A stretch of DNA of 64,000 nucleotides, taken from the NCBI RefSeq assembly GCF_004299785.2, contig NZ_CP036246.2:682001-746000 (forward strand), written 5' to 3'. Positions 1 to 64,000 of the stretch are shown piece by piece. The first letter of the stretch is position 1. Every line of letters starts with the position of its first letter. A program made the translations under genes and the position numbers. The notes beneath the pieces were generated by a model. It did not search any database and had not been told where the DNA came from. It saw nothing but the letters and a program-made list of their open reading frames with translations. Origin of the DNA: Arcobacter porcinus (lineage in GTDB: Bacteria > Campylobacterota > Campylobacteria > Campylobacterales > Arcobacteraceae).

Positions 1-498
1 ATCTGGATTTAGCATTAGAAGTTGAATAAGTTCATTTCTCTTTTTTTCTCCACCACTAAAACCATCATTTAAATCTCTTTGTAAAAGTTTTCTATCAATA
101 TCATATTTATTTGTCTCCTCTTTTACAAGTTTTAGAAATTGCATTGCATCAAGCTCTTCTTTTCCTTCGTAAGCTCTTTTTGCATTCATAGCAGTTCTTA
201 AAAAGTAGCTATTATTTACTCCTGAAACTTCAACAGGACTTTGGAAACTCATAAAAATTCCCTCATTTGCTCTGTCTGCTGCATCCATTTCTAATAAATC
301 TTTACCTTTAAATGTAATTTTTCCACCATTTACATCACAGTCATAATGTGCAGCTAAAGTTTTAACTAAAGTTGATTTTCCAGCCCCATTTACACCCATT
401 AAAACATGAACTTCACCTGGGTTTATCTCTAGGTTTAAACCTTTTAAAATCTCATTATTATTTATACTTACTTTTAAATCTTCAATTTTTAATAACAT
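1..498 (-). CDS. sufC: SufC, ABC-type ATPase of Fe-S cluster assembly (3' end beyond window)
   Basis: This is the N-terminal 166 codons of the SUF ATPase; the C-terminus lies off the left edge. It begins MLLKIEDLKV. A Walker A motif, GVNGAGKST, is near residues 35-43, and the ABC signature region FSGGEKKRNE is near residue 148. SufC hydrolyses ATP in the cytosolic SufBCD scaffold. It starts 101 bases after the sufB stop on the same strand, so the two are probably co-transcribed, and sufD and sufS would be expected further left. Identification is firm from the SufC-specific signature sequence. Confidence 0.95.
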   Translation of the reverse strand, partial: MLLKIEDLKVSINNNEILKGLNLEINPGEVHVLMGVNGAGKSTLVKTLAAHYDCDVNGGKITFKGKDLLEMDAADRANEGIFMSFQSPVEVSGVNNSYFLRTAMNAKRAYEGKEELDAMQFLKLVKEETNKYDIDRKLLQRDLNDGFSGGEKKRNELIQLLMLNPD

Positions 499-577
499 CT
501 ATTATCCTTAAAAAATTTTCCATCTTTTGGAAATTTATATAATATAACACTTTTTAAAAAAGTGATAAAAATTTAAT

Positions 578-595
578 AAAGCAATTTCTTGCTTT
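578..595. terminator. Weak stem-loop between sufB and sufC
   Basis: A 7-bp stem (AAAGCAA / TTGCTTT) with a 4-base loop sits just after sufB. In the sufB direction it is not followed by a clean T tract, so it is more likely a processing or attenuation hairpin than a full terminator. Confidence 0.3.
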
Positions 596-599
596 TTAT

Positions 600-2036
600 T
601 TAACCAACACTTCCTTCTAAAGAGATACTTAACAACTCTTTTGCTTCAGCTGCAAACTCCATTGGTAGCTCTTTTAAAACCTCTTTACAAAAACCATTTA
701 CAATCATAGCAATAGCATCTTCTTCATCTATTCCTCTTTGATTTAGATAAAATAGTTGTTCATCTGAAATTTTTGAAGTTGTTGCTTCATGTTCAATATT
801 TGCACTACTATTTCTTATCTCATGATAAGGATAAGTATGTGCTTGGCATTTATGACCAATTAAAAGTGAATCACATTCAGAGATATTTCTTGCATTATCA
901 GCATTTTTACCAACTCTTACAAGTCCTCTATATGCATTTATACCTTTCATAGCAGAAATACCTTTTGAGATAATTGTAGATTTAGTATTTTTACCTAAGT
1001 GAATCATCTTTGTACCTGTATCAGCTTGTTGAGCTCTTGAAGTAATAGCAACAGAGTAAAACTCTCCAACACTATTATCTCCTTGTAAAACACATGAAGG
1101 ATATTTCCAAGTAATACTTGAACCTGTTTCAACTTGAGTCCAAGATACTTTTGAATTGTTTCCTTTACATAAAGCCCTTTTTGTAACAAAGTTAAGGATT
1201 CCACCTTTCCCTTCATCATCTCCTGGATACCAGTTTTGAATAGTTGAATATTTTATATGTCCATTTTCAAGTGCAACTAATTCTACAACTGCTGCATGAA
1301 GTTGTCTATCATCTCTACTTGGAGCAGAACAACCTTCATTATATGATACATAAGAACCTTCATCACAAATTATTAAAGTTCTTTCAAATTGCCCTGTATT
1401 TAAAGCATTTATTCTAAAGTAAGTAGAAAGTTCCATTGGGCATCTTGTATTTTTAGGAATATATACAAAACTTCCATCTGTAAATACTGCACTATTTAAA
1501 GCAGAAAAATAGTTGTCTGTTACTGGAACTACACTTGCTAAATATGTTTTAACAAGATCTGGAAACCTGTGAGCAGCTTCACTAATTGAGCAAAATATAA
1601 TACCTAGTTTTTCAAGTTCATCTTGATATGTTGTTTTTATTGAAACAGAATCAAAAACAGCATCAACTGCAACACCTGCAAGCATTTTTTGCTCTTCAAG
1701 TGGAATTCCAAGTTTTTCGTAAGTTTTTAATATCTCTGGATCAACTTCATCTAAAGAATTAAGTGCTTTTTTTGGTGCTGAATAGTAAGCATAATCTTGA
1801 TAATCTATTTTTGGGTAATCTAAATTTGTCCATTCAGGCTCTTCCATTTTTAGCCATTTCTCATAAGCTTTTAGTCTAAATTCTAATAAAAATTCTGGTT
1901 CTTCTTTTTTTGCACTAATAGCTCTTATTACATTCTCATTTAAACCTTTTTCAAAAGTATCACTTTGAACTAATGTTTCAAAGCCTAGTTTGTAATCAGT
2001 GTTTATAATGTCATGTATTTGTTGGTTATCACTCAT
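600..2036 (-). CDS. sufB: SufB, Fe-S cluster assembly scaffold subunit
   Basis: 478 residues, close to the usual SufB length of 470-495. The C-terminal beta-helix core is intact and includes the segment around [14 protein letters not shown], which carries a conserved cysteine, followed by [10 protein letters not shown], typical of SufB rather than SufD. SufB forms the scaffold on which sulphur and iron are assembled, with SufC and SufD, in the cytosol. The ATG is preceded by a GGAGAAG ribosome site. Upstream lies a promoter overlapped by a palindromic operator (see 2065-2095). It is transcribed toward sufC and divergently from the NifU-like gene. Confidence 0.97.
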
Positions 2037-2064
2037 GACTTCTCCATAAAAAATTTATTTTAAA

Positions 2065-2095
2065 TAGGACAAGTTTTATCCTAATTGGAATAATA
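2065..2095 (-). promoter_or_regulatory. sufB promoter with Fur-like palindromic operator
   Basis: On the minus strand a -10 hexamer TATTAT (2095-2090) is followed 6 bases later by the palindrome TAGGACAA-GTT-TTATCCTA (2065-2083), which would cover the transcription start. The core fits the GATAA-N3-TTATC form of Fur-family boxes with one mismatch. The same element in the same geometry precedes the divergent NifU-like gene. The binding protein is not known from the sequence; iron- or redox-dependent repression is an inference. Confidence 0.6.
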
Positions 2096-2182
2096 TCAAA
2101 ATAAGTATATAATGTAAAGGCATAAATACTAATAAAGCAAATAAGTATTTAATATTTTTATAAATAAACACCTTAATAATGG

Positions 2183-2212
2183 TATATTAAAATTAAGATA
2201 AATATTATCCTA
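2183..2212 (+). promoter_or_regulatory. Promoter of NifU-like gene with matching palindromic operator
   Basis: A -10 hexamer TATATT (2183-2188) is followed 5 bases later by TAAGATAA-ATA-TTATCCTA (2194-2212). This is an 8-3-8 palindrome with one mismatch, nearly identical to the sufB operator and placed the same way over the predicted start. The 52-base leader then reaches the ATG at 2264. Confidence 0.6.
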
Positions 2213-2263
2213 TTTTAAATAAAATATGAAAATTTTAATAAGAATATAAAAAATGGAAAAATA

Positions 2264-3187
2264 ATGAAAGAATATTCAAAAAAGATAATTGAAAGAGTAG
2301 ATAATCCAAAACACTTTGGAGAGATTAGTAAAATAGAAGCTGAAGCTTTAGGCTGTAATTTAGTTGTGGTTGATTATGAAGGAAATGCAAATGATACTAT
2401 TAGAGTCTATTTTGCAATAACAAAAGATAAAAATGTTTTTACAGCAAAATTTAAATCATTTTCAAGTGGTTTAATAGTCGCTTTAAATGATATGATGATA
2501 GAACTTTGTATTGGAAAAAGTATAGAAAAAGTTTCAAGTATGTTTAAAACAGATGTTGAATTTGCATTAAGAGATGAACCACAAATTCCAGCATTAAGTA
2601 TTGAAGAGTTACATAATGGTTTTTTAAATTTTGTAATATTAAAAAAAGTTGCACTAAAGTTTAATGAAAGAAATATGGAAGATTTTGCTGATGATTATAT
2701 TGTTTGTGAATGTGCAAGAGTAAATTTAAAAACAATTAAAGATGCAATAAAAGAGTTTAATCTCAAAACTATTGAAGAAATAGGTGAGAAGACAAAAGCT
2801 GGAATATTTTGTAAATCATGTAGAAATGAAGGTGGATTGGAAGAAAAAGAGATCTATTTAAGTGATATTTTAGAGCAAACTTTAAAAGAGATTGAAGATG
2901 AACAAGCCCCTTCATATATGAATAGTTCTTTCCTTGAAATGACAAAAGAACAAAAACTTGAGCTTATAGAAGATGTTTTAGATGATGATATACGACCTAT
3001 GCTTATTATGGATGGTGGAAATATGGAGATCTTAGATTTGGTTGAATCAAAACCACACTACGATTTATATATTCGATATTTAGGAGCATGTAGTGGATGT
3101 AGTGCAGGAAGTATGGGAACATTGTATGCTATTGAATCAATTTTACAAAGTAAAGTAGATGAAAATTTAAGAGTATTACCAATTTAA
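2264..3187 (+). CDS. NifU-like Fe-S protein with degenerate scaffold domain
   Basis: 307 residues with the full NifU three-part layout: an IscU-like domain (about 1-130), a central [2Fe-2S] domain (VCECARV near 146-152 and FCKSC near 181-185) and a C-terminal Nfu domain with a C-x2-C motif (CSGCS, near 275-279). In Campylobacterota NifU the IscU-like domain carries three cysteines. Here the three positions read AND instead of CGD, FSSG instead of FGCG and HNG instead of HCS, so all three ligands are gone. The protein probably works as a [2Fe-2S]/Nfu carrier beside the SUF scaffold rather than as a NifU scaffold. That role is inferred; the domain assignment is firm. Confidence 0.88.
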   Translation: MKEYSKKIIERVDNPKHFGEISKIEAEALGCNLVVVDYEGNANDTIRVYFAITKDKNVFTAKFKSFSSGLIVALNDMMIELCIGKSIEKVSSMFKTDVEFALRDEPQIPALSIEELHNGFLNFVILKKVALKFNERNMEDFADDYIVCECARVNLKTIKDAIKEFNLKTIEEIGEKTKAGIFCKSCRNEGGLEEKEIYLSDILEQTLKEIEDEQAPSYMNSSFLEMTKEQKLELIEDVLDDDIRPMLIMDGGNMEILDLVESKPHYDLYIRYLGACSGCSAGSMGTLYAIESILQSKVDENLRVLPI

Positions 3188-3230
3188 AAAATATTTAGAT
3201 AAAATAATCAAAAAATAAGAGGGGATATTT

Positions 3231-3851
3231 ATGTTTGCTATATATAATAATGGAACAGTTGGATTTAGAAGCACTAGCGATAATTTATATGATTTAAAAA
3301 ATATTGAACAGATAGAACCTGTTAGATTTAGTCCAAAAGAGGGTTTTATTCATGATTATACAGAAGATCAAGAGAGAAAAAAGCAAGAATTTATAAACTC
3401 TTATAAAAAAATGGCACAAATTGATACTCTTGAACCTGTTTATAAAATCAAAGATATTATGACTGAAGATGTGTTTCATGCATCATTAAATACCACAGTT
3501 GAAGATATTTACTATTTTATAAATGATAAAGGAGTATCTTCAATACCTATTACAGATTTTGGTAAAAAAATAGTTGGAATTATTGACAAAAAAGTTATTT
3601 TAAATCTTATTATGAAACATATAGATGATATTGAATCAACTTTAAAAAAGACAATGAATGATATTTATATACCAGAAGTTTTAACAGCTGATCCAGAAGC
3701 AGATGTTAGAAAAGTTGTTCAAGTTATGTTGGATTTAAGATTAGATGCTGTTCCAATAGTTGATGATAATGATATATTAGTTGGAATAGTTTCAAAAACA
3801 GATATTTTAAAAGCAGTTGCAAATCTACCAAAATTGCAACTGTGGAGCTAA
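3231..3851 (+). CDS. Tandem CBS-domain protein
   Basis: 206 residues. A roughly 70-residue N-terminal segment of unknown fold is followed by two CBS domains (about 75-130 and 145-200), each with the usual D-x-x-G/GI pattern (VGIIDKK, VGIVSKTDIL). CBS pairs bind adenine nucleotides and act as regulatory modules; no catalytic domain is present, so the partner is unknown. A strong ribosome site (GAGGGG) precedes the ATG. It follows the NifU-like gene by 43 bases and may share its transcript. Confidence 0.8.
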   Translation: MFAIYNNGTVGFRSTSDNLYDLKNIEQIEPVRFSPKEGFIHDYTEDQERKKQEFINSYKKMAQIDTLEPVYKIKDIMTEDVFHASLNTTVEDIYYFINDKGVSSIPITDFGKKIVGIIDKKVILNLIMKHIDDIESTLKKTMNDIYIPEVLTADPEADVRKVVQVMLDLRLDAVPIVDDNDILVGIVSKTDILKAVANLPKLQLWS

Positions 3852-3877
3852 TTAAATAAGCTAAAAAGCTTATTTAA
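3852..3877. terminator. Bidirectional terminator between convergent genes
   Basis: An 11-bp perfect stem (TTAAATAAGCT / AGCTTATTTAA) with an AAAA loop lies between the converging CBS and GGDEF genes. Confidence 0.65.
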
Positions 3878-3880
3878 TAA

Positions 3881-5128
3881 TTAAAGTTGATTTCCATCAT
3901 CAAAAAAGACTTTATTTCTTCCTGCTCTTTTTGCTTCATATAAAAGATTATCTGCTTTTTCATGAGCTTGTTCTAAAGAATCATATCTGTTTCTAAAAGT
4001 AACACCTGCTGAGAAAGTTATATTTATTTTGCTACTTTTATAAACAAAAGTGCTATTTAAAAAAGCATTTTTAACTCTTTTTACATATCTACTTATTTCA
4101 ACTTTATCTCTGAAGTTTATTAAAGCAACAAACTCTTCTCCACCATAACGAGCTATTACATCTTCTTTTCTTGTAAGATTCTTTATAATATTTGCAAAAG
4201 ATTTTAAAATCTCATCACCACAAGAGTGACCATATTTATCATTTATTTTTTTGAAATGATCAATATCGAAAAATATTATTGCATAGTTAGTATTAAATAA
4301 AAAATATTGTTTTTCCATTTTTTTAATTTCATTATCATAGGCTCTTCTATTGTAAATGTTTGTTAAAAAATCATATAAATACTCTTCTTTAGCCATTTGT
4401 AACTCTTTTTCTAAGTCTTGAATTTGCCTATTTAAAAGTTTTACTTTATCAATGTTTGTAGATAATATTTTATTATTTTCAAGTAAAGAACTTTCCATTT
4501 TCTCAATGCTATTAATAAGCTTTTTCTGAACAATCAGAATCTCTCTTTTTGATGAATCAGATATATCTAAAGTAACTAAATCATCTTTGATTCTTTTAAT
4601 ATCTTCTTGCTGATTTGTACTATCTTTTAAAGTTTTATCATAGTATCTACTCATCAATGATGTAAGTTTTATAATATCATGAGTTTTGTCTTTTAAAACT
4701 AATCTATCTTGTTCAACTCTTAATTTTGCAAATTTTTTGATTTGACTTAAAGACTCTTTAGTTAATGCTTCTTTAGGGTTTTTTAATAAATAAAAAATGA
4801 AATCTTCAACTTCATAACTAATATCATAATTAATTGAAGGGGCTAAAGTATCACTAAAAGTTTCAATAAGCTTTTTTAAATCATCATTTGAAGTTCTATT
4901 TGATAGAATTTTTAACATTCCAAAAATAGAGTTTTTTTGCAGACTATTTTTTTCATCTTTAGTTAAATTATATAAACTACTTTCAAATATTTCTAACTCT
5001 TTAAAACTCTCTTCACTATTTTTAGCTTGAGTTATAAACTCTAAAAAATAGTTTTCAGGAGTTGCTGCAAGTCTTTTATTTTTTAAACCTTCTAAAGTAT
5101 TCTTTGTAATCTCTTTGATATCCAACAT
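3881..5128 (-). CDS. Diguanylate cyclase (GGDEF protein)
   Basis: 415 residues. The C-terminal 165 residues form a GGDEF domain with the active-site signature RYGGEEF and the substrate-binding region IIFFDIDHFKKINDKYGH. It is predicted to make cyclic di-GMP from two GTP. The N-terminal 240 residues are helical with coiled-coil segments and have no membrane span or recognised sensor domain, so the protein is cytosolic with unknown input. It is transcribed alone and divergently from argH. Confidence 0.88.
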   Translation of the reverse strand: MLDIKEITKNTLEGLKNKRLAATPENYFLEFITQAKNSEESFKELEIFESSLYNLTKDEKNSLQKNSIFGMLKILSNRTSNDDLKKLIETFSDTLAPSINYDISYEVEDFIFYLLKNPKEALTKESLSQIKKFAKLRVEQDRLVLKDKTHDIIKLTSLMSRYYDKTLKDSTNQQEDIKRIKDDLVTLDISDSSKREILIVQKKLINSIEKMESSLLENNKILSTNIDKVKLLNRQIQDLEKELQMAKEEYLYDFLTNIYNRRAYDNEIKKMEKQYFLFNTNYAIIFFDIDHFKKINDKYGHSCGDEILKSFANIIKNLTRKEDVIARYGGEEFVALINFRDKVEISRYVKRVKNAFLNSTFVYKSSKINITFSAGVTFRNRYDSLEQAHEKADNLLYEAKRAGRNKVFFDDGNQL

Positions 5129-5172
5129 TTAACTAGCCTTAAAATTTGTAACTTAAATTATACCACTTATGA

Positions 5173-5178
5173 TATAAT
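5173..5178 (+). promoter_or_regulatory. -10 element of argH
   Basis: A consensus TATAAT lies 32 bases before the argH ATG. A ribosome site (AGAGAAAA) follows. The upstream -35 region is not well conserved, as is usual in Campylobacterota. Confidence 0.6.
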
Positions 5179-5210
5179 AAATAGTTAATTTAATATATAA
5201 AAGAGAAAAA

Positions 5211-6599
5211 ATGAAACAAAGTAAACAAATCTTAAAAAATACAAATGCAGAAATTTTAGATGAATTCAATGCTTCTATAATGTTTGATAAAGAGCTTTAT
5301 AGACAAGATATAAAAGGTTCAATAGCACACTCAAAAATGTTAGCTTTACAAAATATTATATCAAATGATGAACAACTTGAGATAGAAAAAGGTCTTTTAC
5401 AAGTATTAGAAGAGATAGAAAAAGGAGAGTTTAAATTTTCGCTTGAATTTGAAGATATTCATATGGCAGTTGAAAGTAGGTTGATTGAAATTATTGGTGA
5501 TGCTGGAAAAAGAGTTCATACTGCAAGAAGTAGAAATGACCAAGTTTGTACAGATTTTACATTGTATGTACAAGAGAAGAGTGTAAGTATAAAAAAACAG
5601 ATTAAAACTCTTATTGAAACTTTTGTTGAACTTGCAAATAAACATACAGATACTTTAATGCCTGGAATGACTCATTTACAACATGCACAACCAATAAATT
5701 TTGGTTTTCATATGATGGCATATGCAAATATGTTTAAAAGAGATTTTGAAAGATTTGAGTCTTCTTATGAAAGAAATAATTACTCTCCACTTGGAAGTGC
5801 AGCACTTGCAGGAACTCCACATAATATCGATAGATTTAAAACAGCAGAATTATTAGGTTTTTCTGCACCAACGCAAAATGCAATGGATTCAGTTTCAAAT
5901 AGAGATTTTGCTTTAGAGATATTATTTAATATTTCAACTTGTATGATGCATATAAGTAGAATTTCAGAAGAGCTTATCTTATGGTCATCTTATGAATTTG
6001 GTTTTGTGAAAATGAGTGATATGTATGCAACTACTAGTTCAATAATGCCACAAAAGAAAAACCCTGATGTTCCTGAACTTTTAAGAGGGAAAACAGGAAG
6101 AGTATATGGAAATTTAATATCTTTATTAACAGTTATGAAATCTCTTCCACTTGCATATAATAAAGATACTCAAGAAGACAAAGAGGGAGTTTTTGATTCT
6201 GTTTCTACTATTGAAATATCATTGAGTATTTTAAATGAAGTAATCAAAACTATGATAATAAATAAAGAAAGAATGTTTGAAGCTTGTAAAATAGGGCATT
6301 TGACAGCAACAGATTTAGCTGATTATTTAGTTTTAAAACAAAATATTCCTTTTAGAACAGCTTATTATATTACAAAAGAGGTTGTGGCTTTTGCAAATAG
6401 TATAAATAAAGATATTAGTGAGTTAAATATAGATGAAATTAGAAAATCATCTAAAGATTTAGAAAATGTAAATGAAGATATAGTTTCATATTTAAATTTA
6501 GAAAACTCTATGAATAGTAGAAACTCTTTTGGAGGTACTTCTACAAAACAGACAAAACTAGCTATTGAAACTTTCCAAAATTGGTTGAAAAATAGTTAA
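5211..6599 (+). CDS. argH: Argininosuccinate lyase
   Basis: 462 residues, full length. It cleaves argininosuccinate to arginine and fumarate, the last step of arginine synthesis. The fumarase/aspartase family signature [11 protein letters not shown] is present near residue 280, and the early active-site block [10 protein letters not shown] near residue 101. It is a single gene between a divergent GGDEF gene and convergent cheV, with its own promoter and terminator. Confidence 0.97.
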
Positions 6600-6605
6600 A
6601 ATAAA

Positions 6606-6632
6606 AAAGCCCAAATAGTTAATTTGGGCTTT
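6606..6632. terminator. Rho-independent terminator between argH and cheV
   Basis: An 11-bp stem (AAAGCCCAAAT / ATTTGGGCTTT) with a 5-base loop. Six A's on the left give cheV a good T tract; argH gets a short TTT. Confidence 0.8.
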
Positions 6633-6654
6633 AAATAAAACAGTAGATAAAAAA

Positions 6655-7563
6655 TTATCTAATTAAGAACTTATTTGTAAGAGTATATAAACTATTGATA
6701 TCTGTTTTCCCTACAAAAGCATCTATTCCAATTCTATTCATTTTCCCTTTTACAGCATCCGTTGTCATTGATGAGTTTACAATAACTGGAATATGAGAAT
6801 ATTTAGAATTTCCTTTTATGAAAGAAGCTACTTGATAACCATCAGTTCCTGGCATCTCAATATCTGTTAATACCATACCAATTTTTGATGGATCTATCTC
6901 TTCAATTCTATCAAGTAAATCACCACCATTTGGATATATCTCATAGTCAACTTCTATTTGAGTGAAGAATTTATGTAAAACTTCTCTAGCAACCGCTGAG
7001 TCTTCAGCCGCAAGAATTTTTTTACTAGAGTTAATTCTACCTTCTACATATTTTTTAATATCTCTTCCACCATCATCAGTCCATTTGATATCTCTTAAAA
7101 GTTGCTCAGCATTAAAAACAGTACAAAGCTCTTCTTTATTATTAACTTTTACATAAGTTGTATAAGTAATTTTGCTATTTGTCTCTTCTGTATGTCTTAA
7201 TTCTTGAGTAGTTTTTTCTACAATATCTAGCATATCTTTAACTAAAAAACCTATTTTTTTATGATTGAATTCACAAAAAATAATTAGTTTATATTCATGC
7301 GTCTCAAAAGGTTTTAACCCTAACCAAGCATCAAGATTTATTAAAGTTACAGGTTCTCCTCTAATTGTTGCTATCCCTGCTATAACATTTGTTTCTTTTG
7401 GAGTATCGTTGATTTTTACTTCATCTGTAATTATAAAAGCTTTAACTTTTGCTATATTTATTGCATAAATATTATTATGACCAGTGTAAAAAACTGCTAA
7501 TTGTTGAACATTTCGTAGATGTCCTTGTGTCATTTGTTCAACACTACCACCAATACCGCTCAT
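6655..7563 (-). CDS. cheV: CheV-type chemotaxis coupling protein
   Basis: 302 residues: a CheW-like coupling domain (about 20-160) followed by a receiver domain (about 178-300). The phospho-acceptor aspartate sits in LTDIEMPGTDG, with the acidic pair in AAEDS and the conserved lysine in VGKTD. CheV links chemoreceptors to CheA and tunes the array through phosphorylation. There are no chemotaxis neighbours, so it is transcribed alone. Campylobacterota usually carry one or more CheV paralogues. Confidence 0.93.
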   Translation of the reverse strand: MSGIGGSVEQMTQGHLRNVQQLAVFYTGHNNIYAINIAKVKAFIITDEVKINDTPKETNVIAGIATIRGEPVTLINLDAWLGLKPFETHEYKLIIFCEFNHKKIGFLVKDMLDIVEKTTQELRHTEETNSKITYTTYVKVNNKEELCTVFNAEQLLRDIKWTDDGGRDIKKYVEGRINSSKKILAAEDSAVAREVLHKFFTQIEVDYEIYPNGGDLLDRIEEIDPSKIGMVLTDIEMPGTDGYQVASFIKGNSKYSHIPVIVNSSMTTDAVKGKMNRIGIDAFVGKTDINSLYTLTNKFLIR

Positions 7564-7603
7564 GTAAATCCTTTTTTTAGAATATTGATTATTATATAAG
7601 TAA

Positions 7604-8272
7604 TTAACTTTGAATATCTTTAACTAAACTTAATTTTCTTATAATCTTTTGTACTGTAACAGAGGCTATCATCAAACCAAAACTAGCTGTTACACCTTCA
7701 AAACTTCCTTTATCTATACAAAGAGGAACTTCTGTTGAATATATTACTTTGAACTTCTTTTTGAAGCCTTGTTTTTTTAATTCATCTCTTACTTTTTTGA
7801 TAAATTTATCATTATAACTATCCCAAATTGAACCATAAGTTATTTTTAAAGGGTCAATTCTTTTTGCTCCTCCACCTGTGCTTATAACTTTTGTAAAATG
7901 TTTTTTTATTAAGTGAACTTTTGGTTTTACATCATCTATTGCATCTAAAATATAATCAAATGATGAGAAATCAAAATTATCTATCCATTCTGGAGTTATT
8001 CTTACACAAATTGGAGTAACATTTGGATATCTCTCTTTCATAACATCAACTTTTATTCTTCCAATATTTCCATGGCTTCCTAATTGTCTATTTTGATTTG
8101 ACTCTTCATAGGTATCAAAATCAACAATTGTTATGTTTGTTATTCCAGAGTTATAAAGTGCATCAAGTGCAAAGCTTCCTATTCCTCCAACACCAAAGAG
8201 AATTATTTTTGTATCTTGGAATTTTTTTAATGCTTCTTCACCAAAAAGCATATTAATTCTACTATATTGCAT
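7604..8272 (-). CDS. tcdA: tRNA threonylcarbamoyladenosine dehydratase (TcdA/CsdL family)
   Basis: 222 residues of the ThiF/E1-like fold: the nucleotide-binding glycine motif GVGGIGS near residue 28, acidic DFDTYEESNQNRQ, and the later STGGGAKRIDP segment, typical of TcdA rather than MoeB or ThiF. TcdA uses ATP to cyclise t6A to ct6A at position 37 of tRNAs. It ends 40 bases before the cheV start on the same strand. No zinc-binding CxxC pairs of MoeB are present. Confidence 0.85.
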   Translation of the reverse strand: MQYSRINMLFGEEALKKFQDTKIILFGVGGIGSFALDALYNSGITNITIVDFDTYEESNQNRQLGSHGNIGRIKVDVMKERYPNVTPICVRITPEWIDNFDFSSFDYILDAIDDVKPKVHLIKKHFTKVISTGGGAKRIDPLKITYGSIWDSYNDKFIKKVRDELKKQGFKKKFKVIYSTEVPLCIDKGSFEGVTASFGLMIASVTVQKIIRKLSLVKDIQS

Positions 8273-8333
8273 GTTTTAAATCTTCTTTACAAATTTTTGG
8301 TTATTATAACACAAAATATTTATTGGAGAAATT

Positions 8334-8819
8334 ATGGATAAAGAGCCAATGACACTAGCTGGTTATAACAAAGTAACAGCAGAGTTAGATTATTTAAAAA
8401 ATAAAGAGAGACCAGAAACAGTAATTGCACTGGATGAAGCAAGGCAATTAGGGGATTTAAAAGAGAATGCTGAATATCATAGTGCAAAAGAGAAGTTAAA
8501 ATTCATAGATGTTCAAATAGCTAAAATAAGCAATATTATATCAAAAGCAGTGATAGTAAATCCAGAAGTTCTTCCTCATGATAGAGTAAGTTTTGGATCA
8601 ACAGTTTCTTTAATAGATGTAGAAACAGATGAAGAGTTTACTTATACAATAGTTGGAGGAGTTGAGTCAAATGTAGAGAAAGGTTTTATTTCTTTTAACT
8701 CTCCTTTAGCAAAACAACTTATGGGAAAAGTTGAAGGTGATGAGTTTACAGCTAAGCTTCCAGGTGGAGAAAAAGTATTTGAAGTTTTTGCAATATTTTA
8801 TAAAGAGATAGAGATATAG
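8334..8819 (+). CDS. greA: Transcription elongation factor GreA
   Basis: 161 residues, full length. The N-terminal coiled coil has the acidic tip region (GDLKENAEYHSAKE, about 42-55), and the C-terminal FKBP-like domain ends EVFAIFYKEIEI. GreA inserts its coiled coil into the RNA polymerase channel and stimulates cleavage of backtracked RNA. The start MDKEPMTLAGY matches the family; the ATG follows a GGAG site. A TATAAC -10 is at 8305-8310. The next gene begins two bases after the stop. Confidence 0.96.
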   Translation: MDKEPMTLAGYNKVTAELDYLKNKERPETVIALDEARQLGDLKENAEYHSAKEKLKFIDVQIAKISNIISKAVIVNPEVLPHDRVSFGSTVSLIDVETDEEFTYTIVGGVESNVEKGFISFNSPLAKQLMGKVEGDEFTAKLPGGEKVFEVFAIFYKEIEI

Positions 8820-8820
8820 A

Positions 8821-9525
8821 TTGATTTTTGAGTTAAGAGATAATGCTATTTTTATAGCAGATTCCCACTATAATATAAATAATCCAGAGTTTAAAAATAT
8901 TTTAAATAAATTAGAAAGAGATGAAATTGAGTTTAGTCAGATACTCTTTTTAGGGGATAATTTTGATTTTATTTCAGGCGAGTCAAAGTATTTTATAAAA
9001 CAAAATCAAGAGTTAATAGATATTATAAATAGCTTATCTTTAAAATATGAAATTTTTTATTTAGAAGGAAATCATGATTATAATTTACAAAAATTATTTC
9101 CTAAAGTAAAGGTTTTTAAAAGAGAAAAACAAGCTTTAATATTAAAATATGAAGATAAAACTATTGCAGTTTCTCATGGTGATAATTTTACATCTTGGGA
9201 TTATAATCTATATTGTAAAGTTATAAGAAATAGCTATTTATTATACTTCTTAAATTTTATAGATATAAATAATTTTATATCAAAAAGAATAGAAAAAGCA
9301 CTTCTTAAAAAAAATATTTGTCATAAAATGAATGACTTTGAGAGTTTAGCTAGAAAAAGAGTAAAAAACTATAAAGAAGATATTGTTATAGAAGGACATT
9401 TTCATCAAGGAAAAAGTTTTGTAATTGAAAATCAAGAGTATATAAATATTCCATCTCTTTATTGTCAAAAAAGTTTTACAAGATTTAAAGATGGAATATT
9501 TGTTAATGAGAGTTTGAAGGAATAG
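8821..9525 (+). CDS. Calcineurin-like phosphoesterase, LpxH-like
   Basis: 234 residues. All metallophosphoesterase motifs are present in order: ADSHY (D-x-H), GDNFD, GNHD, SHGD and GHFHQG. The layout is that of UDP-2,3-diacylglucosamine pyrophosphatases (LpxH and the related enzymes used by Campylobacterota), which make lipid X in lipid A synthesis at the inner membrane. The start is TTG, directly after greA. The exact substrate cannot be fixed from sequence alone; a general phosphodiesterase remains possible. Confidence 0.7.
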   Translation: MIFELRDNAIFIADSHYNINNPEFKNILNKLERDEIEFSQILFLGDNFDFISGESKYFIKQNQELIDIINSLSLKYEIFYLEGNHDYNLQKLFPKVKVFKREKQALILKYEDKTIAVSHGDNFTSWDYNLYCKVIRNSYLLYFLNFIDINNFISKRIEKALLKKNICHKMNDFESLARKRVKNYKEDIVIEGHFHQGKSFVIENQEYINIPSLYCQKSFTRFKDGIFVNESLKE

Positions 9526-9528
9526 TAT

Positions 9529-11502
9529 TTGGCAAAATTTGAAGTTGTAAGTGATTATTCTCCAAATGGAGATCAACCAAAAGCAATAGAAGCTTTAAGT
9601 TCTAGTATAGAAGCAGGAAATAAATATAATACGCTTTTAGGAGTAACTGGAAGTGGTAAAACATATACTATTGCAAAAGTTATAGAAAAAGTTCAAAAAC
9701 CAACTTTAATAATGACTCATAACAAAACTTTAGCAGCACAGCTTTATAGTGAGTTTAAACAGTTTTTCCCAAATAATCATGTTGAGTATTTCATCTCTTA
9801 TTATGATTATTATCAACCAGAAGCTTATATTCCAAGATCTGATTTGTTTATTGAAAAAGATAGTTCAATAAATGAAGAGTTAGAGAGATTAAGACTTAGT
9901 ACAACAGCTTCACTATTATCTTTTGATGATGTTATTGTAATAGCTTCAGTATCTGCAAACTATGGATTAGGAAATCCAAGTGAATATAAAGCTATGGTTC
10001 AAAGAATTGAAGTAGGTTTTGAATATAGCCAAAGAGAGTTTTTATTAAAATTAATAGAGATGGGTTATAAAAGAAATGATAGCTTTTTTGATAGATCTGA
10101 TTTTAGAGTAAATGGAGATGTAATAGATATATTTCCAGCTTATTATGAAGATGAGTTTATAAGAGTTGAATTTTTTGGTGATGAAGTTGAAAGTATTACT
10201 AAGCATGAATATTTAACAAATGAAAAAATGCAAGATTTAAAAGAGGTAATAATATATTCAGTTAATCCCTTTGTTGTAACAAAAGATAACTTAAGTAGAG
10301 CAGTTAAACAAATTGAAGATGAATTAGAAGATAGATTAAACTACTATAAGCAAGAAGATAAACTAGTAGAGTATCAAAGACTTAAACAAAGAGTTGAATT
10401 TGATTTAGAGATGATTGAAGCTACTGGAATGTGTAAAGGTATAGAAAATTATGCAAGACATTTAACAGGATTAAAACCTGAAGAGACTCCATATTCATTG
10501 CTTGACTATTTTTCTCAAATGGATAAAGACTTTTTGCTTGTAGTTGATGAATCTCATGTGTCTTTAAGTCAGTTTAGAGGAATGCATGCAGCTGATAGAA
10601 GTAGAAAAGAGGTTTTAGTAGAGTATGGATTTAGACTTCCAAGTGCATTGGATAATAGACCATTAAAGTTTGATGAGTTTATTAATAAAGCTCCGAACTA
10701 TGTTTTTGTAAGTGCAACACCAAATGAGCTTGAAATAGAGTTAAGTGCAACAGTTGCTGAGCAAATAATTAGACCAACAGGATTACTTGACCCAATAATT
10801 GATATTGTTGATAGTGAATTTCAAGTAGAAAAACTTCATGATGAGATAAAAAAAGTAGTTGCAAAAAATGAAAGAGTTTTAGTAACAGTTCTTACAAAAA
10901 AGATGGCAGAAGAGTTAGCAAAATATTATGCTGATTTAGGAATAAAAGTAAAATATATGCATAGTGAAATAGATGCAATAGAGAGAAATCAAATAATAAG
11001 AGAGTTAAGACTGGGAACATTTGATGTATTAATTGGTATAAATCTTTTAAGGGAAGGACTTGATATTCCAGAGACTTCACTTGTTGCAATTTTAGATGCA
11101 GATAAAGAGGGTTTCTTAAGAAGTAAAACATCTCTTATTCAAACAATAGGAAGAGCTGCTAGAAATGAGAATGGAAGAGTAATCCTTTTTGCAAAGAAAA
11201 TTACAGCTTCTATGCAATTTGCAATAGATGAGACAAATAGAAGAAGAAAAATTCAAGAAGAGCACAATATAAAGTTTAATATAACTCCAAAATCTACAAC
11301 AAGAAAACTAGATGAAAATCTTAGACTTGAAGAGTATGATACAGTGGCTTTGAAAAAACAAAGACTTGAAAAAATGCCTGCAAGTGAAAGAAAGAAAATT
11401 TTAATAGAGTTAAATAAACAGATGAAAAAAGCAGCAAGTGATTTAAATTTTGAAGAAGCAATAAGATTAAGAGATGAAATTGCAAAATATAAAGATATGT
11501 AA
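9529..11502 (+). CDS. uvrB: Excinuclease ABC subunit B
   Basis: 657 residues, the standard UvrB length. Walker A is GVTGSGKT near residue 40, followed by the beta-hairpin region [12 protein letters not shown], helicase motif II DESHVS, and motif [11 protein letters not shown]. The C-terminal UVR motif ([19 protein letters not shown]) binds UvrC. It verifies DNA damage in nucleotide excision repair. The start is TTG at 9529, three bases after the phosphoesterase stop, so greA, the phosphoesterase and uvrB form one unit. Confidence 0.97.
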
Positions 11503-11523
11503 AATAATAAAAAAGAGTGAATA

Positions 11524-12249
11524 TTGAGTAAAATATTAGAGATAAAAAAAGAGTTTAAAAAATCTTTAGAAGAGAATGATAAAAAAGATTTAGAAAATAT
11601 ATTTCAAAATTTAATAGATGAATATAATAAAATTGAAAAAGATAATCAAGAGTTGAAGTATATTCAAAAAGAGTTGATTTTAAGAGTTGGTTCTGTGGGG
11701 GAAAATAGAACAAAAGAGAGTGGAAATCATATAAAAAGAGTTGCAGAATATTCAAAACTTTTAGCAATATTATATGGTTTAAAAAAAGAAGAAGTTGAAC
11801 TTTTAGAACTAGTTTCTCCAATGCATGATATAGGAAAAGCAGGGGTTGCTGATAGTATTCTAAATAAACCTGGAAAATTAAATGATGAAGAGTTTGAAGT
11901 TATGAAAACTCATACAACAATAGCATATAAAATTTTAGATGGAGTAGATAAAAAAATTTTTAATGCAGCAAAAATAATTGCTTATCAACATCATGAAAGA
12001 TGGGAAGGTGGAGGTTATCCAAGAGGAATATCTGGAAGTGAGATAGATATTTTTGCAAGAATTACAACTGTAGCAGATGTCTTTGATGCTTTAGGAAGCG
12101 AGAGATGTTATAAATCTAAATGGGAAGATGAAAAGATATTTGAGTTTATGAAAGAAGAGAGTGGAAAACTATTTGAACCAAAACTCATAGAACTTCTTAT
12201 AGATAATAAAAATAGGTTTTTAGAAATAAGAAAGAGATTTGAAGATTAA
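11524..12249 (+). CDS. HD-GYP-type cyclic di-GMP phosphodiesterase
   Basis: 241 residues. An N-terminal helical segment (1-60) is followed by an HD-GYP domain with MHDIGKAG (the HD pair), QHHERWEGGGYP (the HH and GYP motifs) and ADVFDAL. Such proteins hydrolyse cyclic di-GMP. There is no receiver or membrane segment, so it is cytosolic. TTG start with a GAGTGA-type site, 21 bases after uvrB. It precedes a REC-GGDEF protein and a hybrid kinase, which suggests one signalling module. Confidence 0.88.
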   Translation: MSKILEIKKEFKKSLEENDKKDLENIFQNLIDEYNKIEKDNQELKYIQKELILRVGSVGENRTKESGNHIKRVAEYSKLLAILYGLKKEEVELLELVSPMHDIGKAGVADSILNKPGKLNDEEFEVMKTHTTIAYKILDGVDKKIFNAAKIIAYQHHERWEGGGYPRGISGSEIDIFARITTVADVFDALGSERCYKSKWEDEKIFEFMKEESGKLFEPKLIELLIDNKNRFLEIRKRFED

Positions 12250-12367
12250 TATAATTATAAAATAATAATTATATATAAAATAAAGCTTTTTCTTATAAAG
12301 ATAAGATAAACTTAATATAATATAAGTTAGTCTATATATTTAAAAAAGTCTTAATATTGGGGAGAAT

Positions 12368-13279
12368 ATGTTAGAAGATGAGAGGTCTACTATTTTAATA
12401 GTAGATGATAAAAATACAAATATATTGATATTAAATAATATATTACAAGATGATTATAAAATTGAAGAGGCAAAGAGTAAAGAAGAAGCATTAAAAAAGA
12501 TTAAAACAAAGGATGTTGATCTAGTTTTAATAGATGTTCAAATGCAAGAAGAGACTTCTTATGAATTGTGTAAAGAGATAAAAGAAGATCCAAAAACAAA
12601 AAAAATACCTATAATCTTTTTATCATCAAAAAATAGTGAAAGTGATGAAGAGTTTGGTTTAAATCTTGGAGCTATTGATTATATTCAAAAACCTTACAGT
12701 AAAGTTATATTAAAAGCAAGAGTAAGAAATCAAATTTTCTTAAAAGAGCAAACAGAACTTTTAGAGAAGTTATCAATGTATGATGCACTTACAAATATAA
12801 AAAATAGAAGATATTTTGATGAGGTTTTTAAACAAACATATAGTGTTATAAAAAGAGAGAATACAAATTTAGCTATTATGATGATAGATGTTGATTTTTT
12901 TAAACTATATAATGATAATTATGGTCATGGAAAAGGTGATGAAGCATTAAAAAAGGTTGCAAAAATCTTAGAAAAAAATTTAAATAGACCAAATGATTTA
13001 GTTGCAAGATATGGTGGAGAAGAGTTTGTTGTATTATTAAAAAATATTGATTTGGATGGTTTAAAATATATGTCAAACTTATTAGTAGAAGCTGTGGAAG
13101 AAGAGAAACTAGAACATGAATTTTCGAAAATCTCTACTTTTATTACTATTAGTTTAGGAGCTGTTTTATATGAAGCAAATCAGAAATTAGAGATTTTAGA
13201 AATTATGAAACTTGCTGATGAAGCTCTATATGAAGCAAAAAATAGAGGAAGAAATCAATGTGTTGTAAAAACTATTTAA
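12368..13279 (+). CDS. Response regulator with GGDEF output
   Basis: 303 residues. The receiver domain (about 1-125) has the acidic pair in VDDKN, the phospho-acceptor in LIDVQMQ and the lysine in QKPYS. The GGDEF domain (about 140-300) has RYGGEEF. The layout is that of a phosphorylation-controlled diguanylate cyclase (WspR/PleD type). It lies 12 bases before the hybrid kinase gene, its likely phosphodonor. The RxxD inhibitory site is not obvious. Confidence 0.9.
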   Translation: MLEDERSTILIVDDKNTNILILNNILQDDYKIEEAKSKEEALKKIKTKDVDLVLIDVQMQEETSYELCKEIKEDPKTKKIPIIFLSSKNSESDEEFGLNLGAIDYIQKPYSKVILKARVRNQIFLKEQTELLEKLSMYDALTNIKNRRYFDEVFKQTYSVIKRENTNLAIMMIDVDFFKLYNDNYGHGKGDEALKKVAKILEKNLNRPNDLVARYGGEEFVVLLKNIDLDGLKYMSNLLVEAVEEEKLEHEFSKISTFITISLGAVLYEANQKLEILEIMKLADEALYEAKNRGRNQCVVKTI

Positions 13280-13291
13280 AGGTAGAATATT

Positions 13292-15397
13292 ATGAATAAA
13301 ATTTTATCAAAAACAAGAAATCTTATATTTATACTTACAATATTATCATTTTTTGTTTTGGCATTTTTATTTTATGATATATATCAATCTCATAAAAAAT
13401 ATGATGATGGTTTAAAAGTTATAATATTATTATTGATACCTATATTGTATATATTTATATTATATATAATAAAAAAAATTTATGTCATAGCAAATTCTCA
13501 AGTAAAAGAGAGTGAAAAAATATTTAATTCTCAAAAAAATATTTTATTATTAACAAATGGTGAAGAGATAATTGATGCAAATAGAGCTTTTTTAGACTTT
13601 TTTTCATATAAGACTTTAGAAGAGTTTAAAAAAAACTATAAGTGTATTTGTGATCATTTTATAAGTGAAGATGGTTTTTTAAGTGCAAAAATGGGAACAG
13701 ATAGTTGGGCAAAATATGTATATTTAAATCCTAATAATAATTTAGCAAAAATTAAAAAAGAGAATAAAATACATATTTTTAAAGTATTTGTGCAAAAAAT
13801 AGAAGAAGATAAGGATATAGAAAATACAAGATTAGTAGTTACTTTAGAAGATATTTCAAATGAAGTGGCTACTAATAAAGAGTTAATAGAACAAAAAACT
13901 AGATTGCAAAATTCAAATAATTCAAAAGCACAATTTTTAGCAAATATTAGCCATGAATTAAGAACACCATTAAATTCAGTAATTGGATTTTCAAATTTGC
14001 TATTTGATACAAAACTACAAAAAGAGCAATATAATTTATTGAAAAATATTGATAACTCATCAAGAATATTGATTAATACTATTGATGATATATTAAATGT
14101 ATTAAAAATAGATCAAAAAAGTATAGAGCTTGAGAATAACCATTTTACTTTTGATGAATTAATAAAAAATATAGATGATATTATTTTAAAACTATCGATA
14201 AATAGTAAAAATATTTTTAAACTAAATAAAAATATAGATATTTTTTATAAAGTAAAAAGTGATAAAGCAAGAATTATTCAGTTATTAACTATTCTTTTAT
14301 CAAATGCTTATAAATTTACTCAAAATGGAAATATTGAATTAGAAATTAATTTATTAAATGAAAATGATAAAAATATTGAAGTACTGTTTTGTGTAAAAGA
14401 TACAGGAATTGGAATAAATAAAGAGCATATTGATAGTATTTTTAATGAGTTTTTTAAAGTAGATATTTTAAATCACAAAGATTACTCTGGTACAGGATTA
14501 GGATTAGCAATTGCACAAAATATTGCAAATGCATTTAATACAACTATTGATGTTAAAAGTGAAGAGAGGATAGGAAGTAGTTTTTGTTTCTCTTTAGTTC
14601 TTGAGACAATAAAAGAAGAAAAAAACAATAATTATAGCTATCCTATTTTCCAAGATATAAGTATTTTAGTAGTAGATGATCATAAAGCTAACTGTGAACT
14701 TTCAAAAAAGATATTAGAAAAATCAAATGTTGATGTCACAGTTGCTTATAGTGGAGAAGAAGCATTAGAAATATTTAAGAAAAACAAAGATAGATTTGAT
14801 TTAATATTTATGGATATTTTAATGCCAGGATTAAATGGATTTGATACAACATTAAAAATAAGAGAGATAGATTTAGATATTCCAATTATAGCTCTTACGG
14901 CGTCAACATCAACAATAGATAAAGAGTTAGCCAATGAAATAAAAATGAATGATTTTTTATCAAAACCAGTAGAACCTCAAAATCTATTTGAAATTATTTT
15001 TAAATATGTAGATAGAATAAAAGATATAGAAGTAGATTATAAAAGTGGAAAAACAAATCTTATAAATGATATTATAAATATTGAGATATTAAGAGCAAAG
15101 CTATCTAATAATGATATTGTAATAGATATTTTGAAAAGTTTTATAGAAGAGTTAAATAGCTATTTTATAAATATTATTGATGAACTTATTAAAAATAGTG
15201 AAGAGTCAAAAAATATGCTTTATAGTTTAAAAGGACTAAGTGGAAATATTGGTGCAAATGCTTTATATAATGCTTGTATTAGAATAGAAGATAAATATAA
15301 AAGAGATATAAATCCAGAATTTGAAGATATAAAAATATTAAAAGATGAAATAGAAAATATTAAAAATGAGTTAAAATATTTAGATGATTTAAATTAA
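13292..15397 (+). CDS. Hybrid sensor histidine kinase with receiver and degenerate Hpt
   Basis: 701 residues. Two membrane spans (about 11-30 and 41-61) have almost no periplasmic loop between them. A PAS-like segment follows (about 80-195), then HisKA with FLANISHELRTPLNS, the ATPase domain with DTGIGI and GTGLGLAIA, a receiver with the acceptor in FMDILMPGLNG, and a C-terminal Hpt-like domain. In the Hpt the expected H-S-L-K-G reads YSLKG, so the phospho-accepting histidine is a tyrosine. The signal may therefore leave through another Hpt or directly to the neighbouring REC-GGDEF. The last four bases overlap the convergent nth gene. Confidence 0.92.
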   Translation: MNKILSKTRNLIFILTILSFFVLAFLFYDIYQSHKKYDDGLKVIILLLIPILYIFILYIIKKIYVIANSQVKESEKIFNSQKNILLLTNGEEIIDANRAFLDFFSYKTLEEFKKNYKCICDHFISEDGFLSAKMGTDSWAKYVYLNPNNNLAKIKKENKIHIFKVFVQKIEEDKDIENTRLVVTLEDISNEVATNKELIEQKTRLQNSNNSKAQFLANISHELRTPLNSVIGFSNLLFDTKLQKEQYNLLKNIDNSSRILINTIDDILNVLKIDQKSIELENNHFTFDELIKNIDDIILKLSINSKNIFKLNKNIDIFYKVKSDKARIIQLLTILLSNAYKFTQNGNIELEINLLNENDKNIEVLFCVKDTGIGINKEHIDSIFNEFFKVDILNHKDYSGTGLGLAIAQNIANAFNTTIDVKSEERIGSSFCFSLVLETIKEEKNNNYSYPIFQDISILVVDDHKANCELSKKILEKSNVDVTVAYSGEEALEIFKKNKDRFDLIFMDILMPGLNGFDTTLKIREIDLDIPIIALTASTSTIDKELANEIKMNDFLSKPVEPQNLFEIIFKYVDRIKDIEVDYKSGKTNLINDIINIEILRAKLSNNDIVIDILKSFIEELNSYFINIIDELIKNSEESKNMLYSLKGLSGNIGANALYNACIRIEDKYKRDINPEFEDIKILKDEIENIKNELKYLDDLN

Positions 15398-16041
15398 GCA
15401 GGTTTAAAACTCTGTTTAGTTTTGCATATTTGTGGGAAATAACACTTGTGACAATCTGGTTTTACAGCTTTGCAAATATATCTTCCAAACAAAACCATGG
15501 CTTGATGAAAAATATGTAAATCATCACCTTTTAGTTTTTTCACAAGTTCAGCTTCTGTTTTTTCAACTGTTTTTTCATAGCTTAATCCAAGTCTATGAGA
15601 AACTCTAAAAACATGAGTATCAACAGCCATAAGATTTTCTTGTTTGTATTCAATCATAAAAACATTTGCTGTCTTATTACCAACACCAGCAAGTTTAATA
15701 AGCTCTTTTTGATCATGAGGAATCTGTCCATCATAATTTTCCATAACACTTTGAGCCATTTTTATAATGTTCTTTGCTTTATTATTAAAAAAAGAGCAAG
15801 AGTTTATTAAAGATTTGACATCATCAAGATTTGCAATACTTAATTCAAAAACATTTGGATATTTTTCAAAAAGTGCAGGAGTGATAATATTTACTCTTTT
15901 ATCTGTACATTGAGCTGATAAAATTATTGCAATTAAAAGCTCATAGTCATTATTATAATTAAGTTCAGTAACAGCATCTTTATAGTTTTCTAAAAATGCT
16001 TTTTTTATAATTTCTATATCACTTTTACTTGCTTTTTTCAT
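15394..16041 (-). CDS. nth: Endonuclease III
   Basis: 215 residues. The helix-hairpin-helix LAGVGNKTAN and the catalytic aspartate in VDTHVFRV are in place. A [4Fe-4S] motif C-x6-C-x2-C-x5-C (starting ICKAVKPDC) closes the protein. It is a base-excision glycosylase/AP lyase for oxidised pyrimidines. The stop overlaps the convergent kinase gene. The upstream small membrane gene overlaps its start by four bases (ATGA), so the two are translationally coupled. Confidence 0.96.
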   Translation of the reverse strand: MKKASKSDIEIIKKAFLENYKDAVTELNYNNDYELLIAIILSAQCTDKRVNIITPALFEKYPNVFELSIANLDDVKSLINSCSFFNNKAKNIIKMAQSVMENYDGQIPHDQKELIKLAGVGNKTANVFMIEYKQENLMAVDTHVFRVSHRLGLSYEKTVEKTEAELVKKLKGDDLHIFHQAMVLFGRYICKAVKPDCHKCYFPQICKTKQSFKPA

Positions 16042-16448
16042 TTGTTAAAACATACTTCTTTCAAATCATTAAAGTTTGAGAAAATATACTCTTTTTCAAT
16101 TTTATTTATTTTTACATTATCCATCAAACATAAAAGTTCTTTATCATTTTTTAGAACTGTATATGAAAATTTATAGATAAACTCATTTTTACTAGATACA
16201 ACTTTATTATTAAGTAACTCATAGTTTAGGCTTATTATTTTATTATCATACTCTTTATTATATTTTTCAATAAATAAATTTGGTAATTCTTTCTCATTTT
16301 TATAATCAAAATATAAAAAAACTGCACTAATTATAAAGATTGTTGATAAAAGAATAACAAATTCTTTTTTTTCAAATTTATCATTTATTTTATAAATAAT
16401 AACAGTTGCTATTATAAGGAATAATGAAATTCCTATTATTATTTGCAT
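16038..16448 (-). CDS. Small two-span membrane protein, unknown function
   Basis: 136 residues. Two hydrophobic helices (about 2-19 and 31-48) are followed by an 85-residue hydrophilic domain ending LKEVCFNK. I do not recognise a family. It overlaps nth by four bases and sits 27 bases after the HD-domain gene, so it is probably part of a 17.8-15.4 kb operon. Its coupling to nth is positional and does not imply a repair role. Confidence 0.6.
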   Translation of the reverse strand: MQIIIGISLFLIIATVIIYKINDKFEKKEFVILLSTIFIISAVFLYFDYKNEKELPNLFIEKYNKEYDNKIISLNYELLNNKVVSSKNEFIYKFSYTVLKNDKELLCLMDNVKINKIEKEYIFSNFNDLKEVCFNK

Positions 16449-16475
16449 ATTTAACCTTTTTAAAATATTTAAATA

Positions 16476-17705
16476 TTAATCAAAATCCAAAGTAGTTTGA
16501 ACTTGACCATTACTTCCAAAATCTTTATCAATTTCAAGTGCTAGTTTTTTAAAATCAATACCATTGATCTCTTTTAATCCCTTTAAAATCTCTTTTTTAC
16601 CACTTATTAACTCTTTTGATTTTATTCCATGAGATATTGATAAAGAAGCCTCTACAAATGCTGATAGTTTATCGCATTGTTTAAGTGCTAAACCATCTAT
16701 TGCTTCATATTTATCTAAATTATATTTGCTAATATCTTCTACTTCAGTAATTTGTTCATCAATTATTACTTTATTTGCAAATTCTTCTTTTTTACCATTA
16801 TAAAGACCTAAAATATAAGAAAATTCTTCTTTAATTGATTCAGGAATATTAGGTAATATATCATCTTCAATTTTTGCAACTTCATACTCTGCAATAATAT
16901 CTGAGAGCTCATCTACACTATATTTTACAGGACTTATTATATCCCTTGTTAAAGCTTCTGGTAAATCGTGAAATAAAGCAGTAAAGAAGTTGTTTTGTAA
17001 CCTTTTATCACAAGCTTTTACTTCCAAAGAGTAAAAATATGAGAAAAATGCAACAGTTAGCATATGACCTAAAACTGAAGTTTCAGGAATTCTTGGTGTT
17101 TGTGCCCAACGTTTCTGAAATCTTAATCTTCCGCTTAGATCAACTATTTTAGCTAGTTTTTTGTTTAGAGCAATTTTTCTTACTCCAATTAATTCATAAT
17201 AATCTTCAAGTTCAGCATCAACTAATTTTTTCACTTCATCGATATCATTTAAAAATTGGCTTGTTTGATAAACAATAGAGAACTCCCATCTAGTTGATAG
17301 ATAAGAAGCTGCTTTTAATATAAATCTCTCTTTTTTATACATTGATGAATCATTTAAATACTCTTCAAATTTTTGTAAAAAGTTTCCACCATCAATATCT
17401 TCTAAAGAACTTCTTAATTTTTCAACAACCCAAGAGTTTATCTCTTTTGATTTTTTTTGTAGAGCTTTTCTAAAAACATCAGGTCTAATATCTGTTACAA
17501 CAACTCTTCTTAAAAATTCAAAAATTCCAGCTTCAATAAGTTTTGTAAAATCAATATCATCTTCTAATTTTGCTATAAAATATGCAATTACAAATTTATG
17601 AGCTTGTTTATCAAGTTCTACAAGTTCCACCATTCTTGGATAATCATTCCATCTTTGAATAGAAGCACTTGAAAATATATAATCAATAATCTTTGGGTTT
17701 AACAC
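16476..17705 (-). CDS. HD-domain hydrolase (YfbR-like)
   Basis: 409 residues. The HD motif is in ALFHDLPEALTRDIISPVK (near 240), with an upstream histidine in ETSVLGHML and later D in ALKQCDKLSA. This matches the YfbR/HD_3 group of 5'-nucleotidase-like metal hydrolases, but the protein is about twice their length, with an extra helical N-terminal half. The start is GTG and overlaps the stop of the upstream small gene (TAGTG). The substrate is unknown. Confidence 0.7.
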   Translation of the reverse strand: MLNPKIIDYIFSSASIQRWNDYPRMVELVELDKQAHKFVIAYFIAKLEDDIDFTKLIEAGIFEFLRRVVVTDIRPDVFRKALQKKSKEINSWVVEKLRSSLEDIDGGNFLQKFEEYLNDSSMYKKERFILKAASYLSTRWEFSIVYQTSQFLNDIDEVKKLVDAELEDYYELIGVRKIALNKKLAKIVDLSGRLRFQKRWAQTPRIPETSVLGHMLTVAFFSYFYSLEVKACDKRLQNNFFTALFHDLPEALTRDIISPVKYSVDELSDIIAEYEVAKIEDDILPNIPESIKEEFSYILGLYNGKKEEFANKVIIDEQITEVEDISKYNLDKYEAIDGLALKQCDKLSAFVEASLSISHGIKSKELISGKKEILKGLKEINGIDFKKLALEIDKDFGSNGQVQTTLDFD

Positions 17706-17821
17706 TACTTTTCCTTATCCTCTTTATTATCATCTTTTTTCTCAAAAAGCATAAGCTTATGACCTAAAAGCATAGCTCCTACAATAATTGTCATCATTAA
17801 ATATACTTGCCAATCAGCCAT
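17705..17821 (-). CDS. 38-residue membrane microprotein
   Basis: The reading frame starts MADWQVYLMMTIIVG and has one hydrophobic helix followed by a charged tail (KKDDNKEDKEK). The ATG is preceded by a GGTGTAA-type weak site. Its stop overlaps the GTG start of the HD-domain gene, an arrangement typical of translational coupling, which argues that it is real. Function unknown. Confidence 0.6.
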   Translation of the reverse strand: MADWQVYLMMTIIVGAMLLGHKLMLFEKKDDNKEDKEK

Positions 17822-17842
17822 AATTACACCTTTACAATAAGA

Positions 17843-18289
17843 TTAAACTCTGCATGAAAAAAGATTATTTATCTTCTCAACTCTTCCTTGATGTCTTCCA
17901 CCTTCAAAAGATGAGTTAAGCCAAGTTTTAATAATCTCTTCAATCATTCCTTCTCCGCTTACTCTTTCACCTAAACAAATCACATTAGCATCATTATGCT
18001 CTCTTGCCATTTTGGCACTATAAATATTGTGACATAAAGCAGCTCTTATTCCATCGAATTTATTTGCAGCCATGCTCATTCCAATACCACTTCCACAAAC
18101 TAAAATTCCAAAATGGCTTTTCTCTTTTTGAACTTCTTCGCAAACTAATTTTGCAAAATCAGGATAATCTACTCTATCTTTACTATTTGGACCCATATCT
18201 ATAATTTCAATATTTTCTTTCTTTAAAATATCTTTTATAAACTCTTTTAGTTCTATTCCAGCATGGTCACTTGCTATAAAATATTTCAT
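17843..18289 (-). CDS. rpiB: Ribose-5-phosphate isomerase B
   Basis: 148 residues, full length. The N-terminal FIASDHAGIELK, active-site LVCGSGIGMSMAANK (with the catalytic cysteine) and ARLEHN-like AREHNDANVICLG are all present. It interconverts ribose-5-phosphate and ribulose-5-phosphate in the pentose phosphate pathway. It starts one base after the lepB stop, in the folD-lepB-rpiB unit. Confidence 0.96.
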   Translation of the reverse strand: MKYFIASDHAGIELKEFIKDILKKENIEIIDMGPNSKDRVDYPDFAKLVCEEVQKEKSHFGILVCGSGIGMSMAANKFDGIRAALCHNIYSAKMAREHNDANVICLGERVSGEGMIEEIIKTWLNSSFEGGRHQGRVEKINNLFSCRV

Positions 18290-18290
18290 T

Positions 18291-19079
18291 TTAATATATT
18301 CCTTCTAGATGAGTAGTTTCGGTTTTAGTATTAGCTTCTTTTTGTAAAGTATCAACAGTTTTAAATACTCTATCCCATCTTATTTTATAATTACTATCCC
18401 AAGAAAAATATACAAACCAAGGTTTTCCTACAATATATTTATAGTGAACACTTCCCCAAAATCTTGAATCATTTGAATGGTCTCTATTGTCTCCCATCAT
18501 AAATGTTTCATCTTCAGGAATTATAGTTTTTGGTTTATCAAAAAGTTCTTGGTACATATTTTGTCTTGTTACATTATCATCATAGTTTATACCTGGATAA
18601 TCTTTTTGATAAGGATTTTTTACATAAAGTTTATTATCTATCTCAACAATTTCATGCTCTTTGTAGTTTTTTATTACAAAAGCATTTCCCTCTTTAGGGT
18701 GTAAAAATAGATTTTTGTCTTGTAAAAATATTGTATCACCAGCTGTTGCAACGGCTCTTTTTACATAGTGAATATCAGGATTATGTGGATATCTAAATAC
18801 TACAATATCACCTCTTTTTGGTCTTTCGCCTTCAATTAAATGACCATTTTTATTAAAATCTGGTAAAACTTTTACCTCTAACCAAGGAATTGTAGGAGTT
18901 GGAATTCCATAAGAGAACTTCTTAACAAAAAGAAAATCACCTATTAAAAGAGTATTTTTCATACTTCCACTTGGAATAATAAAAGCTTGAGCACCAAAGA
19001 ATATGATTCCTAAAACTATAATTATAGTTCCAGTCCAAGTTGTTGCCCAGTTATAAATTTTTTCTAAAAATTTAAACAT
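18291..19079 (-). CDS. lepB: Signal peptidase I
   Basis: 262 residues. One N-terminal membrane span (about 13-33) precedes the catalytic serine in PSGSMKNTLLIGD. The catalytic lysine is in HYVKRAVATAGDTI, and box E is MMGDNRDHSNDSRFWG. It cleaves signal peptides from exported proteins at the outer face of the inner membrane. It begins directly after the folD stop with no gap and is followed by rpiB. Confidence 0.96.
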   Translation of the reverse strand: MFKFLEKIYNWATTWTGTIIIVLGIIFFGAQAFIIPSGSMKNTLLIGDFLFVKKFSYGIPTPTIPWLEVKVLPDFNKNGHLIEGERPKRGDIVVFRYPHNPDIHYVKRAVATAGDTIFLQDKNLFLHPKEGNAFVIKNYKEHEIVEIDNKLYVKNPYQKDYPGINYDDNVTRQNMYQELFDKPKTIIPEDETFMMGDNRDHSNDSRFWGSVHYKYIVGKPWFVYFSWDSNYKIRWDRVFKTVDTLQKEANTKTETTHLEGIY

Positions 19080-19940
19080 CTATTTTGATTCTCTTTTCTC
19101 TCTAAATTTTGCTGCTTTAATTGTATTCTTCAAAAGCATTGCAATTGTCATTGGTCCAACACCACCTGGTACAGGAGTTAAATGTGAACACTTATTTTTA
19201 AGATTTTCAAAATCAGCATCACCTACTAGCTTACCATTTTCTAATCTATTTATACCAACATCAATAACAATAGCACCATCTTTTACCATATCTTCTTTTA
19301 GTAAATATGGAACTCCAACAGCAATAATTACTATATCAGCTCTTAAAGTATGAGATTTTAAATCTTTTGTTCTGCTATTACATACAGTTACAGTTGCTTT
19401 TTTATTAATTAAAAGTGAAGCCATAGGTTTTCCTACAATATCACTACTTCCAATAACTACAACATTTTTTCCACTTAATTCAATATTATGCTCTTCAAAC
19501 ATTCTCATAACACCAAAAGGAGTTGCACTTAAAAATGAATCAAGATTTGAAACCATTCTTCCCACATTATATGGATGAAAACCATCTACATCTTTAAGTG
19601 GATTAATAGCTTCTAAAATAGTAGTTGTATCTATATGTTTTGGTAGTGGAAGTTGAACTAAAATACCATCAAGCTTTGGATTATTATTCATAAGATTTAT
19701 AGTTTGTAATAGTTCATCTTGTGTAATTGTATCTGGCATTTCGTGAACAACTGAGTATATTCCTGCATCTTTACAAGCTTTTGCTTTACTTGCTACATAA
19801 GTTGCACTTGCTGCATCATTTCCTACAAGAATTACTGCAAGTCCTGGAGTTATCTCTTTTTCTTTTACAATTTGTGATACTTCAGCTTTAACTTCCTCTT
19901 TAATTTTAGCTGATAGTGCTTTTCCATCTAGTAATATCAT
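19080..19940 (-). CDS. folD: Bifunctional methylenetetrahydrofolate dehydrogenase/cyclohydrolase
   Basis: 286 residues. The family signatures VGNDAASATYVASK (with the catalytic lysine), ILVQLPLPKHID and the closing PVPGGVGPMTIAML are present. It oxidises 5,10-methylene-THF and hydrolyses the product to 10-formyl-THF using NADP. First gene of the folD-lepB-rpiB unit; the ATG is preceded by an AAGGTTAAAAT stretch. Confidence 0.97.
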   Translation of the reverse strand: MILLDGKALSAKIKEEVKAEVSQIVKEKEITPGLAVILVGNDAASATYVASKAKACKDAGIYSVVHEMPDTITQDELLQTINLMNNNPKLDGILVQLPLPKHIDTTTILEAINPLKDVDGFHPYNVGRMVSNLDSFLSATPFGVMRMFEEHNIELSGKNVVVIGSSDIVGKPMASLLINKKATVTVCNSRTKDLKSHTLRADIVIIAVGVPYLLKEDMVKDGAIVIDVGINRLENGKLVGDADFENLKNKCSHLTPVPGGVGPMTIAMLLKNTIKAAKFREKRESK

Positions 19941-20050
19941 ATTTTAACCTTACACTTTTTTAATTTTAAATTAGATTTTACCTAAAAATATATTAATTAT
20001 AACAAAGAGGAATATTCATATTATTAACCTAATTTTTAGAAAATTTTATA

Positions 20051-20056
20051 TATAAT
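20051..20056 (+). promoter_or_regulatory. -10 element of rplY operon
   Basis: TATAAT lies 36 bases before the rplY ATG, with a strong AAAGGA ribosome site at 20081-20086. It drives the rplY-pth-lptG-like-Nudix genes. Confidence 0.65.
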
Positions 20057-20092
20057 CCCGTCCTTAATTAAAATTAAAACAAAGGACTTAAA

Positions 20093-20629
20093 ATGTTAGA
20101 GGGTATCGTAAGAGATAGTATAACTAAACCAGCTGTAAAGGCTTTAAGAAAAGAGGGATATTTAATTGCAAATATCTATGGAAAAGGTGTTGAAAATATC
20201 AGTGCTGCATTCAAAAGAAATGAGTATATTAAATATTTAAAAAATAAAAAAACTCTATCATTTGATGTAAAAGTAGATGGAAAAGTTTTAAATGTTGTTG
20301 TAAAAGAGTACCAAAAATGCCCAATTACTTCAGATTTACTACATGTTGATTTAATGGTTGCACAAAAAGGTGTAAGAAGTTCTTATTTTATTCCAGTTGT
20401 TGTAACAGGAACAGCAAAAGGTCTAAAAAATAAAGGTCTTTTAATGATTCATACAAGAAAAATTCCAGTAAAATGTGCAATTGAGAATCTTCCAAATAAC
20501 ATTACATTAGATGTAACAAATCTAGATACAGGTGATAATATCTTATTAAGAGATTTAACACTTCCTGAATCAGTTGATTGTTATTTAGATCCAAGAGTGC
20601 CAATTGTTGGTGTAATTAAAGCTAAATAA
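20093..20629 (+). CDS. rplY: 50S ribosomal protein L25, long (Ctc) form
   Basis: 178 residues: an L25 5S-rRNA-binding domain (about 1-90) plus the C-terminal beta domain of the long bacterial form (about 95-178). The N-terminus [18 protein letters not shown] and the middle [10 protein letters not shown] are family-typical. First gene of the rplY-pth-permease operon, the same order as in Campylobacter. Confidence 0.95.
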
Positions 20630-20638
20630 TTAAGAAAT

Positions 20639-21196
20639 ATGCATTTACTTGTAGGTCTTGGAAATATTGGTGATAAATATCAAAATACAAGACACAATAT
20701 TGGGTTTTTAGTTATAGATTTTATAACTAAAAATCTAAATACTTCAAATATAAATAATCCAAATTTTCAATCTGAACTATTAAAATCGGGATATAATCTA
20801 TTTTCTAAGCCAAAAACATATATGAATAATTCAGGAACAGCTGTAAGAGCTATTATGGATTATTATAAAATTGATTTAGAAAATGTCATTATTATTCATG
20901 ATGATTTAGATCTACCTTTTGGAACAGTAAAATATAAAATAGGTGGAGGACATGGTGGGCATAATGGACTCAAATCTTTAGATAGTAATATTACAAAAGA
21001 GTATATAAGAGTTAGGGTTGGAATAGGAAAGCCAGAAGATAAAGATCAAGTTGCAAACTATGTTTTAAGTGATTTCTCAAAAAGCGAGATTGAAGTTTTA
21101 TATAGTAAAATAATTCCTCATGTTGCTTCTTCAATTGATGCTTTAAAAGAGTTAAATATAGATGAAGTAAAAACAAAATTTAGTTTAAAGATATAA
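20639..21196 (+). CDS. pth: Peptidyl-tRNA hydrolase
   Basis: 185 residues. The motifs VGLGNIGDKYQNTRHNIGF (with the catalytic histidine), KPKTYMNNSG and HDDLDLPFG, and GGGHGGHNGLKS, are all intact. It releases amino-acylated peptides from tRNAs dropped from stalled ribosomes. It starts 9 bases after rplY and ends 2 bases before the permease gene. Confidence 0.97.
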   Translation: MHLLVGLGNIGDKYQNTRHNIGFLVIDFITKNLNTSNINNPNFQSELLKSGYNLFSKPKTYMNNSGTAVRAIMDYYKIDLENVIIIHDDLDLPFGTVKYKIGGGHGGHNGLKSLDSNITKEYIRVRVGIGKPEDKDQVANYVLSDFSKSEIEVLYSKIIPHVASSIDALKELNIDEVKTKFSLKI

Positions 21197-21198
21197 AT

Positions 21199-22263
21199 AT
21201 GAGTACTTTAACAAAATATATATTTTTTAGATATCTAAAAAACTTCATAATAGTATTACTCTCTTTAGAGATTTTTTTCACAGGAATTGATTTTTTACAA
21301 AATTTCAAATCTTTACCATCATCAGCAAATTTACAGCTTTTGTATATATTCTATAATACTATTTTTACTTTGACTTTAACTCTTCCTTTGTCACTTGTTT
21401 TTGCATTAATCATAACTTTAATAACATTTGTAAGGAATAATGAGTTTGTAGCTTTTCATTCTTTGGGTGCTTCAAAAAAGATGATAATATTGCCAGTAAT
21501 TTATACAGCACTATTTTTTATACTATCTTTAATTATTTTACAATCAACTTCATTAGCATATTCATATGAGCAAAAAAGAAAAATTGTAAATAATGAGTAC
21601 TTTACAAATACAAAAAGTGATATTTTTTTAAAATATGATGACTATTTTGTCTATTTTAAAAAGCTTCTTCCTTTGGAAAAGAGAGCTGAGGATATACATA
21701 TATATAAGATTCAAAATGATGAGATTATTGAAACAATAATAGCAAAAGAGGCTTATTTTAAAAATAACAGTTGGTATGCTTTAGATGCAAAAGTAGTAAA
21801 AAAACCAGTAACAATTGATGAAAATTCAAAATTAGAGGTAAATTATCAAGAATCAGTAAGTACACTAGAAGGATTTTTACCAAAGATTTTAAATAATGTT
21901 TATGAAGCAAAGAGTGAATACTCTTTAATTGATGCAATTAGTGCATATACATTACTAGAAAAACAAGGAATAAATACAAGAAAAGTAAGAGCAATAATTT
22001 ATAATATAGTTTTTATACCTTTTTTTATAGTTCCAATACTATTTTTAATATTTGTATATACTTCATTAAATAGTAGATTTTTTCATTTAGGTAGTTTTGT
22101 GGCAAGTGGTGTTTTTGGAACTTTAGTGATATGGGGAAATTTTTTCTTATTATATAAAATTACAAGTTCAGGAGTTTTAATACCTGAAATTTCTCTATTA
22201 GTACCACTTGTTTTATGGATAATAGTTTCATACTATATTTATAGAAGAAAAAGTTTAAGATAA
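21199..22263 (+). CDS. LptF/LptG-family lipopolysaccharide export permease
   Basis: 354 residues with the YjgP/YjgQ layout: three N-terminal membrane helices (about 13-33, 48-75 and 95-118), a periplasmic beta-jellyroll domain (about 130-250) and three C-terminal helices (about 268-350). The segment NEFVAFHSLGASKK is the cytoplasmic coupling helix that contacts LptB. LptF/G extract LPS from the inner membrane. Whether this is LptF or LptG is not certain; its place after rplY-pth fits the Campylobacter gene annotated as LptG. Confidence 0.85.
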   Translation: MSTLTKYIFFRYLKNFIIVLLSLEIFFTGIDFLQNFKSLPSSANLQLLYIFYNTIFTLTLTLPLSLVFALIITLITFVRNNEFVAFHSLGASKKMIILPVIYTALFFILSLIILQSTSLAYSYEQKRKIVNNEYFTNTKSDIFLKYDDYFVYFKKLLPLEKRAEDIHIYKIQNDEIIETIIAKEAYFKNNSWYALDAKVVKKPVTIDENSKLEVNYQESVSTLEGFLPKILNNVYEAKSEYSLIDAISAYTLLEKQGINTRKVRAIIYNIVFIPFFIVPILFLIFVYTSLNSRFFHLGSFVASGVFGTLVIWGNFFLLYKITSSGVLIPEISLLVPLVLWIIVSYYIYRRKSLR

Positions 22264-22271
22264 GGTAAAAA

Positions 22272-22718
22272 ATGGGATTACATAAAAAAGCTTATGGAAT
22301 TATTTTATATAAAGTAGAGAAAAAAGACATTAAGATTCTTCTTTGTTTAGGAGTCTCAAGTGATGATAAATGGGGCTGTTTAAAAGGTAGTAAAAACAAA
22401 AATGAGAGTGCATTTATTTGTGCAAAAAGAGAGTTTTTTGAAGAGAGTTCTATAAGAGTTGATATTGCACTTTTTGAAGAGTATTTTGAACAAATTAATG
22501 CAGATAAAGATATAGGTATTTGGCTTGTAAATGCCTCAAATATTGAGAATGTTGATAGATTTTTTGATAAAGATAGTTTACTTAAAGAGTATTTATCTTG
22601 GGAGAATACGAAAGTAAAATATTTCTCTTTGAAAAAACTTCCAAAAATCAAAGATATGCAAAAAGATTTAATAAAAAATGTTAAGGATTTTTTAGAAAGT
22701 AAGAGTCTATTCCATTAG
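22272..22718 (+). CDS. Nudix hydrolase
   Basis: 148 residues. The Nudix box G-x5-E-x7-REFFEES-x-I is complete (about 38-60), starting at GSKNKNESAF. It is predicted to hydrolyse a nucleoside-diphosphate-linked substrate; the specific one cannot be read. The N-terminus KAYGIILYKV resembles Ap4A/NDP pyrophosphatases of the short type. It overlaps the convergent amidase gene by 38 bases. Confidence 0.85.
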   Translation: MGLHKKAYGIILYKVEKKDIKILLCLGVSSDDKWGCLKGSKNKNESAFICAKREFFEESSIRVDIALFEEYFEQINADKDIGIWLVNASNIENVDRFFDKDSLLKEYLSWENTKVKYFSLKKLPKIKDMQKDLIKNVKDFLESKSLFH

Positions 22719-24507
22719 CAATCCCAACTGCTAAAGCTTCTTGATAAGAACTTTCGTAAAGTCTTCTACTCTCTTCAGGATGAGAAACATAACCTAACTC
22801 TACAAGAATAGAAGGCATTTGAGCACCTACTAATACCCAAAAAGGACCTTCTCTTACTCCTGAGTCATTTACATCTTTATATTTTGATCTAGCAGCTTGT
22901 AAAAGTCCAGCTTGAACATCTATTGCAAATTTATGAGAAGCTGTAATTCTTGGACGATTTAAACTTTCCAAAAACACATCTTTTGATGCATTGTTCATCT
23001 CTCTTATATCACTCTTATTCTCAAGAGCTGCAACATCTTTTGCCCTTTGACTTCTAGCAGGACTTAAGAAAAATGTTTCAATTCCACTTGTTTTAGATGC
23101 TTTTGATTTTATAATAGAGTTTGTGTGAATAGATAAAAATAGATTTGCTTGTTTTTGGTTTGCTAATATTGTTCTATCCATAACTTTTATAAATTTATCA
23201 TTTGTACGAGTAAGATATACCTTATAGCCTCTTTGTTTTAATATCTTTTCTAAATGTTTAGAAACAGCAAGATTTATAACTTTTTCATATCTTTTGTTTG
23301 GACCAACCGCACCAACATCATCTCCACCGTGACCAGCATCTATTACAATAACTTTTTTATTATTATCTTTATTTGATGTTGTGATTTTTTGTGTTACAGG
23401 AGTATTTATTGGGCTTGATTTTGTAGGAGTTACCTGTTTTGGTTCTTTTTTGATTATCTCTTTTGATTCACTTAAGTGTGAGATTTTTAAAGTTTTACTA
23501 TTTATAAAAGAGTAAACAATATTTGCTTTTTCTTTATTTTGAAATTTTAATTTTACAAAACCTTTTTCTTGAGTTGTAACTATTTTATCACTATTTTCAA
23601 TAGAAAGTTTTATAGGATTAGCATATTTATAGCTACCTTTTATCTCAAAAATATCTTCAAAAAAAGAAGCTTCTTTATAAGATAGATATTTCAAATCTTG
23701 TTTTGAAAAGTTTTTGTTGAAGTGAATAAATACTGCATTATCTTTTGTAAAAATCTCTCTAATATTGTTTTTTGTATCAATATTTGTTCCTATTAATGAA
23801 GTCTCCTTTTCATTTTTAGGAATATTTTTAACAATTTCATCTTTTTTCTTTAATATATTATTTGATGGAACTTTAATAATTAATTTTTTATTAGATATTA
23901 AAGAATAGCTTGTTTTAGGTTCACTACTGTTTGTAATTACAATTCTTAAAATAGTAGGCTTAAATTGTGCAATAGTTATTTTATTATCACTATTTACTGA
24001 TAGCTTTGTAGCAAGAGCATCTTTAAAATATCCACTAATATCATAAATTTCTCTATAATTGTTTTTTTGATTAAGTTTAAAGAAGTTTATATCTTTTTGT
24101 GAGATATTTTTATTAAACTCTATAACTATCTTATCATCTTCTGTAAAAACATTTTTAATAGAGAAAATAATGTCATTTTTATCTGTAACTTTTTGATTAT
24201 TTGTATTTACTTTTTTACTTAGTTCAGGTTTTTTATCTGGAATATTATTTATATTATTGTGAAAAGTTCTCTCTCTTTGTACTTTTCTTTGTAAAGCTTG
24301 AAGTTTTTTTTCATCAGACTTTACATTTTTATTTAGTTTTTTACCAAGATCTATTATCTTCTTTAAATCTTCAATTTTTTGAGGATCATCTTTTCTCAAA
24401 GATGATTTTAAATACTCTATTCTTGCTTCTCTATACTCTTGTTCGTAGTTATTTGAATATGCAAAATTAAAAATTAATATTGATATTAAAAGAAGCCTAA
24501 GAATAAT
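22681..24507 (-). CDS. N-acetylmuramoyl-L-alanine amidase (AmiC type), probable AUU start
   Basis: About 609 residues. Two AMIN-like beta repeats (roughly 110-200 and 245-330) are followed by a zinc amidase_3 domain with VIDAGHGGDDVGAVG, the EKVINLAVS glutamate, FLSIHTNS and VELGYVSHPEE. It cleaves septal peptidoglycan in the periplasm. No ATG, GTG or TTG gives a signal peptide; the first such codon (TTG, 24399) would leave it cytosolic. Reading from an ATT at 24507, seven bases after AAGGAG, adds 36 residues that form a clear signal peptide (IILRLLLISILIFNFAYS). AUU initiation is therefore the best reading. It follows the nitronate monooxygenase-like gene by two bases. Confidence 0.9.
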   Translation of the reverse strand: MILRLLLISILIFNFAYSNNYEQEYREARIEYLKSSLRKDDPQKIEDLKKIIDLGKKLNKNVKSDEKKLQALQRKVQRERTFHNNINNIPDKKPELSKKVNTNNQKVTDKNDIIFSIKNVFTEDDKIVIEFNKNISQKDINFFKLNQKNNYREIYDISGYFKDALATKLSVNSDNKITIAQFKPTILRIVITNSSEPKTSYSLISNKKLIIKVPSNNILKKKDEIVKNIPKNEKETSLIGTNIDTKNNIREIFTKDNAVFIHFNKNFSKQDLKYLSYKEASFFEDIFEIKGSYKYANPIKLSIENSDKIVTTQEKGFVKLKFQNKEKANIVYSFINSKTLKISHLSESKEIIKKEPKQVTPTKSSPINTPVTQKITTSNKDNNKKVIVIDAGHGGDDVGAVGPNKRYEKVINLAVSKHLEKILKQRGYKVYLTRTNDKFIKVMDRTILANQKQANLFLSIHTNSIIKSKASKTSGIETFFLSPARSQRAKDVAALENKSDIREMNNASKDVFLESLNRPRITASHKFAIDVQAGLLQAARSKYKDVNDSGVREGPFWVLVGAQMPSILVELGYVSHPEESRRLYESSYQEALAVGIANGIDSYFLKNP

Positions 24508-24509
24508 AG

Positions 24510-25589
24510 CTATTCTCCTTTTGTTAATTTTTCCATTAACTCTTTTACAGATATTAACTTATCAATTTTATATCCGTTTGAACCAGAGAAAAATAATCCA
24601 GTATCAACATCTCCTTGATAAGCCGCACCTAATCTATCTGCAATACAATAACCTACAATTCTAGCTTCTGTACCTCTATTACAAGGAGAAACACAATTTG
24701 ATATACATTGTACTTTTGGAGCAGTTTTATTTTCAATAGAGAATTGTAAGTTTGTTTTAACTCCACGTGCTGGAAGACCAACAGGTGAACTCATTAAAAC
24801 TATATCTTCTTCTTTTGCATTAATTAAAACATTTTTAAATTTCTCATCAGCGTCACATTCAAATGTCCCAATAAATCTTGTTCCCATTTGAACACCTGAA
24901 CAGCCCATATTTAAAAACTTATCAATATCATTTTTATTCCAAACTCCACCAGCTGCAATTACAGGAATATCTCCCCAGTTCTTTGCTTCTTCAATAACAG
25001 GAGGAACTATACTTTCAAGTTGAAATTCATCTTTAAAACAATCATCATATTTAAAACCTTGATGCCCACCACTTAAAGGACCTTCTACAATTACAGCATC
25101 TGGAATTTTATTATATCTTTTCCATTTTTTACAAATAAGTTTTAAAGCTCTAGCACTTGAAACAATAGGAACAAGAGCTACATCTGGAAAGTTTTTTGTG
25201 AACTCAGGCATATTTGTAGGAATTCCAGCACCTGTAATAATGATATTTGCACCAGCTTCACAAGCATCTTTAACTACTCTTCCATAATCATTAATTGCAT
25301 ATAAAATATTACAAGCAATAGGTAATTTACCACAAATTTTTCTAGCATTATCAAAAATCTCTTTTAGAGCATCTTTATTATAAAAGTTTAAAACCTCTTT
25401 TGGTTTATCTTTTCTCATTACAATATTAACTTTTGGACTTAATTTTTTATAATAACCAGTTCCAACAGCTGAAATAACTCCTAAACCACCTTCTAAACTA
25501 ACATGTCCAGCTAATTGATCCCAACTAATTCCAACACCCATACCACCTTGAATGATTGGATGCTTTATCTCATATTTTCCTATTTTCAA
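24510..25589 (-). CDS. Nitronate monooxygenase-like FMN enzyme
   Basis: 359 residues of the NMO/2-nitropropane dioxygenase/FabK-like barrel: QGGMGVGIS at the N-terminus, GAGIPTNMP, VEGPLSGGHQG and IPVIAAGGVWN, and the GVQMGTRF phosphate-binding loop. A cysteine-rich stretch (CISNCVSPC) follows. Class members oxidise nitronates or act in fatty-acid metabolism, so the natural substrate is open. It lies between tyrS and the amidase in a long minus-strand operon, and its 3' end supplies the amidase ribosome site. Confidence 0.85.
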   Translation of the reverse strand: MKIGKYEIKHPIIQGGMGVGISWDQLAGHVSLEGGLGVISAVGTGYYKKLSPKVNIVMRKDKPKEVLNFYNKDALKEIFDNARKICGKLPIACNILYAINDYGRVVKDACEAGANIIITGAGIPTNMPEFTKNFPDVALVPIVSSARALKLICKKWKRYNKIPDAVIVEGPLSGGHQGFKYDDCFKDEFQLESIVPPVIEEAKNWGDIPVIAAGGVWNKNDIDKFLNMGCSGVQMGTRFIGTFECDADEKFKNVLINAKEEDIVLMSSPVGLPARGVKTNLQFSIENKTAPKVQCISNCVSPCNRGTEARIVGYCIADRLGAAYQGDVDTGLFFSGSNGYKIDKLISVKELMEKLTKGE

Positions 25590-25598
25590 ATTAGCCCT

Positions 25599-26807
25599 TT
25601 ATTTTATAATTATTTTTGCGAAACTTTTTTTACCCTTTTGAAGAATATATTCTCCAATTTTCAAGTTTAACTTATCATCGCTTATTTTCTCTTGATTTAT
25701 AGATACAGCATTTGCTTTAATATCTCTTCTTGCTTGTGAAGTTGAATCAACTAACTTACTATCTAACATAGCTTGACAAATCCACAATTCTCCTTCAAAT
25801 ATAAATTCAGGAATATCAGTAGGAATGTCTTTATTTGAGAATACTTTTTCAAACTCTTCTTTTGCTTTTACACCAGAACCAGCTCCATGAAATCTATCAA
25901 CAATTTCACTTGCTAAATCTTCTTTTACTTTTTTAGGATGTAAAGAACCATTATTAATACCATTTTTTAGCTCTTCAATCTCTTTTAAACTTTTACTTGA
26001 AAGTAATTCAAAATATCTCCACATTAATTCATCTGAAATTGATAATACTTTTCCAAACATATCAAATGGTTCATCTGTTACACCAATATAATTATCTAAA
26101 GATTTAGACATTTTTTGTACCCCATCTAAACCTTCTAAAATTGGCATCATTAAAACGGCTTGTTGTTTTTTACAATCATAAGCTTTTTGTAAAGTTCTTC
26201 CCATTAAAAGATTGAATTTTTGGTCTGTTCCTCCCATTTCTATATCACTTTTAAGTTCAATAGAATCATAACCTTGAAGTAGGGGATATATAAACTCACT
26301 AACAGCAATTGGAGTATTTGAACTATATCTTTTTGAAAAATCATCTCTTTCTAACATTCTTGCAACAGTTAAATTTGAAGCAAGTTGAATAAGTCCAGAA
26401 GTTCCAAGTTTATTTAACCATTCACTATTAAAAACAACTTTTGTTTTAGCAGGATCAAGTACTTTAAATACTTGCTCTTTATATGTTTCTGCATTTCTTA
26501 AAACATCATCTTTGCTTAAAACTTTTCTAGTTTCACTTTTTCCAGTTGGATCTCCAATAGCAGCTGTAAAATCTCCAATTAAAAATTGAATAATAGCACC
26601 ATATTTTTGGAAAGTTGCCATTTTTTGTAGTAAAACTGTATGACCTAAATGAATATCAGGAGCAGTTGGATCAAATCCAACCTTTACAAAAAAATTCTCA
26701 CCAGTTTCAAAATATCTTTTAACTACTTTAGAAATTGCTTCAATATCAATAATTTCAGCTGTTCCTCTTTTAATCTCTTCTAATGCTTCTTCTAATCTAT
26801 TTTCCAT
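25599..26807 (-). CDS. tyrS: Tyrosyl-tRNA synthetase
   Basis: 402 residues, TyrZ-like long form. The class I HIGH motif reads HLGH (in [11 protein letters not shown], near 50) and the second signature is KMSKS (near 233). A C-terminal S4 RNA-binding domain (about 340-400) is present. It charges tRNA-Tyr. Located in the pyrH-rpoZ-spoT-tyrS unit conserved in Campylobacterota. Confidence 0.97.
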
Positions 26808-26815
26808 TTTTTACC

Positions 26816-28975
26816 TTATTTATTATATGCGTCTTTTTTTGATGTAAATTCTATTACTTTTATATTATTTTCAACAATTTGTCTCACTTCTTCTGTATTT
26901 GAAATATTTGTTTCAAATTCAATATCACAATATTGGATATAAGAGTGTTTTTGTCTTCCAAATGCTACACCTAAAATATAAAAATCACTTTTTGATAGGT
27001 ATGACATAACCTTTGCTAATTCACCTTTAGTATTTGGAATACTAATTAGCATTTTATATTTATAAACACTATTTTTTTCCCATTGACAAAATACCATTTG
27101 TTCATTTTGTTTAATTTTTAAATATGCTTTATCACACATTTTATGATGAACAGTAGCAGAGTGATTATTTCTAAAAGCAATAATATCATCACCAAATTTT
27201 GGGTGACAACAGTGATCAAAAGATAAAGAGTTTATATTAAAATTTGAATATACTAGCATATTGTCAAATTTAAACTCTTTTATTTTACTTGTTAAGATTT
27301 TAAATCTTCCCATTATTCCTTTCTCTTTTAGCACTTTTTTCTCAACAAGCTCTTTAGCATTTTTCATATATGAAAGATTAGTTGTTACTTTATATAGTGC
27401 TCTTACAGGATAATGTTCTAAAATATCATCATAATATCTTGAGAAAATAGTATTTATAATATTTTTTCCACTTAAATCATCTATCTCTCTTTGCTTTTGT
27501 GCACATAGAAATTTTAGTTGTTTTTTTGCTCTAGATGTTTTTACCATATCTATCCAAGAACATCTAATAACAGGTTCATCACTTAATTCAATTTGTATAA
27601 TATCAGTACTTTTTAAAACTGTAAGTAAAGGTTTTTTAACCTTATTAATATGGCAAGAAACAGCTCTTTTACCTATATTTGTATGAACAGCAAAAGCATA
27701 ATCATAAGCAGTTGAGCCAATAGGAAGAATGAAAACTTCTCCTTTTGGAGAGTAAACAATTATTTCATCACTAAATAAGTTCTCTTTTGTCTCTTTATAA
27801 AACTCTTCTATATTATCATTTGAAAACTCTAATGATTTAAGCCAGTTTAAGTTTGTATTTGAACTTGATGAAGTATTTTTTTCTCCATTTTTATATGCCC
27901 AGTGAGCTGCTATTCCATACTCAGCAATACTATGCATATCAAAAGTACGAATTTGAATCTCATAAATTTTTGAATTGTAAAATACTGTTGTATGAATTGT
28001 TTTATAACCATTCTCTTTTGGAGTTGCCACATAATCTTTAAATCTTGAAACCAAAGGTTTAAACTCTAAGTGAATGTGTCCTAAAGCTTTATAACAATCA
28101 ATATCCTCAGGAACTAAAATTCTAATAGCAAAAAGGTCTAGAACTTCTTCAATTGTAATACCTTTTCTCTGCATTTTTAAATAGATAGAATAGTGGTGTT
28201 TTATTCTTGAATAGATTTTTATCTTTTCACTTTCAAAACCATTTCTTTCTAAAAGCTCTTTTGTTATTGTTATGAAGTTATTGAATCCAAGCTGCATCGC
28301 TTGTTCATTCTCTTTTAAGAAGTCATCAATTTTTTTGTATTCATCAGGATATATATAGAAAAATGCTAAATCTTCTAACTCATTTTTAAGTGTTGAAATT
28401 CCTAATCTATTTGCTATTGGAACATAAACAACCAAAGTCTCTTCAGCTATTCTTTTTTGTTTATGAGGTGGTAAAACAGCAAGAGTGAGCATATTGTGAA
28501 GCCTATCACAAAGCTTAACAATTAAAACTCTTGGGTCATCCACAGATGCAATTAGCATTTTTCTAAATGTAAGAGCTGCTTGTACAATTTTTGAATCACT
28601 TGAATCTTTTGAAGTTACAAAGTTTTCTTCTCTAATATCAGAAACTTTAGTAAGTCCTTTTACCATATTAGAAACATTCTTTCCCCAGTTTTCTTCAACA
28701 AATTCTAAAGTATATGGAGTATCTTCTACAACATCATGTAAAAGAGCAGTTGCTATAACATCTTCATCTTTTGAAAAACTAGCAGTAATTGTTGCAACCA
28801 AAATAGGGTGAACACAATAAGGCTCACCACTTTTTCTAAATTGGTTTTCATGAGCTTTTATTACAAATTGGATAATTTCTTCTAATTTAGAAGATATTGG
28901 TATTTGTTTTTCAAGCTCTTTTATAGCTTCTTCAATGGAGTTTATTTTTTGAATGTTACTAAAAAAATGATTCAT
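26816..28975 (-). CDS. spoT: Bifunctional (p)ppGpp synthetase/hydrolase
   Basis: 719 residues. The HD hydrolase domain (about 45-195; ATALLHDVVEDT, LCDRLHNM), synthetase domain (about 240-360; YKTIHTTVF, EIQIRTFDMHS), TGS domain (about 390-450; VYSPKGEVFILP) and C-terminal zinc-finger/ACT region are all present. An intact HD motif and synthetase glutamates mean it can both make and degrade ppGpp; it is the sole RSH enzyme expected in this group. It lies between rpoZ and tyrS. Confidence 0.96.
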   Translation of the reverse strand: MNHFFSNIQKINSIEEAIKELEKQIPISSKLEEIIQFVIKAHENQFRKSGEPYCVHPILVATITASFSKDEDVIATALLHDVVEDTPYTLEFVEENWGKNVSNMVKGLTKVSDIREENFVTSKDSSDSKIVQAALTFRKMLIASVDDPRVLIVKLCDRLHNMLTLAVLPPHKQKRIAEETLVVYVPIANRLGISTLKNELEDLAFFYIYPDEYKKIDDFLKENEQAMQLGFNNFITITKELLERNGFESEKIKIYSRIKHHYSIYLKMQRKGITIEEVLDLFAIRILVPEDIDCYKALGHIHLEFKPLVSRFKDYVATPKENGYKTIHTTVFYNSKIYEIQIRTFDMHSIAEYGIAAHWAYKNGEKNTSSSSNTNLNWLKSLEFSNDNIEEFYKETKENLFSDEIIVYSPKGEVFILPIGSTAYDYAFAVHTNIGKRAVSCHINKVKKPLLTVLKSTDIIQIELSDEPVIRCSWIDMVKTSRAKKQLKFLCAQKQREIDDLSGKNIINTIFSRYYDDILEHYPVRALYKVTTNLSYMKNAKELVEKKVLKEKGIMGRFKILTSKIKEFKFDNMLVYSNFNINSLSFDHCCHPKFGDDIIAFRNNHSATVHHKMCDKAYLKIKQNEQMVFCQWEKNSVYKYKMLISIPNTKGELAKVMSYLSKSDFYILGVAFGRQKHSYIQYCDIEFETNISNTEEVRQIVENNIKVIEFTSKKDAYNK

Positions 28976-28991
28976 ACGAATTTATAAAACT

Positions 28992-29213
28992 CTAGTTTTT
29001 ATCTACAAGACCATCTATTTTTAAAAGACCACTTGCAATTTCATCAATTGCTATGTCTGTATATTTCATCTTTTGAGTATTTTGAGTTAAAAGTGGTTTT
29101 GCACCTTTACTTAACTCATCTGCTCTTTGACCAACAGCAATTGCTAAAATATATCTATCATTATCAACTTTTTTTAAAGCTTTTGAAATTCTCTCTTCTA
29201 ATCTTTCCATCAT
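28992..29213 (-). CDS. rpoZ: RNA polymerase omega subunit
   Basis: 73 residues. The omega core VDNDRYILAIAVGQRADEL and IDEIASGLLKI are present. It stabilises the beta' subunit and, with spoT next door, is part of the ppGpp-responsive region of the polymerase in many bacteria. An AGGAAAAATG start context is seen. Confidence 0.93.
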   Translation of the reverse strand: MMERLEERISKALKKVDNDRYILAIAVGQRADELSKGAKPLLTQNTQKMKYTDIAIDEIASGLLKIDGLVDKN

Positions 29214-29237
29214 TTTTCCTTTAAATTGAAATTTAAT

Positions 29238-29945
<708 letters not shown>

Positions 29946-30011
29946 CTATTCTATCCTTAAATAATTTGTGGATTTTAACTAAAAAATGATTAACAATATC
30001 TTAGCTAAAGA

Positions 30012-30266
30012 CTAAGCTTGTTTTGAATCTAATTTATCTGTTTTTTTATTGTTTTTTGTTTGGTAAAGCATATGGTGCCAAAGAGCAAAGCCACAGAAAG
30101 CGACACCAGCAATTACATGAGTATTTTTAGCAAGTTTATTTTTCATAAACATTGAAGTAACAACAGTAGCACCTAAAGTTGCAGTCATTCCAATTTTTGC
30201 AACTTCTCTTTGAACTTCTAAATCAAATGTTTTGTTTTCTTTCATCTCTTTTTTTTCTTCTTTCAT
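30012..30266 (-). CDS. Small two-span membrane protein of the ferrosome-like cluster
   Basis: 84 residues. A charged N-terminus is followed by two hydrophobic segments (about 26-40 and 48-66), a histidine pair (WHHMLYQ) and a lysine-rich tail. I do not recognise a named family. It overlaps the 40-residue gene upstream by 44 bases in another frame and lies behind the Fur-like boxes at 30359-30406, so it is probably iron-regulated with the neighbouring P1B ATPase region. Confidence 0.6.
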   Translation of the reverse strand: MKEEKKEMKENKTFDLEVQREVAKIGMTATLGATVVTSMFMKNKLAKNTHVIAGVAFCGFALWHHMLYQTKNNKKTDKLDSKQA

Positions 30267-30345
30267 AAGTTTTTAAACTCTTATTTACTGTTTTAACTGT
30301 CAAAACACCTGTAATAAATGTAGCAAGAGGTAATAAAAATGGCAT
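30223..30345 (-). CDS. 40-residue membrane microprotein behind Fur-like boxes
   Basis: The frame starts MPFLLPLATFITGVLTVKTV, giving one hydrophobic helix, then a strongly basic tail (KTYERRKKRDERKQNI). A clear AAGGAT ribosome site precedes the ATG at the right spacing. A -10 TAGAAT (30379-30374) sits between two Fur-like boxes. Function unknown; the promoter structure and ribosome site support it as a gene. Confidence 0.55.
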   Translation of the reverse strand: MPFLLPLATFITGVLTVKTVNKSLKTYERRKKRDERKQNI

Positions 30346-30358
30346 ATAGAATCCTTTT

Positions 30359-30406
30359 GATAATAGTTATCGAATTCTATTACTTAATTCCTTAAATAAA
30401 ACTGAT
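30359..30406 (-). promoter_or_regulatory. Pair of Fur-like boxes around a promoter
   Basis: Box 1 (30359-30371) reads GATAA-TAG-TTATC, a perfect palindrome whose extended 7-1-7 form closely matches the classical Fur box. Box 2 (30394-30406) reads GATAA-CTA-TTATT. The two are also inverted relative to each other: an 11-base repeat TAATAGTTATC / GATAACTATTA. A minus-strand -10 TAGAAT (30374-30379) lies between them, so one box covers the -35 region and the other the start site. Iron-dependent repression by Fur is the simplest reading. Confidence 0.65.
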
Positions 30407-30421
30407 AACTATTATTGAAAT

Positions 30422-32539
30422 CTATTTTCTTGCTAAATTTACACCTTTTATTGAGTTAAAAAGTAAAGCAATAGTTGTTCCATTGTGTAAAATTGCTGTT
30501 GTTATTGGAGAAAATAGTCCAAAAGTTGCACCTGCAAGTATTCCACTATTTATTCCAACTGTTGCATTAAAATTAGTATTTATCAAACTCATAGTTTTAT
30601 TTGCATACTCTTTTGCTTCAACAACAGCTATAATATCATCTTTTAATAAACTAATATCAGCAGTTGCTTTTGCTATATCAGCACCTTTGCTCATTGATAT
30701 TCCAACATGAGAAGATATTAAAGCAGGAGCATCATTTATTCCATCTCCAATAAAAGCAACTTTTCTACCTTCATCCATAAGCTCTTTTACAATATCGGCT
30801 TTTTCTTGAGGAAGTAATTCTGCTCTTACTTCGTCTATTCCTAACTCTTCTGCTACTTTTAAAGCTTTTTCTTTAATATCTCCTGTAAGCATTACAATGT
30901 TTTTTACTCCAAGAGATTTTAACTTTTTAATAGCATCTTTTGTGTTTGATCTTATCTCATCACTTAAACCAATAGTTCCAAGAAGTTTTCCATCATAAGC
31001 TACATAAAGCAAAGTATCACATTTTTTTAAAGACTCTTCAATCTCTTTTTTATAAGGCTTGAAATCTATTTTCTCATCATCTTCTAAAAAGTGCCTACTT
31101 CCAATAATAACAGCTTTGCCTTTTATCTCTGTTTTTACTCCATGAGCTACAATAAACTCTACTTCTTCATGGTGCATATGCACAAATCCACGCTCTTTTG
31201 CAGCTTTTACAACAGCTTCTGCAACAGGATGAAAATAGTGCTCTTCTGTTGAAGCAGTTAGATTTAATAGTTTTTCTTCCGTCCAATTCTTATCATATGA
31301 ATCAACACTAATAACTTCTAATTCACCACTTGTAAGTGTTCCTGTTTTATCAAAAACAAAAGTATCTGCACTTGCTAATGCTTCAATAGATTTTGCACCT
31401 TTTATCATAATTCCACTATGTCCAGCTTTTGAAATAGTAGATTTAAAAGCAACAGGAGTTGCCAGTTTTAGTGCACATGAATAATCAGCTTGTAAAACAG
31501 AAGCAACTCTTTCAAAATCTTTTGTAAATATATAAGCAGCACTTGCTAAACCTAAAGTTACAGGAACAAGCTTATCTGCTAGTTTATTTGCTTTTAACTG
31601 AGCAGATGATTTTTCATTTAAAGAGTTTTCTATATAGTGTTTTATTCTTTGTGTTGCTGTGTTTGCACCAACATGTTCAGCCCAAATTCTAAATCTTCCT
31701 TCTTCAACTATTGTTCCAGAAAGAACTTTATCTCCTCTATATTTTGCAATTGGTGTTGCTTCTCCTGTCATTGAAACTTGATTTATTGTTCCAGCTCCAT
31801 CAATTATATGTCCATCAATAGCAATAGTATTTCCAGCTCCAACAATTACAATATCACCAATTTTTATATCTTCAGTTTTTACAAGAACTTCACTTGTTTT
31901 TCCATCAACTCTTTTTTCAATCCAAGCTTCTTCGATATTTGGTTTTGCAAGTTCTTTTAATAAGTCATCACTTTTGTGAACAGTTGTTTCCTCAATATAT
32001 TCACCAAGTTCAAGCATTGCATTTGTAGAGTTCGCAGCAAGATAATCTTTTCTAAATATAGAAATTGCAACTGCACCAGCTTCTAAAACATGAGAAGTCA
32101 AACCCTCTTTAAATAGCTCTTTTGTTCCATCAATTAATAAAGGAGTACAAGCAAGTGTAGTTAAACCAGCTTTTAGATTATTATTTGTAATAACTCTTTC
32201 TAATGCAAGAGTTGAACTTGCAATTAAAGTACCTTTTATAGATGGTTTTTCATCACTAACACAAGAAACACAAACACTATTTGAGTTCATAGGAACAGAT
32301 TTTAAAAGATTATCTAAAGAGATTGTTTCAAGTTTTTCTTCAATTTCATTAAAAACATCACTATTTACTTCAAAAACAATAGAGTAAGCTTTTTTATTTA
32401 TTCTTATATTATTTATCTCTTTAATATCATTAAAATAACTTTTTAAGATATCTTCATCAATAAATTTTTCTTTTAAAATTTGAAGCTTATATCTTGCTCT
32501 ATTTTTTATTTGATGAACTTTTATAAACTTTGAATTCAT
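30422..32539 (-). CDS. P1B-type metal ATPase, ferrosome FezB-like
   Basis: 705 residues. The N-terminal domain is HMA-like in fold but lacks the GMxCxxC metal site; it has RARYK near residue 14 and a separate C-x2-C (C90, C93). The actuator TGE (258-260), phosphorylation motif DKTGT (397-401), HP motif (HPVAEAV) and GDGINDAP hinge are all intact. The membrane metal triad, CPC in copper pumps, reads S-C-A (S354-A356, within DYSCALKLATP), as described for the P1B-6 group that includes FezB of ferrosomes. With HMA-like, ferritin-like and small membrane proteins upstream, an iron transporter for an internal storage compartment is inferred. Generic heavy-metal efflux is the alternative. Confidence 0.85.
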   Translation of the reverse strand: MNSKFIKVHQIKNRARYKLQILKEKFIDEDILKSYFNDIKEINNIRINKKAYSIVFEVNSDVFNEIEEKLETISLDNLLKSVPMNSNSVCVSCVSDEKPSIKGTLIASSTLALERVITNNNLKAGLTTLACTPLLIDGTKELFKEGLTSHVLEAGAVAISIFRKDYLAANSTNAMLELGEYIEETTVHKSDDLLKELAKPNIEEAWIEKRVDGKTSEVLVKTEDIKIGDIVIVGAGNTIAIDGHIIDGAGTINQVSMTGEATPIAKYRGDKVLSGTIVEEGRFRIWAEHVGANTATQRIKHYIENSLNEKSSAQLKANKLADKLVPVTLGLASAAYIFTKDFERVASVLQADYSCALKLATPVAFKSTISKAGHSGIMIKGAKSIEALASADTFVFDKTGTLTSGELEVISVDSYDKNWTEEKLLNLTASTEEHYFHPVAEAVVKAAKERGFVHMHHEEVEFIVAHGVKTEIKGKAVIIGSRHFLEDDEKIDFKPYKKEIEESLKKCDTLLYVAYDGKLLGTIGLSDEIRSNTKDAIKKLKSLGVKNIVMLTGDIKEKALKVAEELGIDEVRAELLPQEKADIVKELMDEGRKVAFIGDGINDAPALISSHVGISMSKGADIAKATADISLLKDDIIAVVEAKEYANKTMSLINTNFNATVGINSGILAGATFGLFSPITTAILHNGTTIALLFNSIKGVNLARK

Positions 32540-32553
32540 TTTAAATACTTTTA

Positions 32554-32880
32554 TTAATCTTTTGGATGATGAGAAGCTGCAGCTTTTGCATCTTCAATTC
32601 TCTCTTTTAACTCTTCAACACCAGCACTTACAAAACCTTTTGCTTTTTCAAATGTTTTAAAGATAGTCTCTTGAGCATTTTTGTTTGTTAAAACATAAGT
32701 TGCTATTGCACCAATTAATGCACCTTTTATAAAATCCCCATTTAATAAAGAGTTTGATTGATTTTGAGTATTATTGTTTTGATTCAAATTTTGATTTATA
32801 TATGGGTTTTGATTTAAATTTGAACTATTATTAGAAACATTTCTTGTTGAGTTAATATCATTGTTATATTGATTATTCAT
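32554..32880 (-). CDS. Small Asn-rich, YtxH-like protein of the ferrosome-like cluster
   Basis: 108 residues. The N-terminal 45 residues are extremely asparagine/glutamine-rich and probably disordered. A glycine/alanine helix (GALIGAIATYVLT, about 55-68) follows, then an amphipathic helix (EELKERIEDAKAA) and a histidine pair near the end. It resembles small membrane-associated proteins seen next to compartment-forming P1B ATPases, but no named family is recognised. It overlaps the next upstream gene by eight bases. Confidence 0.6.
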   Translation of the reverse strand: MNNQYNNDINSTRNVSNNSSNLNQNPYINQNLNQNNNTQNQSNSLLNGDFIKGALIGAIATYVLTNKNAQETIFKTFEKAKGFVSAGVEELKERIEDAKAAASHHPKD

Positions 32881-33223
32881 TATCTTCTCCTAGTTGTATA
32901 TTTTGATTTGTTAAATATTTTTCTTCTAACTTCTCTTCTATTATTTCAAGTGCATAAACACCAGCTAAACCAATGCTTAAAGCTGTAAAAGCTCTAAGAT
33001 AGTTTCCTTCTCCAATATAGTTTGTAGTTGCGATTGCACTTCCTGTTACAATTGCTCCTTGAGAAGCTCTTTTTACAGTATCTTTGATTGCATAGTTTTT
33101 ATTTAAAGAACCATTTTGAGTCTTTTTATAGTTAATAGCTCCACTAATAACAGCACTAGCAATTGCACCACTAATTACATGCCCTAAAACATTTCTTGGT
33201 GTTCCTGTATCTATCTTTTTCAT
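32873..33223 (-). CDS. Glycine/alanine-rich membrane protein of the ferrosome-like cluster
   Basis: 116 residues. Three weakly hydrophobic segments rich in small residues: HVISGAIASAVISGAI (about 15-30), SQGAIVTGSAIATT (54-67) and AFTALSIGLAGVYAL (79-93). The C-terminus is acidic. Such low-bulk segments are typical of proteins lining small membrane compartments, but this is only a resemblance. Ribosome site GAGG; it overlaps its neighbours on both sides by 4-8 bases, so it is tightly coupled. Confidence 0.6.
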   Translation of the reverse strand: MKKIDTGTPRNVLGHVISGAIASAVISGAINYKKTQNGSLNKNYAIKDTVKRASQGAIVTGSAIATTNYIGEGNYLRAFTALSIGLAGVYALEIIEEKLEEKYLTNQNIQLGEDNE

Positions 33224-33471
33224 TTTGTTACCTCTTTATTTGAAACTATTTTTTTAGTATATTTTCTTTTTGGTTTTTCTTGAACTTCTTTTAACTCAGA
33301 CTTTATATCTTCTTTTTTTAATTTATTTTCAATTGTTTTTTTTGTAGATACAACTTTTTCTTTTGCAATATCCATAACTTTTTTTGATCTATTTTTTAAT
33401 AAATCTCTATTTTTATAAGCTACAACAGCACTCGCTCCTACAAAAATTCCTGCTAAAAAAGGTAATGCCAT
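33220..33471 (-). CDS. Single-span protein with long basic tail, ferrosome-like cluster
   Basis: 83 residues. One N-terminal hydrophobic helix (LPFLAGIFVGASAVVAY) is followed by about 60 residues dominated by lysine (RSKKVMDIAKEK, KPKRKYTKK). AAGGAG ribosome site with good spacing. No family recognised. The charge pattern suggests a membrane anchor facing an acidic or nucleic-acid partner, which is speculation. Confidence 0.6.
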   Translation of the reverse strand: MALPFLAGIFVGASAVVAYKNRDLLKNRSKKVMDIAKEKVVSTKKTIENKLKKEDIKSELKEVQEKPKRKYTKKIVSNKEVTK

Positions 33472-33474
33472 AAT

Positions 33475-34158
33475 TTACTCCTTATCTTGATTTGGTTTAT
33501 TATAAGAACTTAATAACTGATTTATAATAGCTATTAAAGCTCCTCCAGTAAGAGCTCCACCTATAAAATTCAAATTTAATTTTGAAAGTAGATTTGATAT
33601 TGAACTTTCATCTAAATTTCCTGAAGAAAATTGTGAATAAAGTTCTTGATATTGAGCTAAATCTTGCATTAGCTTTTCTTGATTAAATCCATTGTTAGAT
33701 GAATTATTATAATAGTTTTGTACATGAGTTCTAAAAGCTGGTAAATGATTATTATATGATGCAGCTTGAAGTCTATAAAGAGTATCAATTATATCACTAT
33801 CTTGAGCATAAGAAAGAAGATGATTGTATAGAGCAATATTATTTATCTCTCCAGCAACTCCCAGTTCATAACACTCAATCAAAGTTTCAGGAATAGATAT
33901 TTTATTTTCTAAATCATTAATAGGAACTTCAATATTATATTTTTGCATAATTTGTATAAGTACTGAGTAATGTACAGCTTCAGCCTCTTTTATATTTATA
34001 AAAGGGTTTATATTTCCAAATTTCTCTATTACTTTTGTATAGATTTCATAAGCTTTAAACTCATCATATACAGCAATTTGTAAAATTTGGTTACGAATAG
34101 GAATATTTGAATTTTCATCTATTTTTTTACTAGATAAAATATTGTAATCAATTGCCAT
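33475..34158 (-). CDS. Ferritin-like (DUF2202-type) protein with membrane tail
   Basis: 227 residues. A four-helix ferritin-like domain (about 22-145) has spaced acidic/histidine positions (YDEFKAYEIY, KEAEAVHYSVL, GVAGEINNIALYNHL, HLPAFRTHVQNYY) like DUF2202 proteins. A Ser/Asn-rich linker leads to a C-terminal hydrophobic segment (FIGGALTGGALIAIIN, about 197-212) that could anchor it to a membrane. An iron-handling role beside the P1B ATPase is inferred. The HMA-like gene upstream ends at its start codon. Confidence 0.75.
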   Translation of the reverse strand: MAIDYNILSSKKIDENSNIPIRNQILQIAVYDEFKAYEIYTKVIEKFGNINPFINIKEAEAVHYSVLIQIMQKYNIEVPINDLENKISIPETLIECYELGVAGEINNIALYNHLLSYAQDSDIIDTLYRLQAASYNNHLPAFRTHVQNYYNNSSNNGFNQEKLMQDLAQYQELYSQFSSGNLDESSISNLLSKLNLNFIGGALTGGALIAIINQLLSSYNKPNQDKE

Positions 34159-34469
34159 TAAATCTCCTTTATAAGATTATTTATAATATCACTAATTTCT
34201 GAAATATTTTTTTGTTTTATTAAATCTTCCCATAAAGAAGGTTTAAAGATATCTGGATCGTAAATAATTGTAACAGAAGCGATGATTTTATTTATTTTTA
34301 TATCTTTTATACCAGATATTTTTGAGGGTAAAGATTCAATATCTCCTAAGGAGATATTGTCACTCTCTTTTACTATTTTAGGGTTTACTCTAACTCTTAA
34401 TCTTCCAGGAGTATGAGCAATAATTGAAAAGTAACTTGCTATTTTTATTATTGTTTCATTGTCAATCAA
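34158..34469 (-). CDS. HMA-like protein of the ferrosome-like cluster (FezC-like)
   Basis: 103 residues, TTG start with a GAGGAG site embedded in the nhaA stop region. It has a ferredoxin-like HMA_2 fold pattern: HTPGRLRVRVNPK (about 19-31), then a beta-alpha-beta unit ending ASVTIIYDP. It lacks the copper-chaperone CxxC and has the arginine-rich G-R-x-R-x-R segment instead, a feature I associate with HMA partners of compartment-type P1B ATPases. It is the first gene after nhaA, two bases away. Confidence 0.7.
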   Translation of the reverse strand: MIDNETIIKIASYFSIIAHTPGRLRVRVNPKIVKESDNISLGDIESLPSKISGIKDIKINKIIASVTIIYDPDIFKPSLWEDLIKQKNISEISDIINNLIKEI

Positions 34470-34471
34470 CT

Positions 34472-35719
34472 TTACTCCTCTTTTATCTCATTGTTTTTTC
34501 TGCTTAAAAAAAGTAGTAAACAAACTCCAATAACAGCAGCTGTTATTGAACTTGCGAATACAGCAATTTTTACAGCACTTACTACATGAGGATCACTAAA
34601 TGCTAAATGAGATATAAATATTGACATAGTAAATCCAATTCCACCAAGGAAACCAACAGCTATAATCTCACTCCAAGATACATTTGATGGTTTTTCACTA
34701 ACTTTAAATATAGTTGCAAGATAAGTAAATAGCAAAATTCCAAGAGGTTTACCTAAAACTAAACCAAAAAATACTCCTAAAACAATAGTGCTATTTTCAA
34801 TAACACTTTCAAACTCTAAAGCAACACCTGCATTTGCAAAGGCAAATAAAGGCATTATTAAAAATGCACTAAAGTTGTGTAAAGCGTGTTCTACTCTTAA
34901 AAGAGGACTTTTTGAGTTGTGCTCTTCTATCTCTTCAACAGATGTTTTATTTGATTTTAATGGAATAACAAAAGCAAGTAATATACCAGCAATTGTAGAG
35001 TGAATTCCTGAACTATGAACAAAAATCCATAAGAATACACCAACAAATAAATAAGGCATAACTCTTGTAAGATTAAAGTAGTTAAATAACATTAAAACAA
35101 AATATGTAAGTGCTGAATAAATTAAGAAATCATAGTGAAGTTCACTTGTATAAAATATTGCTACAACTACAATTGCTCCTAAGTCATCTACAACAGCTAA
35201 TGTAACTAAAAATACTTTAATAGATAAGCTAACTCTTTTTCCTAAAAGCATTAAAATCCCAAGTGCAAAAGCAATATCTGTTGCCATTGGTACACCAAAA
35301 CCAGTTGGATGAGTTCTATCTATAAGAAGGTAAAAAATTGCAGGAACTATCATTCCACCAAGAGCCGCAATTATTGGAAAAGATGCTTTTTTTAAGCTTG
35401 ATAACTCTCCTATTAGCATATCTCTTTTTATCTCTAAACCAACAACAAGAAAGAAAATTGCCATTAAAACATCATTTATCCAGTGTTGTAAAGTCATTGA
35501 AAAAATATGAGTACCAAATGAAAAACTAAAATGAGTTTCAAGTATCTCAAAATATTGTGGTGCAAAAGTTGAATTTGCTATATAAACTGCTAAAACAGTT
35601 ACTAAAAAAAGTTTAAATCCACTTAGAGTTGCAGTTGATATAAAGCTTAATATAAACTTATATTGATTTCTTATATTTACTATTGTTCTTAAGTATTTTC
35701 TTGGGAGTAGATTAGCCAT
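34472..35719 (-). CDS. nhaA: Na+/H+ antiporter NhaA
   Basis: 415 residues, about twelve membrane helices. The ion-site region VDDLGAIVVVAIFYT (with the two adjacent aspartates) and the unwound-helix segment GFGVPMATDIAFALGIL are intact. It exchanges sodium for protons across the inner membrane. Its start overlaps the end of the upstream Fur/Zur-family gene by eight bases, and the ferrosome-like genes follow with no gap. An ion exchanger in this setting could balance proton or charge movement, but this may be only shared transcription. Confidence 0.95.
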   Translation of the reverse strand: MANLLPRKYLRTIVNIRNQYKFILSFISTATLSGFKLFLVTVLAVYIANSTFAPQYFEILETHFSFSFGTHIFSMTLQHWINDVLMAIFFLVVGLEIKRDMLIGELSSLKKASFPIIAALGGMIVPAIFYLLIDRTHPTGFGVPMATDIAFALGILMLLGKRVSLSIKVFLVTLAVVDDLGAIVVVAIFYTSELHYDFLIYSALTYFVLMLFNYFNLTRVMPYLFVGVFLWIFVHSSGIHSTIAGILLAFVIPLKSNKTSVEEIEEHNSKSPLLRVEHALHNFSAFLIMPLFAFANAGVALEFESVIENSTIVLGVFFGLVLGKPLGILLFTYLATIFKVSEKPSNVSWSEIIAVGFLGGIGFTMSIFISHLAFSDPHVVSAVKIAVFASSITAAVIGVCLLLFLSRKNNEIKEE

Positions 35720-36122
35720 TTTTGTTACAGTCCTTACATTGTCCTTTTAGGATAATATTGTCAATTTTATAATTTTTTAGAGAAAAATTTGGTTCTTCAA
35801 ATATGCACTCTATATTTAAACAAACATCACAAATAAAATGAATATGCTCTTTGTCTTTGATTTCAAAATATCTTTTTTTATCGTTTGACTCAAAAGAGTT
35901 AATAAGTTTATGCTCTTCAAAAAATGTAATATTTCTATAAAAAGTAGCTTTATCCATAACTATATCATTTTTAATATCTTCATAAGACAGCGGTCTTTTA
36001 GATTTTAATAAAAGGTCTAAGATACTTTTTCTAGCATTTGTAAGTTTTATATTTGAAAAGAATTTTTTATTTTCTAAATTTTTCATAAGGAAAATATTAC
36101 CAAAAACTTTATTAAGTGCCAC
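35712..36122 (-). CDS. Fur-family metalloregulator, probably Zur
   Basis: About 136 residues from a GTG (36122); an internal ATG (36086) would give 124. The winged helix (LTNARKSILDLLLKSKRPLSYEDIK, DKATFYRN) is followed by a dimerisation/metal domain with HIHFICDVCLNIEC and CKDCN, so the two structural-zinc CxxC pairs are present. It is divergent from a znuA-like zinc-uptake gene, which favours Zur over Fur. The 15-bp palindrome between them is its likely operator. It heads a run through nhaA into the ferrosome-like genes. The start codon is uncertain because neither candidate has a good ribosome site. Confidence 0.8.
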   Translation of the reverse strand: MALNKVFGNIFLMKNLENKKFFSNIKLTNARKSILDLLLKSKRPLSYEDIKNDIVMDKATFYRNITFFEEHKLINSFESNDKKRYFEIKDKEHIHFICDVCLNIECIFEEPNFSLKNYKIDNIILKGQCKDCNKNG

Positions 36123-36131
36123 TAAGTTGTA
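36117..36131. promoter_or_regulatory. Imperfect Zur-like box at the regulator start
   Basis: TGCCACT-A-AGTTGTA matches the perfect box at 36167 in 13 of 15 positions, counting the spacer as free. It overlaps the GTG start of the regulator gene, consistent with autoregulation. Confidence 0.4.
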
Positions 36132-36166
36132 TTAAAGTTTAAAAAGTTTAATATTCTAAAATTACT

Positions 36167-36181
36167 TGCAACTTAGTTGCA
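36167..36181. promoter_or_regulatory. Perfect 7-1-7 palindrome, probable Zur operator of znuA-like gene
   Basis: TGCAACT-T-AGTTGCA is a perfect inverted repeat with a one-base centre, the geometry of Fur-family operators. It is much richer in G+C than the surrounding DNA. A candidate -10 (TAAAAT, 36157-36162) lies 4 bases upstream, so the box would cover the transcription start of the zinc-uptake genes. Confidence 0.6.
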
Positions 36182-36204
36182 TATATTAAAAACAAGGATA
36201 AAAA

Positions 36205-37086
36205 ATGAGAAAGATATTACTTATAAGTATAATCTTTGTAGCAAGTCTATTTGCACAAAAAGATATGATTTCTGTGACAATCCTGCCACAAAAATATTTT
36301 GTTGAGAAAATAGTAAAAGATAAGTTTAATATAAATGTAATGGTTGCTCCTGGAAGTTCTCCACATAATTTTGAGCCAAAACCATCAAGTATGAAAGCAC
36401 TTTTTTCTTCGAAAATATATTTTATGATAGATGAACCAAGTGAAAAAGCTTGGATAGATAAATTTAAAACAAATGCAAAAAATACACTTTTTGTAGATAC
36501 TACAAAAGGAGTTGAAAAGATTGCTATGATTGAACATTCTCATCATGAAGATACAGAAGACGAAGATGAACATCACTCACATCACAATCATGGAGACGAT
36601 GGATTAGATCCACATATTTGGCTTGACCCAATATCTGTAAAAGCACAAGCAAAAACTATTTTTGAAACAATGGTAAAAATAGATGAAAAAAATAGTAATT
36701 TTTATAAAGAGAATTATGAAGAGTTTATAAAAGAGTTAGATCTATTAGATAATGAGATAAAAGAGATTTTAAAACCATATAAAGATATGGCTTTTATGGT
36801 GTTTCATCCATCTTGGGGATATTTTTCTAAAAGATATGAAATAGAGCAAATATCTATTGAGATTGAAGGAAAAGAGCCAAAACCAAATGATATGATAAAA
36901 CTAATAGAAGAAGCAAAACTACACAATATAAAAATAGTATTCGTCTCTCCACAATTTTCACAAAAAAATGCAAAAACAATATCAAAAAGTATTGGTGCAA
37001 ATGTTGTATCTATTGATCCGCTAAGTGATGATTGGCACAATAATATGTTACTTGTTGCAAAAGAGATAGCAAAAAGTTATAAATGA
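36205..37086 (+). CDS. Zinc ABC-transporter substrate-binding protein (ZnuA-like)
   Basis: 293 residues. A signal peptide (RKILLISIIFVASLFA) is followed by a cluster A-I metal-binding fold: SSPHNFEPKPS, a histidine/acidic loop (about 114-132) typical of zinc-type proteins, LDPHIWLDP and VFHPSWGYF. It captures Zn2+ in the periplasm. No ABC permease or ATPase lies beside it; instead a DUF1007-NicO permease overlaps by four bases. AAGGAT ribosome site. Likely controlled by the divergent Zur-like protein. Confidence 0.88.
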   Translation: MRKILLISIIFVASLFAQKDMISVTILPQKYFVEKIVKDKFNINVMVAPGSSPHNFEPKPSSMKALFSSKIYFMIDEPSEKAWIDKFKTNAKNTLFVDTTKGVEKIAMIEHSHHEDTEDEDEHHSHHNHGDDGLDPHIWLDPISVKAQAKTIFETMVKIDEKNSNFYKENYEEFIKELDLLDNEIKEILKPYKDMAFMVFHPSWGYFSKRYEIEQISIEIEGKEPKPNDMIKLIEEAKLHNIKIVFVSPQFSQKNAKTISKSIGANVVSIDPLSDDWHNNMLLVAKEIAKSYK

Positions 37087-38579
37087 TTAGATTAATACTC
37101 TTTTTAGTTTTAAGCCAAAGTTTTATCTTTGGCTGCTCATTATGTGCTGTTTTAACTCCAAAAACATTTGTAACAACAAAAATTGAAGCAGATGATAAAA
37201 ATATAAAATCTGTTGATATAAAATGGGAGTTTGTAAAAGAGTTTTCAGAAGAACTTATGAAGATTTATGATTTAAATTTAGATAATAATTTTGATGAAAA
37301 AGAGTTGGCTTTAATAGAAGACTCTTTAATCTCTTATTTAGTTTCAAAAGATTTTTTAACAACTATATCTTATAGTAATAAGGGAGAAAATAGCATTCCT
37401 TTTCGTGTGGAAAGTTATAAGATGAGTTTTATAAACAATACTTTGTTTTTTGATTATAAAATTATTTTGGATTTAGAAATCTATGACCAAAATAGTTTAA
37501 ATATTAGAATATTTGATGATGAAAACTATTTTTTCTTTATATTTGAAGATAAAAATCAATATATAAATATACCTTATGAAATAAGTAAAAAAACAAAAAT
37601 AAATGATGTAAACTACAAAATTTCTGCTTCAAATTTATCAAGTCAAAAGTTTAATATTGTTGTAAATAGTAAAAAAGAAGAAAAACAGAGTTTAGAAGAT
37701 ATTTGGATAGAGAATAATCAAAAAGTAGAAGAAAAAGATAGATTTGATAATAAAGTAAAAAGTGTAGAGACAAAAGAGATAAGTTTTACAGAAAAATTTA
37801 CAAATAGTATGAAAAAACATCTTGTAGATATTGAAAATGGAGATAAATTTGCTCTATTTTTTCTTATTCTTGCATCTTTTTTATATGGATTATTTCATGC
37901 TTTAGGACCAGGTCATGGAAAAGCTTTGGCATTTTCATATTTTTCAACACAAAAAAGCACATATTTTGAAGCATTTACAATATCATTTTTGACAGCATTT
38001 ATACATATTATAGGAGCACTTTTAATAGTTGTTTTCTCAATACTTATTTTAAATACACTTATGAGTAATTTTTTAGAAGAATCAGTTACTTATATTACAG
38101 CATTTAGTGCAATTATAATTATGCTTTTAGCAGTTTTTATTTTATATAGAAAAATCACTAAAAAATCTTGTGTTTGTGGAACTTGTGGAAGTAATGAAAA
38201 GTTGAAGTGTTCACAATTTAGTATAAAACCACAAAATATGAATTTTGTAAAAGCAACAATAAATAAACCAATAAGATTTGAAAAAAGAAGCAAAAAACAA
38301 GATTTGATATTTGTTTTAACAGCTGGAATTATTCCTTGTCCTGGAACAGTTTTACTTTTTGTTTATGCTTTTTATCTAAAAACTTATTTTGCCGTAGCAA
38401 TTGCGAGTATTAGTGTGAGTTTTGGTATGGCTTTGGTGATATTTTCATCATCATTTTTGGGAGTAAGTCTGCATAAACTATCTTCAAATTCAAAAAAACT
38501 TGTAAATAGTTTAGAAATACTTGCTCCTATTTTTATGTTTGTTTTAGCTTTATTAATGCTTATTGGTGTTTTAATATAG
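37083..38579 (+). CDS. DUF1007-NicO fusion metal permease
   Basis: 498 residues. An N-terminal signal segment and periplasmic DUF1007-like domain (about 20-205) are followed by a linker and a NicO/RcnA-type membrane domain with HALGPGHGK (about 272-280) and IIPCPG (about 418-423), the two conserved motifs of this permease family. A cysteine-rich loop (CVCGTCGS) lies between helices. The stop-start overlap with the ZnuA-like gene suggests a zinc transport system not using a classical ZnuBC. Nickel or cobalt remains possible from the family alone. Confidence 0.82.
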   Translation: MIRLILFLVLSQSFIFGCSLCAVLTPKTFVTTKIEADDKNIKSVDIKWEFVKEFSEELMKIYDLNLDNNFDEKELALIEDSLISYLVSKDFLTTISYSNKGENSIPFRVESYKMSFINNTLFFDYKIILDLEIYDQNSLNIRIFDDENYFFFIFEDKNQYINIPYEISKKTKINDVNYKISASNLSSQKFNIVVNSKKEEKQSLEDIWIENNQKVEEKDRFDNKVKSVETKEISFTEKFTNSMKKHLVDIENGDKFALFFLILASFLYGLFHALGPGHGKALAFSYFSTQKSTYFEAFTISFLTAFIHIIGALLIVVFSILILNTLMSNFLEESVTYITAFSAIIIMLLAVFILYRKITKKSCVCGTCGSNEKLKCSQFSIKPQNMNFVKATINKPIRFEKRSKKQDLIFVLTAGIIPCPGTVLLFVYAFYLKTYFAVAIASISVSFGMALVIFSSSFLGVSLHKLSSNSKKLVNSLEILAPIFMFVLALLMLIGVLI

Positions 38580-38581
38580 TT

Positions 38582-39136
38582 TTATATTTTTTTAATCATA
38601 TGAGAAAATTGGTTTCCAGATACTTCTAAAACATCATTATCTATGAAACCTAGTTTTTCATAAAGAGATTTTGCTTTTGGATTTTCAAAATCAACCAAAA
38701 GTGAAAGCTTTTTAAAGTTTAACTCTTTTGCTCTTTCTTCTGCAAAAGAGAAAAGCTCTTTTGCTATTCCTCTTCCTTGAAATGAAGAGCTAACACTTAC
38801 TGTATCTATATAAAATTCATCAGGAAAACACTCTTTTTCAAAACACTCCAAAGCTATATTTTTTTGTTTTATGTGCTCTAAAATTGGAGAATCCAATTTC
38901 TCAACATCATTTGAACTATATGCAACCAAAATTCCAACAGTTTGATTTTGTATCTCATAAGTATAAATATTGTTATAACTAAGTCTATTTACATCCATTT
39001 TTATATAATAATCTAAAGTTTCTAATATCTTTTCATTTTCATTTTCGCCAGTTAAAGTATTTGCAATATCGTGAATTGCATCATGAATAAGAGTTGAAAT
39101 ATTTTCTATATTGTTTTTATTTGCTTGTTTTATCAT
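38582..39136 (-). CDS. GNAT-family N-acetyltransferase
   Basis: 184 residues. The acetyl-CoA loop is VSSSFQGRGIAKELFSF (motif A, about 116-132), followed by KLSLLVDFENPKAKSLYEKLGF (motif B). The substrate is unknown. AAGGAT ribosome site. Convergent with the NicO gene; two bases separate their stops, with no terminator seen. Confidence 0.88.
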   Translation of the reverse strand: MIKQANKNNIENISTLIHDAIHDIANTLTGENENEKILETLDYYIKMDVNRLSYNNIYTYEIQNQTVGILVAYSSNDVEKLDSPILEHIKQKNIALECFEKECFPDEFYIDTVSVSSSFQGRGIAKELFSFAEERAKELNFKKLSLLVDFENPKAKSLYEKLGFIDNDVLEVSGNQFSHMIKKI

Positions 39137-39231
39137 AAATAATCCTTTAAAAAGGTAATTTTATAATATGTTTGCTAATAAGATATTAATGATGAATATT
39201 TTTTAATAAGTAGATAATGATTTGTTAATAC

Positions 39232-40020
39232 TTAATAACTATTAAATATCCTCTTGGCTAATTTAACAAATTCTTCAACTTCTGCAAGTTTATTTGACCA
39301 GTCAACAATTCCTAAGCCAAGATATTCATTATGTGCTAATTGTAAGATTTCTGCATTCGTGCCTGATAATTGGGGCAATAACCATTGTGCAGCTTGGCTT
39401 TTACCAATAATTTGACCACTTTCTCGGCTGAATAATATACGTGCTAATGTCAAAATGATATTTCGTTCATCGCCAATTAAATCTTTTGGTTCTTGCCATA
39501 TCTGTAAGGTTTCTTCAAATGTTCTGAATAAATCTTCTATCGGAATAATTGGCAATAGGTTTTGTGCTGATTCTCCTATTAAGGCAACGCCTTTATTTCT
39601 AACTTTTGATAATAAAATCACAAGATCAATATCATATTCACTCTTCCCATATTGCCCTGCGATCATTTCATCACGTAACCATTCTCCAAATTGTAATTCA
39701 CGTTTAGGAGGAAAATTCCATGGAATTATTTCTGAATAAATAACTATCGTTACCTCAAGTGCCCTATATATTTTAGAACTCAAGGGATAAGCAGATATTT
39801 CTAATAATCCTTTCATTAGAAATGCACGATCATTAAACGACAAGGGTTGTTTAATTACTACCAAAAAGTCTATATCACTGTAAGGTTGTAATCCATCTTC
39901 TACTGCTGAACCATATAAATATACAGCTAATAAATTATCTAACAAACATTGAGAAATAAATGTCTGCACTTTTTGTACTTGTTGCTGCTCAATTTCATTT
40001 AAATTAAGTATTGAATACAT
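39232..40020 (-). CDS. AadA-type aminoglycoside nucleotidyltransferase, ANT(3'')-like
   Basis: 262 residues, the length of AadA enzymes. The nucleotidyltransferase motif YGSAVEDGLQPYSDIDFLV (about 36-54) is followed by the AadA blocks WNFPPKRELQFGEWLRDE and GDERNIILTLARI. The family adenylylates streptomycin and spectinomycin. The gene is visibly less AT-rich than its neighbours and uses codons (CGT, GGC, GCC) that they rarely use, so it is probably acquired. No integron site or IS is adjacent. The precise drug range cannot be read. Confidence 0.88.
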   Translation of the reverse strand: MYSILNLNEIEQQQVQKVQTFISQCLLDNLLAVYLYGSAVEDGLQPYSDIDFLVVIKQPLSFNDRAFLMKGLLEISAYPLSSKIYRALEVTIVIYSEIIPWNFPPKRELQFGEWLRDEMIAGQYGKSEYDIDLVILLSKVRNKGVALIGESAQNLLPIIPIEDLFRTFEETLQIWQEPKDLIGDERNIILTLARILFSRESGQIIGKSQAAQWLLPQLSGTNAEILQLAHNEYLGLGIVDWSNKLAEVEEFVKLAKRIFNSY

Positions 40021-40026
40021 AAATGA

Positions 40027-40179
40027 TCAACTCTTAATATTACAAAAATATTTTGATAAACTTGTAAGTTGTAATTTTGAATTAGATTTTTTAATATATA
40101 GTATTAAAGCATTATATAATATAACATTAGAACGAATGTCTGAATATCCTATATTAATAGTTGCTAAATGATCAATAAT
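40027..40179 (-). other. Possible 50-codon frame with AUU start, or gene remnant
   Basis: Within the 300-base gap 40021-40321, an open frame reads IIDHLATINIGYSDIR..., ending at the aadA start. It has no ATG/GTG/TTG, but an AGGA is placed seven bases before an ATT, as in two better-supported genes of this window. It may equally be the tail of a gene truncated when aadA arrived. The rest of the gap is AT-rich with nothing recognisable. Confidence 0.25.
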
Positions 40180-40321
40180 TTCTTTATCCTTTATAATAAA
40201 TCAGTAACGATATTATTTTTATTCTTAGTCTTGACTTATTTTAATATATTTGTTTTTGTAGCCAAATAAAATATAATTATATTCATTATATAACAAAATT
40301 TTAGTTATAAATATAAATATT

Positions 40322-41557
40322 TTAAATAAACTTTTTACTATTAGCATTTTCTACAAGTTTTTTAGCCAAATCTTCTATATCTTTTGTAAATTTTAAAGTC
40401 AAATTTGATTTCTCTGCATTTTCTTGAGTTGTTTTATCTAAAAGTGAAATATTGTTATTTATTTGCTCCATTCCTAAAACTTGCTCTTGTGAAGCCTTAT
40501 TTACATCTTCAATTATTTTTATAGTTTTAGATATTATATTGTTCAGATTATTATAATCTTCAATCATAGTTTCTGATATATTTTTACCATCACTTGCTTT
40601 TAGGTTTGCATCTTCAACTAATATTTTTATCTCTTTTGCTGCATCTGCACTTTTATTTGCAAGGTTTCTTACTTCTTGAGCAACAACAGCAAAACCTTTT
40701 CCAGCTTCTCCAGCAGTTGCTGCTTCAACAGCCGCATTTAGACTTAGAATATTTGTTTGAAATGCTATTTGATCAATAATAGTTATTGCACTATTTATAG
40801 CTTTTACTTTATTATCTATTTCATCCATAGAAAATACAGTTTTTTGTGCCAAATCTTGACCATTTAAAACAGAGTTTTTTACATTTTTTCCAAGTTCTAC
40901 CATCTGTAAAGCACTTTTTACATTGTTTCTTGCTATTGAAGTTATATCTTCAACAGAAGCTGAAATCTCTTCCAAAGAACTAGCTTGAGTATTTGCCTCT
41001 TTTGCTAAAGAGTTCATAAGATCATTCATATTAGTTGTTTTTTCTTTTAAACTATCTCCGTTTTTTAAATTTTCTTTTGCATTACTATTTAAAGTATTAC
41101 CAAGATAATTTATACTTTGCATAACAGAAAGCATTCTTGATTTTAATATTTCATCTATTTTTATACTTATTCTAAAATCATCATTTGCATAAGATTTTAA
41201 TGTTGATTCTAGTTGTTCCATATTTTTTTCCAAAGAATCAAGCATTTGATTTATAGTATTTGCTAAAGTTGAAATCATAGGATTATTTGTAGTTGAATTA
41301 ATTCTACACATAAAAATCCCTTGACTTAGCTTATCTGTTGTTAAAACTAGCTCTCCAATTAATTTTATATCTTTTTTTATAGAGTTGTCGGTTTCTCTTA
41401 TTTTTGTATTCCATCTATTAAATAATTTATCTAATTTTTTATTTCCTGTTTTTTCAATATACTCAAAACTATTTTGTTTATACTGGGTAAATTCGATATA
41501 CTGCTCGAAATATTTGTCAATTAACTCTAACTCTTTTTTACTAATATAGTCAAACAT
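40322..41557 (-). CDS. Soluble methyl-accepting chemotaxis protein
   Basis: 411 residues with no membrane helix. The C-terminal signalling domain has the highly conserved hairpin tip ([38 protein letters not shown]). The N-terminal 150 residues are helical and unrecognised. A PAS-domain gene lies 14 bases upstream, so the pair probably acts like the CetA/CetB energy-taxis system, in which the PAS protein senses redox and signals to the receptor. Confidence 0.9.
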
Positions 41558-41571
41558 TTTATTTCCTTGAT

Positions 41572-41964
41572 TTATTCTTCTGATAAAAGTTTTGCATAGA
41601 TTTTTTCATATTTCTTAATCTCTTCTTTTGAAGCTTTTCTTCTACAAGAGAGATAGCCTTTAGAACCATCACAAGCAATAAAAGGATAAACAGTTGCAAA
41701 AACCCAATAAAATCCACCAGATTTTGTTGCATTTTTTACATATCCTGTCCAAATTTCACCTTTTTGTACAGTTTCCCATAAAGATCTAAAAGCTGCTTTT
41801 GGCATATCTTTATCTCTTACAATATTATGTGGTTTCCCTATTAGCTCATTTAAAGAATACTCTGCAATAGTGCAAAAATCGCTATTTGCGAACTTTATTA
41901 TACCTTTCTCATCAGTTTCACTTACCAAGAAAGTATTTTCTTCTAAAATAGTCTCTTTTCTCAT
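41572..41964 (-). CDS. PAS-domain sensor protein (Aer/CetB-like)
   Basis: About 130 residues from the ATG at 41964, chosen over a GTG at 41991 because an AAGAGA site precedes it. It is a single PAS domain with [12 protein letters not shown]-like core ([19 protein letters not shown]), [10 protein letters not shown] and [17 protein letters not shown], the pattern of FAD-binding Aer/CetB PAS domains. It is transcribed into the soluble chemoreceptor gene. Redox or energy taxis is inferred. Confidence 0.85.
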
Positions 41965-42055
41965 ATTTTTCTCTTGTTTGTGTATTGGCACCCTTTAGGG
42001 TGTTGTAAAAAGCATTATATATTATTAATATAAAATAAACCTTACAGGCGTATTG

Positions 42056-42301
42056 ATGAGAGAAATCGATTTTTCAGATGAAATGTTGATGGAGTTTTAT
42101 AGTTCTATTAGCAAAAATATAAAGAGAATAAGAAAGGAGAAAAAGATATCATAGCTAAAACTAGCAAATGCAATTGGACATCAAAATGCTACATTTTTCG
42201 GAAAAGCTGAGCTGTTAGCAGATAATAAACATTTTAATTTAGAACATATTTATAAGATATCTTCAGTTTTGGAAGTTGATATTAATGAATTTTTTAAGTA
42301 G
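42056..42301 (+). pseudogene. XRE-family HTH regulator interrupted by a stop codon
   Basis: The frame from ATG 42056 reads ...IKRIRKEKKIS, then TAG (42152-42154), then LKLANAIGHQNATFFGKAEL...INEFFK to a second TAG. Joined, it is an 81-codon Cro/CI-type DNA-binding protein; the TAG replaces an expected glutamine codon (CAG), one base away. The downstream half still looks coding, so the mutation is recent, or the stop is suppressed or a sequencing error. Confidence 0.75.
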
Positions 42302-42316
42302 ATAATATTAAAAGAG

Positions 42317-43819
42317 TTAAAATAATTCTAAAACTCTTTTAAACTCATTTTTTATATCTTCAATATTTTCTATTCCCACAGAAATTCTTATTAAATTTAT
42401 TGGGAGTTCAATTTTGTTTAGAAAATTGCTTTTATTTTTATTTACTATTAAATCATAGTGAGCAAGATATGTATAAGGCATAAGAAGTGTGAATTCTGTT
42501 CCAAGACTTGGACCTTTTGCAAAGTTTAGTGCATTATAGATTTTTTCGAAATCTTTTTCTATAACTATTGAAACTATTCCACAAATACTATTTTCATCTA
42601 TCATTAAATCTTTGTAGTTTTGATAGTTTTCTTCATCTAAACAAGAATAAACTCTTGAAATATATGGTAGTTTTTGTAAAAAGGTTATAAGTTCTTTTGT
42701 ATTTTCTGAAATCTTTTTAACTCTTTTTTCATAATTTACAATCTCTAAAGCCATTCTTTGAATATCTTTTATATATGGATTATCACTATGTTTAAATAGT
42801 TCATTTTTTATATGAGAGATTTTAAAATTACTATTTAAAATTATTGCTCCCATTAAAACATCGGCATTTCCACAAGCAAATTTTGTTAAAGATTCAACAA
42901 AAATATCAGCATAAGGTTTTAAATCAAGATTATAAGGAGTTGCAAATGTTGAATCTATTACTAAAACAATATTATATTTATCACAAAGCTCTCTTACTTT
43001 TTTTAGATTTGCAGTTTTTACCAAAGGATTTGTAGGAACTTCAGTAATTATTCCTAAAACTCTGTTTTTATTTGTTTCCAAAAAATCTTCAAACTCTTTT
43101 AGATTGTTAATATCAAAAAAAGCTTTGCTCTCTTCAAAATATTGGCTTACAATATTTGTAGTATCCAAATAAAGCCATCCAAATTGTATTAAAATAGATT
43201 TTCCATTTCTTGCTTGGATACTTTTTAAACCTTTTAAAACACTATGAATTGCATTCATTCCAGAAGTACAAAGTTTAATATTTTTTTTATCTTCTTTATA
43301 TGCTTTTGCTAAAGTTGAAATAACAATATCTTCAGATAGCTCTTTTTTTTCTAGTTTTTCATCTTGTAAAGAAGGAATAATATTTAAATAATATAGATAA
43401 TCCTCAGCATATCTTGAAGATAAATTGTAGCCAACATGTTGAATAAACTTTAAAACTTTTTGGTATTGCCTTCCTTTTATTACTTTTATTACTCCAAATG
43501 GCTCATTAAATTCAAATTTATTATGAATAAAATATCTATTACTTACAGCTTCAACAGCTTTTTTACTACTTAATAAAATCAAATCATATTCATTTGAAAC
43601 ACTATATTTATCTTTTAAATAATTTGATAAAAGTTTTAAATATGGATGTATCAAAAATCTTGGATATGCAACTTTGATTTTTTCTAAGATTTTTGGAGTT
43701 TGTTCTTCATAATCAATCACATCTTGAAGAGTTGGCATAGATGTAGAAACTGCATGAATATTGTTTTGTGGAAGAGTGTTTCCACAAGGAATATGTTTAA
43801 AAATAGACTCTTTTATCAT
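42317..43819 (-). CDS. PLP-dependent cystathionine gamma-synthase-like enzyme, fungal type
   Basis: 500 residues, about 100 longer than bacterial MetB. The C-terminal two-thirds is the Cys/Met-metabolism PLP fold, with TSGMNAIHSVL, the aspartate in VIDSTFATPYN and the Schiff-base lysine in ESLTKFACGNADVLMG. The N-terminal extension has IHAVSTSMPTLQDVIDYEE and AYPRFLIHPYL, a pattern I associate with fungal Str2-type cystathionine gamma-synthases. It overlaps the upstream PLP enzyme gene by four bases, so the two are co-translated. The substrate (an activated homoserine plus cysteine or sulphide) is inferred. Confidence 0.8.
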   Translation of the reverse strand: MIKESIFKHIPCGNTLPQNNIHAVSTSMPTLQDVIDYEEQTPKILEKIKVAYPRFLIHPYLKLLSNYLKDKYSVSNEYDLILLSSKKAVEAVSNRYFIHNKFEFNEPFGVIKVIKGRQYQKVLKFIQHVGYNLSSRYAEDYLYYLNIIPSLQDEKLEKKELSEDIVISTLAKAYKEDKKNIKLCTSGMNAIHSVLKGLKSIQARNGKSILIQFGWLYLDTTNIVSQYFEESKAFFDINNLKEFEDFLETNKNRVLGIITEVPTNPLVKTANLKKVRELCDKYNIVLVIDSTFATPYNLDLKPYADIFVESLTKFACGNADVLMGAIILNSNFKISHIKNELFKHSDNPYIKDIQRMALEIVNYEKRVKKISENTKELITFLQKLPYISRVYSCLDEENYQNYKDLMIDENSICGIVSIVIEKDFEKIYNALNFAKGPSLGTEFTLLMPYTYLAHYDLIVNKNKSNFLNKIELPINLIRISVGIENIEDIKNEFKRVLELF

Positions 43820-44967
43820 TTTATCGCTTGTAAAATATCATTTTTTAAATCTTTAATGCTTTCAAAACCTATTGAAAATCTAACAGTGCTATTTGTAATT
43901 CCAATTGCTTTTAACTCATCTTTTGAAAAACTTGCATGAGATATTTTTGCTGGAATTTCAACTCTACTATCTGCACTTCCAAAAGAGCATTTCTCTCCAA
44001 AAATATTTGCATTTTTTATGAATTTCTCTGCTAGTTTTTCATCTTTAAAATCTGCACAAAAAACGCTAGGTAAAATTCTTAGTTGTTTTTTTGCTAAAGA
44101 TCTTTGAGGGTAAGATTTAAGAGCTGGAAAAGTAACTTTAGATATAAAATCTTGTTTTTCTAGCCATTTTGCTAATCTTTTAGCAGATTTTTCACTTGCT
44201 TTCATTCTAACTTTTAAGCTTGAAACACCTAAAGAGATTAAAAATACATCCATTGGATTTTGATTTCTTCCAAAAGCATTTGAATAAAAATGAAGTTTAT
44301 CTGAGAGCTCTTCTGTTTTAGCAACAATAGCACCAGCAATTACACTTCCGTGACCACTTATAAATTTTGTAGTTGAAAACAAAGAGAAATCAGCTCCTAA
44401 ATCTAAAGGTTTTTGGCTTATAAATGTTGCAAGAGAGTTATCAACTGCAAATAAACTCTTATTTTCTTTACACAATTTTGCAACTTTTTCTAAATCAATC
44501 ATCTTAAGTCCTGGATTTGTAGGACTTTCACATAAAGCTAAATCAACACTATTTGTTTTTAAAATATGTTCTAGTATATTTAAATCATTGAAATTTGTAA
44601 AAATTATATTTAAATTGTATTTCTCTTTATAAACTTTTAAAAGTCTAAAAGTTCCACCATAACAATCAGCTTCAACCAAAATTGTAGAGTTTGCTTTTAA
44701 AACTGTTTCAAAAAGTAGGGCAACACTTGCAATTCCTGTATGTGTACAAACAGCTCCTGCACCATTTTCTGCAAAAGCAAAAAAGTTTTCTAAACTCTCT
44801 CTTGTAGGATTATCACTTCTTGTATAATCATAAGTTTTATTTGAGTTTTGGTCTCTTAAATCAAAAGTTGCAGTGTTATAAATTGGGAAATGTGAAGAGT
44901 TTGCAATATCTTTAAATGGTGCAAAATCTTTTAGATGACAAATCATAGTATCTAAATTTTTATTCAT
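43816..44967 (-). CDS. PLP-dependent cystathionine gamma-synthase/beta-lyase family enzyme
   Basis: About 383 residues from ATG 44967, which has an AAGGAT site; the frame extends upstream without one. Normal length for MetB/MetC. The motifs YTRSDNPTRESLE, TSLATF-like VDNSLATFISQKP and the PLP lysine in LFSTTKFISGHGSV are present. It makes or breaks cystathionine in transsulphuration; MetB and MetC cannot be separated by eye. Together with the downstream fungal-type enzyme it forms a two-gene sulphur amino-acid unit. Confidence 0.85.
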   Translation of the reverse strand: MNKNLDTMICHLKDFAPFKDIANSSHFPIYNTATFDLRDQNSNKTYDYTRSDNPTRESLENFFAFAENGAGAVCTHTGIASVALLFETVLKANSTILVEADCYGGTFRLLKVYKEKYNLNIIFTNFNDLNILEHILKTNSVDLALCESPTNPGLKMIDLEKVAKLCKENKSLFAVDNSLATFISQKPLDLGADFSLFSTTKFISGHGSVIAGAIVAKTEELSDKLHFYSNAFGRNQNPMDVFLISLGVSSLKVRMKASEKSAKRLAKWLEKQDFISKVTFPALKSYPQRSLAKKQLRILPSVFCADFKDEKLAEKFIKNANIFGEKCSFGSADSRVEIPAKISHASFSKDELKAIGITNSTVRFSIGFESIKDLKNDILQAIK

Positions 44968-45025
44968 AAATATCCTTGAAAAATTGTAAATATTTTTGCT
45001 AATTTTTAGGAAATTGTACCTAAAT

Positions 45026-45044
45026 ATCATTAATCTTTAATGAT
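45026..45044. promoter_or_regulatory. 8-3-8 palindrome upstream of the PLP enzyme pair
   Basis: ATCATTAA-TCT-TTAATGAT is a perfect inverted repeat 59 bases before the 44967 start codon. It is a candidate operator for the sulphur amino-acid genes; the regulator is unknown. Confidence 0.4.
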
Positions 45045-45125
45045 TAAAAGTAGATATAAATAATAAGTAAATATTTTAATAAGTATAAGTAAAACTGTTT
45101 ATATTTGCTTTTCTTATAAATTATT

Positions 45126-45932
45126 TTATTCCTTTTCTCTAATTCTTAGAAAAGAAGCAAACTTTGGCTTAGCATTTTTTGTAAAACCATAATATTTGAA
45201 AGTTACAATATCTCCTATTTTTGGTGGGTTTTCTCTTTGTTTATTTGAAAAACCACCACCAAGATTGAAAATAGTTCCATTTTTAAGTTTTACACTTAAA
45301 CTTTTTAAAGTTCCATCATCTCTTAAATTTAAAGCTATAACTTCTGCTTCATCATCAAAAAACTTTTTTACTTTTAAAATATTTGAATCTCTTCCTGTAA
45401 AATAGTCTAAATTTGGATTCTTTATTATTACACCTTCTGCTTTAGCTTCAATAAGTTTATTTAAAAAATCATTTAGATTTTTACTATTTTTTATAGGAGA
45501 TTGAGGAATTATTTTTATATATTTATTTGGATTGTTTTTTAAATAAAGTTCTAAAAAAGATAATCTTTCATAAAAATTTCCATTTTGATTTGGTACTTCA
45601 AAAATATTATAGCTTATATTTTCCCAGCCTTTATCATCATTTTTACTTAAAACTATACTTTGAATATTTTCAAAATCATCTCTTTTTGTCCACAATTCTC
45701 CATCCAAAGGAAATGGTGGAAAATCTTTTGTAAACCAAGATGGAGCATAAATTTTGTTTTGATTTTTACTTATAAGTTCTTTTCCATTCCAATAAGCTCT
45801 TATTCCATCAAGTTTTTCACTCATAAGCCAAGAATCATACTCTTTGTTGTACTCTTGATAAACCATAGGTTTTTGAAGTTCAAAAGAGAATAAAAAAGTA
45901 AAAGCTAAAAAAAAAGTGATAATAAATCTCAT
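45126..45932 (-). CDS. Exported ATP-dependent DNA ligase (LigE type)
   Basis: 268 residues. A signal peptide (MRFIITFFLAFTFLFS) precedes a minimal ligase: adenylation motif I SEKLDGIRAYW with the nucleophilic lysine, motif III LDGELW, motif IV AEGVIIKNP, motif V ILKVKKF, and a C-terminal OB fold (GDIVTFKYYGFT). There are no extra DNA-binding domains. LigE-type ligases are found in the periplasm of some Gram-negative bacteria and have been linked to DNA uptake and extracellular DNA. AGGAG ribosome site. Confidence 0.88.
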   Translation of the reverse strand: MRFIITFFLAFTFLFSFELQKPMVYQEYNKEYDSWLMSEKLDGIRAYWNGKELISKNQNKIYAPSWFTKDFPPFPLDGELWTKRDDFENIQSIVLSKNDDKGWENISYNIFEVPNQNGNFYERLSFLELYLKNNPNKYIKIIPQSPIKNSKNLNDFLNKLIEAKAEGVIIKNPNLDYFTGRDSNILKVKKFFDDEAEVIALNLRDDGTLKSLSVKLKNGTIFNLGGGFSNKQRENPPKIGDIVTFKYYGFTKNAKPKFASFLRIREKE

Positions 45933-46018
45933 AATTTACTCCTAGACAGATATTTTAAACTATAAAATAATTTAATTTTAGCTAAAATTACACACTTTTG
46001 AAAATAAAAGGGAAAACA

Positions 46019-46573
46019 TTGAAAGATAATATTTTAACAGATGAAGAGAAATGTTTTCTAATCAACTCAATAAGAAGTATAGAAGATTTCCCAAAACCAG
46101 GAATTAGTTTTAAAGATATTACAACTTTATTGAATAATAAAGATGCCTTTGAACTTCTTATGAGTCATTTAGAAAATAGATATAAATCATATAATTTGGA
46201 TTTTATAGCAGGAATTGAAGCAAGAGGATTTATTTTTGCTTCTGCTTTAGCAAGTAGGCTTAATGTAGGATTTGTTCCTGTAAGAAAAAAAGGAAAATTG
46301 CCAAGTACAACAGTTTGTGAAAAGTATGAACTAGAGTATGGTTTTGATGAAGTAGAGATACACTTAGATGCTTTTAATAATAAAAAAGAAGCAAGAGTTT
46401 TATTAATAGATGATTTAGTTGTAAGTGGTGGAACAGCTTTTGCATCTGCTAGTTTAATCAAAAAACTAAATGCAAATTTAGTGGAGAGTTGTTTTATATT
46501 AAATTTTTCAATTCTTGATGGAAAAGAAAAACTAAGTAAATTAGCCCCTGTTTATACAGTATTAGAAATTTAG
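46019..46573 (+). CDS. apt: Adenine phosphoribosyltransferase
   Basis: 184 residues from TTG 46019, chosen because an AAGGG site sits ten bases before it; an upstream TTG (45998) is possible. The motifs [15 protein letters not shown] and [12 protein letters not shown], and the PRPP-binding loop [14 protein letters not shown], are intact. It salvages adenine to AMP. Fourteen bases separate it from trpB. Confidence 0.95.
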
Positions 46574-46587
46574 AAATAGGATAGAAA

Positions 46588-47805
46588 ATGAGTAATTATA
46601 TCCCAAAGAAAAGTATATTTGATCCAAATGAAAATGGAGTTTTTGGAGAGATTTTTGGTGGACAATATGTTCCTGAAACTTTGATGCCAATTTTAAAAGA
46701 TTTAGAAAAAGCTTATAATAAATATAGATTTGATAAAGATTTTTGGGATGAAGTTAACTACTTGTTAAGAGATTATGTAGGAAGAGAAAATCCTCTATAT
46801 TTTGCAAAAAATATTAGTCAAGAGCTTGAATCTAAAATTTATTTAAAAAGAGAAGATTTAAATCATACAGGAGCACACAAAGTAAACAATGTAATAGCTC
46901 AAGGAATTTTGGCTAAGAAAATGGGAAAAACAAAAGTAATAGCTGAAACAGGAGCAGGGCAACATGGAGTTGCAACTGCAACAATTGCAGCTTTACTAGG
47001 ACTTGAGTGTACTGTTTTTATGGGTGCAAAAGATGTACAAAGGCAAGAGCTAAATGTATTTAGAATGAAGCTTTTAGGTGCAAAAGTGGTAGCAGTAGAA
47101 AGTGGAAGTCAAACTTTAAAAGATGCTATGAATGATGCAATTAGATATTGGGTTACAAATGCAAGAGATACATTTTATATAATAGGAACAGTTGCAGGTC
47201 CTCATCCTTATCCTATGATGGTGAGAGATTTTCAAGCAATTATTGGTTATGAAGCTAGAAAACAGATTTTAGAAAAAGAGAATAAATTACCTGATTTTGT
47301 AGTTGCTTGTATTGGTGGTGGTTCAAATGCAATTGGAATGTTCTCACACTTTTTAGAAGATAAAGATGTAAAATGTGTTGGAATTGAAGCTGGTGGTTTA
47401 GGAATAGATACTTCAAAACATGGATCTTGTTTAGCAAAGGGAACACCAGGAATGCTTCATGGTCAATGTTCATACTTACTTCAAGATGATGATGGTCAAG
47501 TTTTAGAAGCACATAGTATAAGTGCTGGACTTGATTATCCTGGAATTGGACCTGAACACTCTTTTCATAAAGACAATAAGACAGTTGAATATGACAATAT
47601 AACTGATAAAGAGGCTTTAGATGCTTTTGTTTGGTTAAGTCAAAAAGAGGGAATAATTCCAGCTTTTGAATCATCTCATGCTATTGCTTATTTAAAAAAA
47701 GCAAAAGATAGAATAAAAGGAAAAACAGTAATTGTTTGTTTATCTGGACGAGGTGATAAAGATATGATACAAGCAAAAAGTTTGTTGAGTTTTGATAAGG
47801 AATAA
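46588..47805 (+). CDS. trpB: Tryptophan synthase beta chain
   Basis: 405 residues, TrpB1 type. The PLP lysine is in [14 protein letters not shown], followed by [13 protein letters not shown] and the phosphate loop [10 protein letters not shown]. It condenses indole and serine. No trpA lies nearby, so it is detached from the trp operon here; apt and a DedA gene flank it. There is no sign that it is the TrpB2 paralogue. Confidence 0.95.
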
Positions 47806-47806
47806 A

Positions 47807-48508
47807 ATGAAAAAACTTTTTAGAAAAATACAACCATACACAGGAAAAATATTTGCAGTTTCTCTTGTAGTATTTATAGCTTTTTTAGTATATAGTTTAT
47901 ATCAGGCTCCAGGTGTTGGTATTGAAGATAAGTTTATTAATCTATTAAAAACTTATGGATATATAATACTTTTTGTTTGGAGTATGCTTGAAGGTGAAAT
48001 GGGATTAATAATGGCTGGACTTATGGCACATGAAGGTGCTATGAATCTTTTTATTGCAATATTTGTAGCAGGTCTTGGTGGATTTGCAGGAGATCAAGTA
48101 TATTTTTATATAGGAAGATTTAATAAAAAAGCTGTTCTAAAAAAACTAATAAGCCAAAGACGAAAATTTGCTTTTGCACATTTACTTCTTAAAAAACATG
48201 GTTGGCCAATCATTTTTACTCAAAGATATATGTATGGAATGAGAACTATAATTCCAATGTCAATAGGAATTACAAGATATGATGCAAGAAAGTTTGCATT
48301 TATAAATCTTATTTCAGCTTGGGCATGGGCAAGTATAACTATTTTACCTGTTTGGTATTTTGGAAATGAGATTATGGTTGTGCTTCATTGGGCAAAAGAG
48401 CACTGGTATATGGCTATTCCAATAGCTATTTTATTTGGTGGTGGGATTATATATATGTTTAATAAAGCAACAAGAAAAATTGAAAGAAAGGTAATGGATG
48501 AAAATTAA
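47807..48508 (+). CDS. DedA-family membrane protein
   Basis: About 233 residues from the ATG at 47807 (AAGGAA site, one base after the trpB stop). There are four to five membrane helices and the family signatures EGEMGLIMAGLMAHEG, GGFAGDQVYFYIGR and FTQRYMYGMRTIIPMSIGI. DedA proteins help recycle undecaprenyl phosphate and keep membrane potential. It overlaps pepA by 11 bases. Confidence 0.92.
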   Translation: MKKLFRKIQPYTGKIFAVSLVVFIAFLVYSLYQAPGVGIEDKFINLLKTYGYIILFVWSMLEGEMGLIMAGLMAHEGAMNLFIAIFVAGLGGFAGDQVYFYIGRFNKKAVLKKLISQRRKFAFAHLLLKKHGWPIIFTQRYMYGMRTIIPMSIGITRYDARKFAFINLISAWAWASITILPVWYFGNEIMVVLHWAKEHWYMAIPIAILFGGGIIYMFNKATRKIERKVMDEN

Positions 48509-49916
48509 TTTTATTGAAAACTCAAAAAATAGACAAAATGATATAGAAATCATTTTAGTAAATAGTAAAAAAGAGCTTGGAACTTCTATTGAATTAGAGC
48601 TTCTTGAAAGTTTAGATTTCAAATTTAAAGATGAGAATGTAGCTTTACTTGTTGAAAGTAGAAAAATATATTCTGCTTTTGAAGAGTTTACTTATGACTC
48701 TTTAGCTATTGCAATTTCAAGTGCGATTAAAAAGTTTAAAAGCACAAAATTTAAAAGTGCGAAACTTGTATTAAATAAAGAATTAGAAAATAATTTTAAA
48801 GCTTTAGTTGAAGGTGCTATATTAGGAAGCTATGAATTTGATCTTTATAAAAGTTCTAAAACAAAATCAAATCAAGAGTTTTATTTTGAAGTAAATAGTA
48901 AAAATAAAGAGCTTGAAACTATATTTAAAGATAGTATGATTATTGCAAATGCTGTAAATGTTTCAAGAGATATGATAAATACTGCTCCAGCAGATTTTAC
49001 ACCATTAACTTTTGTAAAAGAGGCAGAAAAAATTGCAAAAGAGTTTGAGTTAGAGTGTCAAGTTTTTGGAGAAAAATATCTTGAAAAAGAGAAAATGATG
49101 TCAATGCATAGTGTTGGAAAAGCATCAATTTATGAATCTCAATTAATTCACTTAAAATATAAACCTAAAAAAGCAAAAACAAAAATTGTTCTTGTAGGAA
49201 AAGGTTTAACTTATGATAGTGGTGGATTATCTTTAAAACCAGCAGATTTTATGATTACAATGAAAGCTGATAAAAGTGGTGGAGTTGCTGTTTTAAATAC
49301 TATAAAAGCTATTGCTGAGCTTAAACTTCCTATTGAAGTTCATGCTGTTATTGGAGCTGTTGAAAATATGGTTGGTGGAAATGCTTATAAACCAGATGAT
49401 ATTTTAAGAGCAAAAAATGGTAAAACAATTGAAGTAAGAAATACAGATGCTGAAGGAAGATTAGTTTTAGCAGATTGTTTATGTTATGCACAAGATGAGA
49501 TTAAAAATATTGATTATATTTTTGATTTTGCAACACTTACAGGAGCTTGTGTTGTTGGTCTTGGAGAATATACAACAGGAATTATGGGAAACAATGCAAA
49601 ACTTAGACAAAAAGCTTTAGAAGCTTGTGAAAATTCAGGAGAATATGCTACAAAATTAGATTTTAATAGATATCTTAAAAAATGTATAAAATCTGAAATA
49701 GCTGATGTTTGTAATATCTCAAATACAAGATATGGTGGAGCAATTACAGCTGGAATGTTTTTAGATAACTTTATTTATGAAGAGAATAAAGAAAAATGGG
49801 TGCATTTTGATATAGCTGGACCTGCATTTGTAGAAAAAGCTTGGGGATATAATCCTTATGGTGCAAGTGGAACAGGTGTTAGATTTGCAGTTGAATTAGC
49901 TAAAACTTTAGCATAG
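48498..49916 (+). CDS. pepA: Leucyl aminopeptidase
   Basis: 472 residues. The M17 catalytic domain is complete, with GKGLTYDSGGLSLKP, MKADKSGGVAVL and the signature NTDAEGRLVLADCL, which together hold the two metal ligand sets. It removes N-terminal residues from peptides in the cytosol, and homologues also act as DNA-binding regulators. Last gene of the apt-trpB-dedA-pepA unit. Confidence 0.95.
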   Translation: MKINFIENSKNRQNDIEIILVNSKKELGTSIELELLESLDFKFKDENVALLVESRKIYSAFEEFTYDSLAIAISSAIKKFKSTKFKSAKLVLNKELENNFKALVEGAILGSYEFDLYKSSKTKSNQEFYFEVNSKNKELETIFKDSMIIANAVNVSRDMINTAPADFTPLTFVKEAEKIAKEFELECQVFGEKYLEKEKMMSMHSVGKASIYESQLIHLKYKPKKAKTKIVLVGKGLTYDSGGLSLKPADFMITMKADKSGGVAVLNTIKAIAELKLPIEVHAVIGAVENMVGGNAYKPDDILRAKNGKTIEVRNTDAEGRLVLADCLCYAQDEIKNIDYIFDFATLTGACVVGLGEYTTGIMGNNAKLRQKALEACENSGEYATKLDFNRYLKKCIKSEIADVCNISNTRYGGAITAGMFLDNFIYEENKEKWVHFDIAGPAFVEKAWGYNPYGASGTGVRFAVELAKTLA

Positions 49917-49922
49917 TTTTTT

Positions 49923-49950
49923 TAGGCAATAAATTAGTTTTTATTGCCTA
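49923..49950. terminator. Hairpin between convergent pepA and lysR
   Basis: An 11-bp stem (TAGGCAATAAA / TTTATTGCCTA) with a 6-base loop. Neither strand has a clean T tract after it, so it may be a weak or processing-type terminator. Confidence 0.5.
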
Positions 49951-49952
49951 TC

Positions 49953-50780
49953 TTAATTGAAATCATACTTTTCTAAATACTCTTTTATTTTAGGAATGAA
50001 ATTTTTTCTACAAGCTAAACAAGTAGGAATATTTGAATTATTTCCTAATTCTGTAAGTTTTAATTCATCTTTATAATTTAGTTTTTCTATTATACTAAGT
50101 GGTAAAAAACTTTTTCCCATTCCAGCTTTTATACAAGCTAGTATTGTTTCATAATTACCAAATTGAAAGTGTTTAAAATCATTATTAGAGATACTTTTTA
50201 AGTAATCTTTTGAAAAATCATTATAAGCACAACCATTTTTGAAAGTTATTAATACATTTGGAGGAGTTTTGTCTTTTGGTTCTGCTAATACAATCTTCTC
50301 ATCAATTTTATTTAAAATTAATAAATCATCATTCATTGGATTTCCACTCACAAATGCAATATCAACTCTATAATCAATAAGATTTTTGATTGTTTCTTTA
50401 GTAGTATTTGTAATAAGTTCTAAATTTATATTTGGAAAATCATTATTTAATTGAATTAAAAAACTTATTAATTTAGTGCTTGCATAAGATTCTGTTGAAC
50501 CAATAGTGAGATTTATTTGAGTTTTTATATTTTGCATCTCATATTTTGCAAAATCTATCTTTTTTACAATATCTAAGGCGTAAGAATATAGTTTTTCTCC
50601 CTCTTTTGTTAATATAACCCCAGAAGGTACTCTATGAAATAAAATAGTATCAATAGAAGATTCCAATTGTTTTATTCTTGAAGTTACATTTGATTGAGCA
50701 AAACCAAGATTATTTGCAGCTTTAGATATACTTTTCTCATTTGCTACTTCTACAAATATTTTTAATAGATTTGAATCCAT
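49953..50780 (-). CDS. LysR-family transcriptional regulator
   Basis: 275 residues. The N-terminal winged helix (LLKIFVEVANEKSISKAANNLGFAQSNVTSRIKQLE) is typical, followed by the effector-binding domain (about 88-275) with GSTESYASTKL. No divergent target gene lies next to it; the IS110 element begins about 310 bases away, which may have separated it from its target. Confidence 0.9.
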   Translation of the reverse strand: MDSNLLKIFVEVANEKSISKAANNLGFAQSNVTSRIKQLESSIDTILFHRVPSGVILTKEGEKLYSYALDIVKKIDFAKYEMQNIKTQINLTIGSTESYASTKLISFLIQLNNDFPNINLELITNTTKETIKNLIDYRVDIAFVSGNPMNDDLLILNKIDEKIVLAEPKDKTPPNVLITFKNGCAYNDFSKDYLKSISNNDFKHFQFGNYETILACIKAGMGKSFLPLSIIEKLNYKDELKLTELGNNSNIPTCLACRKNFIPKIKEYLEKYDFN

Positions 50781-50967
50781 ATCACTTTTCCTTATATCAG
50801 TAATAATGATTTCATATTTGACATAAAATCACTTTTAATGATAATATAATTAAAATTAAAAGCCTTTTTATAAAGAATAACTTAAAATGAAGAGAAAATT
50901 AAAAAAGGCAATATTTTATTAACAATATATTTTTAAAGAACATTTGCAAGTAAATATTTCTTGCTGA

Positions 50968-51040
50968 TGTTTGATTTTTGAAGTACTATTTTTAATGCAA
51001 TTATCTAGAATTTTGCAAATAGTATTTTGATAATCAAACA
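50968..51040. repeat. 73-base imperfect inverted repeat next to the IS element
   Basis: The ends TGTTTGATT and AATCAAACA pair perfectly, and an inner TACTATTT / AAATAGTA and TGCAA / TTGCA continue the stem around a small loop. It lies in the 50781-51091 gap, which has no gene. It could be a terminator, a structured target site for the IS or the end of a lost gene. Confidence 0.4.
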
Positions 51041-51091
51041 GTAATGTTTGGTTAAACAATTTAGTAAAGTGATAGCTTTTTTTAATGCTAT

Positions 51092-51127
51092 CTTTTAGAT
51101 TTAAGTACTAACTTGTGATCTTTTTAC
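51092..51127 (+). repeat. Left inverted repeat of the IS110-family element
   Basis: It contains AAGTACTAACTT (51103-51114), the exact reverse complement of the right-end core. Flanking bases CTTTTAGAT and ATCTTTTTAC also match the right end with gaps. AGAT/ATCT and AAGT/ACTT allow a hairpin. Confidence 0.65.
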
Positions 51128-51137
51128 AATTTACTGT

Positions 51138-52367
51138 TTATGACTTAGAAAATACACGAGATGGATCATATGGAGTGTTGTATCTAAATATAGAGTAAAT
51201 TATGGTTGCAAGTTTTCTAGCAACAGCAATAATTCCCTCCTGTTTGGATTTACCTTGAGACTTTTTTGTATCATAATATTGTTTTAGTTCTTTGTTGTGT
51301 AATAAACAACTAACACTTGCCATATATAAAGCATGTTTAGCTAAAGAAGAACCTCTTTTGCTTAAATGACCTGTAGATTTGGAATTACCTGAGCTATTTT
51401 CTGTTGGAAATAATCCAAGATAACCAATAAATTTAATAGGTGTTTTAAATCTTGATAGATCTCCACATTCACTAATAACTGCAGCAATAGTTTTAGATGA
51501 AACTCCAGGAATAGTTTTTAAGTTCTCAATCAATGAATTAGTTGGAACATCTTTTTCCTCTTTAATACCATTTTTTTCAAGAAGTGCTAATATCTCTTCT
51601 TCTAATATAGATAGTTCTTCTTGATATATTTTAAGAAGTCTAATAGAACTTTTAATAGCAATAGCTCTTGCATCTTTGGCTTTACCTGAATAAATAGAGT
51701 TTTTTGCTAACTCTAAAACCTCTATAGCCTTTTGGTTATTAAAACTATTTCCTTGAATATGTCTAAAAATTTTAAGTATCCTGTCAACACTACTATGTTT
51801 ATAGTGGTGTGCAGTTGGATATTTATCTAAAAGTGCAAGCCCTGTGATGCTAAATATATCAATAAAATTTTCAAGTTCTGGAAATGTAACTGTTACTTGA
51901 GTAAGTATTCTCTTCTTTACTTCTTTCATGTCTGATTGTATAGAAGCACGATTACGATATAAAGTTCTTAAACTCTGATATTCGTCATCAGTTACATAAC
52001 CTGAACTATATTTACCATCTTTTAAAAATAAAGCTATGATCCAAGAATCTATGTTGTCGTTTTTTACTTTCTTCATTGTGTGTTGTTCTCTATATCTAGT
52101 TGTTTGAAATGGATTTAATAGTTTAACATTAAACCCATGAGAATTTAAAAACTCCCAAAGGTTTTCACCATAAATACCAGTTGCTTCAAGACCAATTATA
52201 AAATCATTTGTATTTGATGAAATAGTTTCAAGTTTAGTAATAAACTTTGAAAATCCATCAATACAGTTTGTAACTCTTATAGGTTTTTGTGTAACTTTTA
52301 CTTCATTCTCATCAATGATAGTAACAACATGAAAGCTTTTAGCAATATCAATTCCAACATAATACAT
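51138..52367 (-). CDS. IS110-family transposase (DEDD/transposase IS116 type)
   Basis: 409 residues, intact. The N-terminal RuvC-like DEDD domain starts VGIDIAKSFHVV (first D) with IGLEATGIYGENLW (E) and KNDNIDSWIIALFL (final D pair). The C-terminal transposase_20 domain has IPGVSSKTIAAVISECGD, FIGYLGLFPTENSSGNS (catalytic serine region) and KRGSSLAKHALYM. It acts with an RNA guide encoded in the element. No frameshift or stop, so the element may be active. Confidence 0.95.
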   Translation of the reverse strand: MYYVGIDIAKSFHVVTIIDENEVKVTQKPIRVTNCIDGFSKFITKLETISSNTNDFIIGLEATGIYGENLWEFLNSHGFNVKLLNPFQTTRYREQHTMKKVKNDNIDSWIIALFLKDGKYSSGYVTDDEYQSLRTLYRNRASIQSDMKEVKKRILTQVTVTFPELENFIDIFSITGLALLDKYPTAHHYKHSSVDRILKIFRHIQGNSFNNQKAIEVLELAKNSIYSGKAKDARAIAIKSSIRLLKIYQEELSILEEEILALLEKNGIKEEKDVPTNSLIENLKTIPGVSSKTIAAVISECGDLSRFKTPIKFIGYLGLFPTENSSGNSKSTGHLSKRGSSLAKHALYMASVSCLLHNKELKQYYDTKKSQGKSKQEGIIAVARKLATIIYSIFRYNTPYDPSRVFSKS

Positions 52368-52390
52368 TTTTTTATACCTCGTTTATAATA

Positions 52391-52499
52391 ATCTTTAGTT
52401 GCCTAGCCTAAGCTAGATTCACAGCCTCGTTAATCTATATGTAGTAAGTGCTATACAGCTACCTCCACAGCTTTTAATAAATGATTAACAACTAAAGAT
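52391..52499 (-). ncRNA. Probable bridge (guide) RNA region of the IS110 element
   Basis: Within the non-coding leader of the transposase gene, an 11-bp perfect pair (ATCTTTAGTTG at 52391-52401 and CAACTAAAGAT at 52489-52499) closes a 109-base segment. Inside are CTAG-cctaag-CTAG and further short stems. A structured RNA upstream of the transposase is what the IS110 group uses to choose donor and target sites. The loops that would bind them cannot be assigned by eye. Confidence 0.5.
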
Positions 52500-52599
52500 A
52501 TCAACAGGCTTATATAATGTAGTTTGCTAGAATAAATATAAATTCAATTCCATCATTGCTACAAGGAAAAAAATGTTGTTATATCTAAAGTCATAGACT

Positions 52600-52642
52600 G
52601 TAAAAAGTAAAAGATTTGAAGTTAGTACTTCAATCTTAAAAG
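52600..52642 (-). repeat. Right inverted repeat of the IS110-family element
   Basis: The core AAGTTAGTACTT (52619-52630) mirrors the left end. It folds as a hairpin with the outer pairs AAGATT / AATCTT. It is seven bases longer than the left copy. Confidence 0.65.
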
Positions 52643-52704
52643 AATATATTTTTTAGCTAAAAGCTAGGTTATATATTCATAAATTTATTATACGAGTTAA
52701 AAAG

Positions 52705-52851
52705 ATGGAAATACTTATAATAGGTAGTTTTATATGCTTTGCTATATTTGTTGTTTACAGAATAATATCAAATATAATTTCTGGAAACAGTGATGATTCT
52801 GATGATGATTATTGGATATGGTATATGATGGAAGAAGAAAGAAGAAGATGA
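52705..52851 (+). CDS. 48-residue membrane microprotein with acidic tail
   Basis: The frame starts MEILIIGSFICFAIFVVYRI, one hydrophobic helix, then an Asp-rich stretch (SGNSDDSDDDYW) and a charged end (MMEEERRR). The ribosome site is weak (GAG). The helix followed by a mixed-charge tail makes it plausible as a real small protein just outside the IS. Confidence 0.5.
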   Translation: MEILIIGSFICFAIFVVYRIISNIISGNSDDSDDDYWIWYMMEEERRR

Positions 52852-52911
52852 TAACTCTTTTTAAATAATAGGGATTTAAATTAATAAAATAAAATACACA
52901 AAAGGAAAAAT

Positions 52912-53283
52912 ATGAAAAAAATTATCTCAACACTACTACTTACAACAACACTATCTACAACTTTGTTTGCAGATTGTGAAGTTTTAAATTTTGGAGAACC
53001 AAACCAAAATCCTATAAAATTACTTGGAACAAATGAAGTACCAAAAGTTGTGAACTACAATGCTTATAGTGCTTCAAAGCCTATTGCATACTATGATTCA
53101 AAAAACAAAATGCAGATAAAATCATTTACAGATGCATATGGTGAATTTTTTAGATATGTAAGAGATAGTGCTATAGAAGATTGTAAAGAGGGTGGTTATA
53201 AAGAGATTGCAAATGTAGATATTAAGTTTCAAATAGATGAAAGATATTACTATTTTGCAGCAACATTAAATTATATTAAATAA
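52912..53283 (+). CDS. Exported protein of unknown function
   Basis: 123 residues. A signal peptide (KKIISTLLLTTTLSTTLFA) is cut before DCEVLNFGEP. Two cysteines remain in the mature part (about residues 22 and 92), which could form a disulphide in the periplasm. AAAGGAAAAA ribosome site. No family recognised. Confidence 0.7.
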   Translation: MKKIISTLLLTTTLSTTLFADCEVLNFGEPNQNPIKLLGTNEVPKVVNYNAYSASKPIAYYDSKNKMQIKSFTDAYGEFFRYVRDSAIEDCKEGGYKEIANVDIKFQIDERYYYFAATLNYIK

Positions 53284-53307
53284 AGATAAAACGACAAATT
53301 TTGTCAA
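53282..53307. promoter_or_regulatory. GACAAA-TTTGTC operator-like repeat, copy 1
   Basis: It contains GACAAA-T-TTTGTC, a perfect inverted repeat, inside a 25-base block found again at 53937. It lies 12 bases before a consensus -10 (TATAAT, 53318-53323) of the beta-barrel gene. Confidence 0.5.
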
Positions 53308-53359
53308 GAAAATAAAATATAATTCTTTACAAAAAAATTAAACACAAAAAGGAAAAAAT

Positions 53360-53881
53360 ATGAAAATAATTACAAAAGTAGCTTTAGCATCTATGCTTTT
53401 TGCAGGTTCTTTAAGTGCAAATTCAGTTGCACACTTTGGTATTACAGCAGTGAATTCAGATGTAAAATTGGAAAATGGAGATAAATTTACAGAGTATGGA
53501 TTTACTTTTGGTGCTACAAAATATTTTGATTCAAATATTTTACTTGGAGTTGATGCTTCAGTTACATTTGGTAGTATGGATTTCACTTCAGGTGGAGAGA
53601 CTAAATCTATATTAATGACAGGATTATCAGCAGAAGCAAGAGCTGGTTATTCTTTTTTTGATAGAAAACTTGATCTTTATGCTGCTATTGGTTACGGTGG
53701 ACAAGGATTTGACAATGGTGAATCAAATGCTGCTGGTTTAGGTTATGGTGCTGGAATTCAATATAACTTTGCTGAGCATTGGGCAGTAGCAGCTGATTAT
53801 AGAAAATATGATATGGATTTCGAAGGTTTAGTTGATTATGATTTAAACAGAGTTGGATTTTCACTTAAATATAGATATTAA
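53360..53881 (+). CDS. Small outer-membrane beta-barrel protein
   Basis: 173 residues. The signal peptide ends LSAN, and alternating polar/hydrophobic strands with aromatic girdle residues follow (ATKYFDSNILLGVDASV, GYSFFDRKLDLYAAIGYGG). The last residue pattern FSLKYRY is the C-terminal aromatic signature of outer-membrane barrels. Probably eight-stranded, OmpW/OmpX-like in size. Function unknown. Confidence 0.85.
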   Translation: MKIITKVALASMLFAGSLSANSVAHFGITAVNSDVKLENGDKFTEYGFTFGATKYFDSNILLGVDASVTFGSMDFTSGGETKSILMTGLSAEARAGYSFFDRKLDLYAAIGYGGQGFDNGESNAAGLGYGAGIQYNFAEHWAVAADYRKYDMDFEGLVDYDLNRVGFSLKYRY

Positions 53882-53909
53882 AATTAGTCAAACTTTTGTT
53901 TGACTAATT
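53882..53909. terminator. Perfect 12-bp hairpin after the beta-barrel gene
   Basis: AATTAGTCAAAC / GTTTGACTAATT with a TTTT loop, directly after the stop codon. It is followed by A's rather than T's on the coding strand. Confidence 0.6.
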
Positions 53910-53936
53910 AAAAAAACAATAATATCTGACAAATAA

Positions 53937-53961
53937 AAAGATAAAACGACAAATTTGTCAA
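53937..53961. promoter_or_regulatory. GACAAA-TTTGTC operator-like repeat, copy 2
   Basis: It is identical to copy 1 except for one missing T, giving the perfect palindrome GACAAATTTGTC (53948-53959). It lies in the promoter region of the 60-residue membrane gene. Confidence 0.5.
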
Positions 53962-54006
53962 ACTTTTTGTATTTGGTTTTATATCTATATAGTTGTTCGT
54001 TTAGAG

Positions 54007-54189
54007 ATGAAGCTTTTATCAAAGTTTTTTTATGATTTTGTAAGAAAACACTATTTCAAAATAGTTTATATTCAAACAATTCCTCTTGCATTTATTATAT
54101 CTTCATACAAAACAGAAGAGTTTGAACCAATTTTCTCTATGACAATTTCAATATTGATTGAGTTACTTTTTAAATGGCTATTTACATAA
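54007..54189 (+). CDS. 60-residue membrane protein
   Basis: Two hydrophobic segments (FKIVYIQTIPLAFIISS and IFSMTISILIELLFKWLF) with a basic N-terminus. No family recognised. It sits between the second GACAAA palindrome and the WYL regulator, whose promoter (TATAAT, 54206-54211) follows it. Confidence 0.5.
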   Translation: MKLLSKFFYDFVRKHYFKIVYIQTIPLAFIISSYKTEEFEPIFSMTISILIELLFKWLFT

Positions 54190-54205
54190 TTTAGTCTCAA
54201 ATAGG

Positions 54206-54211
54206 TATAAT
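54206..54211 (+). promoter_or_regulatory. -10 element of the WYL regulator gene
   Basis: A consensus TATAAT lies 28 bases before the TTG start, with AAGAGG as ribosome site. Confidence 0.6.
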
Positions 54212-54238
54212 ACAAACTTTTAAAAAAGAGGTAAAAAC

Positions 54239-55162
54239 TTGCAAACAAAAAAATCAATACTTCAACTACAACTTTTAAAAGAGCTTTTAGAGGGAAAAAA
54301 GATCTCTCTTAAAGTTTTCTCTTCAAAATATGATTTAAGTATTAGAACAGCTCAAAGATATATTGAAGATATAATTGAAATTTTTGAAGAAAATCTTATA
54401 AAAGATAGTGAATATTATAGTTTTATTTCAAATTCAATATTAGAGACAAATATTTTAAATTTCAATAAAAAAGAGCTAGAAAATTTTGTAGATTTATACT
54501 CTTTACTTGATTTTGATTTTTCAAGAAATTTAGATGAAAAAGATAAAACTATACTTCAAAAGATGGAGAAAAAGTATTCTCAAGTTTATATGATAAAGCA
54601 AAATCCATTTGAACAATTTACACAAAAAAAAGATTTGTTGTTTGATATTAAAGATGCAATAAAAAATAGAAGATATACAAAAATAGAGTACACAAGTGAT
54701 AAAAAATATATTTATGAACAAGCAAAGATTTTAAAAATAGTATTTGCTGAAGGAAATTTCTATTTAGCTATTTTGACAAATGAAGAGATAAATAATGGTT
54801 TTAAATTTTTAAGATTAAGCTTTTTGGATAAAATTATTTTATATCCAAATAGTTTTAAAAAAGATTATGAAGCAGAAGATTTTTTAAAGAATTTTCAAAC
54901 ACTATTTTCAAACTATAAAAAAGAGCCATTTGAGGTAGTTTTAAAAGTAGATAATAAAATTAAAAGATTTTTTATAAATAAGAAGTTTCTATCTTCACAA
55001 AAAATAGTAGAAAATAAAGAAGATTTGATTTTGAGTTTTAAAGTTACAAATAGTATGGAAATATTACCTCTTGTTAAAAAATGGTTACCAAATATAAAAA
55101 TAATATCTCCAAAAAATTTAAAAGATCAGTTGGAAGATGAATTAAGAGAGTATTTAAATTGA
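54239..55162 (+). CDS. WYL-domain transcriptional regulator
   Basis: 307 residues from TTG 54239. An N-terminal HTH (KISLKVFSSKYDLSIRTAQRYIEDI, about 20-45) is followed by the WYL domain (about 135-220; FDIKDAIKNRRYTKIEYTS) and the C-terminal WCX extension (about 230-305). WYL proteins bind nucleic-acid or nucleotide ligands and often control stress or defence genes. It overlaps the radical SAM gene by four bases. It could bind the GACAAA palindromes upstream, which is inference. Confidence 0.85.
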   Translation: MQTKKSILQLQLLKELLEGKKISLKVFSSKYDLSIRTAQRYIEDIIEIFEENLIKDSEYYSFISNSILETNILNFNKKELENFVDLYSLLDFDFSRNLDEKDKTILQKMEKKYSQVYMIKQNPFEQFTQKKDLLFDIKDAIKNRRYTKIEYTSDKKYIYEQAKILKIVFAEGNFYLAILTNEEINNGFKFLRLSFLDKIILYPNSFKKDYEAEDFLKNFQTLFSNYKKEPFEVVLKVDNKIKRFFINKKFLSSQKIVENKEDLILSFKVTNSMEILPLVKKWLPNIKIISPKNLKDQLEDELREYLN

Positions 55163-56685
55163 ATATAGAAAAGAAAATAATATTAACAACACTAAACTCA
55201 AGATTTTCGCACTCAAGTCTATCTTTACGATATCTGTTTGCAAACTTAAAAGAGCTAAAAGATGAAGCAAAGATATTGGAGTTTGTAATAAATAGTCAAA
55301 ATCAAACTTTGGTTGAAGAGATTTTGGCATATAAACCAAAAGTTGTATTAATCTCAACATATATTTGGAATGCAAATGATGTAGCAGAACTAGTAAAATA
55401 TATAAAACTAATAAGCCCACAAACAATAGTTGCTTTGGGTGGTCCAGAAATTAGCCATTTACCACATAGAGTTGATTTTGAAAAAGCAGATTATTTTATG
55501 TTTGGAGAGGGTGAAGTAAGTGTTTATAACTTATGTAAAAATATTTTAGGTGGAATTAGACCAAAGGATAAAATAATAAGTGCAAAACCTGTTGAGTTTG
55601 ACAAAATTGCTTTGCCTTATGATTATTATACAGATTTTGATATACAAAATAGACATATTTATATAGAAAGTAGCAGAGGATGTCCATTTACTTGTGAGTT
55701 TTGTCTTTCTAGTATTGATTCATCAATGAGATATTTGCCTATTGATGTTTTTTTAAATGAGATTGATAAGCTTTGGAATAGGGGAGCAAGAAATTATAAG
55801 TTTATAGATAGAACTTTTAATCTTAAAATCTCTTTTGCAAAAGCTATTTTGGACTATTTTTTGGCAAAAGATGAGGACTATTTTTTACATTTTGAAGTAA
55901 TTCCTGATAATTTTCCTCTTGAGTTAAGGGAGAGATTAAAACAGTTTAAAGCTGGGAGTTTACAGCTTGAAGTAGGAATACAAACTCTAAACTTAGATGT
56001 TGCAAAAAATATAAATAGAAATCTTAGAATTGAAAAAATAAAAGATAATCTAAAATTCTTAAGCCAAGAGACAAAAGCTCATATGCATATAGATTTGATT
56101 GTAGGACTTCCTAGTGAAACTATTGAGAGTTTTAGAGAAAATCTTGATTTATTGTACACTTTAAGTTCTGGCGAAATACAAATTGGAATATTAAAAAAAC
56201 TTTCTGGAACTACCTTAAATAGGCACGATGAACTGCATGGAATGGTATATAATCCAAATCCGCCTTATGATATTTTAAAAAATAATTTGATAAATTTTGA
56301 TTTAATGCAAGATATGAAACGCTTTGCTAGATTTTGGGATATTGTTTACAATAGTGGAAATTTTGTAAAAACTTCAAAACTACTTTTCAAAGATGGTAAA
56401 GTGTTCAAAAACTTTTTTGATTTTAGTAAGTGGTTGTATAAAAGAAGTGAAAGTACATTTAAAATCTCTCTTGATAGAGTTGCTGAGTATTTGTTTGAGT
56501 ATTTAAGCCGTGATTATGAAGAGGAGATTTTGGTAAAAACAATTTTGGATGATGTGATGATGATAGAGGGTAGAAAAATACCACCATTTTTGAAAAAGTA
56601 TAAAAAATATGAGAAAGATTTTATTCAAATTGAACAAAGCAGGGCAAATAAAAGACAGATAAAAAGAGTTGATGATGAACTATAG
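55159..56685 (+). CDS. B12-binding-domain radical SAM protein (DUF4080 type)
   Basis: 508 residues from a TTG overlapping the WYL stop. An N-terminal cobalamin-binding-like Rossmann domain (about 5-130) is followed by a radical SAM barrel with SSRGCPFTCEFCLSS, giving the C-x3-C-x2-C cluster ligands (about 170-182), and a C-terminal DUF4080-like region. The family is widespread in Campylobacterota; the reaction is unknown. The B12 loop lacks an obvious DxHxxG motif, so the cobalamin may be bound base-on or not at all. Confidence 0.85.
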   Translation: MNIEKKIILTTLNSRFSHSSLSLRYLFANLKELKDEAKILEFVINSQNQTLVEEILAYKPKVVLISTYIWNANDVAELVKYIKLISPQTIVALGGPEISHLPHRVDFEKADYFMFGEGEVSVYNLCKNILGGIRPKDKIISAKPVEFDKIALPYDYYTDFDIQNRHIYIESSRGCPFTCEFCLSSIDSSMRYLPIDVFLNEIDKLWNRGARNYKFIDRTFNLKISFAKAILDYFLAKDEDYFLHFEVIPDNFPLELRERLKQFKAGSLQLEVGIQTLNLDVAKNINRNLRIEKIKDNLKFLSQETKAHMHIDLIVGLPSETIESFRENLDLLYTLSSGEIQIGILKKLSGTTLNRHDELHGMVYNPNPPYDILKNNLINFDLMQDMKRFARFWDIVYNSGNFVKTSKLLFKDGKVFKNFFDFSKWLYKRSESTFKISLDRVAEYLFEYLSRDYEEEILVKTILDDVMMIEGRKIPPFLKKYKKYEKDFIQIEQSRANKRQIKRVDDEL

Positions 56686-56755
56686 AATGATTATTTTTTC
56701 GCTTTTAGTATTATATATTCTGGCAGATATTTTTCATACATATTTTATAAAGTAA
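56675..56755 (+). CDS. Possible 26-residue membrane microprotein
   Basis: Starts MNYRMIIFSLLVLYILADIF, overlapping the end of the radical SAM gene. One hydrophobic helix. There is no clear ribosome site, so support is weak. Confidence 0.3.
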   Translation: MNYRMIIFSLLVLYILADIFHTYFIK

Positions 56756-56842
56756 GTATATTTTTAATTACTTTTTGGTTTAAAACTCTTTAGGGTACAA
56801 TCTTGCTTTTATAAAATAAATTTCACATGGATAAATTATAAT

Positions 56843-56993
56843 ATGAGTTCAAAATTTTTTACTAATCAATGGAATAACAAAAATTTTATCAATAGCTAAT
56901 ACAAAAACAATCTTATTGTTAACTATTATTATGGCATTACTGACATTTTTAGGTGTATTTTTTGTGTATAAACAAGTTTCTACTCAATTATAA
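56843..56993 (+). pseudogene. Chemoreceptor N-terminal remnant
   Basis: The frame from 56868 reads NGITKILSIANTKTILLLTIIMALLTFLGVFFVYKQ (written in pieces: NGITKILSIANTK, then a 20-residue helix, then YKQVSTQ), the pattern of the first membrane helix of a methyl-accepting chemotaxis protein, then stops. An ATG at 56843 (MSSKFFTNQ) is one frame off. The rest of the receptor is absent; KilA-N and RhuM genes follow. Confidence 0.4.
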
Positions 56994-57033
56994 TAAAGAT
57001 AGAAGACAAAATAAAATATTCTAGGAGATAAAA

Positions 57034-57849
57034 ATGGCAAATATAAAAGTCTTAGAAAATGAAATAACAGTTTTAAAGATTGAAGATGAAGATTATATTT
57101 GTATTACTGATATAGCAAAATATAAAGACAATATTTTTGCAAACGACATAATCAAAAATTGGCTCAGAAACCGTAATACAATAGAGTTTTTAGGTATTTG
57201 GGAACAATTAAACAATCCAGATTTTAAACCCGTCGAATTCGACGGGTTTAGAAAAGAAGCTGGATTAAATAGCTTTACAATGAGTCCTACAAAATGGATA
57301 CAAGGAACAAATGCAATAGGAATAGTTGCAAAATCTGGAAGATATGGGGGAACTTATGCACATAAAGATATAGCCTTTGAGTTTGCTTCTTGGGTTTCTG
57401 TTGAGTTCAAGCTTTATCTTATAAAAGAGTTTCAAAGATTAAAAGAACAAGAGTTAAAACAATTAGGTTGGGATATTAGAAGAAATCTTACAAAAATAAA
57501 CTACAAAATCCATACAGATGCAATAAAAGAAAATCTAATCCCAAAAGAGCTAAATTCTTCACAAATAAATTTTGTATATGCAAGTGAAGCAGATATTTTA
57601 AATGTTGCACTATTTGGAATGACTTCAAAAGAGTGGCGAGAACAAAACAAAGATGAAAAAGGAAATATAAGAGATACGGCAAATGTGAAAGAGCTTGTAT
57701 GTTTGGCAAATATGGAGTCTTTAAATGCACATTTTATAAATGAGGGATTATCTCAAAAAGATAGGCTTCAAAAGTTAAATAAAATAGCAATAGAGCAGAT
57801 GAAAATCTTAAGCCGCGAATATGTTAGAAAGTTAGAAAAAGTAAGATAA
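57034..57849 (+). CDS. KilA-N domain protein
   Basis: 271 residues. The N-terminal KilA-N domain (about 15-130) contains ICITDIAKYKDN, NTIEFLGIWEQLNN, SPTKWIQGTNAIGI and GTYAHKDIAFEFASWVS. KilA-N proteins come from phages and mobile elements and bind DNA. Inside the gene at codons 65-72 lies a 26-bp perfect palindrome built from codons otherwise rare here (CCC GTC GAA TTC GAC GGG). Strong AGGAG site. Paired with a RhuM gene 28 bases downstream. Confidence 0.9.
   Translation: MANIKVLENEITVLKIEDEDYICITDIAKYKDNIFANDIIKNWLRNRNTIEFLGIWEQLNNPDFKPVEFDGFRKEAGLNSFTMSPTKWIQGTNAIGIVAKSGRYGGTYAHKDIAFEFASWVSVEFKLYLIKEFQRLKEQELKQLGWDIRRNLTKINYKIHTDAIKENLIPKELNSSQINFVYASEADILNVALFGMTSKEWREQNKDEKGNIRDTANVKELVCLANMESLNAHFINEGLSQKDRLQKLNKIAIEQMKILSREYVRKLEKVR
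57225..57250. repeat. 26-bp perfect palindrome inside the KilA-N gene
   Basis: The half-site TAAACCCGTCGAA is followed directly by its reverse complement; the centre is GAATTC. It codes for residues 65-72 (KPVEFDGF) with G/C-ending codons not used by the rest of the gene. Confidence 0.85.
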
Positions 57850-57877
57850 GTAATTTAGTAAAAAAAAAGGTTTACAA

Positions 57878-58873
57878 ATGAGTGAAATATTAATCTACCA
57901 AAATGAAAATGGAAATATCAAAGTAGATGTAAGATTTGAAGATGGCTCAATATGGCTATCTCAAGCTCAAATTTGTGAAGTGTTTGGTAAAGCAAAATCA
58001 ACTATTAGTGAACATATTAAAGCTATTTTTGAAGAGGGTGAATTAGATGAAAAAGTGGTTGTTCGGAATTACCGAACAACCACTAAACATGGTGCTATTG
58101 AGGGAAAAACACAAACAAGTGACATAAAGATTTATAACCTCGATATGATAATTGCCATTGGTTTTAGAGTTCGTTCATCAACTGGTACAAAATTTAGAAT
58201 TTGGGCAAATGACAAATTAAAAGAGTACATCACAAAAGGTTTTGTACTAAATGATGAAAGATTTAAAAATGGCAACTCTATGGACTATTTTGATGAACTT
58301 CAGAAAAGACTTAGAGATATTAGAATCTCTGAAAAGTTCTTTTATCAAAAAATCAAAGACATCTATATGACAAGTATTGATTATGACCCAAAAGATGAAA
58401 AAACAATAGAGTTTTTTAAAATTGTTCAAAATAAGCTACTTTGGGCAGTATCATCTCAAACAGCAGCTGAACTTGTACACAATAGAGTAGATATAAGCAA
58501 AGCTCTTTTAGGGATGAGTTCGTACGATAAAGAAAATAAAAATGTAACAAAAAAAGATGTGAGTATTGCTAAAAATTATTTAAACGAAGAAGAGATAGAA
58601 CTCTTGGGGTTACTTGTAGAACAATATTTAGCATTTGCAGAAACTATGGCAATGCAAAGAACACCTATGTATATGAAAGATTGGATAGCAAGATTAGAAG
58701 CTATTATATCTTTAAATGGTAGAGAGTTACTAACTCATGTAGGAAAAATAAGCCATGAAATGGCAATTGCAAAAAGTGAATTAGAGTATCAAAAGTTTAA
58801 AGATGAACAAAAGAAGATAGAAAAAGTCCAAAGTTTAAAAGAGCTTGAAATTGATATAAAGAGATTAAAATGA
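57878..58873 (+). CDS. RhuM-family protein
   Basis: 331 residues. The RhuM core is present: DGSIWLSQAQICEVFGKAKSTISEH (helix-turn-helix-like), KIYNLDMIIAIGFRVRSSTG and TKFRIWANDKLKEYI. The C-terminal half has DYDPKDEKTIEFFKIVQNKL and a long helix. RhuM genes occur in accessory islands; the function is unknown. Codons 60-69 form a 13-bp perfect hairpin with loop AATTA. The stop overlaps the flavoprotein gene by four bases. Confidence 0.88.
   Translation: MSEILIYQNENGNIKVDVRFEDGSIWLSQAQICEVFGKAKSTISEHIKAIFEEGELDEKVVVRNYRTTTKHGAIEGKTQTSDIKIYNLDMIIAIGFRVRSSTGTKFRIWANDKLKEYITKGFVLNDERFKNGNSMDYFDELQKRLRDIRISEKFFYQKIKDIYMTSIDYDPKDEKTIEFFKIVQNKLLWAVSSQTAAELVHNRVDISKALLGMSSYDKENKNVTKKDVSIAKNYLNEEEIELLGLLVEQYLAFAETMAMQRTPMYMKDWIARLEAIISLNGRELLTHVGKISHEMAIAKSELEYQKFKDEQKKIEKVQSLKELEIDIKRLK
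58054..58084. repeat. 13-bp perfect hairpin inside the RhuM gene
   Basis: AGTGGTTGTTCGG / CCGAACAACCACT around the loop AATTA, coding residues 60-69 (VVVRNYRTTT). It uses codons such as CGG, CGA, TAC and ACC that are scarce nearby. Confidence 0.85.
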
Positions 58874-60098
58874 TATATGATTTAATAGTAATTGGTGCTG
58901 GACCAGCTGGAATAATGGCAAGTATTAGTGCTGCAAATGATGGTAAAAAAGTTCTTCTTTTGGAAAAAATGTCACAAATTGCTTTAAAATTAAAAGCAAC
59001 AGGTGGAGGAAAATGTAATCTTACAAATACTCTTGAAAAAGATGAATTTTGTGAGAAATTTGGGAAAAGTGGAAGATTTATAAAAGATGCTTTAGATACA
59101 TTTTCAAGAGATGATTTACTTAGCTTTTTTGCTTCAATTGGTGTTGAAACTATCGCAAGAGATGGATTTAGAATTTTTCCTATAAATCATAGTTCAACAG
59201 TTATTCTAGAAGCATTAAATAGTGAATTAGCTAGAGTAAAGGTTGAAGTGAAAACTTCAATAAAAGTAGAAAATATAATAAAAGAAGAAGATTTTTTTCT
59301 GTAAATACAGATTTTGGAATATTTAAATCAAAAAATATTATTCTTGCCTGTGGTGGAAAAGGTTATCCAACTTTAGGTGCAACAGGAGATGGATATGTTT
59401 TTGCCAAATCTTTAGGTCATAGTGTTACAAAAACACATCCAGCTATGATGCCACTTTTTACAAAAGAGAAAAACTTTGCATCTTGTAAAGCTGATACAAT
59501 TGCTAAAGCTGTTTTAAAAGTAGATATCAAAAAGTATAAAAATCTTAAACTGATTGGAGATTTGATTTTCACAAAAGATGGTTTAAGAGGACCTGTTATT
59601 TTAGATTTTGCAAGAGAAATTACTCCTATTTTAGAAAAATATGATGAAGTTCCTTTGTTGATTAGTTTTTTAAAAGGAAAAAATGAAGATGAAATTTATA
59701 AAATTATAAAAGATGAAATAGCTAAAAATCCTGAAGATAATATTTTACAAAATTTAGAAAAACTTTTAGCAAGAAGTGTAGCAAGTGAGATTTTGAATAT
59801 TTGTGAAATAGATAATAAACTAAGATTTAAACAAATTGACGGAATAAAACGAGAAAAACTTATCAAAACTCTAGCTTGGACACCATTTACAATCATTGGA
59901 CATGATGGATTTAGACAAGCTATGATTACAAGAGGTGGAATAAATTTGAAAGAGATTGATTCAAAAACAATGCAAAGTAGAGTTCTAAATGGGTTGTATT
60001 TTTGTGGAGAAATTGTAGATATAGATGGACCTTGTGGTGGATACAATCTTCAATGGTCTTTTTCAAGTGGCTTTTTAGCTGGGAAATTAAGAGATTAA
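58870..60098 (+). pseudogene. HI0933-like NAD(P)/FAD-dependent oxidoreductase, frameshifted
   Basis: Two parts make one protein. The first (58870-59304) has LIVIGAGPAGIMAS and ATGGGKCNLTNT, then stops after a T7 tract (59292-59298). Read in the frame one base on, the sequence continues GIFKSKNIILACGGKGYPTLGATGDGY to a normal C-terminus ending DGPCGGYNLQWSFSSG. Joined, about 409 residues, normal for the HI0933/BaiN family of flavoproteins. One more T would restore the frame, so this may be phase variation, decay or a homopolymer error. Confidence 0.85.
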
Positions 60099-60183
60099 AG
60101 CTATTAAAATAAGATTATAGATTCTGAAATAAAGAGAAATTATAATATAATATAGATTGATTAAAAAAATAGGAATGCAAATT

Positions 60184-60609
60184 ATGTTATTAATGAAACT
60201 AGAAGCAAGAGAAAAATTCGCCTTTTTACAATTGGCTCACTATTTAGCTAGAGCTGATAATAATTTTGGAAAAGATGAAGAAGATATTATCTTAGATTAT
60301 TGCTTAGAGATGGGAGTTGAAAACATAGACTCTTTTGATGTATCAAAATGTGATTTAGAAGCTATTTTAAAAAATTTTAAAAGTATAAGAAGTAGAAAAA
60401 TTGTTATTTTAGAACTAATGATTTTAGTTCATATTGATAAAGTATTTAATATAAATGAACAAGTTTTAATAGAAAAAATAGCAAAATATTTTGAGATTTC
60501 TGAAAAAGATATGCAAGATTTTTCTGCTTGGGGAAAATCGGTTGCAGTATTAAATGAAGTTGCAAAAGTTTATATAAATGATAATTATAGCCAAGAGATG
60601 ATCTCATAA
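60184..60609 (+). CDS. TerB-like protein
   Basis: About 141 residues from ATG 60184, chosen for its AGGA spacing; a TTG at 60157 is possible. The helical bundle REKFAFLQLAHYLARADNNFGKDEEDII and HIDKVFNINEQVLIEKIAKYF resembles the TerB/tellurite-resistance fold with its two acidic metal-site helices. No other ter genes are near. Two small genes follow with tight spacing. Confidence 0.7.
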   Translation: MLLMKLEAREKFAFLQLAHYLARADNNFGKDEEDIILDYCLEMGVENIDSFDVSKCDLEAILKNFKSIRSRKIVILELMILVHIDKVFNINEQVLIEKIAKYFEISEKDMQDFSAWGKSVAVLNEVAKVYINDNYSQEMIS

Positions 60610-60610
60610 A

Positions 60611-60811
60611 ATGAAAATAGTAGAAACAATAAGCAAACAAGTTGATAAGCTTCTTTTGGATTATAATAATCTAAAAGCTGAAAAAACTGCTTTGGAAGAG
60701 AAAATAAAAGAGCTAGTAAATGAAAATGATAAACTAGAAAGAAACAATCAAGATATGATTTTAAAAATAGATACTCTTTTGAAAAAGGAGAAATTAAATG
60801 AACAATCATAA
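60611..60811 (+). CDS. Small coiled-coil protein (ZapB-like)
   Basis: 66 residues, almost entirely a heptad-repeat coiled coil (LKAEKTALEEKIKELVNENDKLERNN). The size and pattern resemble the cell-division protein ZapB. It starts one base after the TerB-like stop and overlaps the next gene by 14 bases. Because the next gene resembles ZapA, a division-ring pair is a reasonable but unproven guess. Confidence 0.6.
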   Translation: MKIVETISKQVDKLLLDYNNLKAEKTALEEKIKELVNENDKLERNNQDMILKIDTLLKKEKLNEQS

Positions 60812-61025
60812 AGAGATAACAGTTCATATAAATAATATGGCATATACTTTTACTTTAGATGAAGAGATGCAAGAAGAGTTTAAAAATAATTTTGATTTAA
60901 CAAAAAACAATGATACAAAAGTTCTTATAAAAGCTTATATCACAGCATTACAACATAATAAAGAGTTAAAAAGAAGATTAGAAGAAGAGCTTTTAGAGAT
61001 ATCAAATAAACTTATAGGATATTAA
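60798..61025 (+). CDS. Small ZapA-like protein
   Basis: 75 residues. The short N-terminal beta pattern (EITVHINNMAYTFTLDEE) followed by a helix that ends in a coiled coil (ALQHNKELKRRLEEELLEI) resembles a short ZapA. The family match is weak. It overlaps the coiled-coil gene in another frame and supplies the AGGAT ribosome site for the prepilin-like gene. Confidence 0.5.
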   Translation: MNNHKEITVHINNMAYTFTLDEEMQEEFKNNFDLTKNNDTKVLIKAYITALQHNKELKRRLEEELLEISNKLIGY

Positions 61026-61026
61026 A

Positions 61027-61455
61027 ATCAAAGCTTTTTCTCTATTGGAAGTTTTAATTGTAATAATAATCCTAGCAGTAGTTTTTGCATTTTTCTCTCC
61101 AAAGATGCTTCAATTTATAAACTTTGGAGAGAAAAGTCAATTAAAAGTTGATTTTGCACTTATAAACTCTGCCTTGGCACAAAATAGAGCAAAAAATGAT
61201 TTACTACAAAATAGTATAAATTTATATCAACTTGATAGTGCAAGAGTAAATATAAAAAATGAAAAACTCTTTTCAAATATTCTACAAAAAGATATAAAAT
61301 CTACAACAACAATAGAAAAACAATCTGGTTCTTGGGCAAAAGTTGGGAATAAAGATTATATTTTTTTCACAAAAACACAAGAGTATGAATTTTCTTTAAA
61401 AGATGGTTTCTTTGAGTGTATTAGCCAAAAAGAGATATGTGAGAATTTAGATTGA
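61027..61455 (+). CDS. Type IV prepilin-like protein, probable AUC start
   Basis: About 143 residues. The N-terminus reads KAFSLLEVLIVIIILAVVF, a class III (prepilin) leader with the conserved glutamate at +5 after the predicted cut before F. The only standard start (TTG, 61045) lies inside this motif and would destroy it. An ATC at 61027 has AGGA exactly seven bases before it. It is followed by a pseudopilin-like C-terminus with two cysteines (ECISQKEIC). A minor pilin or type II secretion pseudopilin is likely. Stop overlaps the priA start. Confidence 0.75.
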   Translation: MKAFSLLEVLIVIIILAVVFAFFSPKMLQFINFGEKSQLKVDFALINSALAQNRAKNDLLQNSINLYQLDSARVNIKNEKLFSNILQKDIKSTTTIEKQSGSWAKVGNKDYIFFTKTQEYEFSLKDGFFECISQKEICENLD

Positions 61456-63299
61456 AATATTATGAACTTGCTATTTTAAAATCCCCTTTAAAAAACTTAA
61501 CATATCAAAGTGAATTTGAATTTGAAATTGGAAATATTGTTGAAGTTGCTTTAGCAAGAATAAAAAATAGTGTTGAAGCTGTTGTTGTAAAAAAAGTAGA
61601 TAAACCAGATTTTAAATGTAGTGATATATTAAGCAATACAAATAAGTATTTTAACTCATTTATGATGGAAATAGCTCTGTTTGTAAGTAAATATTATGTT
61701 TGCTCTTTTGGGCAAAGTATATCTTTGTTTCAATCTTTTAACAAAGAGTTTGAGTATAAAAGTTCTCAAATAGAGTTCAAAAAAGAGATAAAACTATCAA
61801 GTTATCAAGAAGAATCAAAAACTTTTTTAGACAATAAAAAACAGGCACTTCTATTTGCAAGAACAGGTGCTGGAAAAACAGAGATATATATAAAAACTAT
61901 AAAAGAGATTTTAAAACAAAATAAAGAGGCTGTATTATTGATGCCTGAAATCTCTTTAACTCCACAAATGCAAAAAAGACTTGAAGAGGTTTTTGGAAAT
62001 AGTGTTGCTATTTGGCACTCAAAAGTTACACCAAAAAAAAGAGCTAATATCTTAGAAAGCTTACAAAAAGGAGAGATAAAACTAATTGCAGGTGCAAGAT
62101 CTGCTCTTTTTTTACCTTTTAAAGATTTGGGATTAATTGTTGTAGATGAAGAGCATGATGACTCTTATAAAAGTGATAATACTCCTAGATATAGTGCAAA
62201 AGATTTAGCTATATTTATAGCAAAAAAGTTTGATATTAGGCTTATTTTAGGAAGTGCAACACCATCTATAAATAGTTTTGATAAAATTCCATATATAACT
62301 TTAAATAAAACTTTTTATGAAACAAAAAAAGATTATATATATGAAAATTCAAGTTTAAAAATATCTTCAAATTCACTTGAAAAAATATCAAAAAATCTTG
62401 AAAACAAAAATCAAGTTATAGTTTTTTTGCCTACAAGAGCAAATTTTAAGCATCAGATTTGTTCAGATTGTGGAAAAAGTGTTGAGTGCCCATTTTGTAG
62501 TGTTTCTATGAGTTTACATAGAAATGATTTGGCTTTAAAGTGCCATTATTGTGGTTTCGCTCAAAAAATACCTGAAACTTGCCCATCTTGTAGTAGTGGA
62601 ATTATAAAAAATCATAGAGTTGGAACTGCTGAGATTGAAGAGTTATTAAAAGAGTATTTTCCTAATAATATTATAAAAAGATTTGATAAAGATAGTATAA
62701 AAACAGAGAGTGCTTTGAAAAAAACTCTTGAAGAGTTTAATAAAAACAAAATTGATATTTTGGTTGGAACTCAAATGCTTTCAAAAGGGCATGATTATCA
62801 CAATGTTAAACTAGCAGTTGTTTTAGGAATAGATAGTTTATTAAATATGAACTCATATAAAGCAAGGGAGAATGCCTTAAGCCTTCTTATTCAAATCTCT
62901 GGAAGAAGTGGAAGAAATGGTTTTGGAGAAGTTATAATTGAGACAAAAAATGAGGAGTTTTTTAAATATTATTTAGAAAAAAGTAACTATTTGGAATTTT
63001 TAAAAGATGAACTAGAGTTTAGAAAAGAGCTTTATCCACCTTTTGTAAAACTAGCACGTGTTGTTTTTGCTCATAAAAATGGAATAAAAGTTCAAGAAGA
63101 ACTAAAATCTTATATTGAAATATTTAAAACAATAAATGAGCTTGAAATTGTAGGTTTTGGAGAGTGTGGAGTTTTTAGGATTGCAAATAAGTATAGATAT
63201 GAAATAGTATTAAGATCTAAAAATACAAAAGCACTATTAAATGCACTTCATACCATAAATAGCCCAAATGCTACTATTGATATGGATACTATTTATTAA
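61452..63299 (+). CDS. priA: Primosomal replication helicase PriA
   Basis: 615 residues (Campylobacterota-type, shorter than the E. coli protein). TTG start overlapping the prepilin stop, MKYYELAILKSPLKNLTYQS. Walker A is RTGAGKT, motif II is VDEEHD, and motif VI is QISGRSGRNG. Eight zinc-binding cysteines lie between (CSDCGKSVECPFC, CHYCGFAQKIPETCPSC). It restarts stalled replication forks. Confidence 0.95.
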   Translation: MKYYELAILKSPLKNLTYQSEFEFEIGNIVEVALARIKNSVEAVVVKKVDKPDFKCSDILSNTNKYFNSFMMEIALFVSKYYVCSFGQSISLFQSFNKEFEYKSSQIEFKKEIKLSSYQEESKTFLDNKKQALLFARTGAGKTEIYIKTIKEILKQNKEAVLLMPEISLTPQMQKRLEEVFGNSVAIWHSKVTPKKRANILESLQKGEIKLIAGARSALFLPFKDLGLIVVDEEHDDSYKSDNTPRYSAKDLAIFIAKKFDIRLILGSATPSINSFDKIPYITLNKTFYETKKDYIYENSSLKISSNSLEKISKNLENKNQVIVFLPTRANFKHQICSDCGKSVECPFCSVSMSLHRNDLALKCHYCGFAQKIPETCPSCSSGIIKNHRVGTAEIEELLKEYFPNNIIKRFDKDSIKTESALKKTLEEFNKNKIDILVGTQMLSKGHDYHNVKLAVVLGIDSLLNMNSYKARENALSLLIQISGRSGRNGFGEVIIETKNEEFFKYYLEKSNYLEFLKDELEFRKELYPPFVKLARVVFAHKNGIKVQEELKSYIEIFKTINELEIVGFGECGVFRIANKYRYEIVLRSKNTKALLNALHTINSPNATIDMDTIY

Positions 63300-63335
63300 A
63301 AATTATGTACAATCTTGAAATTAAAAGGAGATAAA

Positions 63336-64000
63336 ATGATTAACACAAAAGAGGACTTTGATAATCTTGTAGATAGTATAAAAAAAGAGAAATGGTATAG
63401 AAAACCTTTAGCTTTTGGAATTGCAAGAATAACTAGAGGAGTTTTAAATCCTAATCTTACTTTAGATGCTACATTTTCTCATATAAATTGGGATGAAAAT
63501 GAGAAGAGTGCAGCAATTTTTTTAGCAGCATTAAAGCAAAATGGACAAAATGTTGATTGTTTTCAAAGTGAGGGGATTTATGCTATCACAGATGGTTTTT
63601 TGGGTTATTGTATAGAAGCATATAAGCCATTTTATGAAGAAAAAGAGAAGCATAAAAATCTTCAAGTAGTTTCAACTTTAGCATCTTTACCAATAAATAG
63701 TGGACTTGAAGCAGAAGATTTTAGAGTTGTATTTATATTTGAAGATGATAAACCAAAAAGTGTAGAGAGTATTTATTTAAAACTTTATGCAAAACATAGT
63801 AAAAGTATTCAAAATTTAAATCTAGAAAATATTGATGAACTACTTACAAATTGTGCTTGGATAGATGGAACTCCAATGGAGCTTGAACTTTTAAGAGAAA
63901 ATGAAATTATGCTAAAGATTGCAAATAAATTTCCACAAATTGAGTATATAGGAAAATATGCAAAAGTTTTAAGACATATAATTCCAAATGAAGATAAGAG
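63336..64000 (+). CDS. dapD: Tetrahydrodipicolinate N-succinyltransferase (DapD), 3' end beyond window
   Basis: The first 221 codons are present. The N-terminus MINTKEDFDNLV and the segments KPLAFGIARITRG, SVESIYLKLYAKHS and LRHIIPNED match the long Campylobacter-type DapD. The C-terminal left-handed beta-helix lies off the right edge. It succinylates tetrahydrodipicolinate in lysine/diaminopimelate synthesis. AAGGAG site. Confidence 0.92.
   Translation, partial: MINTKEDFDNLVDSIKKEKWYRKPLAFGIARITRGVLNPNLTLDATFSHINWDENEKSAAIFLAALKQNGQNVDCFQSEGIYAITDGFLGYCIEAYKPFYEEKEKHKNLQVVSTLASLPINSGLEAEDFRVVFIFEDDKPKSVESIYLKLYAKHSKSIQNLNLENIDELLTNCAWIDGTPMELELLRENEIMLKIANKFPQIEYIGKYAKVLRHIIPNEDK

Follow-up and report, generated by a model that had tools for sequence, protein, structure and literature searches.

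Eight neighbouring - strand genes, arranged in tandem at positions 30012-34469 of the window (the 64,000-nucleotide stretch of the Arcobacter porcinus genome analysed here), probably form a Fur-controlled ferrosome-type (fez) gene cluster, a reading that we draw from the genes and hold at a probability of about 0.78. A ferrosome-like cluster had been proposed by an earlier, sequence-only reading of this DNA, and that proposal is supported by the clade to which the ATPase belongs, a FezC-like candidate, Fur boxes in relatives, and partner families that recur across phyla.

The ORF listing of the window places the first gene at the 34469 end and gives the order HMA-like, ferritin-like, 83-aa, MamC-type 116-aa, YtxH-like, ATPase, 40-aa and 84-aa (Table 1). 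Most neighbours overlap or sit a few bases apart; the 30223-30345 ORF, for example, overlaps the start of the 30012-30266 ORF. The HMA-like gene has a TTG start preceded by AGGAG. Every ORF that the sequence-only reading had grouped here is present, including its five small proteins, all on the - strand, an HMA-like protein with GRxRxR that indeed reads GRLRVR and has no CxxC, and a ferritin-like protein whose membrane tail is a 19-residue hydrophobic C-terminal end (FIGGALTGGALIAIINQLL). Immediately 5' of the set is nhaA, which ends 2 bases before the HMA gene start. Beyond nhaA, a Fur-family gene and a ZnuA-type gene diverge from each other, and pyrH forms the 3' flank of the set. It is possible that the Fur-family gene heads a candidate Fur-nhaA-fez transcription unit in this genome, its tie to the fez genes being one of position. 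Rfam, tRNA and tandem-repeat scans added nothing, and the count of promoter-like sites was not above that in shuffles.

Table 1. Features of the fez-type locus and its upstream flank, in window positions.
Feature	Position	Strand	Evidence
HMA_2-like protein, 103 aa, GRLRVR replacing CxxC; candidate iron-handling partner of the ATPase	34158..34469	-	Pfam HMA_2 E 7e-7; GRxRx[RK] in 130/134 loci
DUF2202-type ferritin-like protein, 227 aa, whose C-terminal membrane tail (residues ~198-216) has a glycine zipper	33475..34158	-	DUF2202 E 1.5e-4; AF2; fold match; ligands
Small 83-aa protein with one TM segment; FLAGIFVGA glycine zipper at the N-terminus, followed by a basic/coiled tail	33220..33471	-	Hydropathy, zipper statistics, synteny
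MamC (Mms13)-related two-TM protein, 116 aa	32873..33223	-	NCBIfam MamC E 3e-5; hhalign; AF2
YtxH-like protein, 108 aa	32554..32880	-	Cross-phylum conservation; zipper 126/128; NCBI name of orthologue
FezB-type (P1B-6-like) P-type ATPase, 705 aa	30422..32539	-	TM4 YSCALK; HMA_2 domain with NRARY; tree clade 100/99
Fur-box-like site matching TGATAATNATTATCA at 13/15, in the gap separating fezB from the last two genes	30358..30372	+	Site scoring; relatives
Second, weaker Fur-box-like site, 12/15	30403..30417	+	Site scoring
Basic single-TM protein, 40 aa, Campylobacterota-conserved	30223..30345	-	3' of the ATPase in 58 loci
Candidate small cytochrome, FezC-like and of DUF4405 type, 84 aa; H50 and H64 invariant	30012..30266	-	H-x13-H in 66/66; DUF4405 match in 21/30
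Fur-family regulator, Zur-like position, divergent from ZnuA	35712..36122	-	Pfam FUR E 1e-13

The ATPase combines the two features by which FezB is recognised, a TM4 motif other than CPC and an HMA-like domain without CxxC. The S-C-A triad attributed to it by the earlier reading is found in TM4 (YSCALK), together with DKTGT; that description was incomplete in omitting C90-x-x-C93, which lies between the HMA_2 domain and TM1, outside the HMA_2 motif. The N-terminal HMA_2 domain itself carries NRARY in place of CxxC and scores just under the Pfam cut-off, and the protein lies well above the cut-off of the generic heavy-metal ATPase model of NCBIfam. Throughout the family TM4 is of the DY[SA]CA type, not CPC: it reads SCA in 132 of 147 loci, and nearly all of the rest that were examined read ACA, with one SCS and one truncated ORF. 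A PMSF maximum-likelihood tree of 58 pumps gathers the FezB-type sequences in a single clade (support 100/99), outside which fall CopA-type (Cu), other CPC-type (including Zn/Cd), KdpB (K) and CtpC-type pumps; the neighbours closest to the clade, Vibrio and Cereibacter plasmid pumps, have DYSCA/DYACP motifs. Clustering with Cu, Zn or Mn exporters had been named in advance as an outcome that would speak against a ferrosome, and the tree holds no such grouping. Orthology to the FezB of proven ferrosomes is predicted from the TM4 motif, the partners and the gene number. On a Cereibacter plasmid, a more distant FezB-like pump adjoins FeoA and siderophore receptors.

The main rival to the ferrosome reading is an efflux platform of the CtpC/PacL kind, in which the ATPase would expel a toxic metal through the inner membrane, its small partners would do no more than cluster the pump, and no intracellular store would form. 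The P1B ATPase CtpC is indeed gathered into membrane platforms by small TM scaffold proteins, PacL1 (DUF1490), as shown in PMC9374683. The presence of such scaffolds is thus by itself no proof of an organelle, and one distant relative of the window ATPase, a pump on a Pseudonocardia plasmid, has a DUF1490 gene next to it. The two systems differ, however, in motif, clade, partners and regulation. The pumps of the CtpC type have CPC in TM4 and lie outside the FezB clade, no DUF1490 protein is encoded at the locus, and the Fur boxes, the ferritin-like protein and the FezC-like protein (see below) indicate iron and redox. We consider such a platform improbable here.

The ferrosome-type set is widely shared. 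In a search of 60 relatives, FezB-type orthologues were 48-97% identical, far above other P1B pumps, which reached about 35% or less over comparable length. Gene order is conserved in full across the genus, and also in further families of the order and phylum; Aliarcobacter vitoriensis has the same locus, and in Arcobacter strains from chicken meat the cluster is on plasmids. As a marker of the ATPase family we used a 71-residue N-domain signature (EEHYFHP ... FIVAHGV ... GSRH), which occurs in 135/397 Campylobacterota genomes and 28/68 genera, one copy each and all with E below 1e-35. GTDB contigs yielded 248 loci with this signature, and the 80 kept for study include Campylobacter, Helicobacter, Thauera, Azospirillum, Aeromonas, Magnetospirillum and Lautropia, with none from Shewanella, Rhodopseudomonas, Desulfovibrio or Clostridioides among those 80. 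Campylobacterota as such may already be within the published distribution of FezB.

Profiles built from Campylobacterota only were applied to 52 Pseudomonadota loci (6787 ORFs), and matches within 3.6 kb upstream of the ATPase were counted as near it. The HMA family was found near the ATPase in 47/52 of these loci and the MamC-type and YtxH-like families in 46/52 each, the MamC-type nowhere else among the 6787 ORFs. For the 83-aa family the count of 45/52 is an upper bound, because some Alphaproteobacteria assignments by position took the YtxH-like ORF instead. The ferritin-like family lies near the ATPase in 17/52 loci and nowhere else among the ORFs, so it is not unique to Campylobacterota; the FezC-like gene, judged against the same sample of 52 loci, essentially is. 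Because the set is syntenic in the genus and in other families, and because four partner families recur in Pseudomonadota, its assembly at this locus is not a matter of chance.

Several of the small partners have recognisable features. The HMA-like protein falls just under the Pfam cut-off for HMA_2, and its arginine-rich motif is nearly invariant (Table 1). The YtxH-like protein has an Asn/Gln-rich NPY N-terminus, a FIKGALIGA glycine zipper and an amphipathic C-terminal helix; its family is conserved across phyla (E 1e-23 to 1e-41), and an orthologue is named 'YtxH domain-containing protein' at NCBI. In the 84-aa family, DUF4405 is matched at best with E 1.7e-4, the window protein itself lying below the cut-off (E 0.01). 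Known FezC is a haem b cytochrome resembling DUF4405, in which homodimer formation may bring the histidines into pairs (PMC10979944). With its two invariant histidines, the 84-aa protein is a candidate FezC-like cytochrome of the DUF4405 type.

The signals flanking the cluster in relatives point to iron. Matches to TGATAATNATTATCA, the 15-base Fur box, were scored in two 150-base stretches, one preceding the HMA gene and one following fezB. The gap after fezB holds a perfect 15/15 site in 19/85 Campylobacterota loci and a 14/15 site in 7/85; sites of at least 14/15 thus occur in 26/85 relatives and in 0 of 1700 shuffles, where the maximum was 13. Before the HMA gene, a 14/15 Fur box is found in 9/83 loci. 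Across 78 distinct loci, matches of at least 14/15 number 46 in the 23 kb of the two gaps, as against 39 in 811 kb elsewhere. Several of the 39 are still at cluster borders. The window's own sites, at 13/15 and 12/15, are not significant taken alone, and its gap before the HMA gene has no clear Fur site. A Fur-family gene is the immediate same-strand predecessor of the HMA gene in about 31 loci, and 10 of 10 tested match PF01475. Together, the Fur boxes in relatives and the Fur-family gene before the operon argue for iron, and by way of the former the operon is predicted to be under iron/Fur control. The fezAB genes of C. difficile are Fur-repressed (PMC12574912).

The ferritin-like protein brings a second link to iron. 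It matches the Pfam family DUF2202 over the cut-off, with a rubrerythrin match too, and DUF2202 is also matched by 38/57 relatives. Its AF2 model is a four-helix bundle (pLDDT 90-99 over residues 1-150) followed by a low-confidence tail, resembles bacterioferritins and FtnA with Z of about 17, and finds its best Foldseek match in MJ0754; the protein is thus predicted to have a ferritin fold. Like other members of the DUF2202/ferritin-like superfamily (MJ0754, bacterioferritin, rubrerythrin), it has E, ExxH, E and H at di-metal positions: E33, E60-x-x-H63, E104 and H138, five of the six di-iron ligand positions, are retained in 44/57 members. It differs from them in that the fourth-helix Glu is Tyr/Phe and a membrane tail has been added. 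Campylobacter, Lautropia and a few others no longer have the metal site; Campylobacter members have ERAEY or similar, which marks the loss there, and retain the tail. This decay would fit a ferrosome-related store for some other metal, or protein-membrane bodies without mineral, but the Fur boxes and Fur-family regulators speak for iron, and we regard that alternative as highly improbable.

A zipper of the form [FLIVM]xxGxxxG[AGV] is common to the ferritin-like tail, the 83-aa protein and the YtxH-like protein, with frequencies of 91%, 80% and 98%, respectively, as compared with 7%, 6% and 17% in shuffles. This sharing suggests a common membrane-packing code that may bring the ferritin-like domain to the same membrane as the small proteins.

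The 116-aa protein points from the ferrosome-type cluster to the magnetosome. The NCBIfam MamC model (NF038051) matches it with E 3e-5 and 24.2 bits; the curated equivalog cut-off is 100 bits, so the protein is a relative of MamC and not MamC proper. Seven of 25 diverse members of its family match the same model, and no other family recurs. When the family was aligned by hhalign to a profile of bona fide MamC, built from relatives in the Magnetospirillum family, the alignment spanned the whole protein (95 columns, probability 96.8, E 2.4e-10) and scored 59.9, against at most 18.6 for 60 column shuffles, 18.8 for the reversed profile and at most 24 for other small cluster families. On this profile evidence, the 116-aa protein is homologous to the magnetosome protein MamC. 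Its AF2 model (pLDDT 89) has three helices, at 12-36, 42-71 and 75-107, and a PDB fold search with it gave nothing significant. With MamC/Mms13 it shares length, two membrane helices flanking a helical loop, and the Asp of the Glu66/Asp70 magnetite motif with the T-x-K that follows. It differs in its place beside a FezB-type ATPase, in its 24 versus 100 bits, and at the Glu66 position, which is Tyr in the window and acidic in most relatives. The Glu66/Asp70 pair has a reported role in magnetite nucleation (PMC6584501); both positions are acidic (E or D, then D) in 33/72 Campylobacterota members, the window having Tyr/Asp. A search with NF038051 of Azospirillum, Aeromonas, Thauera and three Magnetospirillum-named genomes found no MamC match, because the Pseudomonadota fez proteins are too distant from MamC (hhalign probability 5); they join it solely via the Campylobacterota family. 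Among papers other than the founding ferrosome ones, those consulted here that name both MamC and ferrosomes contain no homology link between the two.

It is possible that the cluster takes the place of ferritin. The complete genome from which the window comes encodes one PF00210 protein, a Dps, and no ferritin. Across the genus, sequence-checked FtnA is found in 1/23 fez+ and 4/8 fez- genomes (Fisher p 0.0098, in a small, post hoc comparison that ignores descent), which is suggestive of replacement of ferritin by fez. Some fez+ genomes carry a different Dps-like ferritin. The absence of FtnA from most fez+ genomes also speaks against a cluster for detoxification only, in which Fe(II) would leave the cell and the ferritin-like protein would be a separate buffer. 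Fur-family regulators can also activate efflux genes. P1B pumps tied to Fe(II)/Ni(II) export do exist, as in Nia, of the P1B-5 group (PMC4932525). Fur-box repression, however, would have the genes expressed under iron scarcity, a logic ill-suited to export, and it is hard to see what simple export would need the MamC-type and glycine-zipper proteins for. Export alone therefore seems very improbable.

In the ferrosome that we envisage, iron starvation would lift Fur repression of the fez genes, as the sites in relatives suggest, and the products would store iron when it returns. The FezB-type ATPase, going by its family, would move cytosolic Fe(II) into a membrane vesicle, and the Arg-type HMA protein, with the ATPase's own Arg-type HMA_2 domain, may serve in substrate hand-over or gating. 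The small glycine-zipper proteins, with their shared conserved motifs, would pack against each other in the membrane of the vesicle, which they would shape or hold. On its cytosolic face, the tail-anchored ferritin-like protein may bind or oxidise iron for loading; in Campylobacter, where the ligand pattern is gone, it may have turned structural. The MamC-type protein may direct its helical loop toward the lumen and seed or limit an iron mineral, as MamC does with magnetite. Lastly, the FezC-like cytochrome may carry electrons across the membrane, reducing iron for release or keeping it ferrous for transport (PMC10979944). We go further only tentatively, at slightly less than even odds: ferrosomes and magnetosomes would share a homologous MamC-type mineral-controlling protein, which Campylobacterota would combine with a membrane-anchored ferritin-like loader and a haem electron carrier, in a ferrosome that largely replaces ferritin, also in host-associated Campylobacter, Helicobacter and Aliarcobacter.

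If the ferrosome reading is right, about a third of the sampled Campylobacterota, including host-associated genera, keep iron in a store bounded by lipid, in addition to ferritin or in its place, and that store would bear on their survival of iron starvation. The MamC-type protein would be the first sequence link known to us between ferrosome-type operons and magnetosome mineral control, and makes a shared origin of iron organelles testable. Moreover, a defined eight-gene set, with an Arg-type HMA, zipper proteins, an anchored ferritin-like protein and a cytochrome, is available for reconstitution.

Ferrosome (fez) clusters are reported by Grant et al. 2022 from Desulfovibrio magneticus, Rhodopseudomonas palustris and Shewanella putrefaciens, and Clostridioides difficile has fezAB (PMC12574912). 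R. palustris has six fez genes, RPA2333-2338 (PMC12016538), and the clusters of Azospirillum, Aeromonas and Azoarcus, typically two GRxRxR-type HMA genes and four others, match these by number only. The mycobacterial CtpC/PacL platforms (PMC9374683) resemble the set described here in joining a P1B ATPase to small membrane scaffold proteins, but theirs is a zinc system with a CPC motif in TM4, a DUF1490 partner and no ferritin-like or cytochrome gene. With known fez clusters the set shares a P1B-6-type ATPase and small partners in an operon, a DUF4405-like FezC cytochrome and Fur control. As far as we have checked, in a comparison that lay outside the founding ferrosome papers and part of whose subject may already be described, the Campylobacterota fez cluster with its ferritin-like and MamC-type proteins is an undescribed variant. 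In many of the Pseudomonadota relatives the cluster holds about six genes. That of Campylobacterota has eight: the place that a second HMA gene takes in many Pseudomonadota is occupied by the DUF2202 ferritin-like gene, and the 40-aa protein is present in addition.

Chicken-meat isolates carry the Arcobacter fez cluster, the probable ferrosome-type set of genes for iron storage, on plasmids (locus L148, CP129951.1, and CP134847.1), and in L148 the gene set is complete. Because these copies are plasmid-borne, the fez kit is mobile. In Helicobacteraceae MAGs (L063, L066-L071) the cluster has a minimal form of five genes, which encode the HMA protein, the small membrane proteins of the 83-aa, MamC and YtxH-like types, and the ATPase; this version of the FezB-type pump is about 610-640 aa long and has no N-terminal HMA_2 domain. 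The window ATPase has a CxxC motif outside its HMA_2 motif (Table), and a CxxC anywhere within the first 110 residues was found in 39 of the 147 members of the ATPase family.

Table. Features of the fez region and their window coordinates
Feature	Window position	Location
nhaA and Zur-position Fur homologue	34472-36122	immediately 5' of the fez genes
CVSC, ATPase residues 90-93	32261-32272	directly N-terminal of TM1, outside the HMA_2 motif

The nhaA and Zur-position Fur arrangement is seen in the window genome and its close relatives, a dedicated Fur homologue occupies the 5' position in many other species of the genus, and two species (L042, L043) have both. In several Campylobacterota besides these, a further large ORF of 703-746 aa lies immediately 5' of the HMA gene (L107, L134, L153, L158, L169, L174), with an R-type motif such as GRARLKS at its N-terminus. 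In L107 and L134 this ORF encodes a second P1B ATPase, whose TM4 contains CPC. The second ATPase forms a separate clade of its own, and may be a paired pump.

Other P1B clusters are also found on plasmids. The Priestia megaterium cluster (L224) is a different one, made up in order of HMA2, P1B ATPase, HMA2 and a small protein; its ATPase, also carried by other Priestia plasmids, has ICG in TM4. It is possible that this is a separate metal-platform system. On a Lacticaseibacillus paracasei plasmid (L227), the gene for a P1B ATPase with CPG in TM4 stands ahead of those for an HMA protein and a ferritin-like protein. This is an independent case of a ferritin-like protein paired with a P1B pump.
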